Of a DNA stretch of 48,929 nt, positions 1 to 48,929 are shown one piece after another. Origin of the DNA: Thermoleophilaceae bacterium (GTDB lineage Bacteria > Actinomycetota > Thermoleophilia > Solirubrobacterales > Thermoleophilaceae). The position numbers were made by a program, and so were the translations under genes. Below the pieces are notes generated by a model, which ran no database searches, was not told the origin of the DNA, and was given only the letters and a program-made list of their open reading frames with translations. Numbering within the stretch: position 1 is the stretch's first letter; every line of letters begins with the position of its first letter. The stretch covers positions 1 through 48,929 of the forward strand of contig JAICRZ010000002.1 of NCBI GenBank assembly GCA_025937135.1, given 5' to 3'.

Positions 1-356
1 AGCGTGACGAGCGGGCCGGCGGCCGAGATCTTCAGGTCGATCCAGGGGGTGGGGGAGTCGCGCTTCATCCGCGCGAGCCCGCCGAACATCCACAGCTCGA
101 TCCCGCTGATCCCCACGCCGTTGCGCAGCGCGGTGACCGCGTGCCCGAGCTCGTGCAGCAGGATCGAGAGGAAGAACGCGAGCGCGAACACCACCGCCAG
201 CACGAACGCCCGGTTGTCGTGGCCGGGGAACTGGTCCTTGTACGCCTCGGAGCGGAAGTAGATGACGACGAACAGGAACAGGAACCAGCTGACGTTCACG
301 CCGATCGGTATCCCGAACACGCGCACGAGCTGGATCGAGCGTCCTCCTCCGAGCAT
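1..356 (-). CDS. M50-family membrane zinc metalloprotease (site-2 protease type), 3' end outside window
   Basis: Reading the minus strand from an ATG at 356 gives 118 residues that run off the window edge, so the C-terminal part is missing. It begins MLGGGRSIQLVRVFGIPIGV, followed by a hydrophobic helix (about residues 21-33). A second hydrophobic helix leads into HELGHA near residues 71-76, the HExxH zinc site of M50 intramembrane proteases, and then GIELWMFGGLARM. This is the usual N-terminal half of Rip3-like site-2 proteases, which cut membrane-anchored substrates; CBS domains often follow but cannot be seen. There is no Shine-Dalgarno; a TACCAT box lies 6 nt upstream, so the mRNA may be leaderless. 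The gene diverges from icd. Family call is firm, substrate unknown. Confidence 0.9.
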   Translation of the reverse strand, partial: MLGGGRSIQLVRVFGIPIGVNVSWFLFLFVVIYFRSEAYKDQFPGHDNRAFVLAVVFALAFFLSILLHELGHAVTALRNGVGISGIELWMFGGLARMKRDSPTPWIDLKISAAGPLVT

Positions 357-438
357 CCACCCATGGTAGGGCGGCACCGGCGGACCCCGGATGGACGCCG
401 ACCGCGATAATGCCCGGCTCTCAGACGAAAGGATCGCA
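357..438. promoter_or_regulatory. Divergent promoter region between M50 protease and icd
   Basis: This 82-bp spacer carries a minus-strand TACCAT (complement of 363-368) placed 6 nt before the protease ATG, and a plus-strand GATAAT at 406-411 upstream of icd. A purine-rich AAAGGA at 428-433 lies 5 nt before the icd GTG. The boxes are inferred from position and sequence only. Confidence 0.5.
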
Positions 439-1542
439 GTGGCTCATCGCGTCACCTTCATCCCGGGCGACGGCACGGGCCCCGAGATCGCAGAGGCAAC
501 CCAGCGGGTACTCGAGGCGACCGGGGTCGAGTTCGAGTGGGACTTCCAGGACGCCGGCGCCGACGTGTACGAGGCCGAGGGCACGCCGCTGCCCGACCGC
601 GTGCTCGACTCCATCAAGGAGCGCGGCCTGGCCATCAAGGGCCCGATCACCACGCCGGTGGGCTCAGGCTTCCGCTCGATCAACGTCGCGCTGCGCAAGG
701 AGCTCGACCTCTACGCGTGCATCCGGCCCTGCAAGGCGTACGAGGGCGTGCGCACGCGCTTCCCGGAGACCGACGTGGTCGTCGTGCGCGAGAACCACGA
801 GGACCTCTACGCCGGCGTCGAGTACGAGGAGGGCAAGCCCGAGACCCTCAAGCTGCGCGAGTTCATCAAGGAGACCGAGGGCACCGAGCTGCGCGAGGAC
901 ATCGGCGTGACCATCAAGGCGATCTCGGTCTTCGGCACCCAGCGGATCGTGCGCGAGGCGTTCGAGTACGCGAAGGCCTACGGGCGATCGAAGGTGACCG
1001 CCGTGCACAAGGCCAACATCATGAAGCACTCCGACGGGCTGTTCCTGCGGGTCGCGCAGCAGGTGGCCGAGGAGGAGTACGGCGACTCCGGCATCGAGTT
1101 CGAGGACCGGATCGTGGACAACCTCTGCAACCAGCTCGTGTCACGGCCCGCCGAGTACGACGTGCTCGTGCTGCCCAACCTCTACGGCGACATCGTGTCC
1201 GACCTGTGCGCCGGCCAGATCGGCGGCCTCGGGCTGGCGCCGGGCGCGAACATCGGCGACGACTACGCGGTGTTCGAGGCCACCCACGGCTCGGCCCCGA
1301 AGTACAAGGGCAAGAACAAGATCAACCCGACCGCGCTCATGCTCTCGGGCGTGATGCTGCTGCGCCACATCGAGGAGACCGAGGCGGCCGACCGCCTCGA
1401 GGGGTCGATCGCCGCCGTGATCAAGGAGGGCGAGAACGTGACCTACGACCTCAAGGAGGATCGCGACGACCCGAGTGCAGTGGGCACGAAGGAGTACGCC
1501 GGCGCGATCATCGACAAGATCGAGGAGGGGGTCAGCGTTTAG
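439..1542 (+). CDS. icd: Isocitrate dehydrogenase (decarboxylating), probably NADP-dependent
   Basis: A 367-residue isocitrate/isopropylmalate dehydrogenase-family protein that oxidises isocitrate to 2-oxoglutarate in the TCA cycle. It keeps the substrate loop TPVGSGFRSINVALRKELD, whose serine aligns with E. coli Ser113, the VRENHEDLYAG segment, and the metal-binding NLYGDIVSDLCAG. In the cofactor loop HGSAPKYKGKNKINP the Lys-Tyr pair matches the NADP-binding Lys344-Tyr345 of E. coli Icd, so NADP use is more likely than NAD. I chose the GTG at 439 because AAAGGA lies just upstream; an in-frame ATG at 391 would add 16 residues unlike the family. Its stop overlaps that of the convergent DNA-binding gene by 4 bp. 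Another TCA enzyme gene (mdh) is 415 bp downstream. Confidence 0.93.
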   Translation: MAHRVTFIPGDGTGPEIAEATQRVLEATGVEFEWDFQDAGADVYEAEGTPLPDRVLDSIKERGLAIKGPITTPVGSGFRSINVALRKELDLYACIRPCKAYEGVRTRFPETDVVVVRENHEDLYAGVEYEEGKPETLKLREFIKETEGTELREDIGVTIKAISVFGTQRIVREAFEYAKAYGRSKVTAVHKANIMKHSDGLFLRVAQQVAEEEYGDSGIEFEDRIVDNLCNQLVSRPAEYDVLVLPNLYGDIVSDLCAGQIGGLGLAPGANIGDDYAVFEATHGSAPKYKGKNKINPTALMLSGVMLLRHIEETEAADRLEGSIAAVIKEGENVTYDLKEDRDDPSAVGTKEYAGAIIDKIEEGVSV

Positions 1543-1928
1543 CTGGCGCTGTAACCCTTGCCCTGCTTTTGCACCGCACCGTCCTCCGTCAGGTTGTGAA
1601 ACACCCGGTAGAGGTAGTTCTTCTGCGTGTACCCGAGCCGGTCGCCCACCTCGGACACCGTGATGCCCGGGTTCTGGCGGACGACGTCGAGCACCTTGTC
1701 GGCGGCGGTGCCGCCGCTGCGGCCGCGGCGGCGCCTGCGGCGGCCGTTGCCCGAGCTCGTGGCTCCGGAGCCGCGCGGGCGGCCGGGTCCGCGGCGCGCC
1801 GGCGTGCTGTCCATGCCCGCAAGCGCCTGCTTGGCCTTCTCGAGCTTGAGGAACTCCTCGTGAAGCGGGCGAAGCTCCTTCAGCCGGTCGTCGATCTCTT
1901 GAAGCTTCTCGGCCAGGAAATCGGCCAT
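1539..1928 (-). CDS. Coiled-coil / AT-hook / winged-helix DNA-binding protein
   Basis: This 129-residue protein starts at ATG 1928 behind a good GGAGGG site. It has three visible parts: a charged heptad-like helix (about residues 5-38), a basic linker with an AT-hook-like RGPGRPRG (46-53) and an Arg run (63-70), and a C-terminal helix-turn-helix/winged-helix module (about 74-128) containing [23 protein letters not shown]. The layout suggests a dimeric, minor-groove-assisted DNA binder, either a local regulator or a nucleoid-associated protein. It diverges from mdh with only 29 bp between the starts, so it may regulate itself and mdh; that is inference. No characterised homolog comes to mind. 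Confidence 0.8.
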
Positions 1929-1957
1929 CAAACCCTCCGTGGAAAGGTGAATGTGTA

Positions 1958-2893
1958 ATGAACCGTAAGAAGATAACCGTAGTCGGTGCAGGCAATGTCG
2001 GTGCAACGTGTGCACAACGGCTTGCAGAGCGCGACTATGCGGATGTTGTACTGGTGGACATTGTTGAAGGATTGCCGCAGGGCAAGGCGCTCGACCTGAA
2101 CCAGTCCGGACCGGTGGTCGGATACGAGGCTCAGGTGACAGGAACGAACGGCTACGAGGAGACCGCGGGCTCGGACATCGTGGTGATCACCTCCGGCTCG
2201 CCGCGCAAGCCGGGCATGAGCCGCGACGACCTGCTCGAGATCAACAAGTCGATCGTGGGCGACGTGTCCGAGCAGGTGCGCGACCGCTCCCCCGACGCGA
2301 TCGTGATCGTGGTGACCAACCCGCTCGACGCGATGTGCCACGTGGCGCTCGACACGACGAAATTCCCGCGCCAGCGCGTGATCGGCATGGCCGGCGTGCT
2401 GGACTCGGCCCGCTTCCGCACCTTCCTGGCCTGGGAGCTCGGCGTGTCGGTGCGCGACGTGACCGGCTTCGTGCTCGGTGGCCACGGCGACACGATGGTG
2501 CCCGTCGTCTCCTACACGAACGTGGCCGGCATCCCGATCCGCCAGAAGATCGAGGACGGCCGCCTCGAGGAGATCGTCCAGCGCACCCGCGACGGCGGCG
2601 CCGAGGTGGGCAAGCTGCTCCAGAAGGGCTCGGCGTTCTACGCGCCGTCGGCCGGCGTGAGGGAGATGGTCGACTCGATCGTGCTCGACCAGAAGCGCAT
2701 TCTCCCGTGCGCGGCGCTCTGCCAGGGCGAGTACGGCGTCGACAACCTGTTCGTGGGCGTGCCGGTCAAGCTCGGCCGCGACGGCATCGAGGAGATCGTG
2801 CAGATCGACCTCGAGGACGACGAGAAGGAGCAGCTACAGCAGTCCGCGGCCGCTGTCAAGGACCTGGTGGACGCAATGGCAAACCTGGGCTAG
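1958..2893 (+). CDS. mdh: Malate dehydrogenase (LDH-like, NAD-dependent)
   Basis: A 311-residue enzyme converting malate and oxaloacetate in the TCA cycle. The Rossmann start is [14 protein letters not shown] (about residues 6-19). Substrate-binding [12 protein letters not shown] supplies the arginines, VTNPLDAM is the nicotinamide-side loop, and GGHGDTMVP contains the catalytic histidine. The Arg-rich loop marks it as malate rather than lactate dehydrogenase. GGAAAGGTGA just before the ATG is a usable ribosome site. Roughly the first 50 codons (1958-2110) use AT-richer codons (ATA, GTA, GTT, GGA, TTG) than the rest of the gene and the window, perhaps because the promoter of the divergent gene lies inside this coding region. 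Confidence 0.95.
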
Positions 2894-2933
2894 AAGCCTG
2901 GACAACGACCGGGCGCGCCCGCACAATCTCGAC

Positions 2934-5837
2934 GTGGCAAGGAAGCTCTGCCGGGCCGGGATCGTGCTGGCGCTGCTCGCGTGCGTGTACGCGGCGCCGG
3001 CCGCTGCCGCAACCACCTACGGGCACGACAACGCACGCACGGGCTGGTACCCAGACCAGGACACGCTGACGCCGCAGCTCGTGACCGGCGGGACGTTCGG
3101 CAAGCTGTTCGACACGGCGATCGACGGCCAGGTATACGCGCAGCCGCTCGTGTCCAACGACACGCTGTTCGTGGCCACCGAGTCGAACAACGTCTACGGG
3201 ATGAACCCGCGGACCGGGGCGGTGCGCTGGAGCCGCCACGTCGGTGGCACGCCGTGGAACGCGGCGGATCTGAGCTGCGCCGACCTGACGCCCTCGATCG
3301 GGGTCACGGGCACCCCGGTGATCGATCCGAGCGGGACCGGTACCGCCTACTTCTTCGCCAAGTCGTACGTCTCGGGCGGCTCCGGCGCGGCGCGCTGGGA
3401 CGCGCACGCCGTGGATCTGTCGACGGGCGACGAGCGTCCCGGCTTCCCGGTGCAGATCAGCGGGACCGCGGACAACAACCCGCTCACGAGCTTCAATGCG
3501 GCGCACGAGATGCAGCGGCCGGGGCTGCTCCTCATGGACGGGGTCGTTTACGCAGCGTTCGGCGGCCACTGCGACCGCGCGCCGTTCCAGGGCTGGGTCG
3601 TGGGCGTCTCGACGGCCGGGCAGGTGAAGGCGAAGTGGGTGGCGCTCGGCGGCCAGAACGGCGCCGGGGCGGGCATATGGCAGTCGGGCGGTGGCATCGT
3701 GTCGGACGGCCCGGGGCGCCTGTTCGTGGCCACCGGCAACGGCGGCTCGCCACCGGTCGGAACGCCGGGCACGAGCCCGCCGTCCAACCTCGGCCAGTCC
3801 GACATCCGGCTCGCGGTGCAGCCCGACGGCACGCTTGCCGCGGCCGACTTCTTCGCGCCGTACGACGCAGCGAAGCTCGACGGCTGGGACGCGGACCTGG
3901 CCTCGGGCGGGCCGATCGCTCTGCCCGCGCAGTTCGGCAGCCAGGCGCACCCCAAGCTCCTGCTCCAGTACGGCAAGCAGGGCTACATGTACCTCGTCGA
4001 CCGCGACGACATGGGTGGCATCGGCATGGGCCCGAACGGGGCCGACAAGGTGGTCGCGCGGCTCGGAAACTACGGTGGCATCTGGTCGACGCCGGCGATC
4101 TGGCCCGGCGATGGCGGCTACATGTACGTGCCGACGACCTCGGGCGCGACCGAGACGGAGGTCTTCGGGGGCAGCTTCCGCACGTTCAAGTTCGGCACCA
4201 CGCCCGGCGGTCAGCCGACACTCAGCCCCGCGGCCGAGTCCACCGACACGTTCGGCTTCGGCTCCGGAACGCCTGTCGTCACCTCGAGCGGCACGACCTC
4301 CGGCTCCGCGCTGGTCTGGATCGTGTGGACGGGCGCCGGCAACGGCGTCGGCGCCCAGCTGCGCGCCTACGCGCCGGTGCCGCAGAACGGGCGGCCGGTC
4401 CTGCTCTGGAGCGCGCCGGTCGGGACGTCCTCAAAATTTGCCGCCCCGGGTGTGGCCGGCGGGCGGATCTACGTCGGCACGCGCGACGGGCACGTGCTGG
4501 CGTTCGGCTCGCCCGTCACCCCGCCGCTCACCGCGCCGAGCGCCGCCTTCCCGACCACCACGACCGGCTCGAGCTCGCAGCGCACAGTGCACCTCACGGC
4601 GGCGCACGCGGTGACGGTCACCGGCGTCTCGACCACGCCGTCGCAGTTCAGCGTGCAGCAGCTGGCCGCCCCGGTGACGCTCGCCGCCGGGCAGTCCCTC
4701 GATGTCCCGGTCACGTTCACGCCTGCCGCCGCGACCACCTACGGCGGCACCCTCAAGGTCACCACCGCGAGCGACGGCGACGTGACCGTCGGCCTGTCGG
4801 GAACCGGCGCGGCGGCCGCCGCGCAGCTCAGCGTCGATCGCCAGGCGATCAGCTTCGAGGGCACGCGTGTCGGCGGTCAGGTGAACGACGCCTTCACGAT
4901 CTCGAACGTCGGCGGCCAGTCCCTGACGATCAACTCGATGACCGAGCCCCAGGCGCCCTTCTCGACCCCCGCCAGCCTCGACGGCGATTCGCTCGGCCCC
5001 GGCGAGAGCGTGACCGTCGAGGTGGACTACGAACCGAAGAGCGCCGGGTCCTTCGCCCAGGACATCACGATCGATACGACGGCGGGCGACGAGCTGGTCG
5101 GCCTGTCCGGCACGGCCGCCGACGGCCCCCACCTCGACATCACGCCACTCGAGATCGACTACGGCGACGCGCTGCCGGGGAGCGTGGTCACCCGCTCGTT
5201 CACGCTGCGCAACAGCGGCGGCACGACGGCCACGATCATGAAGTCCAAGCCGCCGGTAGGCGGGGTGTTCGTGGCAACGAGCCAGCTCGACGAGACCACG
5301 AAGCTCGGCCCGGGCGCCGAGCGGACGCTCACGGTGGAGTTCCGGCCGGCCGCCGCGGGCGCTGCGTCCGATGCGTGGGACATCACCGCCGACGACGACA
5401 GCGGGCCGCAGCAGGTCAGCTTCCGCGGGCGCGGGGTCGCGCCTCCCGCCGACTCGCCGTCGCAGACGCAGGCCCCCGCACAGACGCGCGTGAGCCCCCC
5501 GCCGGTCGCGCCTGTTCTGCTGCCGGCGATCGCTCGCGACCCGCTCGCCGTCACGCTCACCCGCCTGCGGCTCGACGCACGGCACCGGCGCGTGTCGTTC
5601 CGCCTGAGCCGCGCCGCGCACGTCGTGCTCAGGATCGAGCGGCTCGTGCGCTGCCGGTCGGCGATCGGACGCTGCTTCGACTACGCGAGGGCCGGCCGCG
5701 CGGTCAAGGTCAGGGGGCGCGCCGGCAGCAACGCCGTTCGTCTGCCGCGCCGGCGGCTGCGGGCCGGCCGCTACCGGCTCAGCGCGGCGCCGGCGGGCGC
5801 GCGGCCGCGCGCCGTGGCCTTCCGCGTCCGGCGCTAG
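2934..5837 (+). CDS. Large secreted beta-propeller protein with choice-of-anchor-D-like domains
   Basis: A 967-residue exported protein. A signal peptide occupies residues 1-26 (Arg/Lys start, hydrophobic core, AAPAAAA end). Residues ~27-535 form a PQQ-like/quinoprotein-type propeller with repeated GxVYAQPL, RIYVGTRDGHVLAF-like strands. About 545-830 holds three Ig-like repeats of the ASH/choice-of-anchor D type, each with the LGPGESVTVEVDYEP and VGLSGT pattern. After a Pro/Thr linker, a basic C-terminal domain (~870-967) has the RRVSFRLSRAAHVVLRIER and LRAGRYRLSAAP motifs, which I associate with secreted proteins of Thermoleophilia. The start is GTG 2934 without a Shine-Dalgarno. Enzymatic activity is not evident; it may bind PQQ or be structural. 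It shares a CTAG stop with the convergent gene. Confidence 0.78.
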   Translation: MARKLCRAGIVLALLACVYAAPAAAATTYGHDNARTGWYPDQDTLTPQLVTGGTFGKLFDTAIDGQVYAQPLVSNDTLFVATESNNVYGMNPRTGAVRWSRHVGGTPWNAADLSCADLTPSIGVTGTPVIDPSGTGTAYFFAKSYVSGGSGAARWDAHAVDLSTGDERPGFPVQISGTADNNPLTSFNAAHEMQRPGLLLMDGVVYAAFGGHCDRAPFQGWVVGVSTAGQVKAKWVALGGQNGAGAGIWQSGGGIVSDGPGRLFVATGNGGSPPVGTPGTSPPSNLGQSDIRLAVQPDGTLAAADFFAPYDAAKLDGWDADLASGGPIALPAQFGSQAHPKLLLQYGKQGYMYLVDRDDMGGIGMGPNGADKVVARLGNYGGIWSTPAIWPGDGGYMYVPTTSGATETEVFGGSFRTFKFGTTPGGQPTLSPAAESTDTFGFGSGTPVVTSSGTTSGSALVWIVWTGAGNGVGAQLRAYAPVPQNGRPVLLWSAPVGTSSKFAAPGVAGGRIYVGTRDGHVLAFGSPVTPPLTAPSAAFPTTTTGSSSQRTVHLTAAHAVTVTGVSTTPSQFSVQQLAAPVTLAAGQSLDVPVTFTPAAATTYGGTLKVTTASDGDVTVGLSGTGAAAAAQLSVDRQAISFEGTRVGGQVNDAFTISNVGGQSLTINSMTEPQAPFSTPASLDGDSLGPGESVTVEVDYEPKSAGSFAQDITIDTTAGDELVGLSGTAADGPHLDITPLEIDYGDALPGSVVTRSFTLRNSGGTTATIMKSKPPVGGVFVATSQLDETTKLGPGAERTLTVEFRPAAAGAASDAWDITADDDSGPQQVSFRGRGVAPPADSPSQTQAPAQTRVSPPPVAPVLLPAIARDPLAVTLTRLRLDARHRRVSFRLSRAAHVVLRIERLVRCRSAIGRCFDYARAGRAVKVRGRAGSNAVRLPRRRLRAGRYRLSAAPAGARPRAVAFRVRR

Positions 5838-6286
5838 TTCGAGCGCTTCTCGACCAGCTTCTTGAGCTTCTTCAGCGAGCGATCCGCCTCGCCGCCCGAC
5901 GCGCCGGCGATCGCGCGTCCGGTGATCCTGCCCACCGGACCCCCGGGCAGGTCGTACTCGTTCACGTAGTTGAACGTGCAGCCCTCGCTGCCGTTCTGCG
6001 AGATGACGTAGGTGGCGCGCGCCTTGGTGCCCATCGGGCCCGTGCCCGTCCAGACCACACGGCTCGGGCGGCTCGCCTCGTCGACGTGCCATTTGATCCG
6101 GAACTTCTTACCGGCGATCTTCATCCGCTGCACGATCGTGTCGCCCTTCTCCACGTTCCCCGGCGGCGCCTCCTCGATGCCGTCGTGCACCGACACCCAC
6201 TCGCCGAGGCAGCGCGGGTCGGTCAGCTTGTCGTACACCGCCTCCGGCGATGCGTCGATGTGGATCTCGCGTTCCAGCTTGCTCAT
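5834..6286 (-). CDS. SRPBCC (START/polyketide cyclase-like) ligand-binding protein
   Basis: A 150-residue protein starting at ATG 6286. The N-terminal strand KLEREIHIDASPEAVYDKLTDPRCLGEW and the later strands fit the SRPBCC helix-grip fold, which binds hydrophobic small molecules. The C-terminal helix is very basic (RSLKKLKKLVEKRSN). Its ATG overlaps the TGA of the upstream epimerase gene (ATGA), so the two are translationally coupled and probably act on one pathway. The ligand cannot be read from the sequence. Confidence 0.82.
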   Translation of the reverse strand: MSKLEREIHIDASPEAVYDKLTDPRCLGEWVSVHDGIEEAPPGNVEKGDTIVQRMKIAGKKFRIKWHVDEASRPSRVVWTGTGPMGTKARATYVISQNGSEGCTFNYVNEYDLPGGPVGRITGRAIAGASGGEADRSLKKLKKLVEKRSN

Positions 6287-7209
6287 CGTGCGGCCAGCTC
6301 CTCGGTCGCTTCCCATTCTCGCAGTGCGTGCTCCACGGCCCGGTCGAAGCCGTGCGGGCGGAGGTCGAAGATGCGCTGCGCGTCGCGATCGCGCGGCAGC
6401 AGGTCGTACTCCAGGCTTTCCATCAGCGGGCGCACCAGCTCGACCGGCTGGCCGACGACGGCCGCCACCACCGCGCTCGCCGCCGGCGTCTGCGTGAGGC
6501 CCAGCCGCAGTGGCACGCGCGCGACTCCCATCGCGTCGGCGATGCGCTCGATCATCGCCCCGTAGGTGAGGACGTCGGGCCCCGCGACGTCGAGCGAGCG
6601 CCCGGCCGCATCCGGCGTTTCCGGCGTCCGCGCCAGGTACTCGATCGCATCGCGCTCAAAGACGGGCGCCGTGCGGTTGTCGCGCCAGGCGGGGAACGGG
6701 AGCACGCGCAGGCGCTCGACGAGGCGCACGAGCAGCCGGAACGACGACGAGCGTGCGCCCACCACGATCGACGCGCGGAACGCGGTCGACCCGGGCACGG
6801 CGTCCATCAGGATGTTCTCGACCTCGAGCCGGGAGGCGAGGTGCGGGGAGATCGCCGTCCCGTGCGGCACGATTCCGCCGAGGTAGACAATTCGCTCGAC
6901 GCCGGCCGTCGCGGCGGCGCGCGCGAAGTTGCCGGCGGCGGCGCGGTCGCGGGCGCCGAAGTCGCCGTTCGCGTCGGCGGCGCGGGCGGGCTCCATCGAG
7001 TGGATCAGGTAGTAGGCGGTGGCGACGCCATCGAGCGCCGCCTCGAGCCCGCGGCCGGAGAGCACGTCGGCGGGCACGGCCTCGACCCCGTGGAGCGGCG
7101 CGAAGCGCTCGGGCCGGCGCGCCATCGCGCGCAGGGGCCGCCCCTCCGCGCGCAGCCGCTCGATGAGCCGCCCGCCGATGTAGCCCGTCGCTCCGGTCAC
7201 GAGATCCAT
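6283..7209 (-). CDS. NAD(P)H-binding atypical SDR / YbjT-like epimerase
   Basis: About 308 residues from ATG 7209. The start MDLVTGATGYIGGRL carries the TGxxGxxG dinucleotide motif of atypical SDRs. YYLIHSME near residue 70 and RIVYLGGIV near 110 match the COG0702/YbjT group, whose members are often fused to a C-terminal SRPBCC or DUF2867 domain. Here the SRPBCC partner is a separate gene overlapping by 4 bp. An in-frame ATG at 7221 would add MPSR; neither start has a strong ribosome site. Substrate unknown. Confidence 0.8.
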   Translation of the reverse strand: MDLVTGATGYIGGRLIERLRAEGRPLRAMARRPERFAPLHGVEAVPADVLSGRGLEAALDGVATAYYLIHSMEPARAADANGDFGARDRAAAGNFARAAATAGVERIVYLGGIVPHGTAISPHLASRLEVENILMDAVPGSTAFRASIVVGARSSSFRLLVRLVERLRVLPFPAWRDNRTAPVFERDAIEYLARTPETPDAAGRSLDVAGPDVLTYGAMIERIADAMGVARVPLRLGLTQTPAASAVVAAVVGQPVELVRPLMESLEYDLLPRDRDAQRIFDLRPHGFDRAVEHALREWEATEELAAR

Positions 7210-7430
7210 ACGTGAAGGCATACCCACGGGCTTCGCCAGGCAGACCACAGCCGACAGCCGACAGCCCACGGAGGAAAAAGCCGCAAACAGCAGGCGGTCT
7301 GATGAACACCCTGCAATTAGCGGGGTTTCCAGATATGTGAAATTTGCGGGAAAACGGTGTGCACGGGGCGCCCGGATGAGGCAGGATCGTCGTCGAGCAG
7401 CAACTGGCCGAAGTAACGCGAAGGGGAGTC

Positions 7431-7670
7431 GTGGCGACGAAGAAGACGAAGTGCCTCAAGTGCGAGGACTGCTACTTCAGGACGAACATGCTGTGCGCGC
7501 TCAAGCTCGATGCGCCGTGCCCGACGTACCGCCCCGCGGAGCGTGGGCTGGCGCCTGAGAGCCAGCTGTCGTTCATCTTCAGGACCGAACGCACGCGCGC
7601 CGCCTACGCGTTTCCTCCGGCCGAAGCGCGCTTCGCGGCGCCTGCCGCCGCCGCCACAGCCCGGGGATAG
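7431..7670 (+). CDS. Small Cys-rich putative metal-binding protein
   Basis: A 79-residue protein from GTG 7431 behind AAGGGGAG. Cysteines at 8, 11, 14, 22 and 30 (CxxCxxC, then C and C-P) suggest a zinc or iron site in the first 30 residues. The rest is an Ala/Arg-rich tail. The 5' flank (7210-7430) holds an AT-richer patch around 7310-7350, perhaps its promoter. No known function. Its TAG stop is part of the TAGACT box of the next gene. Confidence 0.65.
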   Translation: MATKKTKCLKCEDCYFRTNMLCALKLDAPCPTYRPAERGLAPESQLSFIFRTERTRAAYAFPPAEARFAAPAAAATARG

Positions 7671-7673
7671 ACT
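7668..7673 (+). promoter_or_regulatory. Probable -10 box TAGACT for the MBL hydrolase gene
   Basis: TAGACT ends 9 nt before ATG 7683, in keeping with a near-leaderless transcript. The box contains the TAG stop codon of the upstream gene. Confidence 0.5.
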
Positions 7674-7682
7674 CGCGCCGCT

Positions 7683-8477
7683 ATGCGGCTGACCGTCTTG
7701 GGGAAGTCGCCGTCCTGGCAGGACGCCGGCGGAGCGTGTTCTGGCTACCTCATCGAGGAGGGCGACACGTGCGTGCTACTCGATTGCGGGAACGGCGTCT
7801 TCTCGAAGCTGCGCCGCTTCCGTGATTACACGCGGGTCCACGGCGTGGTGATCTCGCACCTGCACGCCGATCACTTCCTCGACCTGGTGCCGTTCTCGTA
7901 CGCGCTCACCTACGCGCCGCGCCAGCAGCCGGTGCCGGTCGACCGCTGGCCCGGCACCGACGACCCCTGCCGGCCCGAGCTGATCGCGCCCCGCGGAGCG
8001 CGCGAGACCTTCCGGCGCGTCGTGGGCGCCTGGGGCAACGACGACCTGATCGAGAACGCCTTCGAGCTCTGCGAGTACGAGCCGAGCGACTGCCCGCAGG
8101 TGGGGCCGCTGCGCTTCAGCTTCCAGACGGTGCCGCACTTCACCGAGACCTTCGCGATCGCGATCGAGTCGGCGAACGGCGACGGCCGCCTCGTGTTCGG
8201 CGCCGACAGCCGCCCGACCGACGAGCTCGTTCAGTTCGCCCAGGGCTGCGACCTGCTGCTCGTGGAGGCGACCCTGCCGCGCCCCGAGCGCAGCGGCGAG
8301 CGCGGCCACCTGACTCCGCGCGAGGCGGGCGAGCACGCGCGCGCCGCCGGCGCCAAGCGAGTCGTCCTCACCCACATCTCCGACGAGCTCGACACGCTCT
8401 GGGCCCGCGACGAGGCCCGCGACGCGTTCGGGGGACCGGTGGAGATCGCGAGGGAGGGGGAGGTCTACTCCGTCTAG
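7683..8477 (+). CDS. MBL-fold metallo-hydrolase (RNase Z-like superfamily)
   Basis: A 264-residue beta-lactamase-fold protein. SHLHADHFLD (about residues 58-67) is the HxHxDH dinuclear zinc motif. FGADSRPTDEL supplies the bridging Asp, and RGHLTPREAG and VVLTHIS supply later histidines. The lack of an exosite arm argues against calling it RNase Z. Members of this group are varied hydrolases, including phosphodiesterases; the substrate is unknown. No ribosome site precedes the ATG. A strong GC hairpin follows the stop. Confidence 0.85.
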   Translation: MRLTVLGKSPSWQDAGGACSGYLIEEGDTCVLLDCGNGVFSKLRRFRDYTRVHGVVISHLHADHFLDLVPFSYALTYAPRQQPVPVDRWPGTDDPCRPELIAPRGARETFRRVVGAWGNDDLIENAFELCEYEPSDCPQVGPLRFSFQTVPHFTETFAIAIESANGDGRLVFGADSRPTDELVQFAQGCDLLLVEATLPRPERSGERGHLTPREAGEHARAAGAKRVVLTHISDELDTLWARDEARDAFGGPVEIAREGEVYSV

Positions 8478-8490
8478 CCCGCGGCCGGCG

Positions 8491-8534
8491 GCCCGCGGCC
8501 CGCGGATGGGCACGGCGGGCCGCGGGCCGCGGGC
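8491..8534. repeat. GC-only inverted repeat, 15-bp stem, likely terminator or processing hairpin
   Basis: GCCCGCGGCCCGCGG at 8491-8505 pairs perfectly with 8520-8534 around a 14-nt loop, and each arm is itself a tandem of GGCCCGC units. It lies between the MBL and hsp20 genes with no T-run. It could end MBL transcription or be a slippage-prone repeat. Confidence 0.6.
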
Positions 8535-8560
8535 TGCGGGCCGCGGCGAAGAGGTCGAGC

Positions 8561-8566
8561 TAGATT
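8561..8566 (+). promoter_or_regulatory. Probable -10 box TAGATT for hsp20-lon
   Basis: TAGATT ends exactly 6 nt before GTG 8573, which has no Shine-Dalgarno, so transcription probably starts at the first codon. No clear -35 is visible. Confidence 0.55.
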
Positions 8567-8572
8567 GATCCC

Positions 8573-9019
8573 GTGGCAAGCGAGCGTGACCTCTTCGCGA
8601 ATTTCGAACGCATGCGCCGTGAGATCGACGAGCTTTTCGGCGACGTCTTCGAGCGCACTGGGCTGACGCAGAGCAGGACGTTCACGCCGGAGGTTGACGT
8701 GTACTACTGCGGCGGCGGGCCGGCGCGGGCGATCGTGAAGGTGGCGATCGCCGGGATCGACCCCGACGACGTGTCGCTCGAGATTCGCGGCCGGCAGGTC
8801 GTGATCGCGGGCGTGCGGCGCGCGCAGGAGGCGGAGGGTCGCCTCTACCAGCAGATCGAGATCGCCCACGGGCCGTTCAAGCGGGTGGTCGAGCTGAGCG
8901 CCGACGTCGACGCCGAGCGCGCGACCGCCACATACGACGACGGCATCCTGCGCATAGACATCCCGCTCGCGCAGCCCGAGGACACCACGCGCCGCATCCC
9001 CATCGAGGGCAGCGAATGA
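8573..9019 (+). CDS. Hsp20 / alpha-crystallin small heat-shock protein
   Basis: A 148-residue holdase chaperone. The alpha-crystallin domain spans about residues 36-140: FTPEVDVYYCGGGPARAIV opens the sandwich, DPDDVSLEIRGRQVVIAG follows, and the signature ATYDDGILRIDIPL lies near residues 120-133. A C-terminal RRIPIEG gives the I-x-I-type oligomerisation tail. Its stop overlaps lon (ATGA), coupling a holdase to the main quality-control protease; this pairing suggests heat or proteotoxic-stress control, though no HAIR/CIRCE operator is evident. Confidence 0.92.
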   Translation: MASERDLFANFERMRREIDELFGDVFERTGLTQSRTFTPEVDVYYCGGGPARAIVKVAIAGIDPDDVSLEIRGRQVVIAGVRRAQEAEGRLYQQIEIAHGPFKRVVELSADVDAERATATYDDGILRIDIPLAQPEDTTRRIPIEGSE

Positions 9020-11397
9020 CCATCGAGATCGCCCGGCCCGGCGACGAGCCGCAGGCCGAGGCCGAGCGCACCCTCCCGTCGGGGCTGCCGGTGCTGCCGC
9101 TCAAGGACACGGTCGTCTTCCCGGACACGCTCACGCCGCTCGCGATCGGCCAGGAGCGCTCGATCAAGCTGATCAACGACGTGCTCGGCGGCGAGCGGAT
9201 GCTGGCGATGGTGCCGTCCCGCGACCCGGAGGTCGACCAGCCGGGCCCTGAGGAGCTGCACGAATACGGCGTGGCCGGCACGGTCGCGCGGATGATCAAG
9301 GTCCCCGACGGGACGCTGCGGATCCTGGTCCAGGGCGGGCCCCGCGTCCGCGTCGACGACTTCGTGGCCACCGACCCGTACCTCGTCGCGCGAATCGAGG
9401 AGGCGCCCGACATCATCGAGCCGAGCGCCGAGCTCGACGCACTCGCGCGCAACGTCCAGGTCACGTTCTCGCAGATCATCGAGCAGGTTCCGTACCTGCC
9501 CGAGGAGCTACAGGTGGCCGTGGCCAACCTCGAGGACCCGGTCGAGCTCGGCTGGATGATCGCCGGGGCGCTTCGCATCCGCACCGACGAGAAGCAGGAG
9601 CTGCTCGAGGAGCGCGACCTGGCGAAGCGGCTGCGGCGCCTGCTCGAGATCCTCACGAGGGAGTCCGAGCTCATTTCGCTCGGCACGCGCATCCAGTCGC
9701 CGATCCAGAGCGAGATGGACCAGGCGCAGCGCGAGTACTTCCTGCGCCAGCAGCTCAAGGCGATCCAGGAGGAGCTCGGCGAGGGCGACGAGCAGGCCGC
9801 CGAGGCGAACGACCTGCGCGAGCGGCTGGAGGCCGCCGACCTGCCCGACGAGGTGCGCAAGGCGGCCGACCGCGAGCTCCAGCGCTTCGAGCGGCTGCCG
9901 CCGCAGGCCGCCGAGCACGGCGTGATCCGCACCTACCTCGAGTGGATCGTCGAGATCCCCTGGCGCGAGTCGACGCCCGACCACCTCGACCTCAAGGAGG
10001 CGCGCGCACAGCTCGACCGCGACCACTACGACATCGAGTCGGTGAAGGACCGGATCCTCGAGTTCCTCGCGGTGCGCAAGCTCAAGCCCGACGCGCGCTC
10101 CTCGATCCTCTGCTTCGTCGGTCCTCCGGGCGTCGGCAAGACGTCGCTCGGCCATTCGATCGCCGACGCGATGGGGCGCAGGTTCGAGCGGATCAGCGTG
10201 GGCGGCGTGCGCGACGAGTCGGAGATCCGCGGCCACCGCCGGACCTACATCGGCGCGCTCCCGGGCACCATCGTCCGGTCGCTGCGCGACGCCGGCTCGA
10301 ACAATCCGGTCTTGATGATCGACGAGATCGACAAGATGGGCGCGGACTTCCGCGGCGATCCGTCGAGCGCGATGCTCGAGGTGCTCGACCCCGAGCAGAA
10401 CGGCACCTTTCGCGACCACTACATGGACCTGCCGCTCGACCTCTCGAACGTCTTCTTCATCTGCACCGCGAACCAGCTCGACCCGATCCCGGGGCCGCTG
10501 CGCGACCGCATGGAGACGATCGAGCTGTCGGGCTACACGAACGAGGAGAAGCTCGAGATCGCGAAGCGCTACCTCGTGCCGCGCCAGATCGAGCGCAACG
10601 GCCTGCCCGACGGCAAGGTCGTGTTCGACGACGCCGCCCTGCGCGCGATCGCCGAGGGCTACACGCGCGAGGCCGGGGTGCGCAACCTGGAGCGCCAGAT
10701 CGGATCGGTGTGCCGCAAGATCGCGCGCGCATACGCCGAGGGTGCGCCACGCCGCAAGCGCGTCATCCGCCCGAAGCAGGTGCGCGAGCTGCTCGGCCGG
10801 CCGCGCTTCATGGACGATCCGAAGCGCCGCACCGGCGAGCCGGGCGTGGCGACCGGGCTCGCATGGACGCCGGTCGGCGGCGATGTGCTCTTCATCGAGG
10901 CCACCGCGTACCCGGGCGAGGGGCACCTCACGATCACCGGCCAGCTGGGCGACGTGATGAAGGAGTCGGCCCAGGCCGCGCTGTCGTACCTGAAGGCGAA
11001 CGTCTGGCGCTGGGGCGGCGACGTCGACGAGGGCTGGTTCCGCGCGCACGACATCCACGTGCACGTGCCCGCCGGCGCCGTGCCGAAGGACGGGCCGAGC
11101 GCCGGCATCACGATGGCGACGGCGATGGCGTCGCTCGTCACCGGCACGCCGATGCGCTCCGACACTGCCATGACCGGCGAGATCACGCTGACCGGCCAGG
11201 TGCTTCCGATCGGCGGACTGAAGGAGAAGTCGCTCGCCGCGCAGCGGCTCGGGATCACGCGCATCATCGCCCCGAAGCCGAACGAGCCGGACCTGGAGGA
11301 CTTCCCGCCGAGCCTGCTCGAGGACGTCGAGTTCATCTTTGCCGACTCGATCGACACGGTGCTCGGCGAGGCGCTCGAGGGACGAGGCGTTACGTAG
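9016..11397 (+). CDS. lon: ATP-dependent Lon protease
   Basis: 793 residues, normal for LonA. The N-terminal LON substrate domain (about 25-215) begins LPVLPLKDTVVFPDTLTPL. Then come a coiled segment and the AAA+ module with Walker A GPPGVGKTSL (~370-379) and Walker B VLMIDEIDKM (~432-441). The C-terminal protease domain has the catalytic Ser in PKDGPSAGIT (~696) and the Lys in GGLKEKSLAA (~739). It degrades misfolded and regulatory proteins in the cytoplasm. ATG 9016 overlaps the hsp20 stop. Confidence 0.97.
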   Translation: MTIEIARPGDEPQAEAERTLPSGLPVLPLKDTVVFPDTLTPLAIGQERSIKLINDVLGGERMLAMVPSRDPEVDQPGPEELHEYGVAGTVARMIKVPDGTLRILVQGGPRVRVDDFVATDPYLVARIEEAPDIIEPSAELDALARNVQVTFSQIIEQVPYLPEELQVAVANLEDPVELGWMIAGALRIRTDEKQELLEERDLAKRLRRLLEILTRESELISLGTRIQSPIQSEMDQAQREYFLRQQLKAIQEELGEGDEQAAEANDLRERLEAADLPDEVRKAADRELQRFERLPPQAAEHGVIRTYLEWIVEIPWRESTPDHLDLKEARAQLDRDHYDIESVKDRILEFLAVRKLKPDARSSILCFVGPPGVGKTSLGHSIADAMGRRFERISVGGVRDESEIRGHRRTYIGALPGTIVRSLRDAGSNNPVLMIDEIDKMGADFRGDPSSAMLEVLDPEQNGTFRDHYMDLPLDLSNVFFICTANQLDPIPGPLRDRMETIELSGYTNEEKLEIAKRYLVPRQIERNGLPDGKVVFDDAALRAIAEGYTREAGVRNLERQIGSVCRKIARAYAEGAPRRKRVIRPKQVRELLGRPRFMDDPKRRTGEPGVATGLAWTPVGGDVLFIEATAYPGEGHLTITGQLGDVMKESAQAALSYLKANVWRWGGDVDEGWFRAHDIHVHVPAGAVPKDGPSAGITMATAMASLVTGTPMRSDTAMTGEITLTGQVLPIGGLKEKSLAAQRLGITRIIAPKPNEPDLEDFPPSLLEDVEFIFADSIDTVLGEALEGRGVT

Positions 11398-11450
11398 GGC
11401 GCTGGACCCGGGTAAGGTTCCGCCAGGCAAGCCGATTTTCGAGGAGAGCC

Positions 11451-11918
11451 ATGGCATCGAAGAAGAAAAAGGCGGCGAAGGGCGCAGCCGGCGCGGTAGC
11501 CGCGGGCAAGGCGGCGACCTCGAACCCTTACGTTCAGCGCCTCGCCAACGACGACGAGCTGCGCGACAACCTCCGGACGGCGTTCGAGTCTGCGCGCAAC
11601 GCGTACGACCGCATGTCGAACGGCAAGGGGCCCGCTAAGGCGCTCCTTGACGACAAGAAGACGCAGCGCGAGCTGAAGGAGGCCGCGTCATCGCTGAAGG
11701 AAGCGGCCGACACGCTGCGCGGTTCGAAGACGAAGAAGAAGCGCCGCCGCGGCGGTCTCTTCACCCTCCTGCTCGTGGGCGGCGTCGCCGCGCTCGTGCT
11801 CAACGAGGGTCTGCGCAAGAAGGTGCTGGACATGCTGTTCGGCGCGGAGGAGGAGTTCGAGTACACCTCCACCACGACGCCGTCGAGCTCGGGCGCGGGG
11901 ACGACGGTCAACGCCTGA
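11451..11918 (+). CDS. Basic single-pass membrane protein, unknown function
   Basis: 155 residues from ATG 11451 behind GAGGAG. A Lys/Ala-rich start (MASKKKKAAKGAAG) is followed by an amphipathic helical region (~25-95). After KKKRRRGG comes a hydrophobic segment LFTLLLVGGVAALVLNEGL (~103-121) and a Ser/Thr-rich tail. The basic cluster before the membrane helix predicts the N-terminal part inside the cell. I do not recognise the family. It follows lon by 53 bp and may have its own promoter (TAAGGT near 11412). Confidence 0.75.
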   Translation: MASKKKKAAKGAAGAVAAGKAATSNPYVQRLANDDELRDNLRTAFESARNAYDRMSNGKGPAKALLDDKKTQRELKEAASSLKEAADTLRGSKTKKKRRRGGLFTLLLVGGVAALVLNEGLRKKVLDMLFGAEEEFEYTSTTTPSSSGAGTTVNA

Positions 11919-11944
11919 CGCGACGACGAGAAGCTCCGAGATGT

Positions 11945-11977
11945 GAGTGAGGGGCGCCCCCGCGGCGCCCCTCACTC
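11945..11977. terminator. Bidirectional hairpin terminator, 14-bp perfect stem
   Basis: GAGTGAGGGGCGCC (11945-11958) and GGCGCCCCTCACTC (11964-11977) flank a 5-nt loop CCCGC. It lies between convergent genes ending at 11918 and 11998, so it probably serves both. There is no T-run, as is usual in high-GC actinobacteria. Confidence 0.8.
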
Positions 11978-11997
11978 GTTCCAGGACCCGTCGGCGA

Positions 11998-13410
11998 CTA
12001 GCGCGCGCGGGCCGCGGCTTCGGCGCTCGGGCGGATGTTCTGCCCGAGGTGGAACATGTTGCCGGGGTCGTAGCGGTCCTTGATCGCCACGAGCCGGTCG
12101 TAGTGGGAGCGGTAGACGTCCTGCACGCGATCGTCGCCGCTGTCGCTCGTGAACGTGATGTACACGCCGCCGCTCGAGTGCGGCTCGAGCGAGGTCGCGA
12201 GATCGCGCGTCCACTCGACGTTGCGCTCGTCGTCGGCCGGGTCGGTCCACTGCGACAGGACGTGGTATGCCCAGCGGGCGTCGCGGCGGCCGAGCGCGGT
12301 CGCGCCCTGCGGCACGCGCGCGACGGCGCCGCCGAGCGGCTGGAAGAGCGCGACCGTCAGCGGTGAGACCATCCTCATCCCCGCGTCGCAGATCAGGTCG
12401 ATCGCCCCGTCGGACAGCTCGTCCATCAGGTCGGCCTTCCAGTAGTGGCGATTGCCGTGCGGGTTGCCCGGCTCGAGCAGCTGCTGCGCTCCCATGTAGG
12501 GCATCGGACCCACCATGTCCACGGCCGGGCCGAGATCCTTGAGCGGCTGAAGGACCCGCTCGCCCTCCTCGGCGTCGCCCGCGTAGGTGGCGATGATCCC
12601 GACCGCCGGCTTGCCGCGCGCCTCCTCCGGAACGAAGGGCGCGGGCGGCGCGGTGAGGAACGCGAGTGCGCCGCCGACCTCGTCCGGCGCGGTCTCCATG
12701 AAGGCGCGATAGGCCTGCGCGATCTCACGTCCGGCGAACGGCGGGAACACGAGCATCCCGCCATAGATCATCGGGCCGACCGGGTGCAGCCGGTAGGTGA
12801 ACTGCGTGACCACGCCGAAGTTGCCGCCGCCGCCCTTGAGCGCCCAGAACAGTTCGGCATTCTCTTCCCTGTTGCAGCGGAGGAAGCGCCCGTCGGCGGT
12901 CACGATGTCGGCCTCGAGCAGGTTGTCGCAGGTGTAGCCGAGCTTGCGCTCGAGCCAGCCGCTGCCGGCGCCGAGGGTGAGCCCGGCGATGCCGGTCGAG
13001 GGCACGCGCCCGCCGGTCACGGCCAGGCCGTGCTCCTGCGAGGCGGCGTCGAGCTCGCCCCACGTCACGCCCGCCTGCGCCCGCGCGACGCGAGCCTCGG
13101 GATCGATGTGGATCCGCTTCATCTCGGTCAGATCGATGACGACGCCGCCCTCGGTGATCTGCGACCCGGTCACCCCGTGGCCGCCCGCGCGTATCGACAC
13201 CTCGGCCGCGCGCACGCGCGCGAGCTCCACCACTGCGATCACGTCGTGGGGATCGCGGCACTTGACGATCGCGGCCGGATGCCTGTCGACCATCGCGTTG
13301 AAGACGGTCCGCGCCCGCTCGTACTCATCGCTGCCGGGTGCGATCACCTCACCCTTGACCGAGCCGGCGAGCTGCTCGAGCGCGATGCTGTCGAGGACCT
13401 GCGTAGCCAT
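11998..13410 (-). CDS. FAD-binding oxidoreductase, berberine-bridge-enzyme type
   Basis: 470 residues from ATG 13410 with AAGGGACG upstream. The PCMH-type FAD domain includes RAGGHGVTG, whose His78 is the usual covalent 8-alpha-histidyl FAD site, and GLTLGAGSGWLERKLGYTCDNL. At the position of the second covalent Cys of bicovalent enzymes (about 62 residues later) the sequence is GGRVPSTG, so a single covalent link is predicted. The C-terminal YDPGNMFHLGQNI is the BBE domain signature. Such enzymes oxidise sugars, alcohols or alkaloid-like substrates with O2; the substrate here is unknown. It appears monocistronic. Confidence 0.88.
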   Translation of the reverse strand: MATQVLDSIALEQLAGSVKGEVIAPGSDEYERARTVFNAMVDRHPAAIVKCRDPHDVIAVVELARVRAAEVSIRAGGHGVTGSQITEGGVVIDLTEMKRIHIDPEARVARAQAGVTWGELDAASQEHGLAVTGGRVPSTGIAGLTLGAGSGWLERKLGYTCDNLLEADIVTADGRFLRCNREENAELFWALKGGGGNFGVVTQFTYRLHPVGPMIYGGMLVFPPFAGREIAQAYRAFMETAPDEVGGALAFLTAPPAPFVPEEARGKPAVGIIATYAGDAEEGERVLQPLKDLGPAVDMVGPMPYMGAQQLLEPGNPHGNRHYWKADLMDELSDGAIDLICDAGMRMVSPLTVALFQPLGGAVARVPQGATALGRRDARWAYHVLSQWTDPADDERNVEWTRDLATSLEPHSSGGVYITFTSDSGDDRVQDVYRSHYDRLVAIKDRYDPGNMFHLGQNIRPSAEAAARAR

Positions 13411-13500
13411 TCGTCCGTCCCTTCCTCGCGTGTGCCCCCTCCGCCGACCCTAACCCCGCCCCCGCGGGTGGCGCAACACCGGCCGCGCGAGGCGGGCGCG

Positions 13501-14697
13501 TCAGCGGTCGAGGAAGTCGCGCACCACCACGAGCGTGCCGGGCTGCTCGCCGGCGCCCGCGCCGTTCGCCTTCACCCAGGCGGCGGCGGGCACGTCGCGG
13601 CGGTGCTCCCACGCGCGCAGGAAGGGATACGGGTCGACGGCGGCGCCGCCGCCGGGGTGGACCTCGAAGTGGAGGTGCGGCGGCGTCTGCTCGGCGTCGC
13701 CGGTCGAGCCGACGAAGCCCACGACCTGGCCCGCGTCCACGTGCAGCCCGCTGTGCGCGTCGTTGGCGAATGCCGAGAGGTGGCCGTAGAAGAACTCGTC
13801 GCCGCCCTTGTCGCACTTCACCCACAGCCGGTTGCCGGGCACGACGTTGGTGCCGACTCGGTGGAGCGTCCCCTTGCAGACCGCCACGACCGGTGTGCCC
13901 GCGGTGGCGAAGATGTCGTTGCCCTCGTGGTGGCCGGTGTCCTGGCGCGGTGCACCGTAGTCGTCGCTGTAGCTGTGCTTGCCGTAGACCGGGAAGACGT
14001 AGCCCTTCGAGGTGAGCAGCACCTTCGTGCGTGGCGGCTTCCTGCGCTTCGCCTTCGGCGGCTTGGCGTGCCCCGGCTTGGTCGTCTTCGGCTGAGCGGG
14101 CTTGGGCTTGGCGGGCTTCGGCTGCGGCGGCGCGACCGCGTCGCGGGCGCTCGCGGACGCGTACGCGATCTTGACCTTCGTCCCGGCGGGGAAGCCGTTG
14201 TAGTCGCTCGTGAGCGTCGCGCGCAGGCCGAGGATTCCGCGCCCGCTGTCGTCGAGTGCGACCAGCTTCCCGTGACCCCCGAGGTCGTAGGTCGAGCGTT
14301 TCGTGACCGTGCCCTGGCTCTGGCCGTTCACCACGAGCTTGCGGATGCGACCGGACTTGCCGTCGCCCGCGCTCGTTGCGCTGGCGGAGACCGACACCGC
14401 GTCGGCGGTCACGAGCCCGCCGAAGAGGTTGACGTTGCGGATGCGCGCGCTCGCGCCGGCTGTGCCCTGGCCACCCGCCGTCGAGGCGCTCACCTGCGTC
14501 CCGACGCCGCGCTTGGAGCCATTGCCCGACGCGCTGACGAGCCCCTTCTGCGAGCCGTCGGCGTCGGTGCGCTGGTAGGCCACCGCCGTGGCCGTGGCGG
14601 GACGCGCGCCGCTGCTCCGCGCGGCGAGCGCGGCGGTGGTCGCGCCGAGCGCCGCGAGGGCGACGAGCGCGATCAGGATGTTGCGGGGCGAAGGCAC
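13501..14697 (-). CDS. Secreted/membrane-anchored M23 peptidoglycan endopeptidase
   Basis: About 398 residues from GTG 14697. The N-terminus has one hydrophobic helix (NILIALVALAALGATTAALA) as signal or anchor. A Ser/Ala-rich beta region follows, with VNLFGGLVTADAVSVSASA resembling actinobacterial choice-of-anchor P domains, then a Pro/Lys linker. The LytM/M23 domain has HHEGNDIFA (H-x3-D zinc ligands) and HLHFEV. The extracellular zinc peptidase would cleave peptide crosslinks in the cell wall. An upstream ATG at 14763 would add 22 polar residues before the signal, so I prefer the GTG. It diverges from the TetR gene. Confidence 0.85.
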   Translation of the reverse strand: MPSPRNILIALVALAALGATTAALAARSSGARPATATAVAYQRTDADGSQKGLVSASGNGSKRGVGTQVSASTAGGQGTAGASARIRNVNLFGGLVTADAVSVSASATSAGDGKSGRIRKLVVNGQSQGTVTKRSTYDLGGHGKLVALDDSGRGILGLRATLTSDYNGFPAGTKVKIAYASASARDAVAPPQPKPAKPKPAQPKTTKPGHAKPPKAKRRKPPRTKVLLTSKGYVFPVYGKHSYSDDYGAPRQDTGHHEGNDIFATAGTPVVAVCKGTLHRVGTNVVPGNRLWVKCDKGGDEFFYGHLSAFANDAHSGLHVDAGQVVGFVGSTGDAEQTPPHLHFEVHPGGGAAVDPYPFLRAWEHRRDVPAAAWVKANGAGAGEQPGTLVVVRDFLDR

Positions 14698-14781
14698 GCG
14701 GTTATCGTCTAGCAGAACGCGTGGGCGGGGGAGTAGTTTCTCGCGCGCGCACTCTTCCCCCACCGGGGGGTGCTCGCGCTC

Positions 14782-14795
14782 TGGCTGGCCGTCCA
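14782..14795. promoter_or_regulatory. Candidate TetR operator (self-regulation)
   Basis: TGGCTGGCCGTCCA lies 2 bp upstream of the TAAATT box of the TetR gene. It matches 12 of 14 bases of the perfect palindrome TGGCTGGCCAGCCA found 55 bp upstream of the R2lox gene. A site here would block RNA polymerase on the regulator's own promoter. Inferred from sequence only. Confidence 0.45.
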
Positions 14796-14797
14796 GC

Positions 14798-14803
14798 TAA
14801 ATT
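14798..14803 (+). promoter_or_regulatory. Probable -10 box TAAATT for TetR gene
   Basis: TAAATT ends 7 nt before GTG 14811; no Shine-Dalgarno is present, predicting a leaderless mRNA and supporting the choice of that start. Confidence 0.55.
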
Positions 14804-14810
14804 CTGCCGG

Positions 14811-15419
14811 GTGGAAGCCGCCACCGGAGCCGAGCGCCGCCTCGACAGCGACAAGGCGCGGCGGATCGTGGAAGCGATGCGGTCGAGCGTTGCCCTGCGC
14901 GGCGCCGCCGGCGCGACGTTCGACCACGTCGCGCAGGAGGCCGGCGTCTCGCGCGGGCTGCTGCACTACTACTTCGGCTCGAAGGAGCGCCTGCTGGTGG
15001 AGGTCGTGCGACGCGACGCCGACGTCCGGATCCAGCGGCTCGAGCAGAACCTCGCGGGCGCCGACTCGATCGACGCGATCGTCGACGTGCTCGTCCGGCA
15101 GCTCGAGGACTTCGTCGCCGACGACACGCCCGCCCACGCGATCATCCACGAGCTGTTCAGCGTCTCGCGCCACAACGACGAGGTGCGCGAGGAGCTCGCC
15201 GAGCTCTACCGCAAGACACGCGGCCAGGTCGCGGAGGTGCTGCGGGCGAAGCAGGCCGCGGGCGTCGTGAACCTGCGCGGCGAGGCCGAGGCCGTCGCGT
15301 CCCTCCTCTTCGCCCTCGGCGACGGGCTCGAGCTCCAGCTCGTCTCCGACCCCGCCTGGGACAGCACGAGCACCTTCGCCTCGGGCATCGCCACCGCGCG
15401 TTTCCTGCTGGGCGCTTAG
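14811..15419 (+). CDS. TetR/AcrR-family transcriptional regulator
   Basis: 202 residues from GTG 14811. The N-terminal HTH (about 14-62) reads ARRIVEAMRSSVALRGAAGATFDHVAQEAGVSRGLLHYYFGSKERLL, with the typical YYF-x-SKE recognition end. The C-terminal helices are a ligand pocket. The gene is 2 bp upstream of an acyl-CoA dehydrogenase gene, so its inducer may be an acyl-CoA or lipid. I recall a similar neighbour set in M. tuberculosis (Rv0232 next to fadE4 and the R2lox gene Rv0233). Confidence 0.9.
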   Translation: MEAATGAERRLDSDKARRIVEAMRSSVALRGAAGATFDHVAQEAGVSRGLLHYYFGSKERLLVEVVRRDADVRIQRLEQNLAGADSIDAIVDVLVRQLEDFVADDTPAHAIIHELFSVSRHNDEVREELAELYRKTRGQVAEVLRAKQAAGVVNLRGEAEAVASLLFALGDGLELQLVSDPAWDSTSTFASGIATARFLLGA

Positions 15420-15421
15420 CC

Positions 15422-16558
15422 ATGACGGCGGATGAGCTCAGCGCCGCGGTCCGGCGCTTCGTGGAGGAGACCGTGCTGCCCCACGTGGACGAGTGGGACC
15501 GGCGCGACGACCTGCCCGACAGCGCGCTCCGCCGCCTCGTCGAGCTCGGGCTCCCGGGGGCGATGGTGCCGACCGAGTACGGCGGCCGCGGCCTGACCGT
15601 CGCCGACCTCGTCCCGGCCTGGCGCGCCCTCTCGCACGGCTGGATCTCGCTCACCGGCGCGGTGAACCCGACCGGCCTCGCCACCGCGCTGCTCGTCCGG
15701 CACGGGACGGAGGACCAGCGCCGCCGCTGGCTGCCACTCATCGGCCGAGGCGAGGCGCTGGCGTCGTTCTCGATCACCGAGCCGCAGGCCGGCAGCGACC
15801 TGGGCCGCATCGAGACGAGCGCTCGCGCGCGCGACGGCGGAGGCCTCGTGCTCGACGGCGAGAAGCGCTGGGTGGCCGGCGGGGCGTCGTCGGACGTCGT
15901 CTTCCTCATGGCCGAGATGGAGGGCTCCGAGAAGCCGTCGTGCGTGGTGCTCCCGGCGGACGGCCGCGGTGGCGCGAGCTGGCAGGTCGGCGAGCTCGAC
16001 AAGGTCGGCTACCGCGGCGTCGAGTCCGCGGCCTACCGCTTCGAGGAGCACGAGTCGCCGGGCGCGGAGATCCTCGGCGGCCACGAGGCGATCGGCAGCG
16101 GCGCGCGGCAGATGCTCGACGCCCTCGACGTGGGCCGCGTGAATGTCGCGTGCCGAGCGCTCGGCATCGTGGACCGCTGCATCGAGTGCGCGGTCGAGGA
16201 GTGCACCACGCGCGAGGTCGGCGACGGGCTGCTCGGCCAGCACACGCACGCGCAACTGCGCGTGGGCGAGCTGATCGCCAGGCGCGCGGGCGTCGAGGCG
16301 CTCACGCAAAAAGCGGCAGCGGCCGTCGACGAGCGCTCGGAGCTCGCCCGCGAGCTCTCGACATCGGCCAAGCTCGTGGCTTCAGACACAGCGGTCTGGG
16401 CCGTGGACGCGGCGGCGCGCCTGGCCGCCAGCCGCTCCTACGCGGCGGGCGACGAGCTCGCCCGGCTGCGCCGCGACGCGCCGCAGACCGAGATCGGCGA
16501 GGGCGCGAACGATGCGCTGCTGCTCGCGCTGGCCAAGCCGGCGCTAGATCGCCAGTAG
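15422..16558 (+). CDS. Acyl-CoA dehydrogenase (FadE-like)
   Basis: 378 residues. FAD- and substrate-binding segments are visible: ASFSITEPQAGSDLGRI (about 115-131) is the classical ACAD signature, DGEKRWVAGG is the following strand, and EIGEGANDALL near 359-369 aligns with the IYEGTs region that holds the catalytic Glu in many members. It would insert the first double bond of an acyl chain, passing electrons to ETF. It forms an operon with the TetR gene and its end overlaps the convergent hydrolase by 15 bp. Chain-length preference cannot be read. Confidence 0.9.
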   Translation: MTADELSAAVRRFVEETVLPHVDEWDRRDDLPDSALRRLVELGLPGAMVPTEYGGRGLTVADLVPAWRALSHGWISLTGAVNPTGLATALLVRHGTEDQRRRWLPLIGRGEALASFSITEPQAGSDLGRIETSARARDGGGLVLDGEKRWVAGGASSDVVFLMAEMEGSEKPSCVVLPADGRGGASWQVGELDKVGYRGVESAAYRFEEHESPGAEILGGHEAIGSGARQMLDALDVGRVNVACRALGIVDRCIECAVEECTTREVGDGLLGQHTHAQLRVGELIARRAGVEALTQKAAAAVDERSELARELSTSAKLVASDTAVWAVDAAARLAASRSYAAGDELARLRRDAPQTEIGEGANDALLLALAKPALDRQ

Positions 16559-17317
16559 CTCGCGCGCGATCGCGTCCGGGGCGTCGTACGTCGGCACGTG
16601 CCCCGCGCCCTTCAGCGGCACGAGCCGCGCGTCCGGCAGCACGCGCACCGCGCGCGGTCCCTGGCGCGGCAGCAGCAGGAGGTCGCGCGTGCCCCACATG
16701 ATCGTGACCGGCACGGTGATCTCCTGGCCGCCGGTGAAGGTGACGCCGTGGATGGCGATCAGCGTGGCGTCGAAGCCCGGGCTGCCGCCGAGGTTCTGGA
16801 ACATGCCGACGGCGTCGTCGGGTGGGATCGCCCACGGGCGCGCGACCATTCCGGCGAACAGCGGCGTGCGGGTGACCGGGTTGCGGATGAGCGGGACGCC
16901 GCGCGTGTGCATCGCCCTCGCGAACGCGCGCTCGACGCGCAGCCGCCCCTTGGCAAACGCCTGCTCGCGCGGAAGCCCGAAGCCGGCCGGCGAGATCCCT
17001 GCCACGGCGCGGGCGCGCCCGCGGCGGGCCACCTCCAGGGACACCCAGCCGCCGAGCGAGTTGCCGGCCACGAGCGGTCGCTCGAGCCCGAGCTCGTCCA
17101 TCAGCTCGATCACCTTCTCGGCGAGGCGCCACGGCGTCGGCTCGTCGCCGTCCGGCAGCGCGGGCGAGTCGCCGAAACCGGGAAGATCCAGCGCGACCAC
17201 GTCGCGATGCGGCGCGAGGTGCTCGAAGAGCGGGCGCCAGACCTGCCACTGGCTGCCGATCCCGTGGATCAGGACGAGCGGCTCACCCGACCCGAGTCGC
17301 TCGTGGTTCAGCGACAA
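16544..17317 (-). CDS. Alpha/beta hydrolase
   Basis: 257 residues. LVLIHGIGSQWQVW gives the oxyanion HG motif, AGNSLGGW (about 93-100) the nucleophile serine elbow, WGTRDLL the likely acid Asp, and GAGHVPTYD the catalytic His. The start must be TTG 17317, 4 nt after the R2lox stop, since no ATG/GTG fits; the two are almost certainly one operon. It could release or process the product of the lipid oxidase, for example by ester or thioester cleavage; that is inference. Confidence 0.88.
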   Translation of the reverse strand: MSLNHERLGSGEPLVLIHGIGSQWQVWRPLFEHLAPHRDVVALDLPGFGDSPALPDGDEPTPWRLAEKVIELMDELGLERPLVAGNSLGGWVSLEVARRGRARAVAGISPAGFGLPREQAFAKGRLRVERAFARAMHTRGVPLIRNPVTRTPLFAGMVARPWAIPPDDAVGMFQNLGGSPGFDATLIAIHGVTFTGGQEITVPVTIMWGTRDLLLLPRQGPRAVRVLPDARLVPLKGAGHVPTYDAPDAIARELLAI

Positions 17318-17321
17318 GCTG

Positions 17322-18584
17322 TCAGCGCCCGAGCAGCTTCGGCATTCGCATCAGCAGGCGCAGGTTGCCACGCGGGCGCAGCTTCAGCTTGGCCATCGCG
17401 AGGCGCGGATCCTCGCGGCCGGCGACGATGTCGGCCCAGTCCTCGAAGCCGCAGCGGAAGGTGAGGTCGGGGTCCTCGAGACGCCCCTGCACCGCGCGCG
17501 TGTTGCCGTTGTCCACCACGATGTGCCATGGCTGCGTGTCGGTGAAGTCCCACTGGAGCTTCACGCCGCCGTTCGGCGTCGCGTCGGTGTCGACCACGCG
17601 TGCGATGAAGTCGAACAGCAGGCCGACGGTCTCCGGGTCGCGCGCCGGCGGCCCGGTCTTCTCGCCGAAGATCCCCGCACGCACGAGGGCGATCGCGCGC
17701 TCGGCGCGCTCGTGTGCCGACATGCCGAGCGGGATCGGCGGCGGCCCGGGCAGCTCCTCGAGCGCGCAGCCGGCCGCGCGCAGCTTCTGCTCGAGCGACG
17801 TCATGCCGTGCTCGTACACGTCGAGCATGGTCGAGCCGAACGACTCGATGTAGCGCATGTCCCAGTTCGGCGGGACGAAGACGCCGACCGTCATCGGGAG
17901 CACCTCGCGGAGCAGGTCGGCGATCGCCGCGCGGCAGTCGGGGTCCTCCTTGACGAGGTCGCTGATGCACTTCACGCCGAAGCCGATGTGGCGCTGCTCG
18001 TCGCGCGAGACGTTCTCCATGCCGGCGCGGAAGCCGGGCAGCACGCCGCGCTCGGTGAGGTAGCCCTCGATGAAGTGCTGGCCGGGCTGCGCGAGCGTGG
18101 CCTCCACGATCAGGTGGTACATGCAGATCGAGCGCGCGAGGTTGGGCTTCGACTTGTCCTTGCGCAGCTCGTCGGCGACCCGGTCCAGCTTCTCGAACGT
18201 CTTGCGGAAGCCCCAGGTCAGCTCGGGCTGCGTGGCGGCGAGCGAGCCGGACACGTCCTCGCCGCGCTCCACGACCTCCTTCATGAAGCGGGCGAAGAAG
18301 ATCGAGTGGCGCGCCTCGTCCACCTGCTGGGTGGCGAGGAAGTACTTCTGCTCCTCGCGTGGCGCGGCGTCGATGTAGGGCGACAGGTTGTCGGTGACCG
18401 AGTCCTCGCCGTGGAAGAACATCGCGTAGTTCCACAGCGCGCCGCGGCGTTCGATGTCGGTGAACTTCTCGTGCCAGTCGCCGCGGTCCTCGGAGAAGTC
18501 GAGGTCGGTGGCGCTCCAGTTGCCCTTCTCCCAGCGCCGGTACAGGTCGCCGTACGAGATCCGGTCCATCGCGACCGTTGCCAT
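17322..18584 (-). CDS. R2-like ligand-binding oxidase (R2lox) fused to an SCP2 lipid-binding domain
   Basis: 420 residues from ATG 18584 behind GGAGA. Residues ~20-285 are a ferritin-like dimetal domain with Glu60, Glu90-x2-His93 (DEARH), Glu161, and Glu195-x2-His198 (DEQRH), the spacing of class Ic R2/R2lox proteins. Val63 (third after the first Glu) and Tyr156 (fifth before Glu161) are at the positions of the Val-Tyr ether crosslink in M. tuberculosis R2lox. R2lox proteins carry a Mn/Fe site and a bound long-chain fatty acid and are not ribonucleotide reductases. Residues ~315-418 add an SCP2 sterol-carrier domain (VKLQWDFTDTQPWHIVVDNG to the end). A lipid oxygenase or desaturase with a built-in lipid carrier is the likely reading. 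It is probably co-transcribed with the downstream hydrolase. Confidence 0.88.
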   Translation of the reverse strand: MATVAMDRISYGDLYRRWEKGNWSATDLDFSEDRGDWHEKFTDIERRGALWNYAMFFHGEDSVTDNLSPYIDAAPREEQKYFLATQQVDEARHSIFFARFMKEVVERGEDVSGSLAATQPELTWGFRKTFEKLDRVADELRKDKSKPNLARSICMYHLIVEATLAQPGQHFIEGYLTERGVLPGFRAGMENVSRDEQRHIGFGVKCISDLVKEDPDCRAAIADLLREVLPMTVGVFVPPNWDMRYIESFGSTMLDVYEHGMTSLEQKLRAAGCALEELPGPPPIPLGMSAHERAERAIALVRAGIFGEKTGPPARDPETVGLLFDFIARVVDTDATPNGGVKLQWDFTDTQPWHIVVDNGNTRAVQGRLEDPDLTFRCGFEDWADIVAGREDPRLAMAKLKLRPRGNLRLLMRMPKLLGR

Positions 18585-18627
18585 TTCAGCCGTCTCCTCT
18601 GCCGCGTGCGGGTGTGCGCCCGAGATG

Positions 18628-19401
18628 CTACCCGTCGACTGGCTGGCCAGCCAACTCGATCACGCGGGCCTGCTCCGGCTCGCGTTTGCCCTTCAGCGTC
18701 AGGCTGGCCGGCCTGGCTTCGGGGTGGGCCGAGCGCAGCCGTGCGAACAGTCGCTCGGACAACACCACCTGGCCCGCGGCCGCCGCAGATTGGAGCCGGG
18801 CGGCGGTGTTGACCACGTCGCCGAGCGCGGTGAAGTCCTTGACGTCGCCCGCGCCGACGTTGCCCACGTAGGCGGGCCCGACGTCGACACCCACGCCGAT
18901 TCGCAGCCGTCCCTCGCCCAGCAGCTCGACGGCGTCACGCAGCATGTCGTCCTCGAAGTCCTCGGACAGGAGCTGCGGGACGTAGAGCGCCATCACCTCG
19001 TCGCCGACGAGCTTGTCGATGATGGCCGAGCGACTCAGGATCCTGCTCGCCGCGGAGTAGAACGGCGCGAGCAGCTCCGCGACCTCGTCGGGCGTCATGT
19101 CCTGCGACATCTCGGTGAAGCCGCGCACGTCCGCGAACAGCACGCCGATCTCCATCTCGACGCCACCCATCGGGGCCATCTCGAAACACGTGTTGCACAG
19201 CCCCGGGTTCTTCCGCGACGGCCCGTAGCCGAAGCGCCGCATCACGCGGCCGCCGATTCCGCCGTACGGCGCGTTGCAGAGCCGGCAGCGCGGGTCCGAC
19301 GGCAGGTGGCGCATCACCCGCATGAACGCGCGCGGCAGGTGGCGCTCCATCAAGCGGAAGAAATCGACGTCCGCCGCGTCGCCGCGGACCTCCGTCTTCA
19401 T
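18628..19401 (-). CDS. Class III adenylate/guanylate cyclase with N-terminal zinc finger
   Basis: 257 residues from ATG 19401. Residues 39-72 form a likely four-Cys zinc site (CRLC and CNTC). The cyclase domain (~83-215) keeps both metal Asp residues (Asp91 in FADVRGFT, Asp134 in KLVGDE), the purine-contact Lys130, and transition-state Asn198 and Arg202 (GDVVNTAAR). The second base-contact residue is Thr191 (FTALGD) instead of Asp, as in many bacterial class IIIb adenylate cyclases. It should therefore be active and soluble, making cAMP more likely than cGMP. A TAATCT box precedes the ATG by 6 nt. The zinc module may sense redox or metal state; that is inference. Confidence 0.88.
   Translation of the reverse strand: MKTEVRGDAADVDFFRLMERHLPRAFMRVMRHLPSDPRCRLCNAPYGGIGGRVMRRFGYGPSRKNPGLCNTCFEMAPMGGVEMEIGVLFADVRGFTEMSQDMTPDEVAELLAPFYSAASRILSRSAIIDKLVGDEVMALYVPQLLSEDFEDDMLRDAVELLGEGRLRIGVGVDVGPAYVGNVGAGDVKDFTALGDVVNTAARLQSAAAAGQVVLSERLFARLRSAHPEARPASLTLKGKREPEQARVIELAGQPVDG
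18640..18653. promoter_or_regulatory. Perfect 14-bp palindrome upstream of R2lox gene, candidate TetR operator
   Basis: TGGCTGGCCAGCCA is a perfect palindrome inside the last codons of the cyclase gene, 55 bp upstream of the R2lox ATG. A 12/14 match lies at 14782-14795 at the TetR promoter. The inner 12 bp also occur once at about 31990 inside an unrelated gene, so chance is not excluded. Confidence 0.45.
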
Positions 19402-19407
19402 GGTGCG

Positions 19408-19413
19408 AGATTA
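19408..19413 (-). promoter_or_regulatory. Probable -10 box TAATCT for the cyclase gene
   Basis: On the minus strand TAATCT ends 6 nt before ATG 19401. Its first three bases are the TAA stop codon of glyS. Confidence 0.5.
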
Positions 19414-20763
19414 AGCGCCGAGCTTGGGGGAGCGCCAGTCGGCATGCAGCCGCCTCCGGAGCTCCGCGCTCAACTCGGTGATCGCGATCCGCGACTGGTC
19501 GAGCGTGTCGCGGTCGCGCAGCGTGACGGTCTCGTCCTCGAGCGTCTGATGGTCCACGGTGACGCCCCACGGCGTCCCGATCTCGTCCTGGCGCCGGTAG
19601 CGCTTGCCGATCGAGCCGCCGGTGTCGAACTCGGCCGGCATCAGCTCGCGCAGCTCCTCGTAGATCCTGCGCGCGAGCTCCGGCTGGCCGTCCTTGTTCA
19701 CGAGCGGGAGCACCGCGACCTTCACGGGTGCGAGGCGGGGGTGGAGCCGCAGCAGCACGCGCTCGCGGCCCTCGACGGTCTCCTCGTCGTAGGCGTCGAC
19801 CATGAACGCGAGCATCGCGCGATCGGCGCCGGCGGCGGGCTCGATGACGTGCGGCACGTAGCGGTCGCCGGTCGCGGAGTCGACGTACTCGAGCTTCTCG
19901 CCCGAGTGCTCGGCGTGCTGCTTCAGGTCGAAGTCGCCGCGGTTGGCCACACCCTCGAGCTCCGACCAGCCCATCGGGAAGAGGTACTCGACGTCGGCGG
20001 TGCCGCTCGAGTAGTGCGACAGCTCGTCGGGGTCGTGCTCGCGCAGGCGCAGGTGGTCGGGCCGGATGCCGAGCTGCTCGTACCAGTCGCGCCGCGCGCC
20101 GCGCCAGAACTCGTACCACTGCTGCGCCTGGTCCGGCGGGACGAAGAACTCCATCTCCATCTGCTCGAACTCGCGGGTCCGGAAGATGAAGTTGCCCGGC
20201 GTGATCTCGTTGCGGAACGACTTGCCTACCTGCGCGATCCCGAACGGCGGCTTCTTGCGCGCGGTCTGGAGGGCGTTCTTGAAGTTGAGGAAGATGCCCT
20301 GGGCGGTCTCGGGGCGCAGGAACACCTCGGAGCCCTCGTCCTCGACCGGGCCGACGTGCGTGCGGAACATCAGGTTGAAGTGGCGCGGCTCGGTGAGGTC
20401 GCCACCGCACTCGGGGCACTTGAGCTCGCCCTCCGGCTGGGCCTCGCGCAGGTGGTCGGCGCGCCAGCGGCGCTTGCACTTGCCCAGGCACTGGACGAGC
20501 GGGTCGCTGAACCCCGCCAGGTGACCCGAGGCCTCCCACACCTTCGGGTGCAGGATGATCGCGCTGTCGAGCGCGACGATGTCGTCGCGCTCGCCGATCA
20601 TCGCGCGCCACCACTCGTTCTTGACGTTCGTCTTGAGCAGGACCCCGTAGTGGCCGTAGTCGTAGGCGGAGCCCAGCCCGCCGTAGATCTCCGACGACTG
20701 GAACAGGAAGCCGCGGCGCTTGCAGAGCGCCACGATCTTGTCCATCGTCACCACGTCGGCCAT
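19411..20763 (-). CDS. glyS: Glycine--tRNA ligase (homodimeric type)
   Basis: 450 residues from ATG 20763. This is the single-chain (alpha2) GlyRS also found in eukaryotes and archaea. Class II motifs are present: FRPETAQ-type VFLRPETAQGIFLNF (motif 2 region), GKSFRNEITPGNFIFRTREFEQMEME, and a C-terminal anticodon-binding domain from about 345 (APVKVAVLPLVNK). CPECGG near 116 with CLGKC supplies a zinc-site pair. It charges tRNA-Gly. A TACTCT box lies 8 nt before the ATG. Its TAA stop overlaps the promoter of the cyclase gene. Confidence 0.96.
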   Translation of the reverse strand: MADVVTMDKIVALCKRRGFLFQSSEIYGGLGSAYDYGHYGVLLKTNVKNEWWRAMIGERDDIVALDSAIILHPKVWEASGHLAGFSDPLVQCLGKCKRRWRADHLREAQPEGELKCPECGGDLTEPRHFNLMFRTHVGPVEDEGSEVFLRPETAQGIFLNFKNALQTARKKPPFGIAQVGKSFRNEITPGNFIFRTREFEQMEMEFFVPPDQAQQWYEFWRGARRDWYEQLGIRPDHLRLREHDPDELSHYSSGTADVEYLFPMGWSELEGVANRGDFDLKQHAEHSGEKLEYVDSATGDRYVPHVIEPAAGADRAMLAFMVDAYDEETVEGRERVLLRLHPRLAPVKVAVLPLVNKDGQPELARRIYEELRELMPAEFDTGGSIGKRYRRQDEIGTPWGVTVDHQTLEDETVTLRDRDTLDQSRIAITELSAELRRRLHADWRSPKLGA

Positions 20764-20771
20764 GGCGGCGG

Positions 20772-20777
20772 AGAGTA
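20772..20777 (-). promoter_or_regulatory. Probable -10 box TACTCT for glyS
   Basis: Minus-strand TACTCT ends 8 nt before ATG 20763; the intervening CCGCCGCC holds no ribosome site. Confidence 0.45.
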
Positions 20778-20873
20778 GTGCGTCCCCACCGAGAACCCGC
20801 AAATCGCGGCTTTTCGCTCTGACAACCGGCGTTTCTCGTCGCCGTCTTGGGGTAATTTCCGGAGCGAGGGGCC

Positions 20874-20987
20874 ATGGTCAATCTCGCACTCCGCGCAACC
20901 ACCCACGTCGCCGCCTGGTTCGTCTGGCACGCGACCCACGTGTCGCTGCTCGACGACCTCGAGAAGCCCGCCCCGCCACACGCCTGA
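20874..20987 (+). CDS. Possible 37-residue small protein
   Basis: An ATG at 20874 is preceded by GGAGCGAGGGG and by a TAATTT box at 20853-20858. It opens a 37-codon frame with a hydrophobic, Trp- and His-rich first half (MVNLALRATTHVAAWFVWHA) and an acidic/proline end (LLDDLEKPAPPHA). It lies between divergent glyS and fmdB. The promoter and ribosome-site context is better than chance suggests, but coding is unproven. Confidence 0.4.
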   Translation: MVNLALRATTHVAAWFVWHATHVSLLDDLEKPAPPHA

Positions 20988-21004
20988 CCCAGCGCTGGCA
21001 CTCA

Positions 21005-21010
21005 TATACT
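21005..21010 (+). promoter_or_regulatory. Probable -10 box TATACT for fmdB-like gene
   Basis: TATACT ends 9 nt before ATG 21020 and is the best -10 match in the window; no Shine-Dalgarno follows. Confidence 0.55.
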
Positions 21011-21019
21011 GAGAGTGCC

Positions 21020-21343
21020 ATGCCGCTTTACGAGTACCGCTGCGAGGACGGTCACACCTTCGAGGTGATGCAGCGCATGGCGGACGACCCGGTGCAGTCG
21101 TGCGAGGTCTGCGGCAAGCCGGTCCAGCGGGTCTTCCACCCGGTCGCCGTCCACTTCAAGGGGTCGGGCTTCTACAACACCGACTACGGCAAGCAGCGGC
21201 GTGGCGGCGCGGGCGGGTCGGACGACTCGTCGTCGTCGAGCAACTCGTCGGGGTCGGACTCGAAGAGCGACTCGAAGTCCGATTCGGGCAGCAAGACCGA
21301 GACGTCGTCGTCGAGCAGTTCGTCGACCTCGTCCTCCGACTAG
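21020..21343 (+). CDS. FmdB-family zinc-ribbon protein with Ser-rich tail
   Basis: 107 residues. MPLYEYRCEDGHTFEVMQ and SCEVCGKPVQRVFHPV form the FmdB/CxxC regulatory zinc ribbon (Cys at 8, 35 and 38; the usual first CxxC is reduced to C-EDGH, so His may be the fourth ligand). GSGFYNTDYGK is the typical end of the domain. The last ~45 residues are a Ser/Asp/Lys low-complexity tail encoded by TCG-rich repeats. Role unclear; family members are thought to be regulators. It shares a CTAG stop with ogt. Confidence 0.85.
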   Translation: MPLYEYRCEDGHTFEVMQRMADDPVQSCEVCGKPVQRVFHPVAVHFKGSGFYNTDYGKQRRGGAGGSDDSSSSSNSSGSDSKSDSKSDSGSKTETSSSSSSSTSSSD

Positions 21344-21936
21344 CCCTGCTCGAGCTCCAGCAGCTGCGCCTTGCGCTCCGGCCCGCCGCCGTAGTTGCCG
21401 AGCACCCCGCCCGACCGGACCACGCGGTGGCAGGGCACGACGATCGGGATCGGGTTCGCGCCGAGCGCGTTGCCGGTGGCCCGCGACGCGCGCGGCCGGC
21501 CGATGTCGCGCGCGACCTCGCCGTAGGTGGCGACCTCGCCGTAGGGGATGCGTGCGGTACGGTCGAGCACCTCGCGGCCGAAGCCGCGCGCCAGGCTCCA
21601 GTCGAGCGGCAGCTCGAACTCGCGCCGGCGCCCGGCGAAGTACTCGTCGAGCTGGCGCCGCGGCTCGTCGAGCGCGGCCGGGTCCTCGAGCACGCGCGGC
21701 GAGACCCGCGCGGCGATCTGGGTGAGCGCGTCGTCCGCGTCGTAGATCGCGAGGTAGGAGATCTTCACGATGCCGCGCGGCGTGACGGCGACGAGCAGGT
21801 CGCCGAGCGGCGACGGCTCGATCGCGTAGGCCACATCCTCGAGCCCGGCGGCGCGGGCGTGCTCGGCCAGGTCGACCGGGGGCGCGTGGAGCGCCTTCGC
21901 GGCGGCTGCGAGCCATGTCTCCAGGGCGTCGCTCAT
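21340..21936 (-). CDS. ogt: Methylated-DNA--protein-cysteine methyltransferase
   Basis: 198 residues from ATG 21936. The C-terminal DNA-binding domain carries ARIPYGEVATYGEVA (HTH region), NALGANPIPIVVPCHRVV with acceptor Cys169, and GGVLGNYGGG. It directly repairs O6-alkylguanine by suicidal transfer to the Cys. The start codon overlaps the stop of an ECF sigma-factor gene (ATGA), so repair enzyme and sigma factor are made together, suggesting a DNA-alkylation or stress regulon. Confidence 0.93.
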   Translation of the reverse strand: MSDALETWLAAAAKALHAPPVDLAEHARAAGLEDVAYAIEPSPLGDLLVAVTPRGIVKISYLAIYDADDALTQIAARVSPRVLEDPAALDEPRRQLDEYFAGRRREFELPLDWSLARGFGREVLDRTARIPYGEVATYGEVARDIGRPRASRATGNALGANPIPIVVPCHRVVRSGGVLGNYGGGPERKAQLLELEQG

Positions 21937-22403
21937 GCCAATTCCTCTCTCAGCTTGCTCAGTCCCTCGTGCAGGCTGCGCCGCGCCGCGGGCTCGCTGC
22001 ACTCGAGCACGCCCGCGATCTCCGCGTGCGACAGGTCGCCGACGAACCGCAGGGTGACGGCGGCGCGCTGCTTCGGGGGCAGCTCCCGGACGGCGTCCCA
22101 CAGCTCTTCGTCGGGGCCGTCGGCCGGCGCCGGCGCGGGGTCCGGTGTGTCGATCGCTTCGCCCACCAGCACCGGCTGCCGCACGCGCGCCCGGTGGGAG
22201 TCCATTGCCTTGTTCTTCGCGATCGTCAGCATCCAGGCCCTCACGTTCGATCCCGGCCGCAGCCGCGGATAGGCGCGCAGCGCGGAGATCAGCGTCTCCT
22301 GAAGCGCGTCCTCGGCCTCCTGCGTCCCGACCCAGGCCACGAGGAAGCGCGCGACGGTGTCGCGGTGCTCGTCGAGGGCGGCCTGGAACGGCGGCAGCGG
22401 CAT
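21933..22403 (-). CDS. ECF-type RNA polymerase sigma factor
   Basis: 156 residues from ATG 22403 (an in-frame TTG at 22415 is possible). Region 2 includes FLVAWVGTQEAEDALQETLISALRAYPRLRPGSNVRAWMLTIAKNKAMDSHR; region 4 includes LPPKQRAAVTLRFVGDLSHAEIAGVLECSEPAARRSLHEGL, with the recognition helix. No anti-sigma gene is adjacent; instead ogt overlaps downstream and an LCP gene ends 43 bp upstream. Promoter targets are unknown. Confidence 0.9.
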   Translation of the reverse strand: MPLPPFQAALDEHRDTVARFLVAWVGTQEAEDALQETLISALRAYPRLRPGSNVRAWMLTIAKNKAMDSHRARVRQPVLVGEAIDTPDPAPAPADGPDEELWDAVRELPPKQRAAVTLRFVGDLSHAEIAGVLECSEPAARRSLHEGLSKLREELA

Positions 22404-22446
22404 ATGCCTATTCAACGCCGCACGTCGCCCGAGCGTGAGATTCCGG

Positions 22447-23565
22447 CTAGCGGCCCTTGAGGAGCTTCTGCAGCGCGTCGTGCTTGGCCACGTCGCTGAC
22501 CTGGAGGTTGTTCGTGGCCGGGTCGATCGAGTCCGGCTTCAGCACCTCGGTCTTGCCGCTGCCGCCGGTGACGATGTCCGTGAACAGCGCCGCGAGCCCG
22601 GGGCCGTGCATGTCCGAGCGGATCGCCCGCGGGGCGGCCCAGGCGATGAACGGGCCGCGGAAGAAGCTCGACGGCCAGTGCAGCGGTGAGACGATCCTGC
22701 TGCGCATCGCGGCGAGGACCTGCTGCTGGCGCGCGGCGCGCGCGCGGTCGTCCTCGTTCGGCGCGCACCTGTTCTCGCGCACGCGCGCGAAGCGCAGCGC
22801 CTGCTCGCCGTTCAGATGGTGCTCGCCCCTGCGCAGGCGCACGCGCTTGCCGCCGAAGCTGTTCGAGCTGATGCACTTCTTGAGCGTGATGTCGATGCCG
22901 CCGAGCGCGTCGATGAGCTGGGGAAAGTCGGTGAAGTTGACCTCGACGATGTGGTTGATCCGCAGGTCGCTGCCGAAGAACCCCTCGAGCGTCTTGATGG
23001 TGAGCGGGGCGCCGCCGTACGCGTACGCCGCGTTGATCTTGCCGCTGCCGTGGCCGGGGATGTCGACCTGCGTGTCGCGCAGGATCGAAAGCTTGCGCAC
23101 GCTCCCGAAGCCCACATGCAGCAGCATGATGCTGTCCGAGCGCGACGGGCCGGACGTGCTCGCGCCGGGCTCCTTCGACCCCTTCGGCCGCTGGTCGGAG
23201 CCGAGCACGAGGACGTTGCTGCCGGTCAGCACGGCTCCACCGGGCGACAGCGCGTCCTTCGTCTTCTGCGACACGCCCGGTGCCGTCTGCGCGCTGATGA
23301 AGAAGGCGACGATGGCCACCAGGATCCAGGCCACGATCGCCAGCACGACCCACTTGAGCACGCGCCGCCAGGCCGGCTTCGGCGGCCGCGCGCCCGGCAG
23401 CTCCGGCTTCGGGCCCTTGCCGCGCCGCTTGCGCAGCGCGTCCAGCGGGTTCGCTCCGACCGGTCCGATGCGGTCGCGCAGCCGCTTGCGCGAGCGGTAG
23501 ACCTTGTACTCGGGTGGCCCGCTGGGCGGCGACGGTGGCGGTGGCGGTGGCGGCAGGTCGGACAT
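22447..23565 (-). CDS. LytR-CpsA-Psr (LCP) family protein
   Basis: 372 residues. A cytoplasmic Pro-run and basic N-terminus (1-68) precede one TM helix (~70-90). The extracellular LCP domain has VLVLGSDQRPKG, SRSDSIMLLHVGFGSVRKLSILRDTQVDIPGHG with the pyrophosphate-binding Arg/Asp residues, KINAAYAYGG, and ALRFARVRENR. LCP enzymes attach glycopolymers such as teichoic-acid-like or arabinogalactan-like chains to peptidoglycan. The gene starts only 25 bp from the divergent ROK gene and shares its TATA box. ECF sigma and ogt follow on the same strand. Confidence 0.92.
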   Translation of the reverse strand: MSDLPPPPPPPSPPSGPPEYKVYRSRKRLRDRIGPVGANPLDALRKRRGKGPKPELPGARPPKPAWRRVLKWVVLAIVAWILVAIVAFFISAQTAPGVSQKTKDALSPGGAVLTGSNVLVLGSDQRPKGSKEPGASTSGPSRSDSIMLLHVGFGSVRKLSILRDTQVDIPGHGSGKINAAYAYGGAPLTIKTLEGFFGSDLRINHIVEVNFTDFPQLIDALGGIDITLKKCISSNSFGGKRVRLRRGEHHLNGEQALRFARVRENRCAPNEDDRARAARQQQVLAAMRSRIVSPLHWPSSFFRGPFIAWAAPRAIRSDMHGPGLAALFTDIVTGGSGKTEVLKPDSIDPATNNLQVSDVAKHDALQKLLKGR

Positions 23566-23574
23566 GCGGGTGGC

Positions 23575-23582
23575 TGTATACC
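23575..23582. promoter_or_regulatory. Shared divergent -10 element (TGTATACC)
   Basis: TATACC (23577-23582) ends 8 nt before the plus-strand ATG 23591. On the minus strand TATACA (complement of 23575-23580) ends 9 nt before ATG 23565. The GTATAC core is palindromic, so one box would serve two divergent, apparently leaderless genes. Neither start has a Shine-Dalgarno. Confidence 0.6.
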
Positions 23583-23590
23583 GTCACCCC

Positions 23591-24547
23591 ATGTCGCCCG
23601 GTGCGGTGATCGGCTTGGACGCGGGCGGCACGAAGCTGCTGGCCGGCTCGCTGGCGGGCGAGGCCGGGCTCCAGCACCGCGTCTATCGCCGCTGGGACGG
23701 GGGTGACCAGGACGAGGTTCTGGCCACGATGGTAGAGGCGGTCGCCGAGGTCAGGGCTGCCGTGGGGGAGGTCGAGGCGGTCGGCTTCGGCATCCCGTCG
23801 CTCGTGGACGCGGCCACCGGAGCATCGATCTCGAGCGTGCACCTGCCGCTCGACGACGTCCCGTTCCGGGACCTGATGCGCAAGCGGCTCGGGCTGCCGG
23901 TGTTCGTCGACAACGACGTGAACCTCGCCGCGCTGGCCGAGCAGCGGCTGGGCGCCGCCCGCGGCGCGCGCGTGGTCATCATGCTCACGCTCGGCACCGG
24001 GATCGGCGGGGCGATCGTGATCGACGGACAGGTTTTTCACGGCGCCGACGGCGCGGCGGGCGAGCTCGGGCACGTGACGGTCGACGTCGACGGCCCGCCG
24101 TGCCAGGGCGACTGCCCGAACCGCGGCTGTTTGGAGGTGATGGCGTCGGGGACGGCGATGGGGCGCGAGGGGGAGCGGGTTGCGCGCGAGCACCCCGCCT
24201 CTGCGCTCGGACGAGCGCTTGCACAGGGTGTGCCCGTGACCGGCGAGGTGGTGACCGACCTCGCATTGCGCGGCGACACAGACGCGCAGGGTGTGCTCGA
24301 GCTGATCGGGCGGCGGCTCGGCGCCGGCCTCGTGGGGATCGTCAACACCTTCAACCCGGACGTCGTGGTGATCGGCGGCGGTGCCTCGCGCTCGGGCGAC
24401 CTGCTGCTCGAGCCGGCGCGGCGGGTCGTGGCCGAGCGGGCGCTGCGGCCTTCTCGCGAGACGGTGCGGATCGTGGGTGCGGCGCTCGCTGACGAGGCGG
24501 GCGCGATCGGTGCGGCTTTGTTCGCGCGGGCAGGCGGTGTGGATTGA
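23591..24547 (+). CDS. ROK-family sugar kinase (glucokinase-like)
   Basis: 318 residues. VIGLDAGGTKLLAG (6-19) is the phosphate-binding start, VFVDNDVNLAALAE carries the catalytic Asp, and TLGTGIGGAIVIDG is the ROK core. GHVTVDVDGPPCQGDCPNRGCLE is the His/Cys zinc motif near 158-180. Most likely glucose or another hexose/N-acetylhexosamine is phosphorylated. HTH is absent, so it is an enzyme, not a NagC-type repressor. Its stop overlaps the rsmI start. Confidence 0.88.
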   Translation: MSPGAVIGLDAGGTKLLAGSLAGEAGLQHRVYRRWDGGDQDEVLATMVEAVAEVRAAVGEVEAVGFGIPSLVDAATGASISSVHLPLDDVPFRDLMRKRLGLPVFVDNDVNLAALAEQRLGAARGARVVIMLTLGTGIGGAIVIDGQVFHGADGAAGELGHVTVDVDGPPCQGDCPNRGCLEVMASGTAMGREGERVAREHPASALGRALAQGVPVTGEVVTDLALRGDTDAQGVLELIGRRLGAGLVGIVNTFNPDVVVIGGGASRSGDLLLEPARRVVAERALRPSRETVRIVGAALADEAGAIGAALFARAGGVD

Positions 24548-25386
24548 GCGGGCGGCTCGTCGTGTGCCCGACGCCGATCGGGAATCTCGAGGACATCACG
24601 CTGCGCGTGCTGGCGGCGCTGCGCGAGGCGGATGTGATCGCCTGTGAGGACACGCGTCATACGCGCGTGCTGCTCGACCGCTACGGGGTGTCGGCGCCGC
24701 TCGTGTCCTACCACGAGCACAACGAGGACCGGCGCTCTGCGGAGCTCGTCGGGCGGATGCGCGGGGGCGAGGTCGTGGCTCTGGTGTCGGACGCCGGGAT
24801 GCCGCTCGTCTCGGATCCGGGCTACGTGCTCGTGCGCGCGTCGGTCGCGGCGGGGCTGCCGGTGGAGGTGCTGCCGGGGCCGTCGGCGGCGATCGCGGCG
24901 CTGGTCGCCTCCGCCCTCCCGGCGGACTCCTGGCGCTTCGCGGGGTTCCTTCCGCGCAAGCGCGGCGACCTGCGGCGGCTCTTCGAGGCGCCCGGTCCGA
25001 CGCTGGTCGCGTTCGAGTCGCCGCGGCGGGTGCCGGCGTCGCTCGAGGTTCTCGCAGAGGTCGATCCGGTGCGCCCGGTCGCCGTCGCGCGCGAGTTGAC
25101 CAAGGCGCACGAGGAGGTCGTGCGCGGGAGCGCCTCCGAGCTTGCCGCGCGGTACGCCGAGGAGCCGCCGCGCGGCGAGGTCGTGCTCGTGATCGGGCCG
25201 TCCGCGGATGCGGCGGGCGGCGACGAGCGCGCGGCGGCCGAGGCGCTGGCGCGGCTCGTGGAGGCGGGCGCGCGGCCGCGCCCTGCGGCCGCAGTCGTGG
25301 CCGAGCTCACCGGGCTGAGCGCGAACGCCGTCTACCGGGCGTACACCGAGCGGTCGCGCGCGCAGCAGACGGAGGACGAGGGGTGA
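24544..25386 (+). CDS. rsmI: 16S rRNA (cytidine1402-2'-O)-methyltransferase
   Basis: 280 residues from TTG 24544, overlapping the ROK stop (TTGA). LVVCPTPIGNLEDITLRVL, ACEDTRHTRVLLDRYGV and SDAGMPLVSDPGYVLVR are the tetrapyrrole-methylase-fold RsmI signatures, and GFLPRK follows. It methylates C1402 in the decoding centre, like RsmA's neighbouring target region. The C-terminal ~50 residues form a small helical module. Confidence 0.94.
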   Translation: MSGRLVVCPTPIGNLEDITLRVLAALREADVIACEDTRHTRVLLDRYGVSAPLVSYHEHNEDRRSAELVGRMRGGEVVALVSDAGMPLVSDPGYVLVRASVAAGLPVEVLPGPSAAIAALVASALPADSWRFAGFLPRKRGDLRRLFEAPGPTLVAFESPRRVPASLEVLAEVDPVRPVAVARELTKAHEEVVRGSASELAARYAEEPPRGEVVLVIGPSADAAGGDERAAAEALARLVEAGARPRPAAAVVAELTGLSANAVYRAYTERSRAQQTEDEG

Positions 25387-25520
25387 CGCCTGCTCGGCGG
25401 CCCCTCGTCTTCCGTACGCGCCCGTCTTGCCTAGGTCCCGCCGAACCCCCCAGCCGGCGGCAGGCGCCCGGGCGGCGCTCTCTCCGGCGCGTGGCCGGTG
25501 CGAACGTGCCAAGCATGACC

Positions 25521-25544
25521 GCTAGTGCGCATTCGCGCAATAGC
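25521..25544. repeat. 10-bp inverted repeat with 4-nt loop, candidate operator or hairpin
   Basis: GCTAGTGCGC and GCGCAATAGC flank ATTC, with one mismatch. It lies 124 bp before the M23 start. Confidence 0.45.
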
Positions 25545-25579
25545 GCGACCCCAGGTGGTGCAAGGAATGTTGCGCGAGC

Positions 25580-25605
25580 GTGACATTGCGTGACGGGAAG
25601 GTGAC
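25580..25605 (+). repeat. Three phased GTGAC direct repeats, candidate activator/repressor site
   Basis: GTGAC occurs at 25580, 25590 and 25601, spaced 10 and 11 bp so that all face one side of the helix; a fourth GTGA is at 25621. The array ends about 50 bp before the -10 box of the M23 gene. Confidence 0.45.
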
Positions 25606-25654
25606 CGTCCGCACGAGAGCGTGAAAAGCGGGGGCGACCGGCCGATCCGCGGCC

Positions 25655-25660
25655 TAGCTT
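25655..25660 (+). promoter_or_regulatory. Probable -10 box TAGCTT for M23 peptidase gene
   Basis: TAGCTT ends 7 nt before ATG 25668; no ribosome site precedes the ATG. Confidence 0.5.
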
Positions 25661-25667
25661 CGATCGC

Positions 25668-26663
25668 ATGAGATCACTTGCCCTCATCTCCGCTCTGCTC
25701 GCCACGCTGTTGATCGCGGCCGCGCCGTGTGCCGCTGCGGGCGACTGGACCTGGCCGGTGCGCGGACCGGTGTTGACGGAGTTCCGCAACGGCGACGACC
25801 CGTACGCGGCCGGCCAGCACCGCGGTGTCGACATCGGCGCGCCGGTGGGCGCGTCCGTGGTGGCCGCGTCGGGTGGCAGCGTCGTGTTCGCGGGCGTCGT
25901 GGGCTCGTCCGGGCTCGTCGTCTCCGAGCGGACCGGCGATGGGCGCTACGAGCTGTCGTACCTGCACCTGTCGGAGCTCGCGGTTCGGCGCGGCGACGTC
26001 GTCGAACGCGGTGAGCGGGTCGGTGCCGTCGGCGTGTCCGGCTCGCGCTCGGTCGAGCAGCCGCACCTGCATTTCGGCGTGCGCGACTCCGGTGACCGCC
26101 ATGCGTACCTCGACCCGCTCGACTTTCTCGCGCCGCTGCGGCCCGTGGACGCGCCCGCGCCAGTGCCGGCCCCGGCGCCGGTGACCGTCCGTGAGCCGGC
26201 GCCGAGCGGTCCGGCGGACGCGCCGGTGCTCGTTGCGCCGAGCCCGGCGCCGGCGCCCGTGCCGCATGGCTCCGGCCGCGTCGCGCATGGCCAGCCCCAC
26301 GTGGCGCTCCCGATGGGGCGTCCCGCGCATCCCGTCGCGCTGCCGCAGCAGCATGCGTCCACGGCGCCGCATGCTCTGCCCGGTGCGCATCCTCAGCACG
26401 GTTCTTCGCCGCGGCCGAGTCCGCTGCCGGGTCACGGCCCTGCCGAAGCGCCGGTCCGCGCCGGCGCAACGCATTCCGCGGCTGCGCAGCCGCACCCCAT
26501 CCGCCGCCATGACGGCGGCGGGATCGACGCCGGCTGGCTCGCCGCCTGCGCCGGCCTCGTGATCGCCGCAGCGCTGCTCGCCGCGCCGCGCCGGGGCCGC
26601 TCTCAGCGGCCGACCGCGCGGCACACGTTCGCCACGCTGATCCGGGCCGTGTCACGCGCGTAG
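25668..26663 (+). CDS. Secreted M23 peptidase with His/Pro-rich linker and C-terminal TM
   Basis: 331 residues. Signal peptide 1-24. The M23 domain follows at once (~25-160): HRGVDIGAPVGASVVA gives the H-x3-D zinc pair, LSYLHLSELAV the middle His, and QPHLHFGVRD the HxH. Residues ~165-290 are an Ala/Pro/His-rich spacer with 15 or more His, and ~292-310 a membrane helix followed by a basic tail, so the enzyme probably stays attached to the membrane by its C-terminus. Role: peptidoglycan remodelling. The His-rich spacer could bind metal. Confidence 0.87.
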   Translation: MRSLALISALLATLLIAAAPCAAAGDWTWPVRGPVLTEFRNGDDPYAAGQHRGVDIGAPVGASVVAASGGSVVFAGVVGSSGLVVSERTGDGRYELSYLHLSELAVRRGDVVERGERVGAVGVSGSRSVEQPHLHFGVRDSGDRHAYLDPLDFLAPLRPVDAPAPVPAPAPVTVREPAPSGPADAPVLVAPSPAPAPVPHGSGRVAHGQPHVALPMGRPAHPVALPQQHASTAPHALPGAHPQHGSSPRPSPLPGHGPAEAPVRAGATHSAAAQPHPIRRHDGGGIDAGWLAACAGLVIAAALLAAPRRGRSQRPTARHTFATLIRAVSRA

Positions 26664-26679
26664 GGGCCGGACCCGCCAG

Positions 26680-26685
26680 TAGCCT
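26680..26685 (+). promoter_or_regulatory. Probable -10 box TAGCCT for the metG operon
   Basis: TAGCCT ends 9 nt before ATG 26695 with no ribosome site between, suggesting the seven-gene run starts with a leaderless or very short leader. Confidence 0.45.
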
Positions 26686-26694
26686 TGATCCGCG

Positions 26695-28212
26695 ATGCCC
26701 TACTACGTCACGACGCCGATCTACTACGTCAACGCCGAGCCCCATCTCGGCCATGCGTACACCACGATCGCGGCCGACGTGCTCGCCCGCCACATGCGCC
26801 AGCGCGGGGAGGAGGTCTTCTTCCTCACTGGCACCGACGAGCACGGCGAGCCGGTCGCCCAGGCGGCCGAGCGGCAGGGCCTCGAGCCGCGCGACCTCGC
26901 CGACAAGAACGCGCAGCGCTTCCGCGACCTCACCGAGATCCTCAACGCGACGAACGACTTCTTCATCCGCACCTCCGACCCGGAGCACGAGGCGGAGGTC
27001 CAGCGGGTGCTCCAGCAGGTCTACGACAACGGCTACGTCTACGAGGGCACCTACGAGGGCTGGTACTGCCCGCGCTGCGCCGACTTCAAGACCGACGCCG
27101 AGCTCGTCGACGGCAACAAGTGCCCGATCCACCTCATCGAGCTCGAGCGCGAGAAGGAGGACAACTACTTCTTCAAGCTGTCGGCTTTCCAGGAGCAGCT
27201 CGAGCAGCTCTACGCCGACCGGCCCGACTTCGTCGGTCCCGGGGTCCGCTACAACGAGGCGCTGTCGTTCATCAAGGGCGGCCTCAACGACGTGTCGCTG
27301 ACGCGCGCGCGGCTGCGCTGGGGTGTCACCGTCCCGTGGGACGAGAGCCAGGTCTTCTACGTCTGGTTCGACGCGCTCCTCAACTACTACACGGCGCTCA
27401 GCTACGCGCGCGAGGGCGAGGACCTCACCGACCGCTTCTGGCCGGCGAGCGTGCACCTGATCGGCAAGGACATCCTCAAGTTCCACACGGTCTTCTGGCC
27501 CGCGATCCTGATGGCGGCCGGGATCGAGGTGCCGCGGCGCGTGTACGTGCACGGCTACCTGCTGATGGGCGAGCACAAGATGTCGAAGTCGCTCGGCAAC
27601 GTGATCGACCCGTTCCGGATCATCGAGCTCTACGGCGTCGACGCGCTGCGCTACTACCTGCTGCGCGAGGTCGGTTTCGGCCAGGACGGCTCGGTCTCAC
27701 CGGAGGGCTTCGAGACGCGCTACGACACGGAGCTAGCGAACGAGTACGGCAACCTCGTCAGCCGCACCGCGAACATGATCGGCCGCTACTGCGGCGGTGT
27801 CGTCCCGGAGGCCGACACGTCGAGCCCGCTCGCCGCCGACTTCGACAGCGCGCGCGAGCGGCTGTGCGCGCAGATCGACGCGGTCGAGCTGAGTGCGGCG
27901 CTCGACACGATCTGGCAGCTCGTCCGGCGGCTCAACCAGTACCTCCAGGACGAGCAGCCGTGGAAGCTCGTCAAGGACGAGGCGCAGGCCGGCCGCGTGC
28001 CGGCGATCCTCTACGCGGTCGCCGAGGGGCTGCGGGTCGTGTCGCTGCTGCTGCACCCGTTCATGCCGGACAAGACGGCCACGGTGCTCGCAGCGCTGGG
28101 CCAGGACTCGTTCGGCCTGGACGCAGCGCGCTTCGGCGCGGTCGGCGGCGGTGCGGAGGTGGGCGAGATCGCGCCGCTGTTCCCGCGCATCGAGTCGCCC
28201 ACTCCGGCGTGA
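26695..28212 (+). CDS. metG: Methionine--tRNA ligase
   Basis: 505 residues. The HIGH-type motif is HLGHAYTT (~17-24) and KMSKSLGN lies near 295-302. A zinc knuckle remnant CPRC ... CPIH (~125-147) is present. The C-terminal tRNA-binding extension of longer MetRS forms is absent, as in many actinobacteria. It charges initiator and elongator tRNA-Met. First gene of a run with overlaps through to the PucR-type gene. Confidence 0.97.
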   Translation: MPYYVTTPIYYVNAEPHLGHAYTTIAADVLARHMRQRGEEVFFLTGTDEHGEPVAQAAERQGLEPRDLADKNAQRFRDLTEILNATNDFFIRTSDPEHEAEVQRVLQQVYDNGYVYEGTYEGWYCPRCADFKTDAELVDGNKCPIHLIELEREKEDNYFFKLSAFQEQLEQLYADRPDFVGPGVRYNEALSFIKGGLNDVSLTRARLRWGVTVPWDESQVFYVWFDALLNYYTALSYAREGEDLTDRFWPASVHLIGKDILKFHTVFWPAILMAAGIEVPRRVYVHGYLLMGEHKMSKSLGNVIDPFRIIELYGVDALRYYLLREVGFGQDGSVSPEGFETRYDTELANEYGNLVSRTANMIGRYCGGVVPEADTSSPLAADFDSARERLCAQIDAVELSAALDTIWQLVRRLNQYLQDEQPWKLVKDEAQAGRVPAILYAVAEGLRVVSLLLHPFMPDKTATVLAALGQDSFGLDAARFGAVGGGAEVGEIAPLFPRIESPTPA

Positions 28213-28958
28213 TCGACAGCCACTGCCACCTCGACGTCTGCGAGCCGCCCGACGACGAGGTCGTCGAGCGTGCGCGCGAGGCGGGCGTGACCCGGCTCGC
28301 GACCGTCGGGATGGACGAGCCCTCGATCGAGCGCGCGCTCGCCGCGGCGCGCGCGCACGAGGACGTGTTCGCGATCGTCGGCCGGCATCCGAACGAATCG
28401 GCGGGCTTCACCGACGCCGACATCGAGCCGATCGAGCAAGCGGCCGCGAACGAGAACGTCCGCGCGATCGGCGAGACCGGCCTCGACTACTACCGCGACC
28501 ACGCGCCGCGCGAGGACCAGATGCGCGCGTTCCTCGCGCACATCGACCTGGCGCGGCGGCTCGACCTGCCGCTCGTCATCCACACGCGCGCGGCCGAGGA
28601 CGACACGTTCGGCGTGCTGCGCGAGCGCGCCGAGGGGCTCACCGTGATCATGCACTGCTTCTCGGCGCCGGCGCGGCTCGACGAGTGCGTCGAGCGCGGC
28701 TGGTTCTGCTCGTTCGCGGGCAACGTGACCTACCCGAAGTCGACCGACCTCCAGGCGGCGGCGCGCGACGTGCCGGAGGAGCTGCTGCTCGTCGAGACCG
28801 ACTCGCCGTTCCTCGCGCCGCAGCCGGTCCGCGGCAAGCGCAACGAGCCCGCCAACGTCGTGCACACGGCGCGCTTCGTGGCCGAGCTGCGCGGCATCGA
28901 GTACGAGGCGCTCGACGCGCTCGTGGAGCGCAACGCCGCGCGCGTCTTCGGATGGTGA
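28209..28958 (+). CDS. tatD: TatD-family metal-dependent hydrolase (DNase/exonuclease)
   Basis: 249 residues from GTG 28209, overlapping metG by 4 bp. DSHCHLD at the start, IGETGLDYYRD near 86-96, VIHTRAAEDD, HCFSAP and VETDSPFLAP give the five metal ligands of the amidohydrolase barrel. TatD enzymes act as 3'-exonucleases in DNA repair; metG-tatD-rsmA order is widespread. Confidence 0.94.
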   Translation: MIDSHCHLDVCEPPDDEVVERAREAGVTRLATVGMDEPSIERALAAARAHEDVFAIVGRHPNESAGFTDADIEPIEQAAANENVRAIGETGLDYYRDHAPREDQMRAFLAHIDLARRLDLPLVIHTRAAEDDTFGVLRERAEGLTVIMHCFSAPARLDECVERGWFCSFAGNVTYPKSTDLQAAARDVPEELLLVETDSPFLAPQPVRGKRNEPANVVHTARFVAELRGIEYEALDALVERNAARVFGW

Positions 28959-29797
28959 CCGGTCAGCCGAAGCAGGCGAGCCTGCGCCGGATGCGCGAGT
29001 TCGGGGTGCGGCCGAACCGCGAGCTCGGCCAGAACTTCCTGATCGACGACAACATCCTCGACGTCATCGGGCGGCTCGCCGAGCTGGCGCCGGACGACGT
29101 CGTGCTCGAGGTGGGCGGCGGGCTCGGCGTGCTGTCCGAGTACCTGGCCGAGCGGGTCGCGCACCTGCACGTGGTCGAGGTCGACCGCACGCTCGCGCCG
29201 GCGCTCGAGGACGCGCTCGCGCCATTCGGCGAGCGGGCCACGCTGCACGTCGCGGACGCGGTCAGGCTCGACCTCGGCGGCCTGCGACCCGCTCCCGCGA
29301 AGGTGGTGGCGAACCTGCCCTACGGCGTCGCGGCGAGCGTGCTGCTGAGGTCGATCGAGAAGCTGCCGGATGCGCGGCTCTGGGTCGGCATGGTGCAGCG
29401 CGAGGTCGCCGAGCGCCTGGCCGCCGCGCCCGGCTCGAAGACCTACGGCGCCAGCTCGGCGATCGCGCAGCTCTCGTGCCACGTCCGCGTCGAGCGGCGC
29501 GTGCCGCGCACCGTCTTCCACCCGGTCCCGAACGTCGAGTCGGCGCTCGTCGTCCTGCGCCGGCACTCGCCGCCGCCGGACCCGCGCGTGGCCGCGCTCG
29601 TCCACGCCGCGTTCGCGCACCGCCGCAAGGCGCTGCCGGGTTCGCTCGCGCTGGCGCCGAACGCGCCCGACGGCGTCCGTGACGCGGCGCGCGCCGCGCT
29701 CGAGCGCCTCGGTCATCCGCCCGACGCGCGCGCCGAGCGCCTCGCCCCGCGGGACTTCGCCGCCCTCGCCGCCGAGCTGCCGTGGTCCGCGAGCTAG
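28952..29797 (+). CDS. rsmA: 16S rRNA (adenine1518/1519-N6)-dimethyltransferase
   Basis: 281 residues from ATG 28952, overlapping tatD by 7 bp. GQNFLIDDNIL, the SAM motif LEVGGGLGVLSEYLA, VVEVD, and the catalytic NLPYGVAASVLL are all present; PVPNVESALVVL is the KsgA C-terminal signature. It dimethylates two adenines in helix 45 during small-subunit assembly. Its end overlaps ispE by 16 bp. Confidence 0.96.
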   Translation: MVTGQPKQASLRRMREFGVRPNRELGQNFLIDDNILDVIGRLAELAPDDVVLEVGGGLGVLSEYLAERVAHLHVVEVDRTLAPALEDALAPFGERATLHVADAVRLDLGGLRPAPAKVVANLPYGVAASVLLRSIEKLPDARLWVGMVQREVAERLAAAPGSKTYGASSAIAQLSCHVRVERRVPRTVFHPVPNVESALVVLRRHSPPPDPRVAALVHAAFAHRRKALPGSLALAPNAPDGVRDAARAALERLGHPPDARAERLAPRDFAALAAELPWSAS

Positions 29798-30612
29798 CGC
29801 CCGCCAAGGCCAACCTCGTGCTCCAGGTCGGCGCCCGGCGCGCCGACGGCCTGCACGACATCTGCTCGCTGTTCGCCTCGCTCGATCTGTGCGACGAGCT
29901 GACGGTCGAGGAGGCGGACCGCGACGAGGTCGACTGCCGCGGCGTGGACGGCCCGAACCTCGTCACGCACGCGCTCGACGCCTTCCGCGCCGAGGCGGGC
30001 GCCGAGCTGCCGCCGCTGCGCGTGCAGATCGACAAGCGAATCCCCGTCGCGGCGGGTCTGGGCGGCGGCAGCGCCGACGCCGCCGCCGCGCTGCGCGCCG
30101 CCAACCAGATCGCCGGGCGCCCGCTCGGCGCGGACGCGCTGCGCACGCTCGGCGCGCGCGTCGGCGCCGACGTCCCCAGCCAGGTCGAGCCGCGGCACGC
30201 GCTGGTGAGCGGAGCGGGAGAGGAGGTCGAGCCGATCGACCTCCCCGACATGACGCTCGTGCTGGCGCCGGCGGCCGACGGCCTCTCGACCGCAGCCGTC
30301 TACGCCGAGGCCGACCGCATTCCGAGCACGCGCCCGCGCCTCGACACCGACGCCCTCCGCCGCCTGGCCGCGGCGCCGCTCGCCGCCTTCGCGCGCGGTC
30401 TCGAGAACGACCTCGAGGCGGCGGCGCTCTCGCTCCGCCCCGAGCTGGCCCTCACGCTCGCGGCCCTGGCGGAGGCGGGCGCCCTCGCCGCGCGCATCAC
30501 CGGCAGCGGGCCGACGGCATTCGGCGTCTTCGAGTCGGTCCAGCAGGCGGAGGAGGCGGCGGCTTTATTGTCGGACGCGCTCGTGACCCCGCTTCGCCAC
30601 ACGCCCCGGTGA
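29782..30612 (+). CDS. ispE: 4-diphosphocytidyl-2-C-methyl-D-erythritol kinase
   Basis: 276 residues from GTG 29782. APAKANLVLQV is the N-terminal motif, PVAAGLGGGSADAAAAL the GHMP ATP loop (~88-105) and VGADVPSQ the catalytic Asp region (the common Pro-Phe is Pro-Ser here). ARITGSGPTAFGVF is GHMP motif 3. It phosphorylates CDP-ME in the MEP isoprenoid pathway, so the organism makes isoprenoids by MEP. Overlaps the next gene by 4 bp (GTGA). Confidence 0.93.
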   Translation: MVRELAPAKANLVLQVGARRADGLHDICSLFASLDLCDELTVEEADRDEVDCRGVDGPNLVTHALDAFRAEAGAELPPLRVQIDKRIPVAAGLGGGSADAAAALRAANQIAGRPLGADALRTLGARVGADVPSQVEPRHALVSGAGEEVEPIDLPDMTLVLAPAADGLSTAAVYAEADRIPSTRPRLDTDALRRLAAAPLAAFARGLENDLEAAALSLRPELALTLAALAEAGALAARITGSGPTAFGVFESVQQAEEAAALLSDALVTPLRHTPR

Positions 30613-32237
30613 GCGCCGCCCACATCGCCGCCGCGGTGGTGGCGGTCGCGCTCGCCGGCTACGTCGCATGGCGTCGCGGCTCACTGACCCGCGAGCGGAT
30701 CGTGGTCTGCCTGCTCGTCGCGGTCGCGCTCGGGGTCTACGCCAGCGGCGTCCTCGGAGCGCTGCCGAGTGCCGACAAGATCATCGAGAACATCGCGAAC
30801 GCGCTCGGCAGCGGCACCTACGCGCTGGTCGGCGTGATGGCGTTCCTCGAGACCGGGGCATTCGTAGGGCTGATCGCGCCCGGCGAGTTCACGGTGATCG
30901 TCGGCGGCGTTATCGCAGGCCAGGGCACGATCGAGATCCTGCCGCTGATCGGGCTCACCTGGCTCTGCTGCATCCTCGGCGACTCGACGAGCTTCTTCGT
31001 CGGCCGCCGGCTCGGCCGAAGCTTTCTGATGAAGCACGGTCCGCGCGTGAAGATCACCCACGAGCGGCTCGAGCAGGTCGAGGACTACTTCGCGCGCCAC
31101 GGCGGCAAGACGATCCTGATCGGCCGCTTCATCGGGCTCGTGCGCGCGGTCGCCCCGTTCATCGCCGGCTCGTCGGGGATGCGCTACGGGCGCTTCATTC
31201 CCTACAGCGTGATCGGCACCGGGCTGTGGGCCACCCTGTACCTGCTGCTCGGCTTCTTCTTCTACCGGTCGTTCCACAAGGTGGCGGCGATCGCGGGGCG
31301 TGCGACGCTCGTCTTCGGGGTGCTCGTGGCGATCGTTGTCGGTTCGATCTGGGCCTACCGCGAGCTGCGCGACGACGAGAAGCGCGCGCGCTTCATCGCC
31401 TGGGTCGAGCGGCAGTCGCGCCGGCCGCTGCTGCGCCCGCTCGCGGCGCTCGCGCTCGCGCTCTGGCGCGGCGTGTTGCAGCCGGTCTGGCGGGTCGTGT
31501 GGCCGGAGATCCGCTTCGTGCGCGACCGGATCACCCCCGGCGACCTCGGGCTCGAGTTGACCACGGCGCTTGCCGTGGCGGGCGTGGGCGCGTACGTCTT
31601 CGTCGTCTATGCCGTGACCGTCCACGGCGATCTCGGTCCGACGTCGCTCGACAGCCGCCTGTTCGACGCGGCGCACGACGTCCGCGCCGGCGGCCTCGTG
31701 AGCGTGGCGAAGGTGGTGACCGCGTTCGGGTCGCTGCCCGTGGTCACGTTCGTGGCGCTGGCGCTCGTGGTCGCGCTCGCGATCCGGCGCCGGCCGATCG
31801 AGCTCGCGGTTCTCGTGTTCTCGGTGATCGCGCTGTACGCCGCCGTCTACATCACGAAGGGCGCGCTCGACCGCCCGCGCCCGCCGCACCCGCTGACCGG
31901 CTGGCACGGCGCCTCCTATCCGAGCGGCCATGCGGCCTATTCGACGGTCTACGTGGCAATGGCTGTGATCGTGGCGCGCGTGCTGCCGGGGCTGGCCAGC
32001 CGCGCGAGCCTGGTGCTCGCGGCCACCGTCGTGGCGGCGGTGATCGGTGCGTCGCGCGTGTACCTCCAGGTGCACTGGGGCTCCGACGTGGCCGGCGGCT
32101 GGGGCCTCGGCGCCGCTATCTTCGGCATCGTCGGTGCGGCCGGGCTGATCGTCGGCTACATCCGCAACAATGGGGATCCGCCGCGACCGGACGAGCCACC
32201 CACAGCTCATGAATCTGTCTCAACTGTCGGTAACTGA
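30609..32237 (+). CDS. DedA-family / PAP2 phosphatase fusion membrane protein
   Basis: 542 residues from GTG 30609. Residues ~45-225 are a DedA (SNARE-associated) domain: FLETGAFVGLIAPGEFTVIVGG, the acidic GDSTSFFVGRRLG, and GRFIGLVRAVAPFIAGSSGM. A cytosolic link (~255-300) leads to a PAP2 domain (~310-520) with KGALDRPRPPHP, SYPSGHAAYS and SRVYLQVHWGSDVAGG, the three phosphatase motifs. DedA proteins flip lipids such as undecaprenyl phosphate and PAP2 enzymes dephosphorylate undecaprenyl or phosphatidyl phosphates, so the fusion likely recycles a lipid carrier. Directly after ispE, it continues the isoprenoid-lipid theme. Confidence 0.9.
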   Translation: MSAAHIAAAVVAVALAGYVAWRRGSLTRERIVVCLLVAVALGVYASGVLGALPSADKIIENIANALGSGTYALVGVMAFLETGAFVGLIAPGEFTVIVGGVIAGQGTIEILPLIGLTWLCCILGDSTSFFVGRRLGRSFLMKHGPRVKITHERLEQVEDYFARHGGKTILIGRFIGLVRAVAPFIAGSSGMRYGRFIPYSVIGTGLWATLYLLLGFFFYRSFHKVAAIAGRATLVFGVLVAIVVGSIWAYRELRDDEKRARFIAWVERQSRRPLLRPLAALALALWRGVLQPVWRVVWPEIRFVRDRITPGDLGLELTTALAVAGVGAYVFVVYAVTVHGDLGPTSLDSRLFDAAHDVRAGGLVSVAKVVTAFGSLPVVTFVALALVVALAIRRRPIELAVLVFSVIALYAAVYITKGALDRPRPPHPLTGWHGASYPSGHAAYSTVYVAMAVIVARVLPGLASRASLVLAATVVAAVIGASRVYLQVHWGSDVAGGWGLGAAIFGIVGAAGLIVGYIRNNGDPPRPDEPPTAHESVSTVGN

Positions 32238-32436
32238 GATCGCCCTCGGCGCCGGGGGCCTGCTGACGCTCGTCGCGTACGTGAGCCTGATCGCGATCCC
32301 GGCGTGGACCTCCTACGGGCGCTGGTGGGAGCGGATCGGCGCGGCGTTCATGAGCCTGTTCATCCTGGTCACGCTGGTGGGGATCGGCGTCGGCATCGGC
32401 GCCGCGCTGGTCTGGACCTACGACCAGTGGGCGTGA
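32209..32436 (+). CDS. Small membrane protein with two TM helices
   Basis: 75 residues from ATG 32209, overlapping the DedA/PAP2 gene by 29 bp. Two hydrophobic helices (about 11-28 and 42-67) are joined by the short polar loop TSYGRWWERIG. It may be a partner of the upstream lipid enzyme. Family not recognised. Confidence 0.65.
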   Translation: MNLSQLSVTEIALGAGGLLTLVAYVSLIAIPAWTSYGRWWERIGAAFMSLFILVTLVGIGVGIGAALVWTYDQWA

Positions 32437-32437
32437 C

Positions 32438-33685
32438 GTGGAAGCCCAGCCCGCCGGCGCTCCGGTCGCGAGCGCTTTTCTCGAAGCAGTAGGCCAGGTC
32501 ACCGCCGCCGTCGAGGCCGGCGCGGGCCTGCCCGAGGTCGCGCGCTCGATCGCGCGCGCTCTCGAATCGAGCGTGGTTGTGGTGGACGCGTCCGGGAGCG
32601 TCCTCGCCGTGGCCGCGGCGTCCCCCGCTGACGAACGCGCCGTCCTCACCTCCGGCGAGGTGACGGAGCTGCGCGCGGGCGGCGAGGTGGTGGGCGAGAT
32701 GCGCCATCGCGCGCGTGCCGAGCCGCCGCCGCCGGCGCTCGTCCGCTGGCTTGCCACGCTGCTCGCGCTCGAGGTCGAGCGTGCGCGCGCGCCGGAGCGC
32801 GCGAGTGAGGCGGCTGTCGCCGGGTTCCTGCACGACCTGCTCGACCGCAAGGTCAGCGACATCGAGAACATCGTCGCGCGCGGCAAGGAGATGGGGGTCG
32901 ACCTGGAGGGCGGCGCGAGCGTGATCGTCGCTCGCGCGCACCCGCACGCACCCGAGGAGGGCGACTGGCGCGCGCGCGTGCTGTCGATCGTCGATCGCGG
33001 CGCCCGCGGCGTCTCGACCCGCTCGCTGGCCGCCGCCGTGGAGCTCACCGGCCGGCCGGGCAACCACGACGGCGAGATGCTCGTGATCGTTCCCGGCGAC
33101 GACGCGGCAGTCGCCGGGCGCGTGGCCGAGGCCGTGCGCCGCGAGCTCGAGGCCAACCTCGCGTCGTACTCGATCGCGGTCGCGCTGAGCCGCCCGGCCC
33201 GCAATCCCGCGGACATCCACCGGGCCGGCTCCGAGGCGATGCTCGCCGCCAACGTCGCCGAGGCGCAGGGCACGCAGCTGCTCTCGTTCGAGGACACGGG
33301 CGCGTACCGGCTGCTGCTCCCCGCCATGAGCGAGGACCCCGCCGAACTGCGCCGCTTCCACGATGAGACCGTCGCGCCGCTCGTGGCCTACGACGAGCAG
33401 TACGACACGGAGCTGGTGAAGACGCTCGAGTCGTTCCTGGACGCCGACGGCAACGTCGCGAGGACCGCCGGCACGCTCTTCACCCACCGCCACACGATCC
33501 GCTACCGGCTCGAGCGCGTGCGCGAGCTCACCGGCCTGGACGTCGGCTCGACCGACGGCCGCGAGCGCCTCGGCCTCGGCCTCAAGGCGATGCGCGTCCT
33601 GGGCATAGCGGCGCCGCGCGGACCGGGCGCCGAGCCGGGCACCGAAGCCGGCCGCGTTCCACGCGAGGAACCGGATCGCCCGTAG
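32438..33685 (+). CDS. PucR/CdaR-type transcriptional regulator
   Basis: 415 residues from GTG 32438, one base after the previous stop. The N-terminal part (~25-110) looks like a GAF-type sensor (SSVVVVDASGSVLAVAAAS). The middle is the CdaR GGDEF-like domain (~150-290). ELVKTLESFLDADGNVARTAGTLFTHRHTIRYRLERVRELTGLDV (~328-372) is the PucR C-terminal HTH. Ligand and targets unknown. As the last gene of the metG run it may respond to a metabolite of that operon. The final ~30 residues are disordered. Confidence 0.88.
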   Translation: MEAQPAGAPVASAFLEAVGQVTAAVEAGAGLPEVARSIARALESSVVVVDASGSVLAVAAASPADERAVLTSGEVTELRAGGEVVGEMRHRARAEPPPPALVRWLATLLALEVERARAPERASEAAVAGFLHDLLDRKVSDIENIVARGKEMGVDLEGGASVIVARAHPHAPEEGDWRARVLSIVDRGARGVSTRSLAAAVELTGRPGNHDGEMLVIVPGDDAAVAGRVAEAVRRELEANLASYSIAVALSRPARNPADIHRAGSEAMLAANVAEAQGTQLLSFEDTGAYRLLLPAMSEDPAELRRFHDETVAPLVAYDEQYDTELVKTLESFLDADGNVARTAGTLFTHRHTIRYRLERVRELTGLDVGSTDGRERLGLGLKAMRVLGIAAPRGPGAEPGTEAGRVPREEPDRP

Positions 33686-33714
33686 CGTCCGACCGCGCGC
33701 CCACCCTTGCGCGC

Positions 33715-33891
33715 ATGTTCCACGCGATGCTGATCTGCTCCGACGGCGACTGCGCCGAGGCGTTCGAGGCCTGGGGCTCCCTGGAGGAGCTCGAGGCGCT
33801 GGCCTGTGACTGCGGCTGCACCCTGGAGATCCTCACGCTCGGCGAGGGCGACGGGAACGAGGCGCGCGTGGAGCTGCAGCTCGTCCGCTAG
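33715..33891 (+). CDS. 58-residue Cys-rich small protein
   Basis: From ATG 33715 the frame reads MFHAMLICSDGDCAEAFEAW and ends VELQLVR. Cysteines at 8, 13, 31, 33 and 35 (C-x4-C, then CDCGC) suggest a zinc-ribbon-like knuckle. Composition and codon use match real genes (GC-rich third positions, acidic protein). I have the impression that such a protein is common in this class, but the function is not known. Confidence 0.7.
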   Translation: MFHAMLICSDGDCAEAFEAWGSLEELEALACDCGCTLEILTLGEGDGNEARVELQLVR

Positions 33892-33907
33892 TAAACGGCG
33901 GCTTGGT

Positions 33908-33929
33908 GCGGTGGTAATTTCGCCACCGC
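33908..33929 (+). promoter_or_regulatory. Hairpin enclosing TAATTT just upstream of tRNA-Gln
   Basis: GCGGTGG and CCACCGC flank an 8-nt loop TAATTTCG. The TAATTT (33915-33920) ends 12 nt before the tRNA, so it could be the tRNA -10 box; alternatively the stem terminates the upstream small gene. Confidence 0.4.
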
Positions 33930-33932
33930 CGT

Positions 33933-34005
33933 TGGGGAGTGGTGTAACCGGTGAGCACGAGGCACTTTGGATGCCTAGGTCCGGGTTCGAGTCCTGGCTC
34001 CCCAA
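33933..34005 (+). tRNA. tRNA-Gln (anticodon UUG)
   Basis: TGGGGAG (33933-33939) pairs with CTCCCCA (33998-34004), discriminator A at 34005. The anticodon stem AGGCA/TGCCT encloses loop CTTTGGA, giving anticodon TTG. The T-arm is CCGGG-TTCGAGT-CCTGG with one G-T pair. CCA is not encoded. An HNH endonuclease gene starts 39 bp downstream. Confidence 0.95.
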
Positions 34006-34044
34006 TCGCGGTTAGGCGTCCGGTCTGGATGCGAACATACGTTC

Positions 34045-34752
34045 GTGAGAGGACCTGCATATACGAGCGCCCAAGCGGCGGAGGCGGTTGCGAACTCGCG
34101 TTCCTACAGCGAGACACTCCGCCGGCTTGGACTGCGAGACGCCGGTGGGAATCACCGCACGCTCCGCCGGCACGTTGAACGCTGGGAGATATCGACAGAT
34201 CATTTCGACCCGAATGCCGGACGGCGAGCGGCAAGCCGGCGCAGAGCAACACCGTTGGACGAGGTTCTCGTCGAGCGCTCGTCGTACAGCCGCGGGCACC
34301 TGAAGGAACGCCTCTACAAGGCCGGCTTGAAGCTGCCGACCTGCGAGCTCTGCGGTCAGGGCAGCACATGGCGCGGGCGCGAGATGTCGCTCGTCCTCGA
34401 TCACATCAACGGTGTCGCTGACGACCACCGCCTCGAGAACCTCCGCATCGTCTGTCCGAACTGCGCAGCGACCCTCGATACCCACTGCGGCAGGAATCCT
34501 CCGTCGCAGGCGGTGCGTGTCTGCGCCTGGTGTGGTGAGACTTTCCGCGCGCGCGAACCCGCGCAGAAATTCTGTTCGCGCTCGTGCTCCAATAGTCGAC
34601 CGCGTCCACATACGAGACAGGTGGCGAGGCCGTCGCGCGCGCAACTCGCGGCGGAGATCTCGAAATTCGGGTTCGTCGAGACTGCGCGGCGCTACGGCGT
34701 GTCGGACAACGCGATCCGCAAGTGGATGCGACGCGGCGCCGAGCATGGCTGA
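34045..34752 (+). CDS. HNH endonuclease with zinc fingers and C-terminal HTH
   Basis: 235 residues from GTG 34045. The N-terminal region (SETLRRLGLRDAGGNHRTLRRHVERW, ~22-47) is a small DNA-binding module. The HNH nuclease (~98-148) has CELCGQG, LVLDHINGVADDHRLENLRIVCPNCAATLDTHCGRN, that is the Asp-His/Asn pair with two CxxC knuckles. CAWCGETF ... KFCSRSCS (~158-180) is a further zinc finger, and ISKFGFVETARRYGVSDNAIRKWMRR the C-terminal HTH. Such free-standing HNH proteins are often beside tRNA genes or in phages. Lower GC and less biased codons than the neighbours suggest transfer. No attachment-site repeat of the tRNA end was found downstream. Confidence 0.85.
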   Translation: MRGPAYTSAQAAEAVANSRSYSETLRRLGLRDAGGNHRTLRRHVERWEISTDHFDPNAGRRAASRRRATPLDEVLVERSSYSRGHLKERLYKAGLKLPTCELCGQGSTWRGREMSLVLDHINGVADDHRLENLRIVCPNCAATLDTHCGRNPPSQAVRVCAWCGETFRAREPAQKFCSRSCSNSRPRPHTRQVARPSRAQLAAEISKFGFVETARRYGVSDNAIRKWMRRGAEHG

Positions 34753-34781
34753 GCGTCGAGCCCGCTCTCCAAGCCCACCGC

Positions 34782-34787
34782 TACCCT
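34782..34787 (+). promoter_or_regulatory. Probable -10 box TACCCT for glmU-prs
   Basis: TACCCT ends 9 nt before ATG 34797, which has no ribosome site. Confidence 0.45.
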
Positions 34788-34796
34788 GCGCTCCCT

Positions 34797-36167
34797 ATGG
34801 CCCCGCCCCTCACCGCGCTCATCATGGCCGCGGGCCAGGGGACGCGCATGAGGTCGGAGCTGCCGAAGGTGCTCCACCCGGTCTGCGGCGTCCCCATGGT
34901 CCATTGGGTGATCGCCGCCGCGCGTGCCGCCGGCGCGGATCGTGTCGTGTGCGTCACGCGCCCCGGCGATGGCGTCGCCGAGCACCTGCCCGAGGGCGTC
35001 GAGAGCGCGCCGCAGACCGAGGGCGAGGGGACCGGATCGGCGGTGCTCGCGGCGCGCGAGGCGCTCGAGCAGAGCGAGACGGTCGTGGTGCTGTCGGGCG
35101 ACGTGCCGCTCGTCTCCGCCAAGGTCGTGCAGGGACTCGTGGAGAAGCACCGCGCGGAGCAAGCGGCCTCGACCCTCCTGACCACCGACGAGCTCGACCC
35201 CACGGCATACGGGCGGATCGTGCGCGACCCCGACGGCAGCGTCAAGGAGATCGTCGAGACCAAGAGCACAGAGGGCGTGGCCGACGAGGTCCTCGCGATC
35301 CGCGAGATCAACATCGGCACCTACGCCTTCGACGGCCCGCAGCTGGTGAAGGCGCTCGACGAGGTCGGTGAGACCGACGGCGAGCGCTACCTCACCGGCG
35401 TCTTCCCGATCCTGCGCGAGCGCGGGCTGACGGTGGCCGCCTACAGGACGAGCGACACGCTCGGCGCGATGGGCGTGAACACGCGCGCGGACCTGATGGA
35501 GGTCACCCGCCACGCGCAGTGGCGAGTGCTCGCGCGGCTCGCACGCGCGGGTGTCACGTTCACGGCGCCCGAGTCCGTCGACATCCACGCGACGGTGGAG
35601 ATCGGCGAGGACTCGACCGTCGGCGCGGGCGTGACCTTGCGGGGGCAGACGAAGATCGGCGCGCGCTGCGGCGTCGGGCCGAACACCACGATCACCGACG
35701 CCGAGCTGGGCGACGGCGTGACGCTCCTGCACTCGGTGCTCCAGGACTGCCGCGTCGCGGACGGCGCCACGATCGGCCCGTTCGCCTACCTGCGCCCCGA
35801 GGCCGACGTGCGGGAGGGCGCGAAGATCGGCACCTTCGTCGAGGTCAAGAAGTCGGTGGTGGGCGCGGGGGCGAAGATCCCCCATCTGTCCTACATCGGG
35901 GACGCCGACGTGGGGGAGAAGGCCAACGTCGGCGGCGGAGCGATCACCGCGAACTACCACCGTGGCGCCAAGAACCGAACGCGGATCGGCAAGGACGCGC
36001 GGACCGGCGTTCACAACTCGTTCGTCGCCCCAGTTAGCGTCGGGGACTCGGCGTACACTGGCGCTGGCTCGGTCATCACGGAGGACGTCCCGGACGGGGC
36101 CCTCGGCGTGGCGCGGGCCCGGCAGAAGAACATCGAGGGCTACCGAGAGCGCATAGACCAGGAGTAG
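34797..36167 (+). CDS. glmU: Bifunctional UDP-GlcNAc pyrophosphorylase / GlcN-1-P acetyltransferase
   Basis: 456 residues. The uridylyltransferase domain starts ALIMAAGQGTRMRSELPKVLHPVCG; the left-handed beta-helix acetyltransferase domain (~250-456) has EADVREGAKIGTFVEVKKS, YIGDADVGEKANVGGGAITANY with the catalytic His/Tyr/Asn area, and HNSFVAPVSVGDSAYTGAGSVI. It makes UDP-GlcNAc for peptidoglycan. The 456-residue length is standard. prs follows after 5 bp, as in many bacteria. Confidence 0.96.
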   Translation: MAPPLTALIMAAGQGTRMRSELPKVLHPVCGVPMVHWVIAAARAAGADRVVCVTRPGDGVAEHLPEGVESAPQTEGEGTGSAVLAAREALEQSETVVVLSGDVPLVSAKVVQGLVEKHRAEQAASTLLTTDELDPTAYGRIVRDPDGSVKEIVETKSTEGVADEVLAIREINIGTYAFDGPQLVKALDEVGETDGERYLTGVFPILRERGLTVAAYRTSDTLGAMGVNTRADLMEVTRHAQWRVLARLARAGVTFTAPESVDIHATVEIGEDSTVGAGVTLRGQTKIGARCGVGPNTTITDAELGDGVTLLHSVLQDCRVADGATIGPFAYLRPEADVREGAKIGTFVEVKKSVVGAGAKIPHLSYIGDADVGEKANVGGGAITANYHRGAKNRTRIGKDARTGVHNSFVAPVSVGDSAYTGAGSVITEDVPDGALGVARARQKNIEGYRERIDQE

Positions 36168-36172
36168 GAGCA

Positions 36173-37204
36173 ATGACCTCGCTGGACGTCGAGACCCGCA
36201 TGAGCCCGACGAGCATCGGCGCCGAATACGACAAGCGCCTGATGGTGACGGCCGGGCGCGCGAGCCGCGAACTCGGGATGCGGATCGCGACCAAGCTCGG
36301 CGTCGAGCTCAGCGACCCCGGGCTGAAGACCTTCACCGACGGCGAGGTCTACTGCCGCTACCGCGACTCGATTCGCGGCGCCGACCTCTTCATCGTCAAC
36401 TCGATCGCGGGCAACCCGCCCGAGGGCATCAACGTCAACGACGCTCTCATGGAACTGCTCGTGATGATCGACGCGGCGGTGGGCGCATCGGCTCATCGCG
36501 TGATCGCCGTGACGCCCTGGTACGGCTACTCGCGCCAGGACAAGAAGTCCGCGCCGCGCGAGCCGATCACGGCGCGACTTGTGGCGAAGATGCTGGAAAC
36601 CGCGGGAATCGACCGCCTGGTGACGATGGACCTGCACGCCGGCCAGATGCAGGGCTTCTTCTCGAAGACCGTCGACCACATGACGGCGATGCCGATCCTC
36701 AGCCAGTACGTCAGCGACCAACTCGGGCCCGCCGACGACCTCGTGATCATCTCGCCGGACGCCGGCCGCGTGAAGCTCACGCGCAAGTTCGCGCAGAAGG
36801 TCGGCGCGCCGTACGCGCTGCTCGAGAAGGAGCGCCCGGCGCAGCAGGTGGCGGAGATCGGCTACGTGATCGGCGAGGTGGCCGGCAAGCGAGCCGTGAT
36901 CGTCGACGACATCATCGACACCGGCGGCACGCTCGCAGCGGCCGCGCAGACCGTGCTCGACGAGGGCGCACGCGAGGTGTACGCGGTGGCCACGCACGGC
37001 ATCTTCTCGGGCAACGCGTACCAGACGCTGGCGGCGTCGCCGCTGTCGGGCATCGTGGTCACCGACACGGTGCCGCTGAGGTCAGGCGCGCCGGACCTGA
37101 TCCGCCAGCTCACCTGCGCCGACATCCTCACCGACACCGTCCGCCGGATCTTCACCGACGACTCGGTCTCGGAGATCTTCGCGGGAGAGAATCAGCTGTT
37201 CTGA
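36173..37204 (+). CDS. prs: Ribose-phosphate pyrophosphokinase
   Basis: 343 residues from ATG 36173 with AGGAGTAGGAG upstream. FTDGEVYCRYRDSIRGAD, WYGYSRQDKKSAPREPI, MDLHAGQMQGFF and the PRPP loop VIVDDIIDTGGTLA are all present. It makes PRPP for nucleotide, His and Trp synthesis. About 20 extra N-terminal residues precede the usual start of homology. The 3' end overlaps the convergent HEAT gene by 13 bp. Confidence 0.96.
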   Translation: MTSLDVETRMSPTSIGAEYDKRLMVTAGRASRELGMRIATKLGVELSDPGLKTFTDGEVYCRYRDSIRGADLFIVNSIAGNPPEGINVNDALMELLVMIDAAVGASAHRVIAVTPWYGYSRQDKKSAPREPITARLVAKMLETAGIDRLVTMDLHAGQMQGFFSKTVDHMTAMPILSQYVSDQLGPADDLVIISPDAGRVKLTRKFAQKVGAPYALLEKERPAQQVAEIGYVIGEVAGKRAVIVDDIIDTGGTLAAAAQTVLDEGAREVYAVATHGIFSGNAYQTLAASPLSGIVVTDTVPLRSGAPDLIRQLTCADILTDTVRRIFTDDSVSEIFAGENQLF

Positions 37205-37623
37205 GCGTCGGCGGGCGCGCCGTCCGCCGCGTCGAGCCGCACCAGCGCGTGCAGCGCCGCGAAGCGCACGCCGACCTCCGCGTGCTCGACGAGCGCCTCG
37301 AGCCGTTCCTTCGCCTGCTCGTCGTGCAGGAAGCCGGCGGCCGCGGCGGCGGCGGCGAGCACGGCGGGCTGGTCATCGCCCGTCAGCAGTTCGCGCACGA
37401 CCGGGCGGCTCTCGGCCGCGAAGCCGTCGAGCCGGCCGAGCACGTCGGCGCCGAGGCAGCGCTCGCCCGCCACGATGCTGTCGCAGAGCACGCCCGCGAG
37501 CTCGAACGCCCGCTCGCCGCCGCGCTCCTGAAGCTCGGTCACGCAGGCCCAGTACGCGTCGGGCTCCTCGGACGCGCGCGCGAGGGTGAACAGCTCGTCG
37601 ATCGAGGCGTGAGCGAAGTCCAT
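37192..37623 (-). CDS. HEAT-repeat-like adaptor protein
   Basis: 143 residues from ATG 37623. The all-helical sequence has repeating helical pairs (DQPAVLAAAAAAAGFLHDEQAKERLEALVEHAEVGVRFAALHALVRLD) typical of HEAT/PBS lyase-like repeats, which are protein-binding scaffolds. ATG overlaps the TGA of the upstream ABC1 gene (TGATG), so the two are coupled. Confidence 0.75.
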   Translation of the reverse strand: MDFAHASIDELFTLARASEEPDAYWACVTELQERGGERAFELAGVLCDSIVAGERCLGADVLGRLDGFAAESRPVVRELLTGDDQPAVLAAAAAAAGFLHDEQAKERLEALVEHAEVGVRFAALHALVRLDAADGAPADAQNS

Positions 37624-39044
37624 CACGTGCCCCGGGCGGAGAAGCGTGCCGAGCGGCGCTCGCCGCGGGAGGCGAAGTAGTCGCGTTCCTCCTGGCCGAG
37701 CTCGGTGGCCGGCTCCTCGTCGAACCACCACTCGCTGCCGATCCGCATCCAGTTGCGCTCGGCCTCGAGCTGACCGAGGACGGCGAGCACGCCGAACTCC
37801 ATCCGCCGTCCCATCAGCTCGTTCGCCGGCAGGTTCTCACGACGCATCAGCGCGTAGAACTCGGAGCGCGGGTCGGTCACGGCGGTCATCACGTTCATCA
37901 CGTAGTCGGAATCGATCCTCACATCTCTGTCCTCGAGATACCAGCCCCCCACGGCGCGAACGTGCTGCATCAGGCGCTCGGCGTCCACTCGCTTCGGCTT
38001 CGCCAGGAAGCCGAGGTCGGCGAGCGCCCCGCGAAGCTTCTCCGGGTCGTCGTCGAGCACGGCGCGCACGGCCACGATCTCGAGCTCGATCTGGTCATGG
38101 TCGAGCTGCTTCGTCATGCCGAAGTCGAGGAACGCGATCCGGCCGTCCTCCATCCACACGTAGTTGCCCGGGTGCGCGTCGGCGTTGAAGTGGCGCAGGT
38201 GGTAGATCGAGCCGAAGCAGAAGCGGTAGACGATCTCGCCGAAGCGGTCGCGTTCGGACTGCGGCAGCGCCTTGACCTCCTCGAACCCCATCCCCTCGAC
38301 CCACTCCGACACCAGAACGCGCGTGCGCGACAACCTCGTGACCACGTCCGGCACGTAGATGAACGGATGGCCGCGGTACGCGCGTGCAAACGTGCGCTGG
38401 TTCTGCGCCTCGTACTCGTAGTCGAGCTCCTCGAGCACGCGCGTCTTCAGCTCCTCGGCGGCGGCCTTCGCGTCGAGCCCCGGCGCCAGCGCCTTCGCCA
38501 GCCGCATGATCATCCCGGCGTTCTGCATGTCGGCGCGCAGCGCCTTCGCGACGCCCGGGTACTGGATCTTCACCGCCACCTTGCGGCCGTCGGGCAGGGT
38601 CGCGCGGTGCACCTGGCCGATCGAGGCGGCCGCGGCCGCGTCGTGCTCGAAGTCCTCGAACAGCTCCTCGGGCGGCTCCTCCCACTCCTCCTCGAGCACC
38701 TGGCGCACCTTCTTCCACGGCATCGGCGGCGCCGTGTCGCGCAGGCTCGCGAGCTTCTCCTGGTAGAGCTCGCGGTACTCCGGCGGCAGGAACTCCGTGT
38801 CGATGAACGAGGCGAGCTGGCCGATCTTCATCGCCGCGCCCTTGAGCTGGCCGAGCGCGTCGACCATCTTCTCGGCCGTCTCCATGTGGCGCTTGTCGAT
38901 CTCGGCGGCGCCCGCGTCCTTCGACCGCGCGACGTTGCGCGCCCGAGTGCCGGCGTAGCGCGCGCCGGAGCTGCCGAGCGCCTGGCCGACCTTCGCTGTG
39001 CGGCCGATCCGGCCGGACGGGATCGAGTCGTCCTTGCGCGCCAT
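37623..39044 (-). CDS. ABC1/UbiB-family atypical kinase
   Basis: 473 residues from ATG 39044, with AGGGACGAG just upstream (an in-frame ATG at 39062 lacks this). LKGAAMKIGQLAS is the KxGQ motif, DAAAAASIGQVHRA the Ala-rich nucleotide loop, VAVKIQYPG the lysine, HFNADAHPGNY the catalytic loop and AFLDFGM the metal DFG. ABC1 proteins support isoprenoid quinone or lipid metabolism. It diverges from the L25 gene (46 bp) and is followed by the HEAT gene. Confidence 0.93.
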   Translation of the reverse strand: MARKDDSIPSGRIGRTAKVGQALGSSGARYAGTRARNVARSKDAGAAEIDKRHMETAEKMVDALGQLKGAAMKIGQLASFIDTEFLPPEYRELYQEKLASLRDTAPPMPWKKVRQVLEEEWEEPPEELFEDFEHDAAAAASIGQVHRATLPDGRKVAVKIQYPGVAKALRADMQNAGMIMRLAKALAPGLDAKAAAEELKTRVLEELDYEYEAQNQRTFARAYRGHPFIYVPDVVTRLSRTRVLVSEWVEGMGFEEVKALPQSERDRFGEIVYRFCFGSIYHLRHFNADAHPGNYVWMEDGRIAFLDFGMTKQLDHDQIELEIVAVRAVLDDDPEKLRGALADLGFLAKPKRVDAERLMQHVRAVGGWYLEDRDVRIDSDYVMNVMTAVTDPRSEFYALMRRENLPANELMGRRMEFGVLAVLGQLEAERNWMRIGSEWWFDEEPATELGQEERDYFASRGERRSARFSARGT

Positions 39045-39073
39045 CTCGTCCCTGTTGTACATGAGCCCGTCGC

Positions 39074-39079
39074 TACACT
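39074..39079 (+). promoter_or_regulatory. Probable -10 box TACACT for L25-pth
   Basis: TACACT ends 11 nt before ATG 39091, giving a leader of at most a few nucleotides. Confidence 0.45.
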
Positions 39080-39090
39080 GCGGCACCGTC

Positions 39091-39810
39091 ATGGCTCAGG
39101 GAACCCGACCAACTCTCGATGTCGAGCCGCGCGAAGTCGAAGGCTCGCGCGCCACGCGCCGCCTGCGCCGCGCGGGCTTCGTTCCGGGCGTCGTCTACGG
39201 CGGCGGCGAGGACTGCCGCGCCTTCCGGGCGGACGCCCACTCGATCGAGCGCCTGCTGCACTCCGGAGCGGCCGTCTTCGACCTGAAGCTCGACGGCAAG
39301 GCGATCCCCGTGATCGTCAAGGACCAGCAGCTCCACCCCGTGCGCAGCGACCTGATGCACATCGACATGCTGCGCGTGAACCTCAACGAGGCCATCGCCA
39401 CCACCGTCCGCATCGAGGTCCACGGCGCCGAGGACGCGCCGGGGGTCAAGGAGGGCGGCGTGCTCGAGCAGGTCACGCGCGAGCTCAACATCGAGGCCCT
39501 GCCGGGCGACATCCCCGAGCAGGTGGACGTGGACGTCTCGGGCCTCGAGGCCGCCGCGACCCTCACGCTGGCAGACGTTCCCGCGCCCGAGGGCGTGACC
39601 TTCCTCGACGATCCCGCGGAGACGGTGATCGCCACGATCACGATCCCCACGGACGTGCCCGAGGAGCCCGAGATCGAGGAGGAGACCGGCCTGGTCGCCG
39701 ACGGCGAGGCCGCGGCCTCCGACGAGGACGCCGCCGCGGCCGAGGGCGCGACCGGCGACGAGGCCTCGTCCGGCGCCGGCCCTGGTGGCGAGGAGCCCGA
39801 GGGCTCCTGA
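39091..39810 (+). CDS. rplY: 50S ribosomal protein L25 / general stress protein Ctc
   Basis: 239 residues, the long TL5/Ctc form. The N-terminal 5S-rRNA-binding domain has SRATRRLRRAGFVPGVVYGGGE and VKDQQLHPVRSDLMHIDMLRV; the C-terminal beta domain has LEQVTRELNIEALPGDIPEQVDVDVSGLEA. A Glu/Ala/Gly-rich acidic tail of ~50 residues follows. L25-pth pairing is common. Confidence 0.95.
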   Translation: MAQGTRPTLDVEPREVEGSRATRRLRRAGFVPGVVYGGGEDCRAFRADAHSIERLLHSGAAVFDLKLDGKAIPVIVKDQQLHPVRSDLMHIDMLRVNLNEAIATTVRIEVHGAEDAPGVKEGGVLEQVTRELNIEALPGDIPEQVDVDVSGLEAAATLTLADVPAPEGVTFLDDPAETVIATITIPTDVPEEPEIEEETGLVADGEAAASDEDAAAAEGATGDEASSGAGPGGEEPEGS

Positions 39811-40388
39811 GCCTGTTCCGCCGCGAGCCGGCCACCGGCCGGGTCGACTGGCTGATAGTCGGGCTGGGCAACCCGGGCGACCGCTACGCCCGCACGCGCC
39901 ACAACGCCGGCTTCGAGGTGGCGAACCTGCTCGCGCAGCGCTGGGAGCTCCCGCGCGCGAAGAAGAAGTTCGCCGGCCTGTTCACCGACGGCCGCACGAT
40001 GCCCGGCGGTCCCCGCGTCGGCGTCCTGCTGCCGCAGACCTTCATGAACGACGCCGGCCGCTCGGCCGGCCCCGCGCGCGGCGCGCTCGGCGTCGACCTC
40101 GACCGGATCGTCGTGATCCATGACGAGATCGACCTGCCGTTCGGCGAGGTGAAGACGCGCCTCGGCGGCGGCCTCGCGGGCCACAACGGGCTGAAGTCGC
40201 TGAAGCGCGAGCTGGGCGGCGCCGACTTCCAGCGCGTGCGCGTCGGCGTCGGCCGGCCCGACTCGACCGATCCGGACATCGTCGCGGGCTACGTGCTCGG
40301 GCCCTTCGCGGAGCCGGCGGACGAGGTGCGGGCCCTGGTCGAGCGCGCGGCCGAGGCGACGGAGCGGCTGGTCGACCCCGACCGCTGA
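39807..40388 (+). CDS. pth: Peptidyl-tRNA hydrolase
   Basis: 193 residues. WLIVGLGNPGDRYARTRHNAGFEVANLLA carries the catalytic His of HNAGF, QTFMNDAGRS the substrate Asn, HDEIDLPFGEVKTRLGGGLAGHNGLKS the second motif. It frees tRNA from stalled peptidyl-tRNA. No ATG, GTG or TTG exists in frame near the start of homology; the likely start is CTG 39807, overlapping the L25 stop as CTGA (reads MSLFRREP), with CTG 39813 as alternative. Confidence 0.9.
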   Translation: MSLFRREPATGRVDWLIVGLGNPGDRYARTRHNAGFEVANLLAQRWELPRAKKKFAGLFTDGRTMPGGPRVGVLLPQTFMNDAGRSAGPARGALGVDLDRIVVIHDEIDLPFGEVKTRLGGGLAGHNGLKSLKRELGGADFQRVRVGVGRPDSTDPDIVAGYVLGPFAEPADEVRALVERAAEATERLVDPDR

Positions 40389-40412
40389 CGTCCCATCAGG
40401 GGGGATCAATAT

Positions 40413-40441
40413 TTGAATCTTTTCACGAAAGGGCCTACCCC
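40413..40441 (+). promoter_or_regulatory. Candidate promoter of the cupredoxin gene
   Basis: TTGAAT (40413-40418) and TACCCC (40436-40441) are separated by 17 bp in a locally AT-rich patch between pth and the cupredoxin gene. A short CTACC...GGTAG inverted repeat starts within the -10. Confidence 0.35.
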
Positions 40442-40510
40442 CTTGCGGTAGCTCCGTGTCGCGAATTAGCGTGCCCCCTCGCGGAACAGCTCCCAGGAAA
40501 GGAACGCCCC

Positions 40511-41590
40511 TTGAGATCACGCATGAGGTCAGCGGCGCTGGTGGCGGCCGGCGCTCTAGCGCTGGTCGTCCCTGCTGCAGCCCACGCTGCGACCAAGGTC
40601 GTGACGATGGGCGAGCCGAACTCGGGCACGTTCGAGAAGAAGTACAGCTCGGACGTCAACGACTTCTTCCCCCACGGGATCACTATCCACGCCGGCGACT
40701 CCTTGAGGTTCCTCGAGGCCGGGTTCCACGTCGTGGACTTCCCGAAGCGCGGCTCGTCGGCACAGCAGCTCGCGCTCCCGAACGGCCAGCCGATTGGCGG
40801 CGTCAACGACGCGGCCGGCGCTCCGTTCTGGTTCAACGGGCAGAGCCAGGTCGCCTTCAACCCGCTCCTGCTCTCGTCGAACTTCGGCAAGAAGTTCACC
40901 TACAACGGCTCGAAGGAAGTGCTCAGCGGCTTCCCGTCGCCGACCGGCAAGCCGAAGCCGCTGACGGTGAAGTTCCCGAAGACGGGCACCTTCACTTACT
41001 ACTGCCCCGTCCACCCCGGGATGAAGGGCACGGTCAAGGTCGTCTCGAAGCGCCATTCGACGCCGAGCAAGAAGCAGGAAGCCAGGACGGTCAAGAAGCA
41101 GATCGCGCGCGACCTGAAAACGGCCAAGAACCTGGCGAGCACGAAGGTTCCGGCCAGCACGGTCGACGTCGGTTCCGCCGGCCCTGGCGGCGTCGAGTAC
41201 TACGGCTTCTTCCCGCAGACGGTCACGGTGCCGGTGGGCACGACGCTGAACTTCCGGATGACCCCGGGGTCGTTCGAGACGCACACGGCGTCGACGGGCC
41301 CGGACGACCCGAGCCAGCCGAACGGCTACATGGGGCCGATCTCGGCGTCGTTCCAGGGCGGCACGCCGACCGTCGATCCGCGCGGGGCGTACGCGAGCGA
41401 CCCTCCGGGCGCGCCCGCGAACCTGACGCCGACCTATCACGGCAACGGCTTCTGGAACTCGGGCCCGCTGGACAGCTCGAACGCGACGCCGTTCAAGTCG
41501 TCCAACTCGGTCAAGTTCAGCGCAGCCGGGACCTACCAGTTCTACTGCCTGATCCACCCGTTCATGCATGCCACTGTCGTAGTCCATTGA
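40511..41590 (+). CDS. Secreted tandem cupredoxin (two type-1 copper domains)
   Basis: 359 residues from TTG 40511, 8 nt after AGGAAAGGA; ATG 40523 is too far from this site. Signal peptide ~1-27. Domain 1 (~28-180) has copper ligands His73, Cys165, His168, Met171 (CPVHPGM). Domain 2 (~215-359) has His258, Cys346, His349, Met352 (CLIHPFM). A Lys-rich link joins them. Two intact blue-copper sites suggest extracellular electron transfer between copper sites; partner oxidase or reductase is not nearby. A strong terminator follows. Confidence 0.88.
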   Translation: MRSRMRSAALVAAGALALVVPAAAHAATKVVTMGEPNSGTFEKKYSSDVNDFFPHGITIHAGDSLRFLEAGFHVVDFPKRGSSAQQLALPNGQPIGGVNDAAGAPFWFNGQSQVAFNPLLLSSNFGKKFTYNGSKEVLSGFPSPTGKPKPLTVKFPKTGTFTYYCPVHPGMKGTVKVVSKRHSTPSKKQEARTVKKQIARDLKTAKNLASTKVPASTVDVGSAGPGGVEYYGFFPQTVTVPVGTTLNFRMTPGSFETHTASTGPDDPSQPNGYMGPISASFQGGTPTVDPRGAYASDPPGAPANLTPTYHGNGFWNSGPLDSSNATPFKSSNSVKFSAAGTYQFYCLIHPFMHATVVVH

Positions 41591-41610
41591 GACGGCGCTT
41601 CTGACGTCTG

Positions 41611-41640
41611 CGGGAGCGGCGACTCCGGTCGCCGCTCCCG
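41611..41640 (+). terminator. Terminator hairpin after the cupredoxin gene
   Basis: CGGGAGCGGCGAC (41611-41623) pairs perfectly over 13 bp with 41628-41640 around a TCCG loop, 20 bp after the stop. No T-run. Confidence 0.8.
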
Positions 41641-41712
41641 ACGCGTCTGGGGCCGTGCGGAGTACTGGGTCGGCGCCGCGGCCGTGATGCGTGGTCGCGC
41701 GCACCCGCTTCC

Positions 41713-41718
41713 TAGACT
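41713..41718 (+). promoter_or_regulatory. Probable -10 box TAGACT for mfd
   Basis: TAGACT predicts transcription from about 41725, leaving a leader of ~36 nt before GTG 41761. Confidence 0.4.
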
Positions 41719-41760
41719 TGACCATGGTGCTGCGCGGGACCTCCCGGGTGGCCTTTACGC

Positions 41761-44700
41761 GTGGCCATGGCCCTAAGAGAGCTCCTCGTATACGCCCACG
41801 ACGACAGCGCTTTCAACGCGCTCTCGAACGCTGCCGTTAACGGCGGCAAGGGCCCGGAGCGCGCCTTCGTCTCGCGGTCGCTGCGCCCGTACCTGACCGC
41901 CGCGCTGGTGGACGACCACCGCGACCGCCCAGCGCTCATCGTGACCGGCGACGATCGCGCCGCGCGCGATCTCGCCGCGGACCTTCGCGCGTTCCTCCGG
42001 CCCCGCACCGTCCGCCTCTACCCGGCTCGCGGCGTGCGCTACGAGTCGCAGCTCGCGCCGCCGCCACATCTCGTGGGCCTGCGCGTGGCCGCGCTCGACT
42101 CGCTCGCGGCCGAGCCCGGGCCGGAGGGCGCGGCCGTCGTGGTGGCCAGCGCCGCCGCGCTCGCGGAGAAGGTGCCCGATCCGGAGCTGCGGCCGCACGG
42201 CTTCACGATCGAGAAGGGCGGCGTGCTCGACCTCGAGGAGACGGCGAACCAGCTCGTGGCGGCCGGCTACGAGCGCGTCGACCAGGTCGACGACCGCGGC
42301 CAGTTCGCCATCCGCGGCGACATCCTCGACGTCTACCCCGCGACCGAGGAGCGCGCCGTCAGATGTGAGCTCTTCGACATCGAGGTCGAGCGGCTCACCT
42401 TCTTCTCCACCTTCACGCAGCGCTCGCTCGAGGAGGCCGACCGGATCGAGATCGCGCCCGCGGCGGAGATCGGTCCGGAGCATCGCGAGATGGCCGAGAT
42501 CGCGGCGCTCGAGACCGATGCCGAGCAGCGGCCGGACATCGCGGAGGTGCTGCCCGTCGACCGCTTCTGCGACTTCATGTCGCTGGTGCCCGAGAACGCG
42601 CTCGTGGCGATCGCGCAGGAGGAGGAGGTCGAGCCGTCGCTCGCCGACTACTGGCAGGAGGTCACGACCAGCTTCCACGACGCCGACGCCCACCACCTCT
42701 ACCTCAGCCCCGACGACCTGAGGGCGAGTCTCGAGCCGCGCACCGCGCTCAGCCTGTCGAGCATCTCGCAGGACCAGCCGCACGAGTTTCGCGCGCAGGG
42801 CGCCGACACCAGCGCGCGCTCGCTGCGCGAGGCCGAGCCCGAGCTCGAGAAGCTCGTGCGCTCCGGGTACCGCACCGTGGTGGCGTGGGCGCGCAAGGGC
42901 GAGGGCGAGCGCGCGGCGTACAACATGGCCCGCCTGCGCGCGCAGTTCCTGAACGGCCAGCCGGCGCCTCACGAGCCGGGGGTCACGTTCGCCACGGCCA
43001 ACCTGCGCGAGGGCTTCCTGGCCCCGGGGCTGAAGCTGGCGATCCTGCCCGAGCACCGGCTGCTCAGGCGCCGTCGCTCCGAGCGCCCGGCCGGCCCGGC
43101 CACCGGCCGCGGCGCCATGGTCAGCTTCACCGACCTGCGCGCCGGCAGCGCGGTCGTGCACGAGGACCACGGCATCGCCCTGTTCACCGGCTTCGAGACG
43201 AAGACCGTGGGCGGGGTGACGCGCGACTATCTCGAGCTCGAGTACAGGGACGGCGACCGCGTCTTCGTGCCGAGCGACCAGCTCTACAAGATCTCGCGCT
43301 ACGTGGGCGCCGATGCCGGCGACCCGCCGCTGTCCAAGCTGGGCGGCAAGCAGTGGGAGCAGCAGAAGCTGCGCGCGCGCAAGGCGGCCGAGGCGCTGGC
43401 GGGCGAGCTGATCAACCTCTACGCCGAGCGCAAGCGGCGCGCCGGACACGCGTTCCCGGTCGACGGCGAGTGGCAGCTCGAGTTCGAGCAGAAGTTCCCC
43501 TACACCGAGACGCCCGACCAGCTCGACGCGATCGAGCAGGTCAAGGCCGACATGGAGGAGGCGCGGCCGATGGACCGCCTCATCTGCGGCGACGTCGGCT
43601 ACGGGAAGACCGAGGTTGCGCTGCGCGCCGCGTTCAAGGCGGCCGCCGACGGGCGCCAGGTGATGTTCCTCGTGCCCACGACCATCCTCGCCCAGCAGCA
43701 CCACGGCACGTTCGCCGAGCGCCTGCGCGACTACCCGTTCCGCATCGACATGGCATCGCGCTTCCGCTCCGCCAAGGACGTGAACGCCTCGATCAAGGAC
43801 TTCCAGGAGGGCAGGGTCGACATCCTGATCGGCACCCATCGCCTCCTCTCCCGCGACGTGCGCCCGAAGGACCTCGGCCTGCTGATCGTCGACGAGGAGC
43901 AGCGCTTCGGCGTCAAGCAGAAGGAGCTGCTCAGGCAGCTCAGGCTGCGCGTGGATGTCCTGTCGCTCAGCGCCACGCCGATCCCGCGCACGCTCCAGAT
44001 GTCGCTGGCGGGCCTGCGCGACATCAGCGTGATCGAGACGCCGCCGGAGGGTCGCCGCCCGGTGCGCACCTACGTGGGCGAGTACGACGAGGAGCTCGTC
44101 AAGCAGTCGATCGAGAGGGAGCTTGCGCGCGGCGGCCAGGCGTTCTTCCTGCACAACCGCGTCGACACGATCGACGAGACCGCTGAGCGCATTCGCGCCG
44201 TCGTCCCGAGGGCGCGCGTATCGGTCGCGCACGGGCAGATGGGGGAGAAGGCGCTCGAGGAGGTGATGATGGACTTCGTGCGCGGCGACACCGACGTGCT
44301 TGTGTGCACCACCATCGTCGAGGCCGGGCTCGACATCTCGACCGCGAACACGCTGATCGTGGAGCGAGCGGACATGCTCGGGCTGGCCCAGCTCTACCAG
44401 ATCCGCGGGCGCGTGGGCCGCAGCCGCGAGCGGGCGTACGCGTACCTCTTCTATCCATCGAGCGCGGCGTTGACCGAGGACGCCGGGCAGCGCCTGGCGA
44501 CGCTCTCGGACTACACCGAGCTGGGCTCGGGCTTCAAGATCGCGATGCGCGACCTCGAGATCCGCGGCGCCGGCAACCTCCTCGGCGACGACCAGTCGGG
44601 CCACGTGGCGGCAATCGGCTTCGAGCTGTACGTGGGGATGCTCGACGAGGCAGTCGCGGCGCTGTCCGGCACGAGCGCCGACGAGTCTCCGGACCCGGTC

Positions 44701-45147
44701 CGGATCGACGTGCCGGTCGACGCATACGTGCCGGGGGACTACGTCCCGTACGAGGCGGCGAAGATCGAGATCCACCGGCGCGTGAGCGGCGCGCGCGAGA
44801 TCGCGAGCCTGATCATGCTGCGCGAGGAGCTCGAGGACCGCTTCGGGCCGGTGCCGGAGCCGCTCGAGAACCTGATCAAGCTCCAGGACGCGCGGATCAA
44901 GCTGGGGCGCGCCGGCGCCAAGGCGGTGGGCTTCAGCGGCGGCCGGCTGCGGGTCTCGCCGATCGAGCTCGACTCGACCGCGGCCAAGGCGCTGCGCGAG
45001 CGGATCCCCGAGGCGATGTACGAGTCCGGCCGCAGCACGGTGGCCGTGCGTGTCCCGGACGAGCCGGCCGAGCGCTTCCCCGCGCTCGTCCGCGCCGCCG
45101 AGGCGATCCTCGAGGTAGCGACCGAACCGCGCGAGGACGTTCGCTAG
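41761..45147 (+). CDS. mfd: Transcription-repair coupling factor
   Basis: 1128 residues from GTG 41761 (ATG 41767 also possible). UvrB-like N-terminus with QFAIRGDILDVYPA; the RNAP-interaction domain near 455-520 (FTDLRAGSAVVHEDHGIALFTGFETK); helicase motor with Walker A CGDVGYGKTEVALRAAF (~610), IVDEEQRFGVKQKE box, LSATPIPRTLQMSL, and VERADMLGLAQLYQIRGRVGRS; C-terminal TRCF domain. It removes stalled RNA polymerase and recruits UvrA to lesions. Confidence 0.97.
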   Translation: MAMALRELLVYAHDDSAFNALSNAAVNGGKGPERAFVSRSLRPYLTAALVDDHRDRPALIVTGDDRAARDLAADLRAFLRPRTVRLYPARGVRYESQLAPPPHLVGLRVAALDSLAAEPGPEGAAVVVASAAALAEKVPDPELRPHGFTIEKGGVLDLEETANQLVAAGYERVDQVDDRGQFAIRGDILDVYPATEERAVRCELFDIEVERLTFFSTFTQRSLEEADRIEIAPAAEIGPEHREMAEIAALETDAEQRPDIAEVLPVDRFCDFMSLVPENALVAIAQEEEVEPSLADYWQEVTTSFHDADAHHLYLSPDDLRASLEPRTALSLSSISQDQPHEFRAQGADTSARSLREAEPELEKLVRSGYRTVVAWARKGEGERAAYNMARLRAQFLNGQPAPHEPGVTFATANLREGFLAPGLKLAILPEHRLLRRRRSERPAGPATGRGAMVSFTDLRAGSAVVHEDHGIALFTGFETKTVGGVTRDYLELEYRDGDRVFVPSDQLYKISRYVGADAGDPPLSKLGGKQWEQQKLRARKAAEALAGELINLYAERKRRAGHAFPVDGEWQLEFEQKFPYTETPDQLDAIEQVKADMEEARPMDRLICGDVGYGKTEVALRAAFKAAADGRQVMFLVPTTILAQQHHGTFAERLRDYPFRIDMASRFRSAKDVNASIKDFQEGRVDILIGTHRLLSRDVRPKDLGLLIVDEEQRFGVKQKELLRQLRLRVDVLSLSATPIPRTLQMSLAGLRDISVIETPPEGRRPVRTYVGEYDEELVKQSIERELARGGQAFFLHNRVDTIDETAERIRAVVPRARVSVAHGQMGEKALEEVMMDFVRGDTDVLVCTTIVEAGLDISTANTLIVERADMLGLAQLYQIRGRVGRSRERAYAYLFYPSSAALTEDAGQRLATLSDYTELGSGFKIAMRDLEIRGAGNLLGDDQSGHVAAIGFELYVGMLDEAVAALSGTSADESPDPVRIDVPVDAYVPGDYVPYEAAKIEIHRRVSGAREIASLIMLREELEDRFGPVPEPLENLIKLQDARIKLGRAGAKAVGFSGGRLRVSPIELDSTAAKALRERIPEAMYESGRSTVAVRVPDEPAERFPALVRAAEAILEVATEPREDVR

Positions 45148-45150
45148 AGT
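45145..45150 (+). promoter_or_regulatory. Possible -10 box TAGAGT overlapping the mfd stop
   Basis: TAGAGT contains the TAG stop of mfd. It would give a ~63-nt leader for the parvulin gene containing an 8-bp hairpin. Confidence 0.3.
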
Positions 45151-45158
45151 GGTGCGCC

Positions 45159-45187
45159 GCCTGAGCCAGGGGGATCTTCGCTCAGGC
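45159..45187. repeat. Perfect 8-bp inverted repeat in the mfd-parvulin spacer
   Basis: GCCTGAGC (45159-45166) and GCTCAGGC (45180-45187) flank 13 nt. It may terminate mfd transcription or be an operator or leader hairpin of the downstream gene. Confidence 0.5.
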
Positions 45188-45219
45188 TCCGTTTAGGACC
45201 CGCCACCAGCCTCTTCGCC

Positions 45220-46494
45220 ATGCTCAAGACCCTTCGCCTAGCTCCTGTTGCCGTCCTCGCGGCCGTCGTCATCGCCGGTTGTGGCGGTGATTCCGTGCCC
45301 TCGAACGCGGTCGCCAAGGTCGGCGACACCGCCATCACCAAGACGGAGTTCAACCACTGGCTGACGGCCGCCGCCAAGCAGCAGGCGCAGACCACCGGGC
45401 AGAAGCCGCAGGACGTCGTGGCCCCCGATCCGCCGAACTTCACGCAGTGCGTCGCGGCCAAGGCGAAGCAGAAGGTGCCGAAGGGCACGCCGCAGCCCAA
45501 GCCGTCCGATCTCAAGGCACAGTGCAAGCAGGAGTACGACGGGCTCCGCGACCAGACGATGCAGTTCCTGATCTCGGCGCAGTGGCTGACCCAGGAGGCG
45601 AAGAGCCGCAACATCAGCGCGACCGACAAGGAAGTCCAGACGACCTTCCAGCAGCAGAAGAAGCAGTCGTTCCCGAAGGAGGCGGACTACCAGAAGTTCC
45701 TGGCCAGCTCCGGCCAGAGCGAGGCCGACCTCCTCTACCGCGTGCGCCTCTCGGTCCTCACCAACAAGCTTCAGCAGGCGATCATCAAGGACAAGGGCAA
45801 GGTCACCGACGCCCAGATCAGCGCCTACTACAACAAGAACAAGAGCCGCTTCGCGCAGCCCGAGACGCGCGACCTCCTCGTGATCCTGAACCCGAAGAAG
45901 GCCAAGGCGCAGGCGGCGCTCCAGGCCGTGAAGTCGGGCCAGCCGTGGAAGAAGGTGGCCAAGCAGTTCTCGACCGACGACGCCTCCAAGGCGCAGGGCG
46001 GGAAGCTGCCGAACGTGACGAAGGGCCAGCAGGAGAAGGGCTTCGACACCGCCATCTTCAGCGCGCCGGTCGGCAAGGTGCAGGGCCCGGTCAAGACGCA
46101 GTTCGGCTACTACGTCTTCAAGGTCACGAAGGTGAAGCCGGCCAAGCAGCAGACGCTCGCCCAGGTCAAGGAGACGATCAGGAACCTGCTTCAGTCGCAG
46201 AACCAGCAGAAGGCGCTGAACGACTTCGTCCAGAACTTCCAGAAGACCTACAAGAGCAAGACCAACTGCGCGAAGGGCTACGTCGTCCAGCAGTGCAAGA
46301 ACGCGCCGAAGCCCAAGACCGCCACGCAGCCGCTGAACGGCGGAGCACCGAACACCGGCGGCACGACGCAGCCGCAGCAGGTCCCGCCCGGCGCGCCCCC
46401 GCAGGCGCCGCAGGGCGGCTCGCCGCCCGCGCAGGGCGCGCCGCCGCAGGGCGGAGCGCCGCAGCCGGCGCCCGCGCCGCAGCCGACGCCGTAG
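45220..46494 (+). CDS. SurA/PrsA-like parvulin peptidyl-prolyl isomerase lipoprotein
   Basis: 424 residues. A lipobox VIAGC makes Cys21 the likely lipidated residue. A SurA-type N-terminal helical domain (~25-200) is followed by a PpiC parvulin domain (~205-310: RDLLVILNPKKAKAQAAL, FSTDDASKAQGGKLPNVTKGQ, FGYYVFKVTKV). The last ~65 residues are Pro/Gln/Gly repeats. It should fold exported proteins at the outer face of the membrane. Located between mfd and mazG. Confidence 0.9.
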   Translation: MLKTLRLAPVAVLAAVVIAGCGGDSVPSNAVAKVGDTAITKTEFNHWLTAAAKQQAQTTGQKPQDVVAPDPPNFTQCVAAKAKQKVPKGTPQPKPSDLKAQCKQEYDGLRDQTMQFLISAQWLTQEAKSRNISATDKEVQTTFQQQKKQSFPKEADYQKFLASSGQSEADLLYRVRLSVLTNKLQQAIIKDKGKVTDAQISAYYNKNKSRFAQPETRDLLVILNPKKAKAQAALQAVKSGQPWKKVAKQFSTDDASKAQGGKLPNVTKGQQEKGFDTAIFSAPVGKVQGPVKTQFGYYVFKVTKVKPAKQQTLAQVKETIRNLLQSQNQQKALNDFVQNFQKTYKSKTNCAKGYVVQQCKNAPKPKTATQPLNGGAPNTGGTTQPQQVPPGAPPQAPQGGSPPAQGAPPQGGAPQPAPAPQPTP

Positions 46495-46501
46495 CGCCGC
46501 G

Positions 46502-48431
<1,930 letters not shown>

Positions 48432-48483
48432 GAGTTCTTGCAACGTGGAGGAGGGGCGACGGTCCCGGTGAATCCGTCCGGCG

Positions 48484-48789
48484 ATGTCCTACTCGTCGTC
48501 CGCCGCCCGCCGCCCACCCACCATCCACTGGCATCGCGTCGGGCGCGTGGCGCTGCTCGCGGTCCTGTTCGTGATCCTGCTGCTCTACATCCGGCCGGTG
48601 GCCCACTGGTTGCAGCAGCGGTCCACGGCCGCGCACAGCCGCCAGGACCTCCAGCAGCTCCAGGCCGAGCGCGACCGGCTCCAGGAGCGCCTGCGCTCGC
48701 TCAGCGGCGCGAGCGCGATCGACCGCGGCGCCCGCTCGATGGGCATGATCAAACCCGGTGAACGCGCGTACGTGATCGAAGGCCCCTGA
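48484..48789 (+). CDS. Septum formation initiator (FtsB/DivIC-like)
   Basis: 101 residues. A basic cytoplasmic start, one TM helix (~21-37: VALLAVLFVILLLYI) and an extracellular coiled coil (~48-75: RQDLQQLQAERDRLQERLRSL), then ARSMGMIKPGERAYVIEG, the usual end of the family. It acts in divisome assembly with FtsL and FtsQ. Located right after eno. Confidence 0.9.
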   Translation: MSYSSSAARRPPTIHWHRVGRVALLAVLFVILLLYIRPVAHWLQQRSTAAHSRQDLQQLQAERDRLQERLRSLSGASAIDRGARSMGMIKPGERAYVIEGP

Positions 48790-48808
48790 CGCCCCGTCCG
48801 GCCGACGC

Positions 48809-48814
48809 TACGGT
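48809..48814 (+). promoter_or_regulatory. Probable -10 box TACGGT for the last gene
   Basis: TACGGT ends 6 nt before GTG 48821 and no ribosome site intervenes; leaderless start predicted. Confidence 0.4.
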
Positions 48815-48820
48815 GACTCC

Positions 48821-48929
48821 GTGGCCTACGCCGTCGAGAACGCGCTGGTCCAGTGGGAGGAAGGCGAGCGCCGCCTGCGCTCCTTCGACGACCCGGCCCG
48901 GACCCAGCTAGACCAGGCCTCCCGCGCCG
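48821..48929 (+). CDS. Start of an unrecognised gene (cut by window end)
   Basis: GTG 48821 opens 36 codons to the window edge. The start reads MAYAVENALVQWEEGERRLR and continues with SFDDPARTQLDQASRA, a charged helical N-terminus. It lies 31 bp after divIC. It does not resemble DUF501, which often follows divIC in other actinobacteria. Function cannot be judged from this fragment. Confidence 0.55.
   Translation, partial: MAYAVENALVQWEEGERRLRSFDDPARTQLDQASRA

What the first reader, a model, noticed from the sequence alone, without database searches (positions are those of the whole stretch)
17322..18584. R2lox-type Mn/Fe oxidase fused to an SCP2 lipid-carrier domain
The ferritin-like part keeps all six R2-type metal ligands (Glu60, Glu90, His93, Glu161, Glu195, His198) and also Val63 and Tyr156, placed exactly where M. 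tuberculosis R2lox has its Val-Tyr ether crosslink. Residues ~315-418 form an SCP2 domain that the characterised R2lox proteins lack. R2lox binds a fatty-acid-like ligand of unknown physiological identity; an attached lipid carrier would supply substrate and makes a lipid oxygenase role concrete. I know of no characterised R2lox-SCP2 fusion.
Basis: partly seen in the sequence, partly recalled or inferred. Interest (0 to 1): 0.8.

Follow-up and report, generated by a model that had tools for sequence, protein, structure and literature searches.

The report
Metal oxidase fused to lipid carrier
This gene joins a two-metal oxygen-activating enzyme domain (R2lox type) to a lipid-carrying SCP2 domain in one protein; the pairing is conserved across a whole bacterial order and recurs elsewhere as a reverse-order fusion and as neighbouring genes, which suggests the poorly understood R2lox enzymes oxidise lipids handed to them by SCP2.

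Summary
In detail: window 17322-18584, minus strand, is one 420-aa frame with an R2lox-type ferritin-like domain and a C-terminal SCP2 domain. Two residue numbers were off by one (fourth Glu/second His are Glu196/His199). All six ligands, Val63/Tyr156, the R2lox-marker alanine (Ala165 = A171 of G. kaustophilus R2lox) and Phe at the RNR radical-Tyr column are present. The AlphaFold model (pLDDT 94, pTM 0.92) has R2lox structures as its 33 best PDB matches. The fusion is not local: at least 131 of 232 genomes of the order hold it full length, often beside glyS, and so does another class of the phylum. Two results strengthen the R2lox-SCP2 link. (1) The same genome carries a separate reverse-order fusion, SCP2-SCP2-R2lox, full length in five other genomes. 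(2) Ordinary stand-alone R2lox genes on Rhodococcus and mycobacterial plasmids sit in clusters with a separate SCP2 gene plus alcohol dehydrogenase and fatty-acid-CoA ligase (Rhodococcus also aldehyde dehydrogenase, reductase and ferredoxin). Best explanation: an O2-dependent lipid/alkyl-chain oxygenase whose hydrophobic substrate (or product) is carried by SCP2. Metal identity, crosslink and substrate are inferred. I found no publication pairing R2lox with SCP2. New variant of a known kind.

The parts
17322..18584 (-). CDS of the R2lox-SCP2 fusion protein, 420 aa, ATG start, stop included
   Evidence: full-length homologues without internal stops in at least 131 of 232 genomes of the order (counted)
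17760..18554 (-). R2lox-type ferritin-like domain, residues about 11-275
   Evidence: Pfam 13-227, NCBIfam R2lox, PDB R2lox matches, Foldseek
18405..18407 (-). Glu60, first metal ligand (Glu, not the Asp of class Ia/Ib R2)
   Evidence: alignment
18396..18398 (-). Val63, equivalent of crosslinking Val72 of GkR2lox
   Evidence: PMC6060897
18306..18317 (-). Glu90-x-x-His93, metal ligands
18117..18119 (-). Tyr156, equivalent of crosslinking Tyr162 of GkR2lox
   Evidence: PMC6060897
18102..18104 (-). Glu161, metal ligand
18090..18092 (-). Ala165, equivalent of Ala171 of GkR2lox (Phe in RNR R2), lines the fatty-acid tunnel
   Evidence: PMC6399176
17988..17999 (-). Glu196-x-x-His199, metal ligands (reader wrote 195/198)
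17643..17759 (-). linker, residues 276-314, with one predicted helix (290-302)
17331..17642 (-). SCP2 lipid-carrier domain, residues about 315-418
   Evidence: Pfam; profile match to solved SCP2; predicted five-strand/helix pattern
16544..17317 (-). alpha/beta hydrolase starting 4 bases after the fusion's stop; same place only in the same-genus genome
   Evidence: Pfam, neighbourhood comparison
18628..19401 (-). nucleotidyl cyclase, 43 bases upstream; not conserved next to the fusion elsewhere
   Evidence: Pfam
19411..20802 (-). glycyl-tRNA synthetase-like gene, on the upstream side of the fusion in 16 of 38 compared loci
   Evidence: Pfam tRNA-synt_2b + anticodon domain; cluster 1

Best explanation
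The gene encodes a soluble two-metal, O2-activating oxygenase of the R2lox group, with a lipid carrier built into the same chain. Proposed working: the SCP2 domain takes a hydrophobic molecule (fatty acid, alkane or other alkyl lipid) from the membrane or cytosol. It presents the molecule to the tunnel of the R2lox domain, which in solved R2lox binds a long-chain fatty acid at the metal site. The metal centre (Mn/Fe or Fe/Fe), after forming its Val63-Tyr156 ether crosslink, hydroxylates or otherwise oxidises the lipid using electrons from a separate ferredoxin/reductase. SCP2 may equally carry the product on to dehydrogenases and an acyl-CoA ligase encoded elsewhere. Shown here: domain make-up, intact ligands and crosslink residues, R2lox identity, conservation of the fusion, recurrence of the R2lox-SCP2 pairing in three arrangements. 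Inferred: metal identity, crosslink formation, lipid substrate, direction of transfer, electron donor.
For: Domains and residues. Fold: pLDDT 94.1, pTM 0.92, best 33 Foldseek matches R2lox. Conservation in at least 131 of 232 genomes of the order and in another class. Reverse-order SCP2-SCP2-R2lox fusion in the same genome and full length in five others, a separate branch of the tree. Separate SCP2 genes in the R2lox clusters of Rhodococcus plasmids, with NDMA-dependent alcohol dehydrogenase, FAD/NAD reductase, ferredoxin, aldehyde dehydrogenase and fatty-acid-CoA ligase, and an SCP2-like gene between R2lox and the fatty-acid-CoA ligase in two mycobacterial plasmids. Literature: solved R2lox proteins co-purify with long-chain fatty acids in a hydrophobic channel (PMC6060897); GkR2loxI reported to degrade C10-C24 alkanes (PMC10867098). 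Coupled decay: the four fusion copies that lost metal ligand Glu60 also lost the crosslink tyrosine.
Against: No substrate, metal or crosslink data. The alkane activity of GkR2loxI was measured in crude lysate and only slightly reduced by a ligand double mutant (PMC10867098). In the order studied the fusion has no conserved operon partner: no ferredoxin, dehydrogenase or ligase is fixed next to it. Other R2lox genes checked lack a nearby SCP2: Geobacillus, Haloterrigena and Streptomyces plasmids, chromosomal R2lox loci L171-L175 and stand-alone paralogues L140, L147-L159. The relative placement of the SCP2 pocket and R2lox tunnel was not measured.
Confidence: 0.6

Rival explanations
1. The SCP2 domain is a sensor or membrane/acyl-CoA anchor, or carries away the product, and does not feed substrate; the R2lox domain oxidises a small or protein-bound molecule.
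For: SCP2 sits on either side of R2lox and in one or two copies, which does not require a fixed tunnel-to-tunnel geometry; in Rhodococcus SCP2 lies between aldehyde dehydrogenase and acyl-CoA ligase, i.e. at the product end of the pathway.
Against: High pTM (0.92) suggests a fixed arrangement of the two domains in the C-terminal fusion; the R2lox tunnel itself binds fatty acids (PMC6060897).
Confidence: 0.25
2. An R2lox-like two-metal enzyme with a different reaction on a lipid (desaturation, aldehyde deformylation, N-oxygenation), not a hydroxylation.
For: Weak profile similarity to AurF and fatty acid desaturase; matches to VlmB-like and deformylating two-metal enzymes (6d9f, 8wvr).
Against: R2lox-specific states (Ala165, Val63/Tyr156) are kept; R2lox matches are much stronger than AurF-type ones.
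Confidence: 0.12
3. Ribonucleotide reductase small subunit (NrdB) with an accessory domain.
For: Pfam model Ribonuc_red_sm covers the domain.
Against: No radical tyrosine (Phe97), Ala instead of Phe at 165, Glu as first ligand; tree separates it from RNR R2 at 100%; the only large RNR subunit found in this 82%-complete genome is B12-dependent NrdJ.
Confidence: 0.01
4. Sequencing or annotation accident joining two genes.
For: None found.
Against: Same uninterrupted architecture at 39-89% identity in at least 131 genomes of the order and in another class, including Solirubrobacter soli DSM 22325.
Confidence: 0.005

Closest known systems
R2-like ligand-binding oxidase (R2lox), M. tuberculosis (3ee4), G. 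kaustophilus GkR2loxI (4hr0), Sulfolobus acidocaldarius, Saccharopolyspora erythraea
   Same: Six 2-His/4-Glu ligands, Val/Tyr crosslink pair, tunnel Ala, Phe at the RNR radical-Tyr column, same fold (TM-score up to 0.82 on the target).
   Different: About 25-30% identity; about 110-residue SCP2 domain fused at the C-terminus; below the curated NCBIfam R2lox cut-offs.
Rhodococcus plasmid R2lox gene cluster (R. opacus B4 pROB01 and others)
   Same: R2lox and SCP2 belong to one gene cluster, together with alcohol and aldehyde dehydrogenases, ferredoxin/reductase and fatty-acid-CoA ligase.
   Different: SCP2 is a separate gene; R2lox is of the curated PRK08326.1-2 type (L133); the window has no such cluster around the fusion.
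SCP2 / sterol carrier protein 2 fused to enzymes (peroxisomal multifunctional enzyme type 2, SCP2-thiolase, sec-alkylsulfatase)
   Same: SCP2 domain placed in one chain with a lipid-metabolising enzyme; these are among the best solved relatives of the SCP2 part.
   Different: Partner enzymes are a hydratase/dehydrogenase, thiolase or sulfatase, not a two-metal oxygenase.
Class Ic ribonucleotide reductase R2 (Chlamydia trachomatis NrdB)
   Same: Glu first ligand, Phe at the radical-Tyr position, Mn/Fe cofactor in the known member (PMC4118035).
   Different: Phe at the A171 column, no fatty-acid tunnel known, partner of a class I large subunit.

Membership tests
R2lox (R2-like ligand-binding oxidase) | Four Glu and two His ligands with Glu (not Asp) first | tested here: met
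   Glu60, Glu90, His93, Glu161, Glu196, His199
R2lox (R2-like ligand-binding oxidase) | Val and Tyr at the crosslink positions | tested here: met
   Val63, Tyr156; the same two columns are also Val/Tyr in two R2 proteins with Phe at the A171 column, so not exclusive
R2lox (R2-like ligand-binding oxidase) | Ala at the A171 position (Phe in all RNR R2 groups) | tested here: met
   Ala165, invariant in 48 of 48 fusion proteins; Phe in all 7 RNR R2 compared (PMC6399176)
R2lox (R2-like ligand-binding oxidase) | Groups with R2lox, apart from RNR R2, by sequence and fold | tested here: met
   Tree branch 100% SH-aLRT (quick tree); PDB and Foldseek matches
R2lox (R2-like ligand-binding oxidase) | Reaches a curated NCBIfam R2lox cut-off | tested here: not met
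   Best 127.3 bits vs 194 required: a divergent subfamily outside the curated equivalogs, not evidence against the wider group
R2lox (R2-like ligand-binding oxidase) | Mn/Fe cofactor, ether crosslink formed, fatty acid bound | not testable with these tools
   Needs purified protein
SCP2 domain | Score above the Pfam SCP2 gathering threshold | tested here: met
   36.8 vs 21.3 bits; profile matches to solved SCP2 down to 3.9e-11
SCP2 domain | SCP2 fold | tested here: inconclusive
   Predicted strand/helix order fits the fold at high confidence, but the domain was not searched on its own against structures
SCP2 domain | Binds lipid | not testable with these tools
   Needs binding assay
RNR small subunit (NrdB/NrdF) | Radical Tyr four residues after the first His ligand (class Ia/Ib) | tested here: not met
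   Phe97
RNR small subunit (NrdB/NrdF) | Class I large subunit in the genome | tested here: inconclusive
   Only a B12-dependent NrdJ fragment found; genome 82% complete

The most novel reading that the evidence does not exclude
R2lox and SCP2 form a general enzyme-carrier pair for oxidising membrane-derived alkyl lipids, joined three times (separate genes in one cluster, C-terminal fusion, N-terminal tandem fusion). In the window protein the SCP2 pocket hands lipid directly into the R2lox tunnel, making it a self-contained soluble Mn/Fe lipid hydroxylase.
Probability: 0.4. Interest if true: 0.78.

Novelty: new variant of a known kind. Interest (0 to 1): 0.64.

Why it matters
R2lox proteins were structurally solved before their reaction was known; the bound fatty acid in the crystals could be substrate, product or contaminant. 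A repeated, independent joining of R2lox with a dedicated lipid carrier, plus gene clusters that continue from alcohol to acyl-CoA, points to lipid oxidation as the physiological role and gives concrete proteins and partner genes to test it. The fusion also offers a built-in substrate handle: whatever lipid SCP2 holds is a candidate substrate.

Tried and rejected
Ribonucleotide reductase subunit: rejected by residues, tree and the NrdJ finding. Local gene-joining accident: rejected by conservation. Operon partners at the window locus as clues: the cyclase and alpha/beta hydrolase next to the fusion are not conserved beyond the genus (hydrolase) or at all (cyclase), so I do not build on them; the neighbourhood shared by the order is housekeeping genes (glyS, a Lon-like gene, an FmdB-like gene), which argues for old vertical inheritance rather than a pathway cluster. 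Val/Tyr as a stand-alone R2lox signature: rejected, since two R2 proteins with Phe at the A171 column carry both. Plasmid search for the fusion itself: none of 35 records covers 80% of the protein. Literature for R2lox with SCP2 or sterol carrier: nothing in the held library. The structure of the reverse fusion is only of moderate confidence (pLDDT 73, pTM 0.56).

Full report
What is there. The finding lies on the minus strand: window 17322-18584 is one 420-codon frame with an ATG start. Pfam places Ribonuc_red_sm at residues 13-227 and SCP2 at 342-418, both above their curated cut-offs. The five best NCBIfam models are all R2-like ligand-binding oxidase, but the best scores 127 bits against a required 194, so the protein is an uncurated, divergent branch. 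Nearest solved sequences are G. kaustophilus, Sulfolobus, Saccharopolyspora and M. tuberculosis R2lox for the first domain; a profile of the second finds sterol carrier protein 2, multifunctional enzyme type 2 and sec-alkylsulfatase.

Residues. Val63 and Tyr156 fall on Val72 and Tyr162 of GkR2lox, whose ether crosslink is described in PMC6060897. Ala165 falls on Ala171, which lines the fatty-acid tunnel and is Phe in RNR R2 (PMC6399176). The column four residues after the first His, which holds the radical Tyr in class Ia/Ib R2, is Phe97. Over ten key columns (E60, V63, E90, H93, 97, Y156, E161, A165, E196, H199) 45 of 48 aligned fusion proteins read EVEHFYEAEH. All seven SCP2-SCP2-R2lox proteins, 28 of 31 proteins grouped as stand-alone and 10 of 12 reference R2lox-type proteins read the same; five RNR R2 of the phylum read DVEHYFEFEH and two read EVEHFYEFEH. 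So Val+Tyr alone is not diagnostic, but the whole set is.

Fold. The AlphaFold2 model from 48 own-family sequences has mean pLDDT 94.1 and pTM 0.92. The 33 best Foldseek matches in the PDB are all R2lox (TM-score on target up to 0.82), followed by class Ic R2. The ligand and crosslink residues lie on the four long core helices.

Distribution and age. In the window's order 182 of 232 genomes match; by my count of the listed rows at least 131 carry the full-length two-domain frame without stops. The fusion also occurs, at about 40-46% identity, in family f10 of another class of the phylum and, at 39%, in f15. Named examples: a Thermoleophilaceae MAG (89%) and Solirubrobacter soli DSM 22325 (59%). 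A glycyl-tRNA synthetase-like gene lies on its upstream side in 16 of 38 compared loci and other housekeeping genes recur around it; no pathway gene is fixed beside it. In the tree the C-terminal fusions form one branch (SH-aLRT 81, core 99), inside the R2lox side and apart from RNR R2 (100) (quick method).

Second, reverse fusion. The same genome has two more R2lox-like genes. One is stand-alone (L002). The other (L003:1477-3174, minus; G000:C179) is a single 565-aa frame with two SCP2 domains followed by R2lox. It is not an accident: five other genomes hold the same frame at 54-68% identity, with further partial or interrupted copies, and Pfam confirms two SCP2 stretches plus Ribonuc_red_sm in L003, L103 and L107 (the Ribonuc_red_sm hit of L003 is just under the cut-off, 33.3 vs 33.6). 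Its R2lox part branches with stand-alone paralogues, not with the window type, so the joining most likely happened twice.

Third arrangement. A protein search of plasmids found R2lox relatives in 35 records, none with the fusion. Where these are R2lox in Rhodococcus, the cluster reads NDMA-dependent alcohol dehydrogenase, FAD/NAD oxidoreductase, ferredoxin, R2lox (order varies), aldehyde dehydrogenase, SCP2 protein, fatty-acid-CoA ligase: R. opacus B4, R. oxybenzonivorans (57), R. opacus 9, where MCE/permease genes follow (87), Rhodococcus sp. ZPP (88) and BH4, where transposases are inserted (89). The sixth, Rhodococcus sp. 008, was read only to +7 kb and shows the first half (58). On two mycobacterial plasmids a 'hypothetical protein' between R2lox and the fatty-acid-CoA ligase is homologous to the Rhodococcus SCP2 (Pfam alone 18.8 bits, under its cut-off). 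Geobacillus, Haloterrigena and Streptomyces plasmid loci have none within 8 kb.

How it most likely works. R2lox proteins co-purify with long-chain fatty acids bound in a channel to the metals (PMC6060897), and GkR2loxI is reported to consume C10-C24 alkanes, in a gene cluster running to beta-oxidation (PMC10867098; crude lysate, partial mutant effect). Put together with the three arrangements above, the simplest reading is a lipid or alkyl-chain oxygenase served by SCP2 as carrier of substrate or product, with electrons from a ferredoxin/reductase. I put this at 0.6. Shown: anatomy, residues, conservation, recurrence of the pairing. Inferred: metals, crosslink, substrate, direction of transfer, donor.

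Coupled loss. In four fusion proteins of family f10 (L049, L050, L051, L098) Glu60 is lost together with the crosslink Tyr, three of them also losing His93. These look like degenerate copies; at least one genome (G311) also has an intact copy (L041). That metal site and Tyr decay together supports the view that the Tyr serves the metal site. The four group as one branch, so this is one event, not four.

Comparison and verdict. It works like, and by residues, fold and tree belongs to, the R2lox group in the wide sense; it is not one of the curated R2lox subfamilies and differs by its built-in SCP2 domain. It is not an RNR subunit: the only large RNR subunit found in this (82% complete) genome is B12-dependent. 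SCP2 fused to lipid enzymes is known from other enzymes; SCP2 fused to R2lox I did not find in the literature held. New variant of a known kind.

Noticed in passing
L003:1477-3174 (minus), G000:C179:15648-17342; also L103, L104, L105, L107, L108: Reverse-order fusion SCP2-SCP2-R2lox, 550-585 aa, conserved in at least six genomes of the order; in G228 it is broken into two frames and in G220 it has one stop.
   Followed up: yes
L049, L050, L051, L098 (family f10): Fusion paralogues that lost metal ligand Glu60 (to Val/Ile), mostly His93, and the crosslink Tyr (to Cys/Thr): likely degenerate or repurposed copies.
   Followed up: partly
L133, L137, L176, L177, L178 (Rhodococcus plasmids); L134, L139 (mycobacterial plasmids): Stand-alone R2lox gene clusters with a separate SCP2 or SCP2-like gene and alcohol-to-acyl-CoA enzymes.
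   Followed up: yes
L081, L082, L098: In three of five f10 fusion loci looked at, acyl-CoA dehydrogenase genes flank the fusion on both sides; in the window an acyl-CoA dehydrogenase (15422-16558, +) lies two genes away.
   Followed up: partly
L136, L180 (Streptomyces plasmids) and L058: R2lox-like proteins with Phe instead of the crosslink Tyr and Gly/Ala instead of Val, annotated (in Streptomyces) as ribonucleotide reductase beta subunits; a different subfamily in what looks like a biosynthetic cluster.
   Followed up: no
G000:C227, L163: The genome's only detected large RNR subunit is a B12-dependent NrdJ fragment at a contig end; no ordinary NrdB was found.
   Followed up: partly
window 18628-19401 (minus): Nucleotidyl cyclase with an N-terminal CxxC...CxxC region, between the glyS-like gene and the fusion; not found next to the fusion in the other loci compared.
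   Followed up: no

What the first reader, a model, noticed from the sequence alone, without database searches (positions are those of the whole stretch)
33933..34752. tRNA-Gln with an adjacent, lower-GC HNH endonuclease
The multi-zinc HNH protein with HTH begins 39 bp after the tRNA and has less biased codons than both flanks. It looks like a free-standing homing-type nuclease lodged next to a tRNA. There is no repeat of the tRNA 3' end, so it is not a simple integrative element; the target may be the tRNA gene itself.
Basis: partly seen in the sequence, partly recalled or inferred. Interest (0 to 1): 0.5.

Follow-up and report, generated by a model that had tools for sequence, protein, structure and literature searches.

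The report
SOS-controlled homing nuclease beside tRNA-Gln
A small DNA-cutting gene sits beside one particular glutamine tRNA gene in many bacteria of one order, is preceded by the cell's DNA-damage switch, and is probably a selfish gene that spreads by cutting that tRNA gene; it matters because the damage control and the unusual variability of the tRNA beside it look new.

Summary
In detail: tRNA-Gln(UUG) at 33933-34005, then an intact 235-aa HNH protein with zinc ribbons and a C-terminal HTH (34045-34752; GC3 0.75 against 0.92-0.95 in neighbours). Of 69 distinct loci with relatives, 65 hold tRNA-Gln(UUG) (40), tRNA-Gln(CUG) (22) or tRNA-Thr (3); three of the other four are contig edges. All 62 at tRNA-Gln read away from the tRNA, with one protein clade at CUG. 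Presence is patchy; the same-genus relative has the empty site. All 80 viral relatives kept lie near a tRNA (76 within 300 nt). An unrelated family (PDDEXK_5) in the same order also lies at tRNA genes (30 of 30 rows looked at), often with the box. In this order tRNA-Gln(UUG) is strikingly variable (3'-half identity 0.70-0.73 against 0.94-0.97 in four other families of the class), with or without the gene at present, and often flipped. Best reading: free-standing, SOS-gated homing endonucleases targeting tRNA genes. Cleavage, homing and induction are inferred, not shown.

The parts
33933..34005 (+). tRNA-Gln (anticodon UUG), no CCA encoded; proposed target gene and anchor of the element
   Evidence: ARAGORN 33932-34007; Rfam RF00005 33933-34005; only 71% identical to the syntenic tRNA-Gln of the same-genus genome G001, where it lies on the other strand
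34018..34028 (+). GTCCG-type element upstream of the box, recurring in relatives as TCCGTCCG/TCCGTCTG; possible promoter element
   Evidence: seen by eye in the spacers and in remnant loci, not counted; function inferred
34032..34045 (+). LexA/SOS box CGAACATACGTTCG; its last base is the first base of the GTG start codon
   Evidence: the same motif precedes lexA, ImuB-like, dnaE2, dinB, recN, uvrA, uvrB and ruvC genes in this or related genomes (names read from the proteins except lexA and ImuB-like of the own genome, which Pfam confirms)
34045..34752 (+). HNH endonuclease gene, 235 aa, intact
34333..34494 (+). HNH/zinc-ribbon core (aa 97-150): C100, C103, D119, H120, N132, C137, C140 invariant in 48 sequences
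   Evidence: alignment A2
34636..34731 (+). C-terminal helix-turn-helix (aa 198-229)
   Evidence: Pfam HTH_Tnp_1 0.00093 (below cut-off); three helices in the model
34797..36167 (+). glmU, conserved downstream neighbour that marks the tRNA-Gln(UUG) locus in relatives
   Evidence: name read from the sequence
32438..33685 (+). PucR-like regulator gene, conserved neighbour on the other side in many relatives
   Evidence: the name rests on recall of the family, no family search was run on it

Best explanation
The gene is a free-standing (intronless) HNH homing endonuclease specialised on the tRNA-Gln(UUG) gene and placed under LexA control. Shown: the constant placement beside one isoacceptor, a separate protein clade at the other isoacceptor, outward orientation, patchy presence with empty and remnant sites, a LexA box abutting the start codon, viral relatives beside tRNA genes, and abnormal variability of the tRNA in the order that carries it. 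Inferred: LexA normally represses the gene; on DNA damage LexA is removed and the nuclease is made together with other SOS genes; it cuts a tRNA-Gln(UUG) gene that lacks the element (incoming DNA, or the resident gene when the element arrives); recombination repair copies the element, with the tRNA beside it, into the break. Repeated cutting and repair select for changed tRNA sequences and leave flipped or replaced tRNA genes; the element later decays by deletion and the cycle restarts.
For: 65 of 69 distinct loci with a profile hit hold tRNA-Gln or tRNA-Thr; 62 of 62 at tRNA-Gln read away from it: 40 UUG, 22 CUG. CUG-linked proteins form one clade, support 100; all four labels need 4 changes, shuffled mean 40.3. 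SOS box: perfect in 33 of 40 UUG loci, 37 of 40 within one mismatch; 13 and 16 of 22 CUG loci; 0 of 80 viral relatives. The motif occurs 12-20 times per genome against 0-3 for the reversed control in four genomes and precedes lexA in 4 of 4. Empty sites: 36 of 40 loci without the gene keep tRNA-Gln(UUG) upstream of glmU with no GAACN4GTTC beside it. Same-genus empty site with flanks 83% and 87% identical. Remnants in L155, L170. tRNA-Gln(UUG) 3'-half identity 0.70-0.73 in f1-f3 against 0.935-0.968 in f5, f7, f8, f9. Best full-length matches of this genome's tRNA-Phe/His/Trp/Cys in relatives are listed at 82-100%, those of tRNA-Gln at 79-84% (list cut). 76 of 80 viral relatives within 300 nt of a tRNA. 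A second nuclease family with the same habit.
Against: No cleavage, homing or SOS induction was measured. Inside the order the tRNA is about as variable at loci without the gene (0.733-0.738) as at loci with it (0.677-0.719), no signature separates the two sets (medians 0.73 and 0.72), and tRNA distance correlates neither with HNH (r = -0.02) nor with glmU (r = 0.07) distance; a cause of tRNA variability other than the nuclease, general to the order, is therefore open. The within-genus contrast is weak when genera are the unit (p = 0.054, one genus dropped; 0.12 with it). HNH and glmU distances do correlate a little (r = 0.20, p = 0.011), so part of the history may be vertical. The third residue of the classical HNH motif is Ala in the chromosomal copies where the consensus of the wider alignment has Asn, so activity cannot be taken for granted. 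The three Thr-linked relatives have no box within one mismatch. I did not recognise recA among the genes behind exact boxes.
Confidence: 0.72

Rival explanations
1. A phage-derived HNH gene tamed by the host: an SOS-induced nuclease that cuts tRNA genes of incoming phage genomes, or serves repair, and is kept because it helps the host. Its place beside the tRNA is inherited from phage tRNA arrays or protects the resident copy.
For: LexA control; relatives lie beside tRNA genes of phages; HNH genes of the 13E12 family are tied to the LexA regulon of M. tuberculosis in print, with a proposed repair role (PMC4181829, passages).
Against: Presence is patchy even within genera and several copies are decayed or reduced to remnants; a separate protein clade at the second Gln isoacceptor fits a site-specific parasite better. 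No defence-library search was run.
Confidence: 0.14
2. The protein acts on tRNA-Gln itself (RNA) as a stress-induced tRNA nuclease, and the variable tRNAs are resistant versions.
For: Isoacceptor fidelity and tRNA variability would fit; no Pfam family listed at E up to 10 covers the N-terminal 96 residues.
Against: The zinc-ribbon HNH core and HTH point to DNA; tRNA genes of many isotypes flank the viral relatives, and an unrelated DNase fold shows the same habit.
Confidence: 0.04
3. Chance or hitch-hiking: tRNA edges are general insertion hot spots and the HNH gene is ordinary cargo.
For: tRNA genes are known integration sites (general knowledge); the window shows a lower-GC gene at one.
Against: In f1-f3 and the named relatives every distinct locus with a profile hit and a tRNA in reach is at a tRNA-Gln gene, 62 of 62, always outward; only the HNH ORF fills the space between tRNA and glmU (no profile search for integrases was run) and there is no repeat of the tRNA end; the SOS box is perfect in 33 of 40 UUG loci.
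Confidence: 0.02

Closest known systems
phrog_10822-type HNH endonucleases of phage tRNA arrays (e.g. Enterococcus phage 113 ORF162; Felixounavirus and Pakpunavirus HNH genes)
   Same: Matches phrog_10822 over residues 4-229 (E 2e-46); Enterococcus phage 113 protein 40.9% identical over 97% of the query; beside tRNA genes
   Different: Phage-borne, next to many tRNA isotypes, no SOS box (0 of 80). Here chromosomal, fixed on tRNA-Gln isoacceptors, LexA box at the start codon. Which PHROG the phage examples belong to was not tested.
T-even phage SegB (GIY-YIG free-standing homing endonuclease)
   Same: Free-standing, lies among tRNA genes; in T6 its breaks include sites inside tRNA genes (PMC13096335, passages); listed with insertion site tRNA-Arg/tRNA-Ile and target 'tRNA intergenic region' in PMC2988022 (passages). 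Its reported motif RAWTSGAAC is the reverse complement of a tRNA T-loop (my observation).
   Different: Other nuclease family, phage, a predicted late phage promoter, no LexA.
13E12-family HNH genes of Mycobacterium tuberculosis
   Same: HNH genes linked to the LexA regulon; SOS box MKWMTCGAAMRYWTGTTCGA (PMC4181829, passages), close to the box here
   Different: A repeat family (DUF222 type, recalled); no tRNA association or homing described in the passages seen; homology to the window protein not tested.
I-Ssp6803I-type PD-(D/E)XK homing endonucleases (PF11645)
   Same: The other tRNA-linked, SOS-boxed family found here; [quoted passage not shown] that this is I-Ssp6803I and of PF11645 is recalled
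   Different: Unrelated fold; the prototype is intron-encoded, here free-standing.

Membership tests
Free-standing homing endonuclease | Nuclease domain of a homing family with conserved catalytic residues | tested here: met
   phrog_10822 2e-46; C100, C103, D119, H120, N132, C137, C140 invariant in 48 sequences. Caveat: Ala at the classical third HNH position.
Free-standing homing endonuclease | Not inside an intron or intein | tested here: met
   tRNA is continuous; no Rfam family besides tRNA at gathering scores in the locus L001
Free-standing homing endonuclease | Sporadic presence with empty and occupied alleles at one locus | tested here: met
   22 of 61 genomes with any match; loci without the gene at the same synteny; remnants
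Free-standing homing endonuclease | Cuts the allele that lacks it | not testable with these tools
   needs an in vitro assay
Free-standing homing endonuclease | Moves by recombination at that site | not testable with these tools
   only indirect: weak HNH-glmU correlation
LexA (SOS) regulon | Operator matching that of lexA in the same genome | tested here: met
   CGAACATACGTTCG at the gene, CGAACACATGTTCG before lexA
LexA (SOS) regulon | LexA binding and damage induction | not testable with these tools
   no expression or binding data available
Integrative element at a tRNA (ICE, prophage) | att direct repeat of the tRNA 3' end | tested here: not met
   longest shared word 11 nt within about 7 kb on either side
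Integrative element at a tRNA (ICE, prophage) | Integrase gene next to the tRNA | tested here: not met
   only the HNH ORF lies between tRNA and glmU (read by eye; no integrase profile search was run)
Cleave-and-rescue type drive | Element carries a cleavage-resistant copy of the essential gene that it destroys | tested here: inconclusive
   window tRNA 71% to its congener but 87% to a tRNA of another genus; no shared resistance signature; no linkage of tRNA and HNH distances

The most novel reading that the evidence does not exclude
The mobile unit is the pair [tRNA-Gln + SOS-gated nuclease]: a natural cleave-and-rescue drive. The nuclease destroys the resident tRNA-Gln(UUG) gene and the repair template brings in a sequence-changed, uncuttable tRNA-Gln together with the nuclease gene. 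This would explain why the window's tRNA is unlike that of its own congener, why tRNA-Gln(UUG) varies so much in the families that carry the element and not in four others of the class, and why the tRNA gene is found in either orientation at an otherwise fixed locus. Unrelated nuclease families in this order would have taken the same path at other tRNA genes, many of them timed by the SOS response.
Probability: 0.25. Interest if true: 0.88.

Novelty: new variant of a known kind. Interest (0 to 1): 0.72.

Why it matters
Free-standing homing endonucleases are best known from phages (general knowledge); here two unrelated families appear to live on chromosomal tRNA genes of one bacterial order and share the host's DNA-damage switch, which would time cutting to the moment when DNA repair is active. 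If right, selfish nucleases can drive the evolution of a core translation gene: tRNA-Gln(UUG) is conserved in four other families of the class and hypervariable in this order. That makes testable whether parasites shape tRNA sequence, and gives a natural, damage-gated analogue of gene drives. I found no paper on a LexA-controlled homing endonuclease in the held library (searches, judged from listings, with passages read); subscription journals are mostly absent from it.

Tried and rejected
Integrative element at the tRNA: rejected, no repeat and no integrase-like ORF beside it (no integrase profile was run). A hidden intron: nothing at Rfam's gathering scores. A tRNA signature separating HNH+ from HNH- loci: not found. 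tRNA and HNH moving as one unit, tested by partial Mantel: not supported (partial r = -0.03, p = 0.67); tRNA distances may be saturated. 5'- and 3'-side insertion as two separate lineages: rejected, the side changes 7 times among UUG-linked proteins, so the tRNA seems to flip while the nuclease stays downstream of it. Fold search in PDB: no match at E <= 0.001; in BFVD 24 matches at that level, 16 of them named HNH. Plasmids: 1 record. Sequence search of solved structures: nothing useful.

Rows left out or dropped: I skipped 12 loci fetched twice and L005 (no profile hit); of the 69 distinct loci with a hit, L031, L083, L097 (contig edges) and L098 (marginal) have no tRNA in the locus; L099 had no profile hit. 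Two near-duplicate pairs (L002/L055, L004/L052) stayed in that count; without one of each, 31 of 38 are perfect and 35 of 38 within one mismatch. Ten marginal class rows (nine genomes, E from 1e-4 to 1e-3) were not fetched. One search left out further duplicates and short or weak rows, and used 42 of the 80 viral loci. In one search I took one row per genome beginning YTTTGGTCCCG (61 of 65 genomes of f5, f7, f8, f9; the listing was cut and f6 is not in it), which may favour conserved rows; 5 such rows were confirmed by ARAGORN as tRNA-Gln(TTG) and none of 13 other rows was. The f1-f3 side left out L067 (by oversight) and the named loci L002-L004, and 3 loci that the pattern did not match; one search includes L067. 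In one search genus g15 was dropped in one version of the test, and the genus medians were typed in. The remnant motif was written after I had seen L155, so only L170 is independent of it. Two rows (L238, L247) are pieces of one gene. The HK97-type control (0 of 80 with a tRNA) is a set of near-identical genes and therefore weak. The viral set holds some identical proteins.

Full report
OBSERVATION. The window holds one tRNA, tRNA-Gln with anticodon UUG, at 33932-34007 by ARAGORN or 33933-34005 by Rfam. An ORF of 235 codons starts at GTG 34045 and ends at 34752. It has an HNH core with two CxxC pairs, a second pair of cysteine doublets and a C-terminal helix-turn-helix; Pfam hits stay below the curated cut-offs (HNH_3 0.0026, HNH 0.0076, HTH_Tnp_1 0.00093), but phage family phrog_10822 covers residues 4-229 at E 2e-46. 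GC3 is 0.75 against 0.92-0.95 in the neighbours. The downstream genes are glmU and prs (named by reading the sequence; used as markers). The own genome (2.97 Mb, 273 contigs, 82% complete) has one full copy and a fragment at the edge of another contig.

THE ASSOCIATION IS A RULE, NOT A COINCIDENCE. A protein search of 61 genomes (own and relatives) gave matches in 22; a profile search of 399 genomes of the class gave matches in 60: 46 of this order (families f1-f3) and 14 weaker ones elsewhere, the best at 2e-19. A scan of named genomes gave Solirubrobacter phytolaccae, a Conexibacter sp., a Solirubrobacterales bacterium, and one 30%-identical proteobacterial hit without a tRNA in its 8.8 kb. 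After removing repeats, 69 loci have a profile hit and 65 of them hold tRNA-Gln or tRNA-Thr; the other four are three contig edges and one marginal hit. Of the 65, 40 are at tRNA-Gln(UUG), 22 at tRNA-Gln(CUG), 3 at tRNA-Thr(UGU). All 62 at tRNA-Gln read away from the tRNA: 38 on its 3' side in the same direction, 24 on its 5' side divergently. In the tree of 93 rows the CUG-linked proteins form one clade (support 100), and all labels together need 4 changes against a shuffled mean of 40.3. Several genomes (for example G003, G005, G015, G022, G023, G051) carry a copy or a piece at each isoacceptor, so the choice of tRNA is kept although the other gene is at hand. Many CUG-linked copies match only in part or contain stops; divergence and decay were not separated for each.

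SYNTENY AND EMPTY SITES. The tRNA-Gln(UUG) gene sits upstream of glmU (about 40-750 nt) with or without the nuclease: of 40 loci fetched from genomes without a match there, 36 have it, three f4 genomes do not, and one locus is cut by a contig end. None of the 36 has GAACN4GTTC beside the tRNA. The same-genus genome G001 is the best pair: flanks are 83% and 87% identical in DNA, the nuclease is absent, and the tRNA lies on the opposite strand and is 71% identical. Two 'empty' loci, L155 and L170, keep a fragment encoding an RKWVR-like C-terminus next to the tRNA; the motif did not appear in shuffled sequence, but it was written after L155 had been seen. L179 keeps promoter-like sequence only (by eye). 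HNH distance and glmU distance correlate weakly, r = 0.20, p = 0.011, n = 28.

THE SOS BOX. Between tRNA and start codon lies CGAACATACGTTCG (34032-34045), sharing its last base with the GTG. The pattern CGAACNNNNGTTCG occurs 14, 19, 12 and 20 times in four genomes, its reversed control 2, 0, 3 and 0 times. It precedes lexA in all four (own genome: LexA_DNA_bind 2.6e-25) and, by reading the predicted proteins, ImuB-like, dnaE2, dinB, recN, uvrA, uvrB and ruvC genes in one or more of them (among these Pfam was run only for lexA and the ImuB-like gene of the own genome). I did not recognise recA among them. Between tRNA and nuclease the box is perfect in 33 of 40 UUG loci and within one mismatch in 37; for CUG 13 and 16 of 22; for Thr 0 of 3. 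A published M. tuberculosis SOS motif is MKWMTCGAAMRYWTGTTCGA (PMC4181829, passages). No Shine-Dalgarno sequence is evident between box and start; leaderless translation is my inference.

VIRAL RELATIVES. In 50,697 phage records 197 have a match, all under 60% identity. A viral contig scan found 301 relatives and kept the best 80; all 80 have a tRNA in the fetched stretch, 76 within 300 nt, of many isotypes, and none has a perfect SOS box in the 200 nt upstream. Annotated examples: Enterococcus phage 113 after tRNA-Asn, Escherichia phage SP22 next to tRNA-Leu, Pseudomonas phage vB_PaeS_B8 between two tRNAs; two others, a Staphylococcus and a Streptomyces phage, show no annotated tRNA nearby. 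A different HNH family (HK97 type) had no tRNA in 80 loci, a weak control because its members are near-identical. The closer part of the family is thus largely tRNA-linked; the chromosomal branch adds LexA control.

A SECOND FAMILY WITH THE SAME HABIT. Following boxes in the own genome led to two PDDEXK_5 (PF11645) genes, at tRNA-Ala(GGC) and tRNA-Tyr. PF11645 occurs in 24 of 61 genomes; all 30 rows looked at (of 39 listed; two are pieces of one gene) lie at a tRNA: 21 Ala(GGC), 5 Ala(UGC), 2 Tyr, 1 Thr, 1 Arg. Full-length matches end within about 0-90 nt of the tRNA, and the ORFs of L036 and L104 run into it. A box within one mismatch lies upstream in 20 of the 30 rows, 16 perfect, none of these at Ala(UGC) or Thr. 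A LAGLIDADG protein in the own genome also has the box at its GTG, with no tRNA or other Rfam family at gathering scores in its locus.

THE tRNA IS ABNORMAL IN THIS ORDER. tRNA-Gln(UUG) 3' halves have median pairwise identity 0.733, 0.710 and 0.697 in f1, f2, f3 (27, 26, 14 loci) but 0.968, 0.967, 0.967 and 0.935 in f9, f7, f5, f8 (14, 16, 16, 15 genomes) of the same class, where the family is absent or marginal. Best full-length matches of this genome's tRNA-Phe, -His, -Trp and -Cys in relatives are listed at 82-100%, those of tRNA-Gln at 79-84% (the list is cut, so weaker Gln matches are not shown). Within genera, median tRNA-Gln identity is 0.96 for pairs of loci without the nuclease (14 pairs, six of them from one genus), 0.74 when one has it (12) and 0.75 when both do (14); with genera as the unit the test gives p = 0.054, or 0.12 with one genus kept in. 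Orientation to glmU is 17 co and 19 opposed in loci without the gene and differs within genera g1, g2, g9, g30 and g47. Against a simple reading, inside each family loci without the gene are about as variable (0.738, 0.733, 0.733) as loci with it (0.719, 0.710, 0.677). I read this as the mark of past rounds of gain and loss; relaxed constraint on this tRNA in the order for another reason is not excluded.

MECHANISM. The simplest account that meets all this is a site-specific parasite of tRNA-Gln genes: SOS-timed expression, a break in an element-free tRNA-Gln gene, recombinational copying of the element with the neighbouring tRNA, then decay. In all 62 tRNA-Gln cases the tRNA lies upstream of the nuclease gene while its own strand is free, consistent with repair events that reverse or replace the tRNA. 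Whether the incoming tRNA is a resistant rescue copy is the boldest reading; the window's tRNA is nearer to that of another genus (0.87) than to its congener's (0.71), but the Mantel test shows no linkage of tRNA and HNH distances.

COMPARISON. T6 SegB is the nearest functional parallel: free-standing, in a tRNA array, with breaks mapped inside tRNA genes (PMC13096335, passages; PMC2988022, passages). HNH genes inside mycobacterial tRNA clusters thought to be of phage origin are in print (PMC6582537, passages), and 13E12 HNH genes are tied to the M. tuberculosis LexA regulon (PMC4181829, passages). I found no report joining homing, a chromosomal tRNA target and LexA control in the listings.

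Noticed in passing
L104, L107 (own genome contigs C103, C142); L219-L248: PDDEXK_5 (I-Ssp6803I type) genes lie at tRNA-Ala(GGC), tRNA-Ala(UGC), tRNA-Tyr, tRNA-Thr or tRNA-Arg in 30 of 30 rows looked at, often with a LexA box at the start; the ORFs of L036 and L104 run into the tRNA gene.
   Followed up: partly
L102 (G000:C72), box at 2889: A 395-aa LAGLIDADG protein with a perfect LexA box ending at its GTG start and no tRNA in the locus; its target is unknown.
   Followed up: partly
L106 (G000:C133); similar genes in L041, L043: An SOS-boxed radical-SAM-like protein (by reading) that appears to carry an intein (Hom_end_hint match in L106, below cut-off).
   Followed up: no
L089, L092, L094: Divergent relatives of the HNH protein beside tRNA-Thr(UGU) in families f10 and f12 of the class, without a LexA box within one mismatch.
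   Followed up: partly
L116 2050-2916 (G047): A 229-aa protein with two HTH motifs, LexA box 34 nt upstream and a tRNA (called Asn-GTT, 85 nt) just downstream; no nuclease domain found by Pfam.
   Followed up: partly
L109 2967-3144; L039, L124, L136: lexA lies next to and divergent from tRNA-Leu(GAG) in 4 of 4 genomes, a fixed arrangement that contrasts with the flipping tRNA-Gln.
   Followed up: no
window 34092-34103: A second, weaker GAACN4GTTC palindrome inside the start of the HNH gene.
   Followed up: no
L097 1-93 (G000:C208): Fragment of another copy of the HNH family, with a stop, at the edge of a contig of the own genome.
   Followed up: no
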